A stretch of 34,704 bases of DNA from a virus, in IMG/VR virus record IMGVR_UViG_3300025154_000275, positions 1 to 34,704 of that record; one strand, written 5' to 3'. The translations under genes were made by a program, and so were the position numbers. Position 1 is the first letter of the stretch; every line of letters begins with the position of its first letter. The notes beneath the pieces are model-generated. The model was not told the DNA's origin and searched no databases. It saw only the letters and a list, made by a program, of their open reading frames with translations. Below, one piece after another: positions 1-34,704 of the stretch.

Positions 1-1
1 A

Positions 2-997
2 GGATATCAAAAACTTTTATCTACTTATTTTAATGTTACTGTAGATGAAGATGATAAACTTAGATGTAATCATAAAATAACTGGCACAGTTTCAGGACGT
101 ATTTCTACTGAAAAAACTTATCAAGGTTCAGGAACAAATCTGCAAAACCAGCCTTATATGTTTAAGTATTATCTTATTGCTGATGAAGATTGGATTATGT
201 GTGAATGTGATCTTGCAAAGGCTGAAGCTCATGTAGTTGCCTACCTAACTCAAGATGCTAACATGATCCAGTCATTTGAATCGGGAATAGATGTGCATAG
301 TTTTAATGCTAGCAAGATTTTTGGAATTCCGATTGAAGACGTTATTCATGAGGCTAAAACTAAGAAAGCAGATCAGAAATCAACCATGAGATATATGGGA
401 AAGAAGGTAGTTCATGCAAGCAATTACAGCATGGGTGCGCAGACTTTCTCAGACAATCTTGCTAAGGAAGAAATTTTTAAAAGTCAATCAGATTGTAAAC
501 GCTTACTTGATAATTATTCTGACCGATTTCCTGGCCTCAAACGCTGGCACAGATCAATCGAAGAAGAAGTACAGAAGAATCGAGTTCTATACAACTTGTT
601 TGGCCGACCTCGCAGATTCTTGGGTGAAATGAATGCAGCACTATTCAGAAATGCTTATAGCTACAAACCTCAATCAACAGTAGCTGAGTTGTTAAATCGT
701 GGAATGAATAAAGTAGTAAATGATCCCAGGCTTGGCAAAGATGGATTTGACATTCGCTGCATGACAACTGTTCATGACTCGTTTGTATTTAGGTTTCACA
801 AAAGCCAGATTCCAAATCTGCCTCAGATTCTTCTTATCATTAAAGATCATCTAACACATACGTTTACTTACAAAGGAAAGAGCTTTACCATTGGCTTGGA
901 TGCTAAGATTGGCACTCAATGGGCTGGTAATACGGCTGAAATTAGTAAGTTCACTCAGGAAGAATGTGATAAAGCTATTGAAAAGATAGGATTCTAA
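2..997 (+). CDS. Family A DNA polymerase, C-terminal part (5' end cut by window edge)
   Basis: Replicative phage DNA polymerase of the Pol I family. The frame is open from base 2, so the N-terminus lies outside the window; the first internal ATG (158) is not the real start. Numbering from base 2, the template-binding stretch begins at T27 and ends with NLQNQP (46-51). Motif A has D70 and E75 (DLAKAEAH). Motif B runs from R130 with K134, H138 and Y142. Motif C is VHDS (H258, D259). Both catalytic aspartates, D70 and D259, are present. Two positions differ from E. coli Pol I: the residue after the motif C aspartate is Ser rather than Glu, and the position aligning with Phe762 appears to be His. 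Whether the protein has its own exonuclease domain cannot be seen; a separate exonuclease is encoded at 2835. Confidence 0.93.
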   Translation, partial: GYQKLLSTYFNVTVDEDDKLRCNHKITGTVSGRISTEKTYQGSGTNLQNQPYMFKYYLIADEDWIMCECDLAKAEAHVVAYLTQDANMIQSFESGIDVHSFNASKIFGIPIEDVIHEAKTKKADQKSTMRYMGKKVVHASNYSMGAQTFSDNLAKEEIFKSQSDCKRLLDNYSDRFPGLKRWHRSIEEEVQKNRVLYNLFGRPRRFLGEMNAALFRNAYSYKPQSTVAELLNRGMNKVVNDPRLGKDGFDIRCMTTVHDSFVFRFHKSQIPNLPQILLIIKDHLTHTFTYKGKSFTIGLDAKIGTQWAGNTAEISKFTQEECDKAIEKIGF

Positions 998-998
998 T

Positions 999-1241
999 AT
1001 GAATACTTCTTATCAAGATAAATGGAACCGATTAAATAATCCAAAAACTATTGAGGACTATGGATTATCATTAACTGAAAAAGAGTTAAGAACTTTTCCA
1101 GAAGGAAGAATAATATTATTTGATATAAAAGTTAATCTGCGTAAAGAAAAACAACTAAATAATAAACTAAATAAACTAAAATTAAACATGCAACAAACAA
1201 TAGAAAATCTTATTATACAAGTCTTAAATTCAAATAAATAA
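999..1241 (+). CDS. Small hypothetical protein (80 aa)
   Basis: I do not recognise this protein. It starts one base after the polymerase stop codon, with AGGA in the end of the polymerase gene as a possible ribosome binding site. The sequence is Lys/Asn/Leu-rich, and the second half (about residues 45-78) reads as a charged amphipathic helix. It has no signal peptide, membrane segment or cysteine motif. Its position inside the replication operon suggests an early accessory protein, but nothing in the sequence gives a function. Confidence 0.6.
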   Translation: MNTSYQDKWNRLNNPKTIEDYGLSLTEKELRTFPEGRIILFDIKVNLRKEKQLNNKLNKLKLNMQQTIENLIIQVLNSNK

Positions 1242-1252
1242 GGAGTTTAATT

Positions 1253-1489
1253 ATGGAAAATAAAAACATTAATTCAGATAAAGAAACTAATTTATATGGA
1301 ATTTTAATTGTCCACATGGCTAGATGTTTTGATGCTGAACGTATGAAAGAAAACAATATAGTTTTTGTAGATCATTGGGCAAAAGATGAAAATATTTGGT
1401 ATATAATTTCACACCCTTCAGAAGAAGCGAGACAATATACATTGAGTATGCTTGAGGATAGAAAGGCAGCAAAAATAAAAAATCTTTAA
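1253..1489 (+). CDS. Small hypothetical protein (78 aa)
   Basis: I do not recognise this protein. The ATG is preceded by a strong Shine-Dalgarno sequence (AAGGAG, six bases upstream), which supports translation. The product is a small soluble mixed alpha/beta-type chain. The stretch around residues 20-25 (LIVHMARCF) is the most hydrophobic part, and the C-terminal third is a charged helix. It sits 11 bases after the preceding small gene. A 73-base gap containing two hairpins separates it from the following ATPase gene. Confidence 0.65.
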   Translation: MENKNINSDKETNLYGILIVHMARCFDAERMKENNIVFVDHWAKDENIWYIISHPSEEARQYTLSMLEDRKAAKIKNL

Positions 1490-1512
1490 TTTAAATATTA
1501 AGAGATAATAAA

Positions 1513-1578
1513 ATGGGAAAGCCCATTCAACAATCGTATGTTGCTATTCAAGGAACCTTTTCATGTCGAGGCAATTAG
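1513..1578 (+). promoter_or_regulatory. Leader with two hairpins and a 21-codon mini-ORF overlapping the ATPase start
   Basis: Between 1490 and the ATPase start at 1563 lie two short hairpins. One pairs ATGGG (1513-1517) with CCCAT (1522-1526); the other pairs CAACA (1528-1532) with TGTTG (1539-1543). A 21-codon open frame starts at the ATG inside the first hairpin and ends at TAG 1576-1578, overlapping the ATPase start in another frame. The ATPase Shine-Dalgarno (AAGGA, about 1550) lies inside the mini-ORF. This could be a translational control element, but both stems are only 5 bp. The mini-ORF has no good ribosome binding site, so it may be chance. Confidence 0.3.
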
Positions 1579-2834
1579 ATAATTGGTTATCACACTACAT
1601 GAAGTACACACAGCGAACAGAGCCACCAGAACTTTACCATCTTTGGAGCGGACTAACTGCAATAGCTTCTGCCTTACGAAGAAAGTGCTATTGTAACTGG
1701 GGAGCACTTCGTGGTTATGTTTATCCAAACTTATTCGTATCTCTTGTCGGTCCACCTGGAGGACGGAAAGGCACAGCCATGAAAATTGCAAAGAGCTTTG
1801 TACAGAAACTAGACGTTAATATCGGTGCAGATTCGTTAGGCTCTACCCAGGCGTTGTATAGAGAACTCATGGACAGCGAAGATACTTATGTCGACCATGC
1901 TGGATTAACTCGCAAACATAAGAGCGTATCAATCTGGTCAGAAGAATTTCAAGTCTTTCTGAACGACAGAGATCAAATGTTATTAGCCTCCCTGACTGAC
2001 CTATTCGATTGTGCAGATACTTGGAAGTATAAAACCCTAGCAAGAAAGACTGAAGACATATCTAATTGCTGGCTAACGCTCTTTGGTTGCATCACTCCTA
2101 GTCTTTTGCAATCTAAGCTAAGTCAAGACGCAGTTGGTGGTGGCCTGATCTCTCGAATCATTTTCGTAGTTGGTCAAGGCCCCAAGCAAAGAAGAGCCTT
2201 ACAGTTCTTGACTGAAGAGGAGGAAGATACACAAAAGAATTTAGAAAACGACCTTCAGGAAATTGCCAACCTATCCGGGCAGTTCACCCTAAGTAAGGAT
2301 TTTCTCAAAACTTATGTGCGTTGGTATGAACAAGACTATGACGAGTCTGGAGTGCCAAGCGAGCGATTCTTAGGCTATAATCATAGGCGGCCACTTCATT
2401 TGAATAAGGTCTGTATGTTGGTTTGTGCTGCCGAGTCTGATGACATGATCATTACGGCTGAACATTTCGAGCAAGCCTTGGCAATAATGCAAGCAACAGA
2501 ACTTGAAATGCCAAACGCTTTTTATGGACTTGGTTTATCCAGTCAAGCTAACATCTATGCCAAGATACTTTCATTCATTGATAGTCACGAATCTTTTGAA
2601 TGGACAGAACTGGTTAGGAACTTCCACCTGGATGTAGACAACATCCCTCAGCTACGTGGCTATGTTGAAATGGCTGAGCAATCTGGAATACTCAAAGCAG
2701 AGAATTCTGCTACAACTTGTATGTATACCACAATTCGTAAGAAACAAAAGCTTCGAGACCCAACATATCTTGACAGAACAATATTTAGGTTGATGGATAG
2801 AAATGTTATTAAAAATCAAATGGAGAAGAACTAA
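1563..2834 (+). CDS. DUF3987-like primase/helicase-type ATPase
   Basis: P-loop ATPase resembling the DUF3987 family of phage and mobile-element proteins that sit with primase or helicase functions. The N-terminal part (10-40, with PELYHLWSGL) matches the usual opening of such proteins. The Walker A-type loop is GPPGGRKGT (63-71), followed by a Walker B-like strand ending WSEEF (125-129). A conserved-looking sensor/arginine-finger region (CITPSLLQSK then GGGLISRI) spans about 176-199. The C-terminal 120 residues are probably helical and may form a winged-helix-like region. The length of 423 aa fits a complete ATPase without a fused primase domain. The start is supported by AAGGA eight bases upstream. 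Its place between polymerase and exonuclease supports a replication role; helicase activity is inferred. Confidence 0.82.
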   Translation: MSRQLDNWLSHYMKYTQRTEPPELYHLWSGLTAIASALRRKCYCNWGALRGYVYPNLFVSLVGPPGGRKGTAMKIAKSFVQKLDVNIGADSLGSTQALYRELMDSEDTYVDHAGLTRKHKSVSIWSEEFQVFLNDRDQMLLASLTDLFDCADTWKYKTLARKTEDISNCWLTLFGCITPSLLQSKLSQDAVGGGLISRIIFVVGQGPKQRRALQFLTEEEEDTQKNLENDLQEIANLSGQFTLSKDFLKTYVRWYEQDYDESGVPSERFLGYNHRRPLHLNKVCMLVCAAESDDMIITAEHFEQALAIMQATELEMPNAFYGLGLSSQANIYAKILSFIDSHESFEWTELVRNFHLDVDNIPQLRGYVEMAEQSGILKAENSATTCMYTTIRKKQKLRDPTYLDRTIFRLMDRNVIKNQMEKN

Positions 2835-3458
2835 ATGACACCAGCTACAAAAGTACTATTCTTTGACACAGAAACTTCAGATTTTATCAAAAAAGCTCTT
2901 TCTGCCAACGATCCCGAGCAGGCCTGGACAGTACAGATCGGTGCAATACTAACTTATGGTCAAAAAGATCTTCTTCAAATGAGTGTGATTATCCAATCCG
3001 ATGGAAGAAAAATGAATTATTATGCTCAAGAGGTTCATGGTATTTCAACAGAGCAAGCAGATGCTGATGGAATTCCTGAGTTTATAATTGCTGAGCAGTT
3101 TGGACTAATGCTTCGACAGGCTGATCTTATAGTATGTCATAATAAAGATTTTGATTGGAATTACGTTTACCAGATGATGGAACGCAACTTAGATACTTTA
3201 TCAGATTTTGCAAGATCTGCATTCTATCTTGATACTCCTAGTTATTGCACTATGAAAGATAAAGCAGTCGTCAATATGTGTGGTCTAAAGAACAAGGCTG
3301 GCAAACCAAAATGGCCAAAGCTAACCGAGTTGCATGAGCACTTATTTGGTGAATGTTTCGATGGCGCTCATGACGCATATGCAGATATCAGCGCAACTAA
3401 GAGATGCTTTTTTGAGTTGGTGAATAGAGGAATCGTTATACCGAACCTAGAGGGTTAA
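2835..3458 (+). CDS. DnaQ-like 3'-5' exonuclease (DEDDh)
   Basis: Exonuclease of the DEDD superfamily, H subtype. Exo I is D11-x-E13 in FFDTET, Exo II is H102-N103...D107 in CHNKDFDWNY, and Exo III is H179-D180...D184 in HDAYAD. All catalytic acidic residues and the general-base histidine are present, and 207 aa is a normal length for a stand-alone domain. The ATG follows the ATPase stop codon directly, with GGAG about 10 bases upstream, so the two genes are coupled. Likely roles are proofreading in trans for the phage polymerase or degradation of nucleic acid; the sequence does not decide between them. Confidence 0.9.
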   Translation: MTPATKVLFFDTETSDFIKKALSANDPEQAWTVQIGAILTYGQKDLLQMSVIIQSDGRKMNYYAQEVHGISTEQADADGIPEFIIAEQFGLMLRQADLIVCHNKDFDWNYVYQMMERNLDTLSDFARSAFYLDTPSYCTMKDKAVVNMCGLKNKAGKPKWPKLTELHEHLFGECFDGAHDAYADISATKRCFFELVNRGIVIPNLEG

Positions 3459-3459
3459 T

Positions 3460-3795
3460 ATGAAATGTAATAATTGCAATGATACTGGGGAAATAAAATA
3501 TTATTATGATGCAGGTGATCATTTTGGTGCAGGTACTTCTCCATTTAGTGAATGGATTTATGAACCCTGTCCTGATTGTACTAAGAATAATAAAATTATC
3601 AAAACTAAGGAAAAAAACGTTTGCATGAATAAGATGGTAATGTTATCTTACCTTAGAAACCCTTATGGTATTGATGAACTTGAATTACGTACAGCAAGAT
3701 TGCAAGCTGCTACTGAACTTGAAAGACTTTATAAGATTGAAAAAGGCTTGAAAGACCTTATAGCAAAAAGAGAAAAACATAATAATGGAGTTTAA
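3460..3795 (+). CDS. Small zinc-finger protein (111 aa)
   Basis: The N-terminus carries paired CxxC motifs, C3/C6 and C37/C40. The spacing and the CNDTGEI context resemble the zinc-binding repeats of DnaJ-type proteins and many small phage proteins. The C-terminal half (about 65-108) is a long charged helix that could form a coiled coil. The gene starts one base after the exonuclease stop. Zinc binding is a good guess from the cysteines; the partner (nucleic acid or protein) is unknown. Confidence 0.72.
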   Translation: MKCNNCNDTGEIKYYYDAGDHFGAGTSPFSEWIYEPCPDCTKNNKIIKTKEKNVCMNKMVMLSYLRNPYGIDELELRTARLQAATELERLYKIEKGLKDLIAKREKHNNGV

Positions 3796-3797
3796 CT

Positions 3798-4130
3798 ATG
3801 CAAATTGATCCTTGCCCATCAGAAGAAGATTATGATTCTGGGCCTTCATTACGTGCAGCTGAATGGCAAAGCTTTGCTACTAGAGTATTCAATCATATTG
3901 AAATCTACACAGTGCCACAATATGGTGATAAAGGCCACGATCAATGCTCAGAGTTTAGCGAATCTGACTTTATCACCCAGATGAAAAAGTACCTAAATCG
4001 TTATGGAAAGAACTCTCGGGAAGGCCAACAGAGGCTTGACCTACTAAAGATTGCACATTATGCAGGGATGCTTTATACAAAGCTAGCTGAAGAAACCCAA
4101 GAGATTGATAAAATAATCATGCATGAATAA
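3798..4130 (+). CDS. Hypothetical protein with conserved-looking helical C-terminus (110 aa)
   Basis: I do not assign a function. The chain has an acidic N-terminus, then a segment around residues 38-50 (YTVPQYGDKG), then a helical part about 60-95 containing YGKNSREGQQ and LLKIAHYAGM. I have an impression of similar sequences in other phages, usually unannotated, but this is unverified. It starts two bases after the zinc-finger gene, with AATGGAG as a possible ribosome binding site. Its place between replication genes and thyX suggests an early, possibly nucleotide-related accessory protein. Confidence 0.68.
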   Translation: MQIDPCPSEEDYDSGPSLRAAEWQSFATRVFNHIEIYTVPQYGDKGHDQCSEFSESDFITQMKKYLNRYGKNSREGQQRLDLLKIAHYAGMLYTKLAEETQEIDKIIMHE

Positions 4131-4138
4131 GGATATTT

Positions 4139-4336
4139 ATGGAAATCCAAAAATTCATAATCACTATTCAGTGGGGAAAAGGTATGCATTATGTTGCATC
4201 TACTTGTGATACTGAAAAACGAGCAGCAGAGTTAGTTGCTTTTCATACTGGAAGATGTGATAAATTAAAACTTAAAACCAGACGCGGAGCTAAAGCAACT
4301 GTTCGATCCTGGCAATTAGTAACAGAGTCTAAGTGA
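4139..4336 (+). CDS. Small basic hypothetical protein (65 aa)
   Basis: Unrecognised protein with a good Shine-Dalgarno (AAGGAT) six bases before the ATG. The C-terminal half is rich in Lys and Arg (residues 43-56, with KLKTRRGAK), and the N-terminal half alternates hydrophobic residues like beta strands. A small nucleic-acid-binding protein is possible. Its stop codon overlaps the GTG start of the next gene. Confidence 0.6.
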   Translation: MEIQKFIITIQWGKGMHYVASTCDTEKRAAELVAFHTGRCDKLKLKTRRGAKATVRSWQLVTESK

Positions 4337-4569
4337 ATAAATTTATGAAGAAACTAACTGAACTAGATCTACAAAATGCTTTAGATGAATGCGAATTATT
4401 ACAGTTCAAATCTCATGGAGATTGGCTGGCTGGCATGGCTAAGAGATTAAATGCAACTCTTGGACTTACAACGGAGAAGAAAATTGTCAAAAGTTTTCCT
4501 GTGCGGGCAAAACAAACTGTGATTAAAACTGGCAATTCTGTTGAACCAGAAGTTCCATGCAAAACCTGA
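4333..4569 (+). CDS. Small hypothetical protein (78 aa), probable GTG start
   Basis: Unrecognised protein. The first possible start is GTG 4333, which overlaps the stop of the preceding gene (GTGA) and fits translational coupling; an ATG at 4345 would remove four residues. The first 50 residues look helical and the last 25 look extended and basic. No known motif is visible. Confidence 0.55.
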   Translation: MNKFMKKLTELDLQNALDECELLQFKSHGDWLAGMAKRLNATLGLTTEKKIVKSFPVRAKQTVIKTGNSVEPEVPCKT

Positions 4570-4599
4570 AGTGATTAACTACACCTGGAGGGTGTAACA

Positions 4600-4794
4600 A
4601 TGCCAATGACGTTCAAATCTAAAGTGTTGCAAAAACTCCAAACTTATTTACTTTCTCGGGAAGCAGAACCAGTTAGAGATGCAGCCAATGTAATAATTCC
4701 TAATGGAGTTACAGCAGCAGCAACCATACAGGCAATTAAAGATTGTATTAAAATAGTGGAGGCTTGTAATAATGAGATTAATTATAACGATTGA
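4600..4794 (+). CDS. Small hypothetical protein (64 aa)
   Basis: Unrecognised protein preceded by GGAGG about eight bases before the ATG, one of the best ribosome binding sites in this operon. The chain is mostly helical and slightly basic at its N-terminus. The end overlaps the next gene by 23 bases in another frame, which is common among small phage early genes. Confidence 0.6.
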   Translation: MPMTFKSKVLQKLQTYLLSREAEPVRDAANVIIPNGVTAAATIQAIKDCIKIVEACNNEINYND

Positions 4795-5047
4795 ATCAAA
4801 TGATAAAGGCTTAAACTGTTCTGCAACGGTTGATGGAATGGATGCTTTTAATCATGTAGAAGCCAACACTTTTGCTGTAGGTGCTTTAGAAATAGCAAAA
4901 GCATCTTTACTTGCTCGTCGATGGGGTGTGGAGATTGGCATGCCTTTAGTTGATCCGCCTGAAGATGTACTGAAAGAAGAAATTGATCCCAGAGAAGATT
5001 TGCATAATGATTTGATAGCAGCATTAGCTCATGAGGATGGAGAATGA
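4772..5047 (+). CDS. Small acidic hypothetical protein (91 aa)
   Basis: Unrecognised protein with GGAGG about ten bases before its ATG, inside the preceding gene. The N-terminal half looks like beta strands; a helix follows at about 36-52 and the C-terminal third is acidic. Its end overlaps the region of possible thyX starts, so the two genes are probably translationally coupled. Confidence 0.6.
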   Translation: MRLIITIESNDKGLNCSATVDGMDAFNHVEANTFAVGALEIAKASLLARRWGVEIGMPLVDPPEDVLKEEIDPREDLHNDLIAALAHEDGE

Positions 5048-5051
5048 GAAT

Positions 5052-5909
5052 ATGAAAATAATCAAACCAAGCATTCAATTTTATGGGGCAGTCCCAACTG
5101 AATACAATGCCGCTCTTAAGTTCATCGAGATGGCAGGCAGAACATGCTATAAGTCAGAAGACAAGATAACTGAAGATAGTGCAGAAGGATTCGTTCGGAA
5201 GTTGATCAAGGCTGGTCATCTGGCTATGGTTGAGCACTCGAATTTTGTGGTGCGAACAACATTTGCAAGACTTCATTTAGACATAAAAAAGGTTATTGGT
5301 AAGTATCTTAACTCCAAAGAAGTTAATGGCAATTTATTTGTAGGTGGAAATCTCACTGCTTGGGAACAAACTTGGTCTTACTATGATAGTGTATTTAAAC
5401 CTTTCACGAAAGTCTATGGAGACTTATTTGGTTTTGGAAAAGAGGCAATGAGAGAGTATCCAGATGATTGGACCATCTGCCTTCATGACAAAATTCCCAA
5501 AGAACTCCACCGCTACGCAGCAAAATTCATCTGTGATCGCGGGGTCAGTCATGAGTTGGTACGTCACAGACCATGCAGCTTTGCACAGGAATCAACCAGG
5601 TATGTGAATTATGCTGGCAAGGATATGGAGTTTATTGAACCGGATGGTTATGAGAGCTGGAGCATCCCTAACAAAAATAACTTTAAAGAGTCCTGTGAAC
5701 AGACACAATTCCATTATAATACAATGATTCACGACGGACTCAAGCCCCAACAAGCCCGAGCCGTCCTGCCCAATGCCCTGAAGACCGAGATAGTAGTTAC
5801 GGCAGATGCAGCAGAATGGTCGCATATCAGAAAACTGCGAACAGCTAAGTCAGCTCATCCCGATATGCAACGAGTAATGAATATGATGCCTTGGGAAGAG
5901 TTCTTATAA
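5052..5909 (+). CDS. thyX: Flavin-dependent thymidylate synthase ThyX
   Basis: Makes dTMP from dUMP using FAD, NADPH and methylenetetrahydrofolate. The diagnostic RHR(x)7S motif is complete at R171-H172-R173 through S181 (numbering from the chosen start). Other family features include H62 in a MVEHSNF segment and the C-terminal stretch with NALKTEIVVTA and an Arg/Lys-rich helix. The length of 285 aa is normal or slightly long for ThyX. I chose the ATG at 5052 because GGAG lies about nine bases upstream; in-frame ATGs at 5031 and 5037 have no such signal and would add up to seven residues. It is the last gene of the plus-strand operon. A phage ThyX supplies thymidine nucleotides for replication. 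Confidence 0.95.
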   Translation: MKIIKPSIQFYGAVPTEYNAALKFIEMAGRTCYKSEDKITEDSAEGFVRKLIKAGHLAMVEHSNFVVRTTFARLHLDIKKVIGKYLNSKEVNGNLFVGGNLTAWEQTWSYYDSVFKPFTKVYGDLFGFGKEAMREYPDDWTICLHDKIPKELHRYAAKFICDRGVSHELVRHRPCSFAQESTRYVNYAGKDMEFIEPDGYESWSIPNKNNFKESCEQTQFHYNTMIHDGLKPQQARAVLPNALKTEIVVTADAAEWSHIRKLRTAKSAHPDMQRVMNMMPWEEFL

Positions 5910-5910
5910 A

Positions 5911-5959
5911 ACAAAAGCCAGAACCTACGATAACTTGTAAGTTCTGGCAATCTTTTTAT
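5911..5959. terminator. Bidirectional terminator between convergent operons
   Basis: The perfect 8-bp arms GCCAGAAC (5917-5924) and GTTCTGGC (5941-5948) extend inward, after one mismatch, by TAC/GTA. A T-rich tract (AATCTTTTTATT) follows on the plus strand. On the minus strand the base after the stem is preceded by ACAAAA, which gives a short U run in that transcript. It sits exactly between the end of thyX and the end of the minus-strand giant gene, where a two-way intrinsic terminator is expected. Confidence 0.85.
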
Positions 5960-8900
5960 TGCACCGTACCTGTAACCTCAAAATATCTTTTCAATATCAT
6001 CTCCCGTTGCTGTTGCAACTGTCCAAGCCTTTCCCGAACATTTGTTGTCTGATCAATCTTTTTCAACTTATTAATTACTGCCTGGTTCCGATTGAGGGCA
6101 GATTGAAAATTTTCATGCAATTTCATTTGCTTGAATCCATCCAGGTTTGAATTCAAGAAAGTTCGCTTGTCTTCCGAGTTTTCAAGCTGCTTCTTGAAGA
6201 TGTCTACTTCCTTGCTGACCTTACCAAACTCTTGTTCATTGCTACTCTTCTTATAGTCTTCTCCACGACCGTAGTGCCAATAATAGAGCTTACCACCAAT
6301 TGGGATTGATTCAACAATTCTGGCATGATCAAAATCAATTGTATCTCCCGTAATGTAAGATCCATACAATTGGTTAAGATCCTTACTGATGGAGTTTACA
6401 AACCTGAAGGGAGGCAAGATCTGTCCGATTAATCCAGATCCTAAACCTTCCCTAGTAGTTTGCATCCTTACATACTTTGATGCTCCGCCCATGGTTAAGA
6501 AGTTTTCAATCACGTGATCTTCAAACTTAGTTTCTTTACCCAACATCCAGTCTTTAAGTTCATCCGCGCCTGCATTAGCAAGTGTAAGCAAACTTACCAG
6601 CTTTATCATGTTACCAATTCCTTCAATAACCTGATCCCGTTCGCCAGTCTTAATTTTGTGCCAGGCTTCATTTCTGAAAACATCAAACTGCTTTAGTGTA
6701 TATGTCTTGAGCATATAAAACACTCGACCATTTCCACTCTTGAGATATTGCTCTGACATTTCAGAAAGCGCTACAGGTTGAAAATCCAACAACCGATGAT
6801 AAAGTAACATCTTTACATTGTCTGTTGGATTATTTGCAAGCAAATCATTTATTACACTTTCCGACTGTGTTCCAAAAATAGGCTTGATTTGCTTTAACAG
6901 TTCTGTTCTTCCCGCTTCTGTGCTGGCCATAGCTTTGTAGGTGCTAAACGCATTGTTAATCAATGTTTCCTTGCCGATAGAGTCAATTCTTTCAAGCCCA
7001 ACTTTTTTGAATACCCAACTTACTGCATTCCCCAACGTAGTTCCGTCTGCAAACTCCTGAGCAATCCTTTCAATCCCGAGATCTTCCTTAGTTATTTCAG
7101 ACTTCTTAGTTATGGCTTTACCAACATTCTTAATTGTATCAGCCAGGCCACGTGGTGTCCATACCTTGCCTACATACATCGCCCAAGCAAGATCTCCAAT
7201 CTGAGTCAGCGCTGATATTGGCGATCCCATCACGTCGATGTATGACATATTTTTATAGGCATTAACTATTCCTGTAGCTCCATGTTCGTGGAACCTAGCA
7301 TCAAGAATATCTCTAACTACTTTTTCATCATCTGCTTGGATTCGACCAGACATTCGTAGGTCATTAATATATGTTCCAATATTCTCAGTGTAATCTCTTT
7401 GCAGTTTGTACTTATCCAATTCTTGCTCAATCCTAATTAGGTCGCCAGAAACATCTTCTATGCGTGCAGCATTATTAGCTTTTTCATAATCTGTGAGCAT
7501 TACCTGCTTTCGTTTCTTCTCAGCCTTTAGGGTTGCTATTCTTTCTGGAACCTTACCAAAGAAACGTCTTGCTTCTATTTTCTTAGTCATACTATAGATG
7601 TATTGCATCAATGCTGCATCACTATCCATGTAGAACTTATTCAATTCTGGTGGAACAGTTTCATATTGCCTGGCTTGAATATTGCCTGGGCCACCAATAC
7701 CTAGGTTCCTGCCAAGTATTGTGTTGCTCGCAATATCTGCTGCCTGTTCAGGATACTCAATTTCAAACTTTTCAACTGTCATACCCAGTTTGTCTGCATA
7801 AACTTTGATTGCATCAGTAATAACTGGTCGTTGAGAAATTCCTTTAGTTGCCTGTAAGAAGCCTTCTTGATCCTTAATTATGCGAGGCCAGTATTCTTCA
7901 ATAAAACCTACATCATAACCAACATCAATTGCATCCTGCCTAATCTGATCCAAGACTGTTCGTAACTTTTCTTGATCAGCAGTCATGTTATATTTTGCTG
8001 CAATCTCTTTTATCTTCCCTTCGTCTGAGTTTCTCCTAGCTGCATCCCAAACAAATTTGTCTTGCGGACTCATTTGCTTAGTCTTTTCCAGCAATGGGTG
8101 AGCAATTCTTAAGGCAGTTACAATCTTTTGTGCCGTCCGAAAATCGAGGTTTCTAATCTCTGCACGAAGCATCGGATCTACATTTTTTAACCTGGTTGAT
8201 ATAGACCCCAATCCCTTGTCAATGAGTTGCTTAATTTCATGTCCGCGCATACGAAGCGTCTGTCCGATTGTACGAACCAAACTATTTCGTTCGCTGTACA
8301 TTTGGTGATAAACATCATCGCTAATCTTCTGAACTGGGGCTTCACGAACCTCGAACATTGGCATACCTTCACGAAGTGCCTCAGCTTGACGCTCATAAAT
8401 CTTTCCACTTTCTACTTCACGAGCCAACCCTGAGACTGTTTGCTTACCAAAGCTGAACAATTGCTGAAAGAAGTCTATTACTCGCTGAATCACTTTACCA
8501 AACGCAGTGTTTCTGTATTCAGCTCTGTTGACCATGATTTGAGCAAACATGTTCGCACGATTCTCAACCATTCGTTGCTTAGGGTCTTTATGAGTACTAA
8601 GAGCAAAATCAAGCTTGCCTGCCTTTCTCAGTTTATTAAACTCCTTATTCAACGCGCTGTCATCTGCTTCTGTAATCAAACCCAAGTTGTCAAGAACATG
8701 CTTGTTTTCATGCCAAAGAGTCTTATTGTCTGCAAAGTTTTCATCAAGAAGAATTTCATTCTCTACTGTGATGCCAAGGATCTTGCCTGTCTTTGACATC
8801 TGGCCCGTTTCAATTGCTAACTTAACAAGGCCTTGACCAGCACCTTGAATGCTATTAATTGTTAAGCCTTGGCCATTTTTGAACTGTACAGATACTGAAC

Positions 8901-11460
8901 CATTTTCATGTTGAGTGACTGTTTGATTTGGAAAAGTCTTTTTAATGTCTTCAAGATTTACTTTACCTAATGCTTCTTGATTTTCAGTTGCTTGAAACTG
9001 TGGAGCACCTGCTACTTGTTGTTCATTAGTGAACCCACTCTGCAAACCTCCGGGCAAGTTTCTAGGAACCTCAGTTTGAACTGCCTGTCTATTTACTGAT
9101 GGAACATCACCAAGACTTTCAGCAATTTGACGAAACCTTACCTGACGTTTATTTTGTTCAGCTAAAGACGGAACAACATTTTGTTTTGCTTCACTTTGTA
9201 TCTTAGCATCCTGCTGAACATCTTTTTCAATTTCAGTAAGTTGAGTCTCAAAGAACTTCTTCCTCATAAATGCTTCCGTTCCAGGAGTCATTTTTTCATT
9301 GCGAAGATTAAGTTCTTTTTTAACCTCTTGCCAATAACCCTCTAGAATAGATTTTTCTCTTTCAGTAAATTTCTGTGTTAAAAATACTTCAGCAGATTCC
9401 TGAGCATTCTTAACACCAGGCTGAAGAAACATTTGATTATAAAGTTTCTGCCTGACTGCTGGATCACTCTCTTGAGTAATCGAAGACATTACCTTTTGAA
9501 GTTCTTGCTTTCGTTGGTTAGCAATAGCATCTTCACCTTGAGCAGCAAAGACTTCTGCAGAAGCAGCAGCGTCTTTAACTCCAGGCTGCATGAACATCTT
9601 TTCATACAGTGTTTGCCTAGCTTGAGGATCAGGCTCAATAACTATTTCCTCAAGAACACTGTTCAAGCGTTCCTGATCTTTAGCTCTTACAATTTGATCA
9701 AACTGACTAGTGTCTGCATTAGCAATAGTTTCTGCAGATTCACTTGCATCTCTTTCAAAAGTCTGAAACAAGCCATCATAAACTTTCTGCAACTCTTGTT
9801 TCTTTTGCTGACTCTGAGTGTTTGCAATCTGAGTTGAAAGCCTATCCAGGATGTCTTGCTGCTCAGTAGATTTTTCACCAAAGACTTGTGCTGATTCATT
9901 TGCGTCTTTATTAACTCCACCGAGCCAAAGGCTATTGTAGAAGTTTTCCTTTTCCTGGCGAATCTCATCAGCTTTCTTCGGATCACTGAATTCAGAAGTC
10001 TGATTAGTTTTTTGCTGAAGCTGCCTGTCAAGAAGAGTATTTTTCTCCTTCTTCAGATTAAAAATCCTGTCAGCAATTGATGCCTTCTTTGTAGGATCAG
10101 TTTCATCTTTATATTGTTTAAGAGCTATCTCTTCTCTCTTATTAATTGTATCAAGATCTTCGTTGATTTTCTGAGCATCAGCAATTCTCTTCTCAGCTAA
10201 CTTATTTTCAATCTCTTTTGCTTGCTTCTCTTCAGGAGAAAGTGCTTCATATTCTTTCTTAACCAGTTCTTCTTTCTTCTGTCTTCCAGAATTAATCCGA
10301 TCCAGAAGACTCTGATTATTTTTATTATCCTCAACAATCTTTCTAATCACTTCAGCCGGAGCAACATTTTCTTTTCTTGCTTTTGCTTCAAGTTTATCAA
10401 GATCCTTAATGAGTTCTTGGTTTGAATTAATGTCAGTGGTTAACTTTTGAATGATTTGTCCAAGTTCGTCTTCTTTCAGATTGAGAATATTTGCTGCTCG
10501 CCTGTCAAGCTCTAACTCTTGTTCAGTCTTTTCAGCTGGCTTATCTACTCCTGGAAGTAAGTTTGCTCCAGCACCCATTACTCCACCAAGAATAATAGCT
10601 TGTGCAGCTCCCTCAGGAACTCCTTCCAGCAAAGGCTTATCAAGAGCTGCATTAGTAAATATTGTTTCTTGAACAGTTTGTGGTAATTCCTCAAAGACAC
10701 CTTCAGTTATACCACCCCCAATAATAGATTTCACAACACCTTTAAATCCTTCTTTCTTAGCAGGATTTAACCCAGAAATTACCATCGTATCTATATCAGC
10801 AAAACCAAGTTTCTTGGCTAGTGATCCACCGACTATGCCAAAAGCTGTGGTACCCAATCCTGATACTACTGCAAGTGCCGATTGTTCAGCAGTCAAAAGA
10901 TCATCAGGTGTGGCATTTCTTATTTGCTCTGCAGTTTGTCCAGCAGATATTGCACCTTCACCCACAGCACCAGCACCAATAGCAGATCCAGTTTTACCCA
11001 AAGTAGTTACAGCCTTCGGTACTAATCTGCTACTAAGCGCCATCGCACCACGACCTAATACACCACCAGTAGCAACAGATGGCAATGTCTCAACAATACC
11101 ATGAGCAATAGTGCTTGGATTTTCCAGCATTGCTTGTGCTGTATCAACAAAGCCTTTTGCAGCATCAACCTTTTTATTTGCTTCTTGTTGTGCAAGAGAA
11201 TATTCTTCAGAAAGATCTGCCTGCCATTCTTCTGGCTTTATACCAATATGCTCAAGGCCACGACCAACTCTACCACCAGTTGGAATATCGGCAAGCCCTA
11301 CAATTCCTTGACCTGCACCAATAACACCTTTAGCAAGAGATATACCAGTATCTTTTAATGTAGAGCCTAAAGTACGTTCAGGAACAGGCGTATCAAAAGA
11401 ATCAAACTGAGCATAAGGATCTTCTGAATCATCAAACTGATCGTAAGGATTTATATCCAT
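5956..11460 (-). CDS. Giant internal-virion-type protein with HExxH metallopeptidase motif (1834 aa)
   Basis: Very large multidomain protein, most like the polyvalent or internal virion (ejection) proteins of short-tailed phages. The acidic N-terminus (1-30) is followed by Gly/Ala-rich amphipathic and hydrophobic stretches (about 35-300) suited to membrane contact. A long charged coiled coil spans about 310-480. Four related repeats of about 56 residues lie between about 500 and 710, then more helices. A zinc-peptidase-type motif HENKH (H917, E918, H921) is followed by a long helical region. The C-terminal part (about 1290-1834) includes PPFRF near 1682 and GGKLYYWHYG near 1725. That region recalls the conserved ends (LPD38 or PLxRFG type) of large phage proteins, from memory and unverified. 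The start is supported by AAGGA about nine bases upstream. It is the last gene of the virion operon. Ejection with the DNA into the host is inferred. Confidence 0.85.
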   Translation of the reverse strand: MDINPYDQFDDSEDPYAQFDSFDTPVPERTLGSTLKDTGISLAKGVIGAGQGIVGLADIPTGGRVGRGLEHIGIKPEEWQADLSEEYSLAQQEANKKVDAAKGFVDTAQAMLENPSTIAHGIVETLPSVATGGVLGRGAMALSSRLVPKAVTTLGKTGSAIGAGAVGEGAISAGQTAEQIRNATPDDLLTAEQSALAVVSGLGTTAFGIVGGSLAKKLGFADIDTMVISGLNPAKKEGFKGVVKSIIGGGITEGVFEELPQTVQETIFTNAALDKPLLEGVPEGAAQAIILGGVMGAGANLLPGVDKPAEKTEQELELDRRAANILNLKEDELGQIIQKLTTDINSNQELIKDLDKLEAKARKENVAPAEVIRKIVEDNKNNQSLLDRINSGRQKKEELVKKEYEALSPEEKQAKEIENKLAEKRIADAQKINEDLDTINKREEIALKQYKDETDPTKKASIADRIFNLKKEKNTLLDRQLQQKTNQTSEFSDPKKADEIRQEKENFYNSLWLGGVNKDANESAQVFGEKSTEQQDILDRLSTQIANTQSQQKKQELQKVYDGLFQTFERDASESAETIANADTSQFDQIVRAKDQERLNSVLEEIVIEPDPQARQTLYEKMFMQPGVKDAAASAEVFAAQGEDAIANQRKQELQKVMSSITQESDPAVRQKLYNQMFLQPGVKNAQESAEVFLTQKFTEREKSILEGYWQEVKKELNLRNEKMTPGTEAFMRKKFFETQLTEIEKDVQQDAKIQSEAKQNVVPSLAEQNKRQVRFRQIAESLGDVPSVNRQAVQTEVPRNLPGGLQSGFTNEQQVAGAPQFQATENQEALGKVNLEDIKKTFPNQTVTQHENGSVSVQFKNGQGLTINSIQGAGQGLVKLAIETGQMSKTGKILGITVENEILLDENFADNKTLWHENKHVLDNLGLITEADDSALNKEFNKLRKAGKLDFALSTHKDPKQRMVENRANMFAQIMVNRAEYRNTAFGKVIQRVIDFFQQLFSFGKQTVSGLAREVESGKIYERQAEALREGMPMFEVREAPVQKISDDVYHQMYSERNSLVRTIGQTLRMRGHEIKQLIDKGLGSISTRLKNVDPMLRAEIRNLDFRTAQKIVTALRIAHPLLEKTKQMSPQDKFVWDAARRNSDEGKIKEIAAKYNMTADQEKLRTVLDQIRQDAIDVGYDVGFIEEYWPRIIKDQEGFLQATKGISQRPVITDAIKVYADKLGMTVEKFEIEYPEQAADIASNTILGRNLGIGGPGNIQARQYETVPPELNKFYMDSDAALMQYIYSMTKKIEARRFFGKVPERIATLKAEKKRKQVMLTDYEKANNAARIEDVSGDLIRIEQELDKYKLQRDYTENIGTYINDLRMSGRIQADDEKVVRDILDARFHEHGATGIVNAYKNMSYIDVMGSPISALTQIGDLAWAMYVGKVWTPRGLADTIKNVGKAITKKSEITKEDLGIERIAQEFADGTTLGNAVSWVFKKVGLERIDSIGKETLINNAFSTYKAMASTEAGRTELLKQIKPIFGTQSESVINDLLANNPTDNVKMLLYHRLLDFQPVALSEMSEQYLKSGNGRVFYMLKTYTLKQFDVFRNEAWHKIKTGERDQVIEGIGNMIKLVSLLTLANAGADELKDWMLGKETKFEDHVIENFLTMGGASKYVRMQTTREGLGSGLIGQILPPFRFVNSISKDLNQLYGSYITGDTIDFDHARIVESIPIGGKLYYWHYGRGEDYKKSSNEQEFGKVSKEVDIFKKQLENSEDKRTFLNSNLDGFKQMKLHENFQSALNRNQAVINKLKKIDQTTNVRERLGQLQQQREMILKRYFEVTGTVQ

Positions 11461-11496
11461 ATTTAGTGTTCCTTATAACTATATTAATAATATAAA

Positions 11497-12549
11497 TTAT
11501 TTACCTTCTGCCCAAGATGGTAAATATTTATATCTTGCTTTAAACTTAGCTGCTGTTTGAGGATTCTTTCGTAAGTAATCAAGAGCAGGATGATTTTTTG
11601 GAAGTTCCATTGGTTGGCCAAGTTGTTCTGGTGTTCCATCAACATAGCCAGTCTCGTCAGCATTTGGCATTAGAAGTCTTTGTCTCTTAGTATTTCCAGT
11701 AGGATCAATAGGATCGGATTCCTCAATTAGCATAGGTTTTAATTTAGCTTCCTTAACTGAAGGATTCTGTAATACCTGACCTTGAATATCACGTAACTTA
11801 TTTTCTGCAATAACACCTTGTGCATCAATCCTATTCTTCTCTGCATCAAGAGAAAGTTGATCCTTTGCAATCTGGTTACGATCTAAAGTAGAAAGAAAAT
11901 TTGCACGATTCATATCTCGATCTGCTTCAGCATTCATTATTTGTGCATCAGCTCGAGCCTGCCTACTTTGCAGACCTCTTACAAACATTCCACCAATACT
12001 ATCATCTACAGGCTGCTCTGTATTTAATGGATTTACTCCGAAGAATCTACCACGAGGTGTATCTCTTCTTACTGCTTGCTGAGCAAAATAATCATCCCAA
12101 GTTGGTTGCTGCCTACCTGACTGATTTATACTTCTTAAGTTAATATTACCTTTATCTCCTTTATCTTCTTTATACGAAAGAGTATTTCCACCAATATCAT
12201 AAGTAGTTGTATCTCCATCAGTTGCTACAGTCATTTTACCTAAGTCTGCATCTCTCTGAGCATTAGGAATTTCCTTAAGTTTAGGTAAATTTGAACTTAC
12301 TGGAGGTTGATATAATGAAGGTGTTTTTGGTTCACTTAAAGAAGTTGCTTGAATTATTGGCTTTTGAATATTTTGTGGATTACTTCCACCATAAAATGCT
12401 TCATTATTTGGGTCTCCTGGAATAATTGGGGCTTGTATCTTTTTTAAAGGCTTAGGAACATTAAAATTTTTATCCGTAAATGATTCATCCATAGTAGGAG
12501 GCAGACGTAATCTTTTCTTTTTTTCTTCTTCAATTTGATTCAAAGCCAT
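11497..12549 (-). CDS. Virion-associated hypothetical protein, disordered then coiled coil (350 aa)
   Basis: I do not recognise a domain. Residues 1-110 are Pro/Asn/Lys-rich and look disordered. A small strand-rich patch lies about 105-130. Residues 190-260 form a long charged helix, probably a coiled coil, rich in Asp, Arg, Asn and Gln. The last 30 residues (NHPALDYLRK to the end) look folded and basic. It lies directly upstream of the giant protein gene and downstream of a helical protein, a layout like the internal-core protein cluster of podoviruses. A GAGG ribosome binding site precedes the ATG. Confidence 0.72.
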   Translation of the reverse strand: MALNQIEEEKKKRLRLPPTMDESFTDKNFNVPKPLKKIQAPIIPGDPNNEAFYGGSNPQNIQKPIIQATSLSEPKTPSLYQPPVSSNLPKLKEIPNAQRDADLGKMTVATDGDTTTYDIGGNTLSYKEDKGDKGNINLRSINQSGRQQPTWDDYFAQQAVRRDTPRGRFFGVNPLNTEQPVDDSIGGMFVRGLQSRQARADAQIMNAEADRDMNRANFLSTLDRNQIAKDQLSLDAEKNRIDAQGVIAENKLRDIQGQVLQNPSVKEAKLKPMLIEESDPIDPTGNTKRQRLLMPNADETGYVDGTPEQLGQPMELPKNHPALDYLRKNPQTAAKFKARYKYLPSWAEGK

Positions 12550-12572
12550 TTTAGCCTCGCAGATTAATTTTA

Positions 12573-13541
12573 TTATTCAAACGCACTAACAGATTGAGAT
12601 ACAATACTGTTCAAAGACATCAATGCCGCTTGTGCAGTCTTAGCAAAAACATCTGCTGCAGCAGCAAGTGCCTGAACATCAACTTGACTATTCTGAGTAG
12701 CATTATCTCTTCTATGCTTATAAACATCAACCCCTGCACCAAGTTCAGCAAGTTTTGACTGCAAAATCATTTGATCCCTATTCTGCCTTGCTCTGTACCA
12801 ATCTGCAGCAGCACTCATCATCTTAGCTTTAATATCAGTATTTAATGCTGCAATTCTTGCTGCTGAATCTGGAGCTACTGCCAGCGCACGAATATAATCT
12901 ATTGCTGCCTGCATTGCTGCCAGTCTAGATTCAATAGCTTTACCAATGGCAAACTTAATAGTTTCGATGGCTATCTCAATTTGTTTTACAGCAACAGTCG
13001 TTGTCGCGATTCCGATCCTGCCTGCCTGTTCAAATGCTGCTTGGTTAAGATCATAAATCATTGGTCCCTGGATAAGTGAAAATCCTCTTGCAGCATATCC
13101 AGCAGTTATTCCATTAGAAACTCTCTGCCCATCTCTAATAATTCTATCTCTTTCACGCTGAATTATTTGATCCTCAAGTGCTGCCGGAATTCCTGTTCCA
13201 CCATTAGTAATTGTATTTACTAACCAATTTGTCGCTTCATCAAAAGCATCACTTGCCAGGGGATAATAAGTAGCAAAAAAGTTTGCTAATTGATTAGATA
13301 ACAAGGCAATCAATGCATCACGTTCTGCTTCATAATTATATTTTGAATCATCTACTGTAGGTATTTCTGGCTCGATTGCTTCAACAGTAAACCCTGTAGC
13401 AGTTGTGGGTGGAGTAAGATAAAATCCTGCGTTACTTCTAATAAGATCTTCCGCAGCATCTTGAGCAGACTCAGTTGAATTATTTGCAGTAGCAATGGCA
13501 TTTTCAATAATTTGATTTACAATCTCTGCCGTAGTAGCCAT
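12573..13541 (-). CDS. Helical virion-type protein (322 aa)
   Basis: Almost entirely helical, Ala-, Gln- and Ile-rich protein with no signal peptide. The middle section (about 120-180), with EDQIIQRERDRI followed by AARGFS, resembles a segment I associate with phage virion proteins that carry paired Arg-Asp-Arg helices next to a turn. The C-terminal half is a long run of amphipathic helices. Its ATG overlaps the stop of the preceding gene by one base (TAATG), and AGGAG lies just upstream, so translation is coupled. An internal core or tail-associated role is inferred from position. Confidence 0.75.
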   Translation of the reverse strand: MATTAEIVNQIIENAIATANNSTESAQDAAEDLIRSNAGFYLTPPTTATGFTVEAIEPEIPTVDDSKYNYEAERDALIALLSNQLANFFATYYPLASDAFDEATNWLVNTITNGGTGIPAALEDQIIQRERDRIIRDGQRVSNGITAGYAARGFSLIQGPMIYDLNQAAFEQAGRIGIATTTVAVKQIEIAIETIKFAIGKAIESRLAAMQAAIDYIRALAVAPDSAARIAALNTDIKAKMMSAAADWYRARQNRDQMILQSKLAELGAGVDVYKHRRDNATQNSQVDVQALAAAADVFAKTAQAALMSLNSIVSQSVSAFE

Positions 13542-15394
13542 TAAAGTCTCCTATTTAATTGCATAATTTCAAACATAATATTTTCAAGATCAAAATTATA
13601 ACCATTATTTGTAATTATAAAATTCCAATAATATCCAGAAAGAATACTTCCCATATTAACACGATGCCTTGTAGTAACACTACTCGAATCTTTCATCAAA
13701 AATGTACGAGTTTGTCCATCAGTCTCAACAGTTAATGAAAGTTTTCCACTTGAGTTTAGGCCTAAATAAGCAGAAGTAACTCTCTTCTTATAAAATGATC
13801 CTAAATCAGAACGTCCAAAATCAACTAAAGCATCTATTAAATCTCCATTATCAGTAGTTCCAGTTAATTCATAAATACCATCCATTGCAACACCATAATT
13901 TTTGCCTTCATACGTATAGAAAGAATTATAACCATAATTATCATATTGACTTGTTGCTTCAGTATCTATGTTAACAACCCAAACTCTAGCAGTCTTATCA
14001 AGAATTGCGGTTGTTCCTTGCCCCGCAATAGTAGTATTGATTGCAACTATATCTTCAGATAATACTGCAGTAAATGTACCAACAACAGTATACGAATCTG
14101 AAACAGTAAGTTGCTCAAGAATATTAGCAATTGCTATTCTTGTTGCAGTAATAGTATCTACAATTGTCCCAGTATTATTTATAAAAATAATATGCTCAAC
14201 AACTGTCTTTGATGCATCTAGAACATAAATTTCTTCTAGTAGATATTTCGTCCCAACTGGCGGACCTTCAAACATCATGCCCCATCTTGACGAGAAGATC
14301 ACACTCAGTTCACCGTACTCCGCTTCCTCAAACATCCTGCCGATGAGTGATGGAAAGTCGGCGTTGACTTCTCCTCTGCCGATTGTTGTCGTAGTCATCG
14401 AGCAAACGAGTGCTGGTAACATTGCGAAGATAAATTCAGGTGTCGCCGGGACGAAAGCAAGCTCCTCAAGATACGCGGTGAGAGCCGGGAAGGTCGCATC
14501 AATTGCCCCGTAGCCATCGACCGTCTCAAACATCTGACAGCCGAACGCCGGGAAATTTGCCCTGATATAATCCGATGAACTCTTGGCGTACAGTGTGCCG
14601 GCGCCAGAGCAGATCGCCGTTGTCTGCTGGTATGTGAGCGACCCGGTTCCCTCAAGAAATGCCTTGCAAGTCCCTGCTTGGAGTAACCCTGTGCCGCCCA
14701 GTGTTGCAGTGCCAGTAGAGATAACTTCTCCGTCCTCGAATGATGCATCAGTTATCTGGTCGCCGCTGGAGTAGAGCCGACCATAGGCGTACAGGTCGAT
14801 GAACTCGGGGACTGGGGTAGGCGTTGTACTGTGGTAAACTACAGTTTCAGTTCCTGTAATCACTGCGTAAACAATCGAGTTATCCACCTGCCGGTAGATC
14901 CTGAACTCTGAATCAAAACTCGGTATACTTTGCAGGCTGGCCTTGAATACCCCGTTCTCGTAAACATGCACTCCTGTAATATCTATCGCCAGGCCATGTG
15001 TGAACTGAGATATTGACTGTCCGTCCATTCCCGCTGGACCGATCATCATACAGGCCCCTGAGATATCGCCTACTGTGAAGCGCAAGTATGAATGAAAAGG
15101 GTTTATGCTCCTTGCTGTAGTATCCCAGGCACTGCTCATCAGTTTAGCAATCTCCATCACTGGAGCTTCTATAATAGGATTCGTGACTACTGGGTCTTGA
15201 GTGGGGGTGGTGGTGACAACGGTTACAGTTGTTGTGGTAGTTGGAGATGTCCCGGTTACACCAATAGGGATATAGACAGGGGTGCCGTCTGAAGATATTA
15301 TCCAAGGGTTGGAGAAGTCAGCCCCGCCGCCACCATACCCGCCACCGAGAACAAGGTCGGTTACTGATCCATCACCAGTATATGTCAGGCTCAT
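13541..15394 (-). CDS. Tail/fibre structural protein, mosaic (617 aa)
   Basis: Beta-rich structural protein. The N-terminus is Gly-rich (16-25), then Thr-rich (about 48-72). Residues about 80-210 look like a beta-sandwich domain. Around 278-375 there are five related units with a Phe-Pro-Ala/Ser-Leu/Phe core ending near Met-Phe-Glu (for example NFPAFGCQMFE and DFPSLIGRMFEE). The C-terminal 235 residues form a separate Tyr/Asp-rich domain ending in MQLNRRL. The first 380 codons are clearly richer in GC than the rest, so the gene looks chimeric. A perfect GGAGGT precedes the ATG, and the next gene overlaps its stop codon. Attachment or tail role is inferred. Confidence 0.8.
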   Translation of the reverse strand: MSLTYTGDGSVTDLVLGGGYGGGGADFSNPWIISSDGTPVYIPIGVTGTSPTTTTTVTVVTTTPTQDPVVTNPIIEAPVMEIAKLMSSAWDTTARSINPFHSYLRFTVGDISGACMMIGPAGMDGQSISQFTHGLAIDITGVHVYENGVFKASLQSIPSFDSEFRIYRQVDNSIVYAVITGTETVVYHSTTPTPVPEFIDLYAYGRLYSSGDQITDASFEDGEVISTGTATLGGTGLLQAGTCKAFLEGTGSLTYQQTTAICSGAGTLYAKSSSDYIRANFPAFGCQMFETVDGYGAIDATFPALTAYLEELAFVPATPEFIFAMLPALVCSMTTTTIGRGEVNADFPSLIGRMFEEAEYGELSVIFSSRWGMMFEGPPVGTKYLLEEIYVLDASKTVVEHIIFINNTGTIVDTITATRIAIANILEQLTVSDSYTVVGTFTAVLSEDIVAINTTIAGQGTTAILDKTARVWVVNIDTEATSQYDNYGYNSFYTYEGKNYGVAMDGIYELTGTTDNGDLIDALVDFGRSDLGSFYKKRVTSAYLGLNSSGKLSLTVETDGQTRTFLMKDSSSVTTRHRVNMGSILSGYYWNFIITNNGYNFDLENIMFEIMQLNRRL

Positions 15395-15807
15395 ATCAGT
15401 ACCTCCTGAGTCGGGTAGTTGGTCGAGTCATATCCGACGAAAACGTAGAATCCAATGCCGCTTACCCCGTACCACGAAGCGACGTAATTATCCCCCGGCC
15501 ACACATAAAGAGGTTTCCCCCAGTCCTGATAGAGTTTCTGAGTAAACAGGGTGGTCTTCATTGGTTCTTCTGCCCAGCCGAACAACGCCTCTTTCAAGAA
15601 TGCAACTTCTGAGGCAGTCGCAACCCTGATATCAATGGCAAGGGTGGTGGTAGATTCAGTAGGATACGTTTGAATGACTGGCAAAGCACCCCCCACATAT
15701 TCTCCAGTCGGATACTCAACCACTGACACCGATCCTTGTGAGGATAGAGTGCTGCCAGTACCAGCCGGGACAACTATGTATCGCCAATCTTTTGAAAGTA
15801 TAGTCAT
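15391..15807 (-). CDS. Tail-region hypothetical protein (138 aa)
   Basis: I do not recognise this protein. It reads as a compact beta-rich domain with no signal peptide or membrane helix. It has several Trp and Tyr residues (WRYIVV, DWGKPLYVWPG) and a strand-rich C-terminus. Both ends overlap their neighbours by four bases (ATGA), so it is embedded in a coupled chain of tail genes. A small structural or connector role fits the context only. Confidence 0.72.
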   Translation of the reverse strand: MTILSKDWRYIVVPAGTGSTLSSQGSVSVVEYPTGEYVGGALPVIQTYPTESTTTLAIDIRVATASEVAFLKEALFGWAEEPMKTTLFTQKLYQDWGKPLYVWPGDNYVASWYGVSGIGFYVFVGYDSTNYPTQEVLI

Positions 15808-17621
15808 GGCATTCCTATTGCGTATTTATCGTAAGGGCCGACAGGACTCTGCGGGACTATCGGCGGACACTGGTAGGCGGCGAGGGCGTTACACCTTGGG
15901 TCATCACCGTAGAGCCCAATGGCAAAGTTATCAGCATCTCCGACCGGGAATGGCAGTTCTCCCATTACTCGCCAGGGTTCTGTGCTTGCATCTTCTTCGT
16001 CAGTTGCTGCAGTCCAGTTCAGTGAGGCGAAAGCGTATTTCTCCACCTCTGTCGGAACTCCATCAATAATTTCCTCAATCGTATGCTTGACCACACCTAG
16101 CAGAAATATTCGTTCAGGCGTAACTATACAAGGACGCACATTGATAAGTTCTACTCCTTCAGAACATTCAGGCAAGATGGTCCAGCCAGTGAATGGGGAT
16201 CCATAATGTACAGCTCTAACGCCAATCTTAACCTTGTTGCTAATACATAAATAAAGATGCGTATCTTCGAATAGTCCTGCATAAGTAATATCTGGTCTTA
16301 CGCCCTCTTCTTCAGATACAGAAGTAGGAACAAGAACAGTTGCTATATACAGTCCATCAGGAGTAAACTTAACCGCACCATACTTTCTGGTCCAAGTATA
16401 AATAATTCCTGCATGATCGTGGAACATTACTGAATCGTAGGGCACTGTGAAATTGACATTCGGATATGCACCAGCAACCTGCTCAAACATTCTCTTAGCG
16501 TTGAACCAGTCACCTGAAACTGTCACAATAGCGAGGTCAACAAGCAAAGGCATGAACTGATTTGAATTTACCAAATGCACATTCCCTCCGACTGTCATCG
16601 AATAGAACAGCCTCCACTTCTCTTCATCTGGATTATCGTCATAATATACTGATGCTTCGCAAACTTCCGACCCAGACGAAAACACATGACAAGAAGCGTT
16701 GACGGCATGGAAAAACGTACCTTCAAAAGCATAAGACCCAAGCGGTTCGCATGATCCGTCATTCACCGAGTTGCTGAGAATATTCCGCAGTGCTTCGGGC
16801 ATGGAGTCGTTCAGTATCTCGCTGAAGTGGATAGTGTCTTGCATCCCAAAGTCAACGTCGATGCTGTAGCCTACGGCCTTTCTCAAAGGATCACCAACAA
16901 AGTCATAAATCCATGCACTGTGAAAGGTGGTATATCTATCATCCCCGGTCTTCTGGTAGATCCGCCAGGGGGTATAAGCATCCGCATATTCAATATGCTT
17001 GGCAACGCAGTCTATCCGGCTTGCCTGGCTCCCGTTTGAAATATAGAACGAAGCGGTTTTTTCAAAGACCTGCCTCCACCAGTCGAATGTCCCATCATCA
17101 GCAAGGTCGTACTTCATCGAGTCGGAGACAATGATGTTGAAAGTTTCCCCGTGAAAAGGAAGCAGGACGGGAGAACAAGAATAATCAGTGACAAGGACTG
17201 TTCCTGAGTAGGTGGTATCTCCGTTGAGCAGTCCGAAGTAAGACTGGTTCACCGCAGGCAGGAACTTAACAGGATAATACCCTGTTTCTATCGGAATCTG
17301 CCCATCGAAGAACGTAGTAAACTCCCCGGCAATTCCCAAGTCCTTGAACATCACATACAAGTCTTGGGCTGGATTGAATCCGCCTGCCCAATAATCTGCT
17401 ACTGCAATCTTAATTCCATATTGTGTCGAGCAGGCTACAACCGCGCCCATTGGAGCTGTCACTTTGCCGCCGTTTAGGTCTTTACTGAGTTGCCATACCT
17501 TAAATCTGAACCCATCCCATACCGGACAAGCAGAAGGAATATCCATCTCCTTAATCTGTGCGAGCTTCTTCTTAGCAAACCATCTGCGTTTCAGGCTGCG
17601 GTCGCCGTCGAAGGTAATCAT
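15804..17621 (-). CDS. Tail-region structural protein of unknown fold (605 aa)
   Basis: I do not recognise the family. The chain begins with a basic segment (9-25) and continues as a long beta-rich protein with regularly spaced Trp, Tyr and Gly. It contains many cysteines for a phage structural protein. There is no signal peptide, membrane segment or obvious catalytic motif. Its ATG overlaps the stop of the propeller gene (ATGA), and its own end overlaps the 138-residue gene. Position among fibre and tail genes suggests a large virion surface protein. Confidence 0.75.
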   Translation of the reverse strand: MITFDGDRSLKRRWFAKKKLAQIKEMDIPSACPVWDGFRFKVWQLSKDLNGGKVTAPMGAVVACSTQYGIKIAVADYWAGGFNPAQDLYVMFKDLGIAGEFTTFFDGQIPIETGYYPVKFLPAVNQSYFGLLNGDTTYSGTVLVTDYSCSPVLLPFHGETFNIIVSDSMKYDLADDGTFDWWRQVFEKTASFYISNGSQASRIDCVAKHIEYADAYTPWRIYQKTGDDRYTTFHSAWIYDFVGDPLRKAVGYSIDVDFGMQDTIHFSEILNDSMPEALRNILSNSVNDGSCEPLGSYAFEGTFFHAVNASCHVFSSGSEVCEASVYYDDNPDEEKWRLFYSMTVGGNVHLVNSNQFMPLLVDLAIVTVSGDWFNAKRMFEQVAGAYPNVNFTVPYDSVMFHDHAGIIYTWTRKYGAVKFTPDGLYIATVLVPTSVSEEEGVRPDITYAGLFEDTHLYLCISNKVKIGVRAVHYGSPFTGWTILPECSEGVELINVRPCIVTPERIFLLGVVKHTIEEIIDGVPTEVEKYAFASLNWTAATDEEDASTEPWRVMGELPFPVGDADNFAIGLYGDDPRCNALAAYQCPPIVPQSPVGPYDKYAIGMP

Positions 17622-18556
17622 TCAGCAATCTCAGTCTGTCCAGAAAAGTTCGTCCAAAATACTGGTGGAGCAAGGTCATAATCTTGCCACGTTCCATCGG
17701 GAGATGTGGCCGTATAAACAGTTCTGGAAATAGCCAAGAATATCTCACCATTCCAAAATATTTCAGACCATGATGTAGATATTGGCAGCGTCGTAAGCGT
17801 CCAATTTATTCCATCAGATGATGTGGCGGACGAATTTGAGTTATACGCGATAATGCAAAAAACAGTCCCATTCCACGCGATGGATGCCCATGACCCAGAT
17901 GAAGGAGTTGGAAGAACAACCTCTGTCCACGCAACACCATCAGTAGAGATTATACATTTATGCTGGTAACCAGATTTAAGATAGTTTGAGAGAGCACAAA
18001 AGATTGTACCATTCCAAACTATCTTTTTGTATGTCAGTCCAGAAGGAGCAGCAGTATAACTCCAGGTTGTTCCGTTAGAAGATGTCGCTATCCTATTAGC
18101 TCCAACCGCACAGAATATACTTCCATTCCAAGTAGCCCCATACAAAGACATTGATGCAGGAAGACTGTGCTGAGTCCATGTTATTCCATCTACCGACCGA
18201 AGCATGGTAGACACTGCAACTGTATCACCACCTATTGCATAAAAAACCCCATCTACCGAGAGAACAACGGAACAGTTTATATCGACAGGGAACGCCCTTT
18301 GGGTCCATGCTTCTCCATCTGGCGAGGTCATAACCATTGTTGCTTTACTACCTGAACAAAAGACTGATCCATTCCAGGCTGTAGATGTAAAACTAGAGGT
18401 CCCGGGCAGTGTTACATTTGCCCATTGCGCACCATCTGATGATATTGAAAAAATGTTACTAAAGTCGAAACTAGAAGCAAGACAGAAAACATTTCCATTC
18501 CATGCTATAGAATCCCAACTTGCTGCAAAATTGGAACTAGATAAAGAAATGATCAT
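17618..18556 (-). CDS. Seven-bladed beta-propeller tail protein (312 aa)
   Basis: Seven consecutive repeats of about 40-48 residues fill almost the whole chain. Each carries a strand with (W/S)xxIxWNGxxFC or a variant, then a turn with SxDGxxW, close to the Asp-box of BNR/sialidase-type repeats. Blade 3 has SVDGVFYAI in place of WNGxxFC, and blade 7 has a shortened turn. Such propellers usually bind sugars or proteins, so a receptor-binding or fibre-associated role is plausible. No sialidase catalytic residues are evident. The gene starts three bases after the stop of the preceding gene and overlaps the next by four. Confidence 0.85.
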   Translation of the reverse strand: MIISLSSSNFAASWDSIAWNGNVFCLASSFDFSNIFSISSDGAQWANVTLPGTSSFTSTAWNGSVFCSGSKATMVMTSPDGEAWTQRAFPVDINCSVVLSVDGVFYAIGGDTVAVSTMLRSVDGITWTQHSLPASMSLYGATWNGSIFCAVGANRIATSSNGTTWSYTAAPSGLTYKKIVWNGTIFCALSNYLKSGYQHKCIISTDGVAWTEVVLPTPSSGSWASIAWNGTVFCIIAYNSNSSATSSDGINWTLTTLPISTSWSEIFWNGEIFLAISRTVYTATSPDGTWQDYDLAPPVFWTNFSGQTEIAE

Positions 18557-18559
18557 CCT

Positions 18560-19024
18560 TTACTCCGCAGGAACTCCAAAGAAAGCAGCGTCAATCCGCT
18601 GGGTGTCGCCGAGGGTCTTGAGTGCGGTGGAGATAATCATCTCCTTGCCGACAGTCCCGACAGTCAACTGAAGGCGTTTCTCTGTGGTAGCAACCCCGCC
18701 GGCGTCAGCCGCGTCAACAATCCGCGCGAATGACGGATATCCGGTAGCCACATAGTCACCCTGCCATACCTCTGCGGATGCCTTAGCGATAACTCCACTT
18801 GAAGAAGTCGTGGCAAGATTAACCCCTGTCCCTGCCCCATTGAGAGACACGGTACAGAGCAATGTTGCCGACCCGATAGAAGCTCCTGCTGTTGCAGGAA
18901 CAAATGTCAATGCTTCTGCAAGAGAAACAGTAGATCCATAGATCTTGATGACTTTACCATTAATCAATGCTTCAGTATCCCCAGTAACATTAAAATGATC
19001 CTGTGCTGCCGTTGATAATTTCAT
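18560..19024 (-). CDS. Structural hypothetical protein (154 aa)
   Basis: Beta-rich protein, Ala/Thr/Gly/Val-rich, without signal or membrane segments. The composition and repeated small residues (for example around 40-80) are typical of small phage tail or decoration proteins. A GAGGT ribosome binding site precedes the ATG. It lies between the conserved tail protein at 19032 and the propeller gene. No specific role can be assigned. Confidence 0.72.
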   Translation of the reverse strand: MKLSTAAQDHFNVTGDTEALINGKVIKIYGSTVSLAEALTFVPATAGASIGSATLLCTVSLNGAGTGVNLATTSSSGVIAKASAEVWQGDYVATGYPSFARIVDAADAGGVATTEKRLQLTVGTVGKEMIISTALKTLGDTQRIDAAFFGVPAE

Positions 19025-19031
19025 TATGACC

Positions 19032-19430
19032 TCAATTGACTGCGGCGATTACCTCGCCAATGTTAAGGGAGTGGACCTGTGTAGCGACAAGGGGTCTGTT
19101 GGGAAGAAGGGGACCGGCCATGTAAAAAGTACCGACTGTTGCCGCGCTCCATATCCCTATGTGTGTAACTGTGTACCCTGCTGAACCTGCTGCAACTGTC
19201 CAAGAGGCCGCCAAATCGGACAGGCACATTCCCGTCCCTACAACTGGATCGTCAAAAGTAATAGCCTTCCGTATATAATCTGCATCAGTACCGACTACAA
19301 CCTCATTAGCTCCTGTCTCTCCTGGATCATCTGTATGTAAAGAGACAAACCATGCCGTTGGTCTGGTAACTGCCGTAGTAGTAAACATAAAGGTAACAAT
19401 CAAATCTTCTGCTGCATTTGAAAAGCTCAT
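19032..19430 (-). CDS. Phage tail-fibre-like protein with LHTDDPGE motif (132 aa)
   Basis: Resembles a widespread family of small phage tail proteins that carry W(F/V)xLHTxDPGExGANE near the N-terminus (here residues about 27-43). A strand pattern ending near HIGIWSAATVG and a C-terminal glycine-containing segment follow. The family is usually annotated as tail or tail-fibre protein; I recall this rather than having checked it. A GGGGTGA sequence precedes the ATG. The neighbours are other beta-rich tail proteins. Confidence 0.78.
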   Translation of the reverse strand: MSFSNAAEDLIVTFMFTTTAVTRPTAWFVSLHTDDPGETGANEVVVGTDADYIRKAITFDDPVVGTGMCLSDLAASWTVAAGSAGYTVTHIGIWSAATVGTFYMAGPLLPNRPLVATQVHSLNIGEVIAAVN

Positions 19431-19433
19431 ATA

Positions 19434-19931
19434 TCACCCCACCAGTGCGAAGCCAACAGGGACACGTAAGGCTCCACCGTTAGAATTGATTATTTCAGGA
19501 GACGGAAACAGAACTCCTGAACAGAACACTCCAGTAGTTCCATCCCATGTTGGAGACGAAGAAATAAAAGCTCCTCTGACTGTTACTCCAGCAGCAAATT
19601 CAAAAATGTTTGGATCGGCAAGCGTAGTCAATGTCGCGTTGGCAACAGCTGGAAACGTAATGGCTTGTCGTGCTGTACCTGTATAAGACTTGACCTCACC
19701 GCAAGCAGCTATCATCTCAACCATTGTATCTGTAGCAATCGGTTGGTAGTTATTGCCATACAAGCCTAGATACCAGGTTGCATATTGCGATCCTCCAGTA
19801 AACGCTGCTGCGAGCATGTAATTCAGCTCCACAGTTGGCATTATATTATGAACTTGCTGCACCGACAAAACATCTCCGTCAGGTCCAAGGCGTTCAATGG
19901 TATAAACAAACCCTATTTTTTGTATCTCCAT
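19434..19931 (-). CDS. Tail-fibre-like structural protein (165 aa)
   Basis: Beta-rich protein. The segment WYLGLYGNNYQP (about 54-65) is followed by a conserved-looking pattern ending in RGAFISSSPTWDG, which parallels the motif layout of the adjacent 132-residue tail protein, so the two may share a fold. I chose the ATG at 19931 because it overlaps the stop of the preceding gene (TAATG) with GGAGA just upstream. A longer in-frame start 33 bases upstream lies inside that gene and lacks support. Confidence 0.72.
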   Translation of the reverse strand: MEIQKIGFVYTIERLGPDGDVLSVQQVHNIMPTVELNYMLAAAFTGGSQYATWYLGLYGNNYQPIATDTMVEMIAACGEVKSYTGTARQAITFPAVANATLTTLADPNIFEFAAGVTVRGAFISSSPTWDGTTGVFCSGVLFPSPEIINSNGGALRVPVGFALVG

Positions 19932-21160
19932 TATGCTCTCCGAATTTGTTCTGCAGTTATCCAACTACTTGCTGCCATAGATGACATTGATGAATCTTTA
20001 AGACTTGCTATTGCTTGTTTTATTCCATTTTCTTCCCTAATCAGCATAGCTCCTTTATCACTATAATCTGGTGCTACTTGATTCTCTTGCATGTTTTTTA
20101 TTTCTCCTCCATTTCCTGCCATTATTAAACCTCGCGTTGAAAACCAATATACATTTCCGTTTGCATGTTTTTGACCTGTACCAAGAGCAGCACCATATTC
20201 AAGTTTGGTTAATTGCCGAAAATTCTCAGGCCCACTACCAGCAAAGAAATAAGTCTTATCAGCAACAATCCAAACACCATCATCTACTGGCTCAACAACA
20301 GTTATGTCATTGCTGAATTGAAAAACACTATTACTTAATTGTGAAACAAGATCAGTTGAATATGCTTCAGTTACATAAAGCAAATTATCTTTTGCAATCA
20401 AAAGTCTACCATTATGTTCTCGAATAATTTGTCCAGCAGGTGGTTTTGTCATGAATAATGTTTCAAGAACCTTTTCACCATCATAAGCTAGTGTTACTGA
20501 ATAACTCAGCGTTCCAATCGCAACATCTCCACACTGATAAAAGACTTGACCATTCGCTGTAGTCATGTACAATCGTATTCCAATAACCTGACTATCACTA
20601 GAAGATGGAAGACTAGTGAAAACAATACTACTATTTTCTGTCACTGAAACTGAAACAATGTCACTTGCTCCAGATTCATTACCAAGTGCATCATAAAAAG
20701 TCAGGCAACATAAATAAACTCCTGCACCAAATATTCCAGTAGAAGAATAAACTACTGGAGCAGGTGGATTACTCATGCCCCAATTCTGTGCAGTACCATT
20801 TAAAATCTTTTTTCCTCTCAAACCATCACTAAAAAACAACTCATTGTTATGTTCATAATGAGCAAAAGTATCACCAAGTATTCCACCTGAAATATCAGTT
20901 GTTGTCCAATCAGTATTAACTTTTTTAAGTACCGTTCCATCAACTACAAACTGACCTTGTGAACAAGAAAAACCATATTTCATATTAAGACCACTACATT
21001 TCTTTGTGCTTCCATTCCGCAGTTTGATTTTACCTGCATTAGTAAAATCAACACTTACAGCATTTCTAACTCTTGCGTTTGAATCGTCTGAATTAACTGG
21101 CAAGGAATAATCTTCCGCACGATTATTCATGCCCTTAAAAGGCCCAAGTGCAAGTTTCAT
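19931..21160 (-). CDS. Neck/tail structural protein, beta-propeller-like (409 aa)
   Basis: The N-terminus (LGPFKGMNN, then VSVDFTNAGKIKLRNGSTK) matches a common opening of phage tail-hub or stabilisation-type proteins, followed by long beta repeats. The overall layout recalls P22 gp10-like tail accessory proteins that plug or stabilise the neck, but I cannot confirm homology. There is no signal peptide or enzyme motif. A strong AAGGAG precedes the ATG. It follows the head-tail-adaptor-like gene, where neck components are expected. Confidence 0.75.
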   Translation of the reverse strand: MKLALGPFKGMNNRAEDYSLPVNSDDSNARVRNAVSVDFTNAGKIKLRNGSTKKCSGLNMKYGFSCSQGQFVVDGTVLKKVNTDWTTTDISGGILGDTFAHYEHNNELFFSDGLRGKKILNGTAQNWGMSNPPAPVVYSSTGIFGAGVYLCCLTFYDALGNESGASDIVSVSVTENSSIVFTSLPSSSDSQVIGIRLYMTTANGQVFYQCGDVAIGTLSYSVTLAYDGEKVLETLFMTKPPAGQIIREHNGRLLIAKDNLLYVTEAYSTDLVSQLSNSVFQFSNDITVVEPVDDGVWIVADKTYFFAGSGPENFRQLTKLEYGAALGTGQKHANGNVYWFSTRGLIMAGNGGEIKNMQENQVAPDYSDKGAMLIREENGIKQAIASLKDSSMSSMAASSWITAEQIRRA

Positions 21161-21171
21161 TTTTATCTCCT

Positions 21172-21840
21172 TTACCTGAGCATTAATCCACGAGTATATG
21201 ACGGAATCATTAGTTCCAATGTTCTCATAGCTTCAAGGAAAAATCTTTTATATTTAAGCATATTTTTCATTTCATCATCTTTATCATCTTCAAGTCTTTC
21301 GTATGCTTTCCACACACCAAAATTAACTAGGAGCGCTTCTTGCAAATGCTCTGGAATTCCATCTGGAGTATCAGCATCATTAACCATATTAACTGGCTTT
21401 CTATAATAATGTAATGTTACCGCTGCACTAGATGTAGGAATTCCTTGATAATATAACTTTCTTCCATGTTCAATTATTTCAGAAATCTTACCAGACTTAT
21501 TTAATAACGGATAAGTTTCTGCAAACTCAATAAATGAATGTGCTATATTAATCTCACTTCCAGTAGATGAAACTGCTAATTGCAAATCTCTATGAAAATT
21601 AGTAGGCATCGCTACATAAGCAGCTATAGTTGAAGTATTTACAGTACCTATAGTAAACAATTCTGGCAATGGTGAAGTAAGTGAATTTGGTAATGGATTC
21701 TCAATTCCATCTAGCAACGAAGGCAATCCACCAGCAATTTCATAAACTCCCCTATTAATAAAGCCCCCTAAATAATCAAATATTGCAGGATTATCAACAA
21801 GAATATTTACTTTATCTATTAGTGATGAAAAAGTAGCCAT
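21172..21840 (-). CDS. Head-tail adaptor-like protein (222 aa)
   Basis: The helical N-terminus (SLIDKVNILVDNP) is followed by a beta-rich middle (about 60-140). The C-terminal helices contain IPEHLQEALLVNFGVWKAYERL and a long charged helix. This architecture is that of gp6/gp4-type adaptor proteins, which sit between portal and tail. Sequence similarity is only an impression. AAGGA lies just upstream of the ATG. The following gene is a neck/tail protein, which supports the call. Confidence 0.65.
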   Translation of the reverse strand: MATFSSLIDKVNILVDNPAIFDYLGGFINRGVYEIAGGLPSLLDGIENPLPNSLTSPLPELFTIGTVNTSTIAAYVAMPTNFHRDLQLAVSSTGSEINIAHSFIEFAETYPLLNKSGKISEIIEHGRKLYYQGIPTSSAAVTLHYYRKPVNMVNDADTPDGIPEHLQEALLVNFGVWKAYERLEDDKDDEMKNMLKYKRFFLEAMRTLELMIPSYTRGLMLR

Positions 21841-21848
21841 AATTTTCC

Positions 21849-22088
21849 TTATAAATCATCTGGCGTTATTGGTGTAGTTATAAAATTTTCTTCAGGTTCA
21901 GGTCTATGCACTGGAACACTTTGTTTCTCACCTAACGGTTTCGGATCAGTATAATGTGGATGCTTCTCTTCCCAACAAGTATCAGCACAAACAAACAACT
22001 TATCCCAAGTCATTCTGCATTCAGATGCATAACGCTGGAATCCACATTGATCACAAATTACTAAATAATCACCAGGTTTATATGACAT
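21849..22088 (-). CDS. Zinc-ribbon-like small phage protein (79 aa)
   Basis: The sequence CDQCGF (C12, C15), followed by C24, C34 and C38 around a WDKLFVCADTCWEEKHP segment, matches a small phage protein type in which CDxCGF and (R/T)WD(G/K)LxVC are followed by WExRHPQ. Zinc binding is likely. The C-terminus is acidic and Pro-rich. Its ATG overlaps the stop of the lysozyme-like gene (TAATG). Function is unknown, although the family is usually found among virion genes. Confidence 0.75.
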   Translation of the reverse strand: MSYKPGDYLVICDQCGFQRYASECRMTWDKLFVCADTCWEEKHPHYTDPKPLGEKQSVPVHRPEPEENFITTPITPDDL

Positions 22089-22561
22089 TATTCAAAAATC
22101 TCCCATGCTTGTCTATAAAAATTATTCCAAGTTTGCCTATGTGGTCTGCCAGGTCTCCAGGCTTCGATGTATTGTGCCCAAGATTTCTCATAGTCATCTT
22201 TTTGAGGCAGAGTGTCTGGTAATGTCCATAACAATAAACGAGCAAATGCAGTAGCTAAAGCATCATTATGTTCGATAGCCAAGTAACTTGTAGAAACACT
22301 CCTATCGTATTGAAGCCTATCAAGAACTCCTTTGATAATCATGCCAGTTTGATAATGCTGCAAAACTCCAGCTACTCCACCCATTTTCTCAAACTGATAA
22401 AAACCTCTTGCTGGACCACCAACTTGCCGACGATAAATAAATCTAGATTCCTGTAAGCCTATTGTTAATAACATAGCTATTGCAGCAGGAGAAGTCATTT
22501 GCTTTGGAAGTAAAGCTAATCCAGGATAAATTACAACTTGTAAAATATCAGAAATTTTCAT
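22088..22561 (-). CDS. Lysozyme-like (transglycosylase-fold) phage protein (157 aa)
   Basis: Probable peptidoglycan-related protein. The pattern GLQESRFIYRRQ followed by GGPARGFYQFE (about 35-58) parallels the active site of SLT/lysozyme-type enzymes, where a catalytic Glu in an E-S motif is followed by a G-x-x-Q/M-Q segment. E38 would be the catalytic residue. There is no signal peptide, although residues 7-18 are hydrophobic. It could be an endolysin or a virion-associated lysin. It lies next to the papain-like peptidase gene. Enzyme activity is inferred from this motif only. Confidence 0.68.
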   Translation of the reverse strand: MKISDILQVVIYPGLALLPKQMTSPAAIAMLLTIGLQESRFIYRRQVGGPARGFYQFEKMGGVAGVLQHYQTGMIIKGVLDRLQYDRSVSTSYLAIEHNDALATAFARLLLWTLPDTLPQKDDYEKSWAQYIEAWRPGRPHRQTWNNFYRQAWEIFE

Positions 22562-22575
22562 TTAATTATCTTTAC

Positions 22576-23304
22576 TCATATATGTATCCCTAACACTTTC
22601 TTGGCAAACACACATTCTCCATTCTTAAGTACCTCAGCAAAGTCATCAAGATTCATAATCCAATAACCTTTCCGCCTAAGATTCCAATTCGGCCAAGAGT
22701 TAGGTCCGCCAATCAAACGCTGATGCAAATTAACAAATGTAGCTGCTGTGCAATGTCCCCCAACTACGCCACCAGTCGGAACACTCAATCCATCCTCTCG
22801 TGGCTCCATCATTCCATCTGTCCACGCCAGTCCAAGAACTGCACTACCATAATAAGCAATACCTCGGATAACTTCATCAACTGTTTTAGCCCTGCAATAT
22901 GATTCAATCAATCCCTCTTTCTTGGCGGTCTGCATAGTAGCAGCGAGAGACGTTCCATAGCTAATAGGATTCGATCCAGGTCGTTCAGATCCAGGCCATT
23001 GATCATTGTCCTGTACTCTGAAATAAAACTGCAAAGCCCACTCATCTCCAAGCGAACAAATGTTCGGTTCATGCTCAAGGAAAGCAGCAAACCCAAAACC
23101 AGCACAAGCACTCCACTTGCGTTGATTAAGTCCAGGATCACTAAACTTCTTAACTCGATACTTGCTAATTAGCTCTCGTTCACTAAGGTCTATACCACCA
23201 TCTGGTGCAGCCATAGAAAGAAGGTTCGGTGCAGTTGGATCTGGCTGAAAAATAAGACCACATCGTGTGTCTCTAGTTTCTGTTTTGCCATCTTTAAGTA
23301 TCAT
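22576..23304 (-). CDS. Papain-like cysteine peptidase (C1 type, 242 aa)
   Basis: The catalytic set of C1-family peptidases can be read in order: Q61 (oxyanion hole), C67 in WSACAGFGFA, H184 in GGHCTA, and N202 in NSWPNW followed by GYW. The core spacing fits a small papain fold without a pro-region or signal peptide, so the enzyme would act in the cytoplasm or in the virion. Its ATG overlaps the stop of the coiled-coil gene (ATGA). Possible roles are capsid or tail processing, host-protein cleavage, or cell-wall peptide cleavage; the context of envelope-directed genes favours the last, as inference. Confidence 0.82.
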   Translation of the reverse strand: MILKDGKTETRDTRCGLIFQPDPTAPNLLSMAAPDGGIDLSERELISKYRVKKFSDPGLNQRKWSACAGFGFAAFLEHEPNICSLGDEWALQFYFRVQDNDQWPGSERPGSNPISYGTSLAATMQTAKKEGLIESYCRAKTVDEVIRGIAYYGSAVLGLAWTDGMMEPREDGLSVPTGGVVGGHCTAATFVNLHQRLIGGPNSWPNWNLRRKGYWIMNLDDFAEVLKNGECVFAKKVLGIHI

Positions 23305-23795
23305 AATTGTACCTTGCGAATTTCATTAATGAGTAGTGCCAAGTTACTTTCCTGGGCATCCTTCAAGTCGGATATTGATTTTTCCAAATTACCAAATCTC
23401 ACTTTACTGGCAATGTCGCGCTCAGTGGAGAGTTCATGACAATTCTGCTGCATACCCAGACAAGCAGGTCTGGTAATAAACCGAGGCTCACCATCAGCGA
23501 GTTTGAAGAGATCAAGAACATCTTTAATTGCCGCCCTGAGTTCAGCGATGTCGCTAGCATGTGCTCCCATTTCCGAATTCAGCTGCGAGATCGACGCTCG
23601 TGCTACGTTGAGATCATCGAGCTTCTGAGTAAGTTCTGAGATTTTTTTATCTTGCTCATCCACTCGCTCCTTATTCCTGGCTATCGACTCCTTTTCTCTT
23701 TGAATTTTACTTCCCAAGCTAATTAATGAAAGTCCCCACCCTACCAAAATTCCGACTACAGCGGCAAGAGCCAAGAAACCGCTCGTCTCAACCAT
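23301..23795 (-). CDS. Membrane-anchored coiled-coil protein (164 aa)
   Basis: One N-terminal membrane segment (about 6-27, LALAAVVGILVGWGLSLISL) is followed by a long charged coiled coil (about 30-95) and a shorter helix at the C-terminus. The topology resembles an i-spanin or other inner-membrane anchored phage protein with a periplasmic or cytoplasmic coiled coil. No Rz1-like overlapping gene is seen directly beside it. It overlaps the neighbours on both sides, inside a coupled chain with lysis-type genes. Spanin function is a guess. Confidence 0.72.
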   Translation of the reverse strand: MVETSGFLALAAVVGILVGWGLSLISLGSKIQREKESIARNKERVDEQDKKISELTQKLDDLNVARASISQLNSEMGAHASDIAELRAAIKDVLDLFKLADGEPRFITRPACLGMQQNCHELSTERDIASKVRFGNLEKSISDLKDAQESNLALLINEIRKVQL

Positions 23796-24333
23796 CTAAA
23801 TCTCCCTTATCGTAAAGTGCGTCCTCGCTGTTCATGTGTCTTTCATCAGGTCGTTCATAATACTTTTTTCGAGCCTCGATCAGTCGCCCCAGTCGGTGCT
23901 GTACAACTGGGTTCCACAGCGGATCAATATCCTCGGAACGATTCGTGGAGAACCACGAGAAAAATACCACTCCAATAGTACTGACCGCAGTCAGATACAA
24001 ACCACTCACTGTCAGCATAAGTTTTATCTTCGGCCAGACGTCCAAGTCAGCGGCATGGATGAGTGAGACACAGTTCAGAAAAAACCTTCCATTAGCTCCT
24101 AAGAAAGCAGACAAGTTCTTGGTCGAGCAGGCCCACTCAACGTCATGACAAAGGCCGGCCGGATTGAGATAAACTTTCCCAAAACGGTCAGGAACTATCT
24201 TATCTCCCCAGCCACTGCCAGCGCCGAGGAATGTTGGCCACGCTTCTGGTGGCAGATCGTGCGGCCAGATAGGTTCCAGGAAATCCGGAACAGTAAGTTT
24301 CGCTCCCCAGCAAGGTATCTCGACAAAGTTCAT
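23788..24333 (-). CDS. Membrane protein with PLA2-like His-Asp motif (181 aa)
   Basis: The N-terminal domain (1-95) contains GWGDKIVPD then AGLCHDVEWAC with H63-D64. It resembles phage proteins with a phospholipase A2-type C-H-D-x-x-(Y/W) motif; catalysis is not certain. A membrane segment follows at about 104-127, and the C-terminus is charged. I chose the ATG at 24333 because it overlaps the stop of the upstream small gene (ATGA) and gives the clean start MNFVEIPCWG. A longer in-frame start at 24420 would lie inside that gene. The location suggests a role at the host membrane. Confidence 0.68.
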   Translation of the reverse strand: MNFVEIPCWGAKLTVPDFLEPIWPHDLPPEAWPTFLGAGSGWGDKIVPDRFGKVYLNPAGLCHDVEWACSTKNLSAFLGANGRFFLNCVSLIHAADLDVWPKIKLMLTVSGLYLTAVSTIGVVFFSWFSTNRSEDIDPLWNPVVQHRLGRLIEARKKYYERPDERHMNSEDALYDKGDLDG

Positions 24334-24515
24334 TTTGTACACACCTTCACTCCGGTTGGGAGTTTTTTGAACCACTCGCACGTGTCGCCAGCTCGGCCGT
24401 TGTAATCGAAAGAAAAGCATGGATTACTCATATCACAGTATCGATCTTTAACTCCATGAATTCCTTTTTCATCCTTATCCATCATATGTAAACTTATTTC
24501 TGCAATCACCCTCAT
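24330..24515 (-). CDS. Small Cys-rich protein (61 aa)
   Basis: Unrecognised protein with four cysteines (C27, C33, C46, C59), which could bind a metal or form disulphides. The ATG has an excellent ribosome binding site, GGAGGGAG, immediately upstream, and its stop overlaps the next ATG (ATGA). This makes it a real gene despite its size. No signal peptide is evident. Confidence 0.72.
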   Translation of the reverse strand: MRVIAEISLHMMDKDEKGIHGVKDRYCDMSNPCFSFDYNGRAGDTCEWFKKLPTGVKVCTK

Positions 24516-24543
24516 CTCTCCCTCCAGGAAGTAAAGATAAACC

Positions 24544-24627
24544 TCAGTCGCAATCTTCGTTTGAATAATTACATATTGGACATCTTGGACCGGTGTATCT
24601 GTGCCCGCAGTGTGTGCAGGTCACCAT
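24544..24627 (-). CDS. 27-residue zinc-ribbon microprotein
   Basis: A short frame starts at an ATG that overlaps the last codons of the preceding gene (ATGGTGA arrangement) and ends at TGA 24546-24544. It encodes a complete double CxxC unit, C4-x2-C7 and C16-x2-C19 (CTHC and CPIC), with typical zinc-ribbon spacing. It fills most of the gap between two confident genes. No Shine-Dalgarno is visible, so translation would depend on reinitiation after the upstream stop. The regular zinc-ribbon pattern makes chance unlikely but not impossible. Confidence 0.5.
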   Translation of the reverse strand: MVTCTHCGHRYTGPRCPICNYSNEDCD

Positions 24628-25304
24628 TGCATCGTCACGGTTTTGCTGGTATCTTTGTAAGGAGCATGCAAATAAATACCCCCATGACTGGTTCCGGTGT
24701 CGTTATCGCCTTCGCCGTTCGGTCCTATGCCCGGCTTATAGACAAATCCATACATGGCCGCCTTGGAGTTTCGGCTGCAGTTTTCTTGATCCCGGCAGTT
24801 CTTCAATGGGTTTTTAATGATGAAAGTCTTGCCACTTGAGAAGGTAAACTTGATCGGTCCCGCCCCCAAATCTTTCCCGCTCTTTGGAATCCTCCATGCT
24901 TGCCGCCCGCCGTTGCGAACACCGTAACTGGTATAGGTCGCGCTGTGGGTGTAGCCCTCGGAAGGTTTATCCGGTGTGCCAGGTGTAGTGGCCCCAGAAA
25001 TAAACGAGTAGTTGGCGCCGCTGGCCATCTTAATAACCATCTTCAATGGTCGGACATATTGAGGGCCAGACTTTGACATGAGAAACACCGGGCAACCCTT
25101 ATATGATTTCCCCTTCCGTGCCACCTCATTATTGACTGTGACGGCCACAACATCAGTATCTTTCAAAGTCCTGAAAAGGATACATGCCGCGCCGTTGCCC
25201 TGATCTGAATCATTTTCCCAGCTTACTGTATAAGGAAAAGGTTTCAGGCCTGCGGGAGGTGGTGTGTCGGTCCATGTATGTTTGCATTTCGGACAGGTTG
25301 GCAT
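24621..25304 (-). CDS. Zinc-binding-like protein with N-terminal CPxC motif (227 aa)
   Basis: I do not recognise the main domain. The N-terminus CPKCKHTW (C4, C7) looks like half of a zinc ribbon. The rest is a beta-rich chain, Gly/Ser/Thr/Lys-rich, with aromatic residues and a charged C-terminus ending in VTMQW. There is no signal peptide. The start at 25304 is chosen because GGAGAG lies just upstream; an in-frame GTG at 25325 would lie in the preceding gene. It is overlapped at its end by the zinc-ribbon microprotein, which may cooperate with it. Confidence 0.7.
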   Translation of the reverse strand: MPTCPKCKHTWTDTPPPAGLKPFPYTVSWENDSDQGNGAACILFRTLKDTDVVAVTVNNEVARKGKSYKGCPVFLMSKSGPQYVRPLKMVIKMASGANYSFISGATTPGTPDKPSEGYTHSATYTSYGVRNGGRQAWRIPKSGKDLGAGPIKFTFSSGKTFIIKNPLKNCRDQENCSRNSKAAMYGFVYKPGIGPNGEGDNDTGTSHGGIYLHAPYKDTSKTVTMQW

Positions 25305-25305
25305 C

Positions 25306-25635
25306 TTAGCTCTCCTCGAAATCACCCTGGCCGTCAGTCAGAGTATTCTCATCAGGCCCTTCTGGTTCAGCCACCTCCTCATCCGGTACATCAGGTATCT
25401 TCCTGGCAGCTTCATCGGCTAACCCAGGAAGGATGTTGAACGCGTCTCCCAAGACCTCCACAGCCTCAGCCATATCCTCTTTTTTAGTCACTATGACGGA
25501 GATGTTGATCACATTACCACCAGGAACACTTGCCTCGGGCTTTCCTCCGCTTGTTCCGGTTTGGCTGATCTTGATCGGTGCCGCGCACCCTGTTAAAAAA
25601 CCTAATGCAATAATCGCTATCAATGCTTTTTTCAT
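25306..25635 (-). CDS. Small lipoprotein (109 aa)
   Basis: A classical lipoprotein signal is visible: basic MKK, a hydrophobic core, and the lipobox LTGC with Cys17 as the acylation site. The mature part begins with a Ser/Gly/Pro-rich linker, continues with an amphipathic middle, and ends in a very acidic Pro/Glu/Asp-rich tail. The start at 25635 is supported by AGGGGA upstream. It follows the beta-helix gene by 13 bases. Possible roles are o-spanin or receptor-blocking lipoprotein of the Cor/Llp kind; neither is proved. Confidence 0.75.
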   Translation of the reverse strand: MKKALIAIIALGFLTGCAAPIKISQTGTSGGKPEASVPGGNVINISVIVTKKEDMAEAVEVLGDAFNILPGLADEAARKIPDVPDEEVAEPEGPDENTLTDGQGDFEES

Positions 25636-25648
25636 ATCATTTCCCCTA

Positions 25649-27487
25649 TTACTGCATATTTCCCAGCGGCACCGTGCCGCGAGATTGCGGTCCAATTACA
25701 GCACATTCCCCAACCTGGCAGGCCCCGTCGCACCAATACAACCCCGACACTGCCTCACAAGTTTCTTGTGTCAAACATAAATCAGGATGACCAAAATCAC
25801 ATACTGGGTCAGGTGTGCTTCCTGGATTGGCGTATGCCAAAGTTATGGTGGGGTCAAACGTTTCTGTCAGCAATGTCTGGCTGGTATTGTTATTGTCGTG
25901 TAGCCGGTAGCTGTAGCGATACTCCTCGGTCACGATTGCACCGAAATAAACATCCGTTATTCCACTGCTTGCCGGGAGGAAAGAATAAGAGTCTGCTGCC
26001 GCACCGCCTTGATAGATACTGCCGACTACCCTGGCCTGGGAGTTGTTGCCGGTCGTGTTATAGGTGTTGGCGTATGTCCGGTAATCTACATCCGAGCCGC
26101 TCTTTATAAACGTGTTGCCACTGAATAATGGGTAGCCATTACACCGGCTATAACTGTCACCCAATACCAGATTATACCCGCTGGATGTGACGGTATTGTT
26201 GAGCACAAATAGAGAATCAGAACTATTCGCAGAACATGTTATCCCGATTGTATCAGATCCATCGCCAGTTACGGAAATGGTATTGTTCGAGAACGTGGCG
26301 ACCATGCCCTGAACATACGCCCCAATAAACAGTCCTTTTCCGCCGCCATCTATGTATGCGGTTGCCCCTGTTGGAGAGTATGTGCCAGTGTATCTGTTGT
26401 CGGTAACAACGGTGATTTGATTATTATAAGCTACAGTGTCATAGGCATTCCAGGTTTGCCGTATCCCTGTCGCTGAATTGCCTGGATAAGTGGCACTCGG
26501 ATCGTTCAGGTATTGGCTTCCGTATTCAACCCCTAGTGCTGTAATTTGCATATCCATGATATTTTCATAGATTACCACGTCATGATTGCCAGTTCCCCCT
26601 CCGGTCCCAACCCCAATAGGGTGTTCGCCTCGCCCAATTATGGTGTTATCGTGTATGGAGATATTCGATCCCTCATATTGCCCCACGCCAGACGAATTTG
26701 TGGCAATTGACCGGATAGTGATATGGTTGCCATACACCTCGGCGTTATTGCCAGTAACAATCCCTCGATGTCTGGTGTTGACAATAGTGTTATTTCGGTA
26801 TACCGACCCGGTAGCGCTTGATGCGCTTTTTGCTCCTGTCAGAGCCTCAGACCCCTGCATCCGATTCTTGAGGGTGCCAAACTCGTAGGTATCCTCTATT
26901 GTATTCTGCTCATACAATCCATAACTCCCTGAGCAAATAATTCCACCAACATCCCTACCCCCATATTTTACATATAGGTTCGCAACGTGAATATTATCTG
27001 CTGATCTAGTGCCTGCGAGGTCTGTGCTGTAAGTCCCGATAGGGTTATTCCCCCTGCCGTATTCATTGCCCTCAGACATGGCTGTGCCTTGGATAATTGA
27101 CCCGTTACGAATTGAAATATGATGTTTATTCCATGCCCCGAAGGTCACTCCTTCGCCTGGATTGACGTTGTTATACGTGATTGAGTAGCCATTTAGGTCG
27201 ATGACCACGTAATTTGCGGACACAGATATCGCTGTTGAATCCGCGGTGATATTTCCTTGCAGAATATATCGAGTGTTCGCCTGGTTCGCCTGGTATGGGG
27301 TTGAGTAGTTCCCCCCATCTACATTGACAGTGTATATGACATCGGCAGCAAACGGGACCTCCTGGAGCGTGCAACTCCCCCAGTTCACAGTCGAAGGATC
27401 GCAAGTAGAGCCATCCCCTCCTAGGCCAAAGGCTGAAGAGTACAATGTTAGAAGGAGCAATGTAGTAAATAATTGTATTTTTCTCAT
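25649..27487 (-). CDS. Secreted right-handed beta-helix protein (612 aa)
   Basis: The N-terminus is a Sec signal peptide (MRKIQLFTTLLLLTLYSSAFG), with cleavage likely near residue 21. The mature chain is a long series of short strands with repeated N-N-x-I and G-N-T-I turns (for example YRNNTIVNT and IHDNTIIGR), the pattern of pectate-lyase-like right-handed beta-helices (about 75-480). The C-terminal part contains a Cys cluster (about 570-600). This fold is common in tailspikes, but a signal peptide is unusual for a virion spike. I chose the ATG at 27487 because the longer start overlaps the upstream gene and breaks the signal peptide. Export to the host envelope is likely; enzyme activity is not established. 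Confidence 0.78.
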   Translation of the reverse strand: MRKIQLFTTLLLLTLYSSAFGLGGDGSTCDPSTVNWGSCTLQEVPFAADVIYTVNVDGGNYSTPYQANQANTRYILQGNITADSTAISVSANYVVIDLNGYSITYNNVNPGEGVTFGAWNKHHISIRNGSIIQGTAMSEGNEYGRGNNPIGTYSTDLAGTRSADNIHVANLYVKYGGRDVGGIICSGSYGLYEQNTIEDTYEFGTLKNRMQGSEALTGAKSASSATGSVYRNNTIVNTRHRGIVTGNNAEVYGNHITIRSIATNSSGVGQYEGSNISIHDNTIIGRGEHPIGVGTGGGTGNHDVVIYENIMDMQITALGVEYGSQYLNDPSATYPGNSATGIRQTWNAYDTVAYNNQITVVTDNRYTGTYSPTGATAYIDGGGKGLFIGAYVQGMVATFSNNTISVTGDGSDTIGITCSANSSDSLFVLNNTVTSSGYNLVLGDSYSRCNGYPLFSGNTFIKSGSDVDYRTYANTYNTTGNNSQARVVGSIYQGGAAADSYSFLPASSGITDVYFGAIVTEEYRYSYRLHDNNNTSQTLLTETFDPTITLAYANPGSTPDPVCDFGHPDLCLTQETCEAVSGLYWCDGACQVGECAVIGPQSRGTVPLGNMQ

Positions 27488-27492
27488 TTTTA

Positions 27493-28254
27493 TCACCACG
27501 GCTTTGCCGCCTGCCAACCATTCAGTATTGCAAATTTGGTCACCTGCACATAGTCACCGGCAGTCATCGAAAACTCTCCCCGAGGGCCAACAGAGACCGA
27601 TGTCAACGAGGGTCCGTCGGTCGCTGATAATTCGTCATAATCATCATCCCACGTCCCGTCAGAGTTCACGGAGTGGTCCCGGTTCGGTCTATCCCACGTG
27701 TAGGCAATATCAATCCATGTCCCGGCTGTTATGGCAACATCCCCATATGCTGACATAGATGCTGCGCCAATCCGATGATATCCGACGATGTTTCTCGTAC
27801 TATTTACGGCTATTTTCAGATAATTTGTCGCGTCATAATTGGCCGCGAAAAGGATAGTGTTGCCTAGTGGAGTAGCGTTTACATACACCCTCACCCAAAC
27901 CGTCTGTACTCCATTGATATCAAGAGGCACCCCGCCACTATTCGGCCATGTGATGTACTCGTTTACTGCGTCTCCCTTGATGCCGATATCGGGAGATCCC
28001 TCACCATAATCGGTTCCAATGTCGAGCGCCCCCACTACCGTGCCATCTACTTCAGTCCCGCTACCATTGCAGCCATAATCAGTGCCTGATGTGTGACTAC
28101 CGTCCCACGCAAAAAGATAGGTGCCGGACATGCAGGATGCGCCGCCGCCTCCTTGCCCCTTCGCCATTCCTATGACACTCATGATCTGCTGACTGCCGGC
28201 AAATGACAGCCCCGGAATCAGCAATAAAATCAATACCAGTATGAGTTTTTTCAT
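27493..28254 (-). CDS. Secreted LamG-like protein (253 aa)
   Basis: The signal peptide MKKLILVLILLLIPGLSFAG is followed by a Gly-rich stretch. A beta-sandwich of the concanavalin/LamG kind then follows (about 85-250), suggested by YITWPNSGG, VRVYVNATPL, IDIAYTWDRPN and a final VTKFAILNGW. Such domains bind sugars or proteins. The ATG at 28254 is preceded by AGGAAA in a four-base-spaced coupled junction with the upstream lipoprotein gene; a longer start upstream has no signal. It precedes the beta-helix gene by five bases. Envelope location and ligand are inference. Confidence 0.75.
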   Translation of the reverse strand: MKKLILVLILLLIPGLSFAGSQQIMSVIGMAKGQGGGGASCMSGTYLFAWDGSHTSGTDYGCNGSGTEVDGTVVGALDIGTDYGEGSPDIGIKGDAVNEYITWPNSGGVPLDINGVQTVWVRVYVNATPLGNTILFAANYDATNYLKIAVNSTRNIVGYHRIGAASMSAYGDVAITAGTWIDIAYTWDRPNRDHSVNSDGTWDDDYDELSATDGPSLTSVSVGPRGEFSMTAGDYVQVTKFAILNGWQAAKPW

Positions 28255-28255
28255 A

Positions 28256-29080
28256 TCAGTTTCCTGTGTCCGTCCAATGCGTTCCGAGTACCGTCCCAGA
28301 CCAGCAATAATACCCATCCGCCGAGTAGTATTGGCAGGTGATCGTGTCTCCTGCCGCACTGGTATTGGTTGCCTTATCTCCATCGTCCAGCGTAACCCCA
28401 TCCAAAATCATTTTATCGGCTGCATTTACGTCCAGGCTGACGACGATATTTCCGATGGTGACAACCGTAAAATTCATTCCCGACAAGACGGCAGGGGCTG
28501 TAATGGTTGAAGTTGCAGTTACATATACTGTGCCACCGTAAGCCTCATCCGGTGAGTCGGTACCGATGGTATAACTTGTTGCTGTGCTCGTTGTCGCTGT
28601 TTTATGGACCCCCAAAACGTGGAACTCAATATCTCCCTCAACGAGTTTGACCGCCCCTGCCTCATTATAAATCTCTTCAATTCCGCCACCTTGTGGGGAA
28701 ATGGCTGTATTGTTTGGCAGATCGGATGTCCTGTACCCATCAGCCGCCAAGGTAGCGAGTTTGGTCACGCTGAGGGTATCGGTGGTCTTGTTATAGGTCA
28801 GCCCGGCATCGCCGCCGAAAACTCCGCCGTCATTAAACTGGACATAAGTATCCGATCCTCCTGGTGTGCCACTGCCGAATGCAGAGAATAGAACATTCTT
28901 CGTCTGCCACTGAGGTGCCGATTCCGAGTCTACGATAAGAACCTTGTCACCAGCAACAGGTGTAGTCTTCGTAGCATAACTGGACTGTGGAGCTTTGAGA
29001 GGCATATCCGTCATTTTATTTTGATTTCCAGCACAAGCTGTCAAGGACAACAACAAACTTATCACTAAGAGTTTTCTCAT
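28256..29080 (-). CDS. Tail-fibre-like protein with lipoprotein signal (274 aa)
   Basis: The first 17 residues form a lipoprotein signal (MRKLLVISLLLSLTAC, lipobox LTAC, Cys16). The mature part contains GGSDTYVQFNDGGVFGGDAGLTYN (about 74-97), a motif I associate with phage tail fibres, followed by the linker LSVTKLATLAADG. The C-terminal half (about 200-274) has the DKMILDG...TCQYYSADGYYCW pattern often seen at tail-fibre tips. A fibre domain behind a lipid anchor is unusual. The start is supported by GGTGG upstream. It is the first gene of the exported cassette. Confidence 0.78.
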   Translation of the reverse strand: MRKLLVISLLLSLTACAGNQNKMTDMPLKAPQSSYATKTTPVAGDKVLIVDSESAPQWQTKNVLFSAFGSGTPGGSDTYVQFNDGGVFGGDAGLTYNKTTDTLSVTKLATLAADGYRTSDLPNNTAISPQGGGIEEIYNEAGAVKLVEGDIEFHVLGVHKTATTSTATSYTIGTDSPDEAYGGTVYVTATSTITAPAVLSGMNFTVVTIGNIVVSLDVNAADKMILDGVTLDDGDKATNTSAAGDTITCQYYSADGYYCWSGTVLGTHWTDTGN

Positions 29081-29131
29081 TCCACCACCAATTTTCTAAT
29101 TGTTGTTTTATTACAAAATGTAATATAGAAA

Positions 29132-29461
29132 TTAAGTTGTAGGACAAATATCTAAAAAAGAAATAGTAATCTTATTCCAAGGTATTCCTAAAGGCCAACC
29201 AGCATCATATAAAATAACATAAAAAGTATAAATTCCAGGATCTATATCAAGAGTGCCTAAATTAAGTCGAAGAATTCCACTACCAATACTCCAATCAAAC
29301 ATTGATGCTTGAGCAGGAACTGCTGAAGATATTGTAAGCCCACAACCTTCACGAACTAAGTCTACCTGAGTTATATTGGTCAAATCTATAAAACCATTAG
29401 GCCCCATTATAACAATATCCTTAGGATCGTTTCTATCAAGATATACAGTTATAGCTATCAT
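29132..29461 (-). CDS. Small structural-type protein (109 aa)
   Basis: Compact beta-rich domain (VYLDRNDPKDIVIMG, then DLTNITQVDLV) with no signal or membrane segment. Small proteins of this kind often follow large tail-repeat proteins in phage genomes. Its ATG overlaps the stop of the 963-residue gene (ATGA), so it is coupled to it. No function can be assigned. Confidence 0.72.
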   Translation of the reverse strand: MIAITVYLDRNDPKDIVIMGPNGFIDLTNITQVDLVREGCGLTISSAVPAQASMFDWSIGSGILRLNLGTLDIDPGIYTFYVILYDAGWPLGIPWNKITISFLDICPTT

Positions 29462-32349
29462 AAGAGTTCCAAAATCCTAATAGGTGTTACATCCATAATT
29501 TCTCTATGAGAATCAATTGCATCAATAAGACGTACAGAAGATGAATCCACTAAGTATCTTTGATTTACAGCTGGAATTAGACTTGCAGAGCCGTTATATG
29601 CAACATAACCACTGGTAGTATATGAGCCATCTCCTGCCATTAATGCTCTGATAAGTATGGAAAAAGCTTCAACACCAGCAGAAGTATAATTTCCTGAATC
29701 TGCACTAAAATCAGTAAATGTTCCAACAACTAATGAACCATCAACTCCAGTAATTCCTACAGCCTTATAAGCAGCTTCAACAGCTCTAGCTACAATTACA
29801 GAAGCAGGTATTCCAGTTATTGCTATAGAGCCATTATCACTATGTAAAGATCTAGTTATTGTTAAAGTTGTATTTTCACCACTAGTTACTACTTCTCCAG
29901 CTTCAGCAATTAATGATAAACCTGAGGCTAAAGTTGCAATCTGTCCTGAAATACTGAAACTTTCAGAACCAGCAAAAACAGACAGATCAACTCCAATCAA
30001 TTCTCCTGATATAAATATGATACCAGGATTAGCATATACAATTTTCTCAGCAGTAATTAGATCAAAATCAACTGCATAGCCTTCAATTATATAGCTTTCT
30101 GATAAAGCTTCTATAACATGAGATGTTACAATTGTAACAGCATAACCACTAAGTATAACTGTTCCGTATGCTGCATCAAGTACTCGTCCAACATTAGTTG
30201 AAGCAATATATCCTACTAGACTAGTAGCAGCTGGACCTAATATAAGCACTCTAGTTGCAGCTATATTAGAAATACTTCCTGATGTAGATAATGTTCCGCT
30301 ATTTAATAGAACTGTTCTTGTAGTAGTTATAGCAGAAGTAGACCCTGAAACTTGTACTACTCCAGAATCTATAGGAAAACTTCTAGATAAAGTCTCAGTT
30401 ACACTTACACCACTGGTAGTAATCTCTCCAGCCGTAGTAGTAAGAATCTTATCTATAGTCAGAGATGCATCCTGACCAGAAACACTTAATGTACCGGAAG
30501 ATAATTCCCAAGATCTACTAAAGACTATATCTAAGCCATTTATTACTGTATTATCTGAATTGGCTTGAAGAATTTGTTCTGCAGCAGTTAAGTCAAACTC
30601 AGTTACATAGCCTGTAATGTCATATGGACCATATAAAGCTGCTATAACATAAGTTGTCCTAGCGGTGGCTTCTTGCCCAGTAATGACTACTGTTTCAGAA
30701 ACTGCGTTAAGATCATTTACCTGCCTGCTTAAAGTGGCATTAACTCCAGAAAAACTATATGCAGTAGACTCTGTATAGAGTGTCCGATCTACTACTGTAG
30801 TAGCAGTCCTTCCTGAAATCTGTGTTGAACCTACATCAGCAGTAGATGTAAAAGTCTTAACAAAATCTACTGATAATCCAGTAATTGCAACAATTCCTGG
30901 TAAGGCTACAATCTGCCTTACAATTACACTTGTACTATCTGTACCAGTAATATCTATTGATCCAGGTAATGCATATACAAGAGCATCTGTGAATATTAAA
31001 TTCCCTAAAGAATCTAATATTGGATCTCCTAAATCATCCCGAAGAATATTATCAAACTGAGAAAAGCCTGTAACTAGAATTTCACCAGGGTAAGAAATTT
31101 GTCCAGCAAATATAGAAAATTCTGCATATATTCCTGTAAATGTAATTACACCAGTATCAAATTCTCCTTTACGAACACTAGTAATTGTTGCTGCAGATCC
31201 AGAAAGATTATTTGCTCCAGGAGCAGTTGATAGATTTCTCTCTGCAAAAATACTTGCAGGAAAATCTCCAATTAAGAGCTCTCCAGATTCTAAATTAAAT
31301 CCTGATACTACTTCAAACGATACTTCTAATCCTGTAATTACTACACTAAATACCATTACAGGTAATATGTACGGACCATCTGTTAGTATCCAATCTCCAT
31401 CACTATCCAGAATAGCATTGCCATCTGAATCATACAGAACACTATCAGTAATTACTGAAGATACATATGTTAATTCAGCACTTATTCCTACAACAAGAAT
31501 CTCACCAGGATCAGCAGAGATTTCTTTAAATCTCTCAAACTCTACAGCAAGTCCAGTTATTTCTATAGAACCTAAAGCAGCAACTAAATCATATGGCCCA
31601 CCAGTAAGGATTTGATCACCAGTACTATCAGTAATATCCTCCCCTGTAGAATCAGTAAGAACATTATCTCCAGCTTCTGCAACTCCTAATTCGAATGAAA
31701 CATCAACTCCAGTTACAACATAACTCTCAGTCCCTACTGAGATGTTACTATCTTTGCTAAGTATCGGATCAACACCAGTAAGTGCCATTGCACCTGGATT
31801 ACCAGTAACATTAGCTAATCTAATTACCGAACCTAATGCACCTGAAATAACTTGAGCCACAGGCTCAGCATTCATTGCCGGAGATTCGTAATATACTACT
31901 AAATAAACATGATCTACTGAACGAGCATAACTACCAACATTAGACGGCTTGAGCAGAACTCCAAAGGTCGAAGCATTGACTTCAGAAGCAGTAAGAGTGT
32001 TACCAAGAAGATCTGCTTCTCCGCCAACAGTGAATGTCTGATCAGTATTTGCTACAGTTGCAGAGAATGCTGATGCCGTGCCGACGCCTGCTGAACCATC
32101 CTTGGTGAGTTGAACAGTCAGCTCTCGACGAGCAGTGTTATTTCCTGATCCTTGATACTCAGTAACAATCTCAATACCTAATATTGTACTACTAACAGGA
32201 ATTGAGAATCCGAATCCAGTCGCTGCCATAATGGCAGTAGTCAGCGATGCTGTAGCTCTCAGATCATTAGAGCTATAAACATTGGAGACATTGCTCCAGC
32301 CAGTGACTATGCTGGCTGAAGCGGTAGGATTACGGGTCGAGGATGCCAT
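29458..32349 (-). CDS. Repeat-built virion structural protein (963 aa)
   Basis: The N-terminal domain (1-150) is a beta-sandwich-like unit ending in VDHVYLVVYY. It is followed by about thirty degenerate repeats of about 22 residues, each with the core (S/P)G-x-hydrophobic-x-(I/V/S)-(T/S)G-x-x-A-x-hydrophobic, from about 160 to 930. Three short inserts interrupt the series near residues 227-245, 302-325 and 434-453; each has two D-x-x-G-(D/N) turns followed by IL(T/D). The C-terminal 35 residues are a different charged segment. No signal peptide is present. It is probably an extended fibre or surface protein; such repeats are common in phage virion proteins of unknown role. Confidence 0.8.
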   Translation of the reverse strand: MASSTRNPTASASIVTGWSNVSNVYSSNDLRATASLTTAIMAATGFGFSIPVSSTILGIEIVTEYQGSGNNTARRELTVQLTKDGSAGVGTASAFSATVANTDQTFTVGGEADLLGNTLTASEVNASTFGVLLKPSNVGSYARSVDHVYLVVYYESPAMNAEPVAQVISGALGSVIRLANVTGNPGAMALTGVDPILSKDSNISVGTESYVVTGVDVSFELGVAEAGDNVLTDSTGEDITDSTGDQILTGGPYDLVAALGSIEITGLAVEFERFKEISADPGEILVVGISAELTYVSSVITDSVLYDSDGNAILDSDGDWILTDGPYILPVMVFSVVITGLEVSFEVVSGFNLESGELLIGDFPASIFAERNLSTAPGANNLSGSAATITSVRKGEFDTGVITFTGIYAEFSIFAGQISYPGEILVTGFSQFDNILRDDLGDPILDSLGNLIFTDALVYALPGSIDITGTDSTSVIVRQIVALPGIVAITGLSVDFVKTFTSTADVGSTQISGRTATTVVDRTLYTESTAYSFSGVNATLSRQVNDLNAVSETVVITGQEATARTTYVIAALYGPYDITGYVTEFDLTAAEQILQANSDNTVINGLDIVFSRSWELSSGTLSVSGQDASLTIDKILTTTAGEITTSGVSVTETLSRSFPIDSGVVQVSGSTSAITTTRTVLLNSGTLSTSGSISNIAATRVLILGPAATSLVGYIASTNVGRVLDAAYGTVILSGYAVTIVTSHVIEALSESYIIEGYAVDFDLITAEKIVYANPGIIFISGELIGVDLSVFAGSESFSISGQIATLASGLSLIAEAGEVVTSGENTTLTITRSLHSDNGSIAITGIPASVIVARAVEAAYKAVGITGVDGSLVVGTFTDFSADSGNYTSAGVEAFSILIRALMAGDGSYTTSGYVAYNGSASLIPAVNQRYLVDSSSVRLIDAIDSHREIMDVTPIRILELL

Positions 32350-32350
32350 A

Positions 32351-32782
32351 TTAGGCGATGGTCATGATCGTGCCAGGAGAGGCATTATTAAACTTGACCG
32401 TGAAGGTTTCAGTATCAGCTAATGTAATAGACGATCCATAATCCCACCAAGAAATAAGTGCATCAGCTGGAGAGGTTGCAGTATCATTATACAGGATCGC
32501 ATACCTGAACGGGCCTATACCACCAGATGTAGCAGTAAAGACAACCTGCGTTCCAGAGATGGTCATCGTACCGCTAGCTTCAGACGTAGTAATCGTCGTA
32601 GCTGTAGGAGTATAACCATTTGCCGCTGCAGGAGCAGCATGATTAGTTACCGCATCAAAAGATACTTGAGTGTTGACTGGAGCGACGTTAGTCAAGGCAA
32701 TCTTGAAAACATGTGCTGAAAAATCATGCTTCCCCTTTGCCAACTGCTCTGCAAAATCCTGAAATTTATTATACGTTGCCAT
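32351..32782 (-). CDS. Small structural protein (143 aa)
   Basis: The N-terminus YNKFQDFAEQLAKGKHDF followed by FKIALTNVAPV matches a common small phage structural protein type, here with beta strands to the end. There is no enzyme motif. AGGTGAG precedes the ATG, and the next gene begins one base after its stop. It lies close to the capsid gene, so decoration or tail-associated roles are both possible. Confidence 0.75.
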   Translation of the reverse strand: MATYNKFQDFAEQLAKGKHDFSAHVFKIALTNVAPVNTQVSFDAVTNHAAPAAANGYTPTATTITTSEASGTMTISGTQVVFTATSGGIGPFRYAILYNDTATSPADALISWWDYGSSITLADTETFTVKFNNASPGTIMTIA

Positions 32783-32802
32783 ATCTCACCTAAATTGAAT
32801 TT

Positions 32803-33186
32803 TTAAATTTTACTTACTTCAAGAATTATTGAATAAGAATCTCCAGCAGTATGGCCTACCGTAGTAAATAACAAATCTCCAGTAACACCACTTCCAGCAT
32901 TATTTTTAATACCACCAAAATCAGAAAAATCCAAAAAGCCTGTTTGATTTGCTGCAATAGCATATGCAAGAACATCTGTTGTAGCATCCCAAAGCATTCG
33001 TACTGCCATACCATCAGTAGTAAACCAAATTTTATTAATAGTTACTTTAGTTGGAGCATCTACCAATGTACTAACATCAACTTTTACAACAGCAGACTCA
33101 CCTGTTCCATCAGAAATATTAGTAAACTTTAAAATAGATTTTTTCGCTCCATCGAAAATTGTTTGTGAAGTTATTGCATCAGCCAT
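32803..33186 (-). CDS. Small structural protein (127 aa)
   Basis: Beta-rich protein with the pattern KFTNISDGTGESAVVKVD (about 20-37) followed by TDGMAVRMLWDA (about 57-68), which I associate with small phage virion proteins found near the capsid gene. An AGGTGA ribosome binding site is present. No signal or membrane segments. The exact role is unknown. Confidence 0.75.
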   Translation of the reverse strand: MADAITSQTIFDGAKKSILKFTNISDGTGESAVVKVDVSTLVDAPTKVTINKIWFTTDGMAVRMLWDATTDVLAYAIAANQTGFLDFSDFGGIKNNAGSGVTGDLLFTTVGHTAGDSYSIILEVSKI

Positions 33187-33197
33187 AATATCACCTA

Positions 33198-33602
33198 TTA
33201 ACTAACAGTACAAACACTAGATATCAATAAGGAACCATCAGGCTTAATAAAAACAACCCAATAATCATCGGCAACAGCAGTAATAGTCAGTCCCAATAAT
33301 CCGGCCGCAGTAGTCGTAAACAAGCTCGGACCTGCACTTCCAAGATTCTTAAGTGCACCATTAGTCAAGACAGCTAAAGTCGTATCAGCTAAATCAATTG
33401 TTAGTCCAGTAGCTACTTCACTTAAGTAAAGCAATCCAGATACCGGAGCCGTAAGAGCATTACCAGAAACATCTTTGAAAGCAAATTGAACTGCACAGGA
33501 ACCTGATGCAGGTGTAGCAGTAGTAGTTACTGATGCGAAAGCAGGAAAGATTGCATTACCTTCAAAAGTCGGACCAGTTTTACCAAAAGAATATTTTCCC
33601 AT
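33198..33602 (-). CDS. Small structural/decoration-type protein (134 aa)
   Basis: Ala/Thr/Leu-rich beta protein without cysteine motifs or membrane segments. It is the first gene after the capsid gene, which is a usual position for head decoration or cement proteins. GGGTGG lies upstream of the ATG. A hairpin at 33626-33653 separates it from the capsid gene. The decoration role is inferred from position only. Confidence 0.65.
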   Translation of the reverse strand: MGKYSFGKTGPTFEGNAIFPAFASVTTTATPASGSCAVQFAFKDVSGNALTAPVSGLLYLSEVATGLTIDLADTTLAVLTNGALKNLGSAGPSLFTTTAAGLLGLTITAVADDYWVVFIKPDGSLLISSVCTVS

Positions 33603-33625
33603 TTTACCACCCTTTCCTTAGAGTA

Positions 33626-33653
33626 GCGTTGGAAGATTGGGGCCTTCCAACGC
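33626..33653 (-). other. 10-bp hairpin after the capsid gene
   Basis: Perfect arms GCGTTGGAAG (33626-33635) and CTTCCAACGC (33644-33653) surround an eight-base loop. The hairpin lies between the capsid stop and the next ribosome binding site. No T-run follows on the minus strand, so it is not a classical terminator. It may act as an attenuator, processing site or mRNA-stabilising structure that lets capsid mRNA exceed downstream mRNA. Confidence 0.6.
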
Positions 33654-33700
33654 CAGTATTAAAATTTAGTCTTGACCGTTCACTTATGAACACCAAGTTA

Positions 33701-34624
33701 TCATGCAGCACCAGGTGATCCAAAAATACCTCGCGGATCAGACCAACCAAACGAACCACGGAAAGTCGCTTTGAACTTTGCATTCTCCGTATCAAAGTCA
33801 TTCTCAGTTCCAAACGCATCCGGCCGCCTTTCCATATACTTCAGGCCATCAGGACAGTTGGTCTTAATAAACCATGCATCACTATCAGTCAGGTAATGAT
33901 TCACAGCAATGCCCTGCGGAAACTTCTTCGATGCCCGAATTGCATTGATATCATTATTTGCGCTGCCGGACTGTCCAATAGATTCGAGAATCCGCATAGC
34001 GTCAAACTCAAGAGCCGTGGGGATGATCAACTTTTGGACAGTCCGGCAGATCTTGAGCCCACGATCAGTAGTGAATGCAGCAATGTCAATACATGCCTGC
34101 TCGAGAGCAGCCTCACTAAGATCTGCAGCAGTCGCAAGTTCATTCCGCCACGTACCACCGGACTTATTTGGATGATCAGTAGCACAAAGCTCCTTACCAT
34201 CAGAATTAGTCCCCATAGTATAAGCAGCAGTAAACGCCCGATTGAGTATGTTTGCTCCAATGATCTCTTTGGTCTGTCGAATGGAGAAGGCCAGAGCATT
34301 TGCACGACGCAGAGCAACCGTAACAGCTATACCATCTTCATACATTTCCCGAGTAATAATAAACCCGAGGCCGTACGTTACATGAGTATAGCGACTAACA
34401 AAGCCCTGCTCCTGCTCATCATACGCAATCCCTGCACCTTCAGTCTTCACCGCAGCAAGACCGAAACCAGTTACACCAGCTTCCTCTTCGAAAGCCTTTG
34501 TAGAGTTACCCTTTTCAAAAATGTCCAAATACTCAATCGGATACTCTTTATATTTCTGACCGAACCAAGTCTTGACCCCAGGCACCAGATCTTTTGCAAA
34601 ATTACTAGTAGTAATAATACCCAT
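33701..34624 (-). CDS. Major capsid protein, Mu gpT-like (307 aa)
   Basis: Resembles the major head subunit of the Mu gpT type, an HK97-fold capsid protein. Typical segments are present in order: the N-terminal SNFAKDLVPGVKTWF; the motif ATDHPNKSGGTWRNEL; LSEAALEQACIDIAAF; the strand LIIPTALEFDAMRIL; and YLTDSDAWFIK near the C-terminus. The length of 307 aa is normal. A strong AAGGAG precedes the ATG. No separate scaffold or protease can be seen because the window ends 80 bases upstream. It is the first complete gene of the minus-strand virion operon. Confidence 0.85.
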   Translation of the reverse strand: MGIITTSNFAKDLVPGVKTWFGQKYKEYPIEYLDIFEKGNSTKAFEEEAGVTGFGLAAVKTEGAGIAYDEQEQGFVSRYTHVTYGLGFIITREMYEDGIAVTVALRRANALAFSIRQTKEIIGANILNRAFTAAYTMGTNSDGKELCATDHPNKSGGTWRNELATAADLSEAALEQACIDIAAFTTDRGLKICRTVQKLIIPTALEFDAMRILESIGQSGSANNDINAIRASKKFPQGIAVNHYLTDSDAWFIKTNCPDGLKYMERRPDAFGTENDFDTENAKFKATFRGSFGWSDPRGIFGSPGAA

Positions 34625-34676
34625 TTGTAAGCTCCTTTAAATGATGATTAAATAGCAGAAGTTAATAAGCAACTAA

Positions 34677-34704
34677 TTAAACATCAGTTGAAATAGTCAG
34701 GCCC
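34677..34704 (-). CDS. End of an upstream gene (only eight codons visible)
   Basis: One frame runs from the window edge through GLTISTDV to a TAA at 34679-34677, 52 bases before the capsid start. The other two frames close earlier. In capsid operons a decoration or scaffold gene often precedes the capsid gene, but eight codons are too few to identify it. Confidence 0.25.

Follow-up and report, generated by a model that had tools for sequence, protein, structure and literature searches.

A phage tail-adhesin cassette that occurs with and without predicted export signals

Gene A and its surroundings

The window, as we call the whole stretch of DNA analysed (34,704 bases), carries genes that by eye look like those of a tailed phage. 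A near-twin is part of a 64,927-base IMG/VR contig, with 11 mismatches over the 16,446 bases compared. Gene A starts with ATG and runs from 29080 to 28256 on the minus strand, encoding 274 residues. Genes B, C and D follow. The features are:

28256..29080, minus strand: gene A, a tail-fibre/spike-like protein of 274 residues bearing a predicted lipoprotein signal (open reading frame, translation, relatives)
29036..29080, minus strand: predicted signal peptide of A, residues 1-15, with a predicted cut before the lipobox Cys16 of LTAC (sequence and heuristics)
28757..28987, minus strand: tail-fibre modules of A, TTPVAGDKVLIVDS and QFNDGG...GLTYNK, residues 32-108 (identity to L009; PHROG 9942)
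28265..28609, minus strand: C-terminal XD1-like spike domain of A, residues 158-272, with Cys249 and Cys259 (AlphaFold2, VIA-align)
27493..28254, minus strand: gene B, with a predicted signal peptide (residues 1-19), the anchor peptide GSQQIMSVIGMAK and a variable domain (sequence, heuristic)
28153..28197, minus strand: putative anchor peptide of B, directly after the signal (motif comparison)
25649..27487, minus strand: gene C, a predicted signal peptide and a large protein (heuristic; similarity to L088)
25306..25635, minus strand: gene D, a small predicted lipoprotein (LTGC) adjoining the cassette (heuristic)

The N-terminus of A reads MRKLLVISLLLSLTAC-AGNQ, with a positive n-region, an unbroken hydrophobic core, the lipobox LTAC and an alanine at position +2. 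Over residues 38-107, A shares 57% identity with the signal-free phage tail protein of L009, and PHROG 9942 'tail fiber protein' matches residues 75-134 (E 1.8e-4). Pfam gave no match for A, B or C of the window. The initial annotation had proposed a tail-fibre-type protein with an export signal, and this is borne out: a Sec-type signal and a clean LTAC precede fibre modules within a single 274-residue frame. Signal calls, here and below, combine a hydrophobicity, charge and cleavage heuristic with reading by eye and are predictions throughout. Among 62 distinct intact-start ORFs with a QFND/GLTYNK-type motif (78 viral-contig loci), two passed the hydrophobicity threshold, the window's A (as its twin contig, L001) and an ORF of L048 that was read as a false positive; the signal on A is thus not a matter of chance. 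In-frame ATGs are present at residues 23 and 26 of the window's A, so that a minor cytoplasmic form may exist besides the signal-bearing one.

The AT-rich DNA under the signal had also been taken as the trace of a fusion. The composition is as described (GC of 35% in the first 75 nt of A, against 51% in the next 450 nt) but is not specific to the window. All 18 exported A genes compared have a more AT-rich first 75 nt, and we dropped this general property as evidence of fusion.

Export signals are predicted on all three cassette genes of the window; those on B and C had previously been missed. The heuristic flags five of the 41 non-overlapping window ORFs of at least 60 residues, namely A, B, C, D and 33198-33602, the last of which we take to be a false positive. 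Lipoprotein-like ORFs also follow the cassette in L080, L082 and L084, and gene D, separate from A, could be a lysis lipoprotein. Window C is 49% identical over 421 residues to an L088 protein that fuses the same domain to a B-type signal and anchor. The structure model of window C is of low confidence (mean pLDDT 44). Given this poor model and the lack of Pfam matches, 'lectin-like' and 'beta-helix' are by-eye readings for window B and C.

PHROG 16701 'peptidase' matches window positions 22576-23304 on the minus strand (E 2.7e-19), presumably in the lysis region. GC content is 44-52% at about 22.7-29.0 kb, against 33-37% on the flanks (20.0-22.1 and 29.0-31.4 kb), and it climbs again beyond 31.7 kb, reaching 43-47% around 32-32.6 kb and past 33.5 kb. 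A recent import of the cassette in one block with the lysis-type genes is no more than suggested by this profile, because GC rises again outside the block.

Relatives with and without the signal

Viral contigs were scanned for relatives of A, first with the full-length protein and later with alignments built on its C-terminal 115 residues; a genome scan was added. The comparison set holds 36 rows of A including the window (35 different sequences). Before counting, L104, L113, L114 and L120 were dropped, their proteins being identical to those of L103, L112 and L119, as were the re-fetched or twin copies L001, L002, L004, L079, L094-L102, L107-L109 and L111. The A gene of L121 has a broken 5' end and was placed in neither signal class; L126 was left out of the tree.

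A signal is found on A in 19 of the 35 assigned rows (window, L080, L003, L081-L092, L103, L106, L110 and L132), whereas 16 rows are signal-free (L105, L112, L115-L119, L122, L123, L125, L127-L131 and L133). In 18 exported rows the top-scoring hydrophobic stretch reaches 2.2-3.7, versus at most 1.95 in the other 17; L106, outside the 18 scored rows, was classed as exported by eye. Phage tail fibres are normally made without an export signal; 16 of the A rows conform to this, and the window and 18 others carry a predicted signal. By the heuristic, signals were flagged on A at 15 of 15 loci, on the ORF labelled B at 13 of 15, on that labelled C at 10 of 14, and on 24 of 223 other ORFs of these loci. 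To these we added by eye the B of L090 and the C of L003, L080 and L082; the 'B' of L085 and the 'C' of L088 are not B or C. Also judged by eye were B and C of L103 and L106, A of L106 and every signal-free B and C. At the start of L105 B, MSLQLILAILSKNR, a short hydrophobic stretch was read as an anchor rather than a signal.

Signals go together within the cassette. For A and B, 16 rows have both, one has A only, none has B only and 13 have neither (n=30; Fisher p 1.2e-7, the rows being related). This table leaves out L121 and the rows with no recognisable B (L085, L128, L129, L131 and L132). For A and C, both are present in 15 rows and absent in nine, with no case of A only or C only (n=24; Fisher p 7.6e-7, again among related rows). 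Fifteen rows have signals on A, B and C jointly. The mixed case is L110 (5218-6988), with a signal on A and none on B (MRHHSSIARKKAGAN). Signal-free cassettes keep the same gene order A-B-C. About two changes of signal state suffice on the tree of A, and its two independent pairs are too few to test A against B, or A against cysteines, with phylogeny taken into account. One switch sits on a supported branch, where L105, signal-free on all three genes, groups with the exported L106 and L110 (support 96/90), and the AU test against a single clade of all signal-free A is marginal (p 0.044). On sequence, then, two versions of this phage tail-adhesin cassette are found, one bearing predicted export signals and one lacking them; the predicted signals, the synteny, the ancestry shared with signal-free versions and the modelled spike fold of the tip can be read from the sequences themselves.

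Lipid anchoring, the main point of the initial annotation, was not supported by the comparison. A canonical lipobox occurs in one of the 19 exported A, that of the window. Near misses are YSSC in L087 and GAAC in L110, L103 has no clear cleavage site, and the remaining exported A have, by eye, signal-peptidase-I-like sites. The heuristic also returned 'LIPO' for L092 B and L089 C, which we judged unconvincing, and L106 B has APGC. It had been expected that relatives would keep both the lipobox and the fibre domain; they keep an export signal with the fibre-tip domain, and a canonical lipobox is absent from the other 18. Lipid anchoring as a conserved feature was therefore rejected, and the lipid anchor of the window's A is a local variant.

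Additional signal-bearing ORFs lie upstream of A in L081 (1227-4034), L082 (1086-3415), L110 (3453-5207) and L091 (8965-9318), so the exported block may exceed three genes in some phages. One C-type family is found signal-free as C of L105 and signal-bearing upstream of A in L081 (2478-4034); the two are 29% identical (2e-33), and the exported copy is about 33 residues longer at its N-terminus. In L132, the protein encoded at 5415-7292 on the plus strand has a signal-like start, MKKLILILLLLSALAFG, a PHROG 376 'tail protein' match from residue 25 and Laminin_G_3 at its end. One scan with this protein found its own contig only.

The exported loci span a GC content of 36-60%. The modules upstream of the cassette vary by eye, being podovirus-like or siphovirus-like. 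Lysis-type genes are found downstream in several cases (Peptidase_M15 in L082, the PHROG 16701 peptidase in the window); in L086, head-tail-type genes by eye follow the cassette. Ordinary fibres or spikes without a signal are encoded as well in L080, L085 and L090, so the exported cassette may be accessory. At 16 exported loci, no second copy of A, B or C turned up in the stretches compared (blastp, E<=1e-5). An integrase (PF00589) scores above the cut-off in 3 of the 19 exported-A records (L081, L091 and L092), the records being fragments, and in 0 of 12 signal-free records (L129 is below the cut-off); none is found in the window's 64.9-kb near-twin. Lysogenic conversion as a general reason for export was discarded, with an integrase in just these 3 of 19 fragmentary records.

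Sequence searches gave little beyond these rows. With tblastn against GenBank phages, A gave partial matches only (20-23% of the query, 4 records), L119 A was covered over 41% in 2 records, and no match was obtained with B, C, L119 C or the C-terminal domain of A. Pattern scans P0002 and P0003 of viral contigs returned the near-twin contig only and missed L088, so relatives can escape them. A search of solved structures by sequence with alignment A8 gave an unconvincing best E of 0.027. The genome scan with alignment A3 gave no match, and with A8 it gave two, Cerasicoccus frondis (L125, signal-free) and a Paceibacterota MAG (L126). Among 288 genomes of the phylum of G001, a match at E<=1e-8 was found in G001 alone. 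In L126, the protein encoded at 7644-8279 on the plus strand bears a signal and weakly matches the C-terminal domain of A, on a contig whose genes by eye are ordinary chromosomal ones. A domesticated or parallel use of the A-type domain is possible there.

Spike fold, cysteines and the anchor of B

The AlphaFold2 model of A, made from a 15-row alignment, has a mean pLDDT of 60.8 and is confident only at residues 160-270. In this C-terminal domain, pLDDT is mostly 79-86, falling at the last residues. The best fold match is the C-terminal domain of the Pa223 capsid spike (9ny6), with a Foldseek E of 1.5e-6 and a VIA Z of 11.4 over 96 residues. VIA also aligned the tip with residues 78-186 of CBA120 TSP4 (Z 11.0), with T4 gp9 (Z 9.8) and with baseplate proteins of Klebsiella phage KP1 (Z 11.4) and T4 (Z 10.1). 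The same fold is found in secreted bacterial proteases (6o38, Z 8.0; 4dny, Z 6.9). BFVD matches of the tip include some named tail proteins. Residues 78-186 of TSP4 fall between the AD-XD1 and XD1-XD2 linkers and correspond to XD1, the function of which is described as 'not yet fully understood' even in TSP4 (excerpt of PMC8825819). Domains of the XD2 or XD3 type are absent from the fold matches of A, whose model is confident at residues 160-270 only.

In the model, Cys249 and Cys259 sit on two adjacent strands whose register would let them pair. Of the 19 exported A, 12 have at least two cysteines among their final 34 residues, compared with 0 of 16 signal-free A; the remaining seven exported A lack the tip pair. 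Cysteine content is also higher in exported B (1.04%, 14 of 16 proteins taken) than in signal-free B (0.38%, 11 of 15), and in exported C (1.19%, 11 of 15 proteins taken) than in signal-free C (0.61%, 9 of 10). Such enrichment in exported A, B and C is the pattern expected from an oxidising compartment.

In signal-free B, the anchor directly follows the initiator methionine, as in MADVTSQGVLSAVARK. In exported B the matching stretch comes after the signal, as in LLANTQFHSVIARKNAG of L091. Of 16 exported B, five match a motif built from 11 signal-free anchors, each with p<0.05 (L081, L090, L091, L103 and L106), and the combined p is 1.4e-6; the match is weak in the window's close group (window, L080 and L003, p 0.17-0.30). 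The L088 protein mentioned above (3157-5112, plus strand) joins a B-type signal and anchor to a window-C-like domain, which indicates that the B anchor can carry different heads; the next ORF is terminase-like by eye. Beyond the anchor, B is variable. Laminin_G_3 matches L091 clearly (1.9e-36) and L080 below the cut-off, two other B proteins have marginal matches to other families and six have none (n=10). For C, Beta_helix is above the cut-off in the exported L080 and L086 and in the signal-free L117; L090 has one marginal match and six have none (n=10). The C proteins of L080 and L117, both with Beta_helix, are weakly similar (E 0.008).

Possible roles and known systems

The cassette is probably an exported phage tail-adhesin module, and it is fairly likely that A, B and C form one complex. 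The reading we prefer, while giving it somewhat less than an even chance, is that of an exported modular tail-adhesin set in which A would be the scaffold fibre and the complex would act outside the cell, most likely on the progeny virion. That the complex joins virions is itself a guess, and one that may well fail.

By this scheme, A, B and C would be exported late in infection to the periplasm through their own Sec signals. The +2 rule for lipoprotein sorting is known from E. coli; by it, the window's A, once lipidated, would be expected in the outer membrane. In the periplasm, A, B and C would fold, form disulfides and assemble, with B docking via the short anchor peptide behind its signal. 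Lysis would set the complex free together with the virions, and it would then bind receptors or glycans outside the cell, most likely as an addition to progeny virions. Tails of tailed phages are built in the cytoplasm, so the complex could join a virion only by contact after lysis. Actual export, the disulfides, the docking of B on A and the late timing are what we infer from the comparisons above. The most elaborate form of the proposal seems doubtful to us: in some tailed phages, fibre, adhesin and enzyme subunits would leave the cytoplasm by the Sec route, acquire disulfide bonds and assemble in the periplasm, and be added to the virion no earlier than lysis, and the module would switch in evolution between cytoplasmic and exported states.

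A and its partners might instead be free secreted proteins that act on the matrix, the lectin-like and beta-helix parts binding or cutting extracellular polysaccharide outside any virion. Consistent with this, Beta_helix is present in the C proteins of the exported L080 and L086 and Laminin_G_3 in L091 B, and L080, L085 and L090 have ordinary fibres or spikes besides. WceF provides a precedent as an exported trimeric tailspike-like hydrolase (excerpt of PMC7949094). This reading does not explain, however, why the spike scaffold A, the fibre modules and the shared B anchor are retained, and signal-free cassettes of the same gene order occur in phage contigs; we regard it as rather unlikely, though a close rival of the preferred reading.

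Receptor blocking, proposed in the initial annotation by analogy with Llp and Cor, is in our view a rather unlikely role but likewise a close rival. Exported A, B and C would then be retained in the host envelope or at its surface and take up the receptor, shutting out other phages or sparing progeny from binding to debris. The window's lipobox with Ala at +2 fits such a role, and binding-type domains (Laminin_G_3, Beta_helix) occur in some exported B and C. Llp of T5, a lipoprotein located in the periplasm, is able to close a phage receptor, but known exclusion lipoproteins are described as small (excerpt of PMC9586334). The single canonical lipobox among 19 exported A argues against anchoring as the common purpose. 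With no further A, B and C copies seen in the stretches compared at the 16 exported loci, a decoy of some separate virion protein is not in evidence either, although the exported proteins might still occupy a receptor.

An ordinary cytoplasmic fibre whose hydrophobic N-terminus is a non-working signal, or is bypassed by an internal start, is very improbable. Its fibre modules are typical of signal-free tail proteins, and, as regards the initial annotation's caveat that the true start might lie after the signal, 14 of 18 exported A have at least one start codon at residues 12-70, the window's A having ATGs at residues 23 and 26. In the other four (L080, L081, L090 and L092) no start codon occurs there, so the signal would have to be translated. 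The joint presence of signals on A, B and C in 15 rows, and a Shine-Dalgarno-like sequence ahead of the signal ATG in many exported A (by eye), also speak against it. That A is a spanin-like lysis lipoprotein is scarcely credible: peptidase-type genes lie nearby, but the match to PHROG 16495 (Rz-like spanin) is confined to residues 1-28, which is the signal, and the remainder of A is fibre-like.

If an exported tail-adhesin set is indeed encoded here, it would imply a second site of tail assembly, or else a phage-made envelope complex. The module with and without signals, in phages of very different GC, provides a natural comparison for testing why. Annotators should also be warned that fibre-like phage proteins can be envelope proteins. 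In a thin look at the open-access literature we found no description of a signal-bearing cassette for tail fibres, spikes or receptor-binding proteins; the available excerpts of PMC3556154 and PMC13001222 describe no such exported cassette.

The branched complexes of CBA120 (TSP1-4) and T4 (gp10/gp9) share the XD1 fold with the tip of A and have adhesin-type genes side by side. The present cassette differs in that signals are predicted on all three genes and XD1 is C-terminal; XD2/XD3 docking domains are not recognised in the model of A, which is confident at residues 160-270 only. We know of no branched tailspike complex with export signals. The Pa223 capsid spike (9ny6) carries the same domain at the end of its chain (196-294 of 294), but the good alignment with A is limited to this one domain; an open-access literature search listed no paper on this spike. 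The pIII protein of filamentous phages binds the receptor as part of the virion and passes through Sec before assembly; it belongs to an unrelated virus group whose assembly takes place at the membrane.

Llp of T5 and Cor are phage-encoded envelope lipoproteins, and the likeness to them is limited to the window's A. Cor is a small protein and, to our knowledge, neither Cor nor Llp has fibre domains. Llp is small as well (excerpt of PMC9586334), and the lipobox is not retained in relatives of the window's A. In Streptococcus phage SM1, the tail proteins PblA and PblB have a second function at the surface of the host; holin and lysin are required for their release, and they rebind choline (excerpt of PMC7600539), whereas here each gene has its own predicted signal. 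WceF of Pantoea stewartii is an exported trimeric enzyme with a tailspike-like beta-helix but, unlike the phage cassette, it is encoded in a bacterial biofilm operon and carries a Tat signal (excerpt of PMC7949094).
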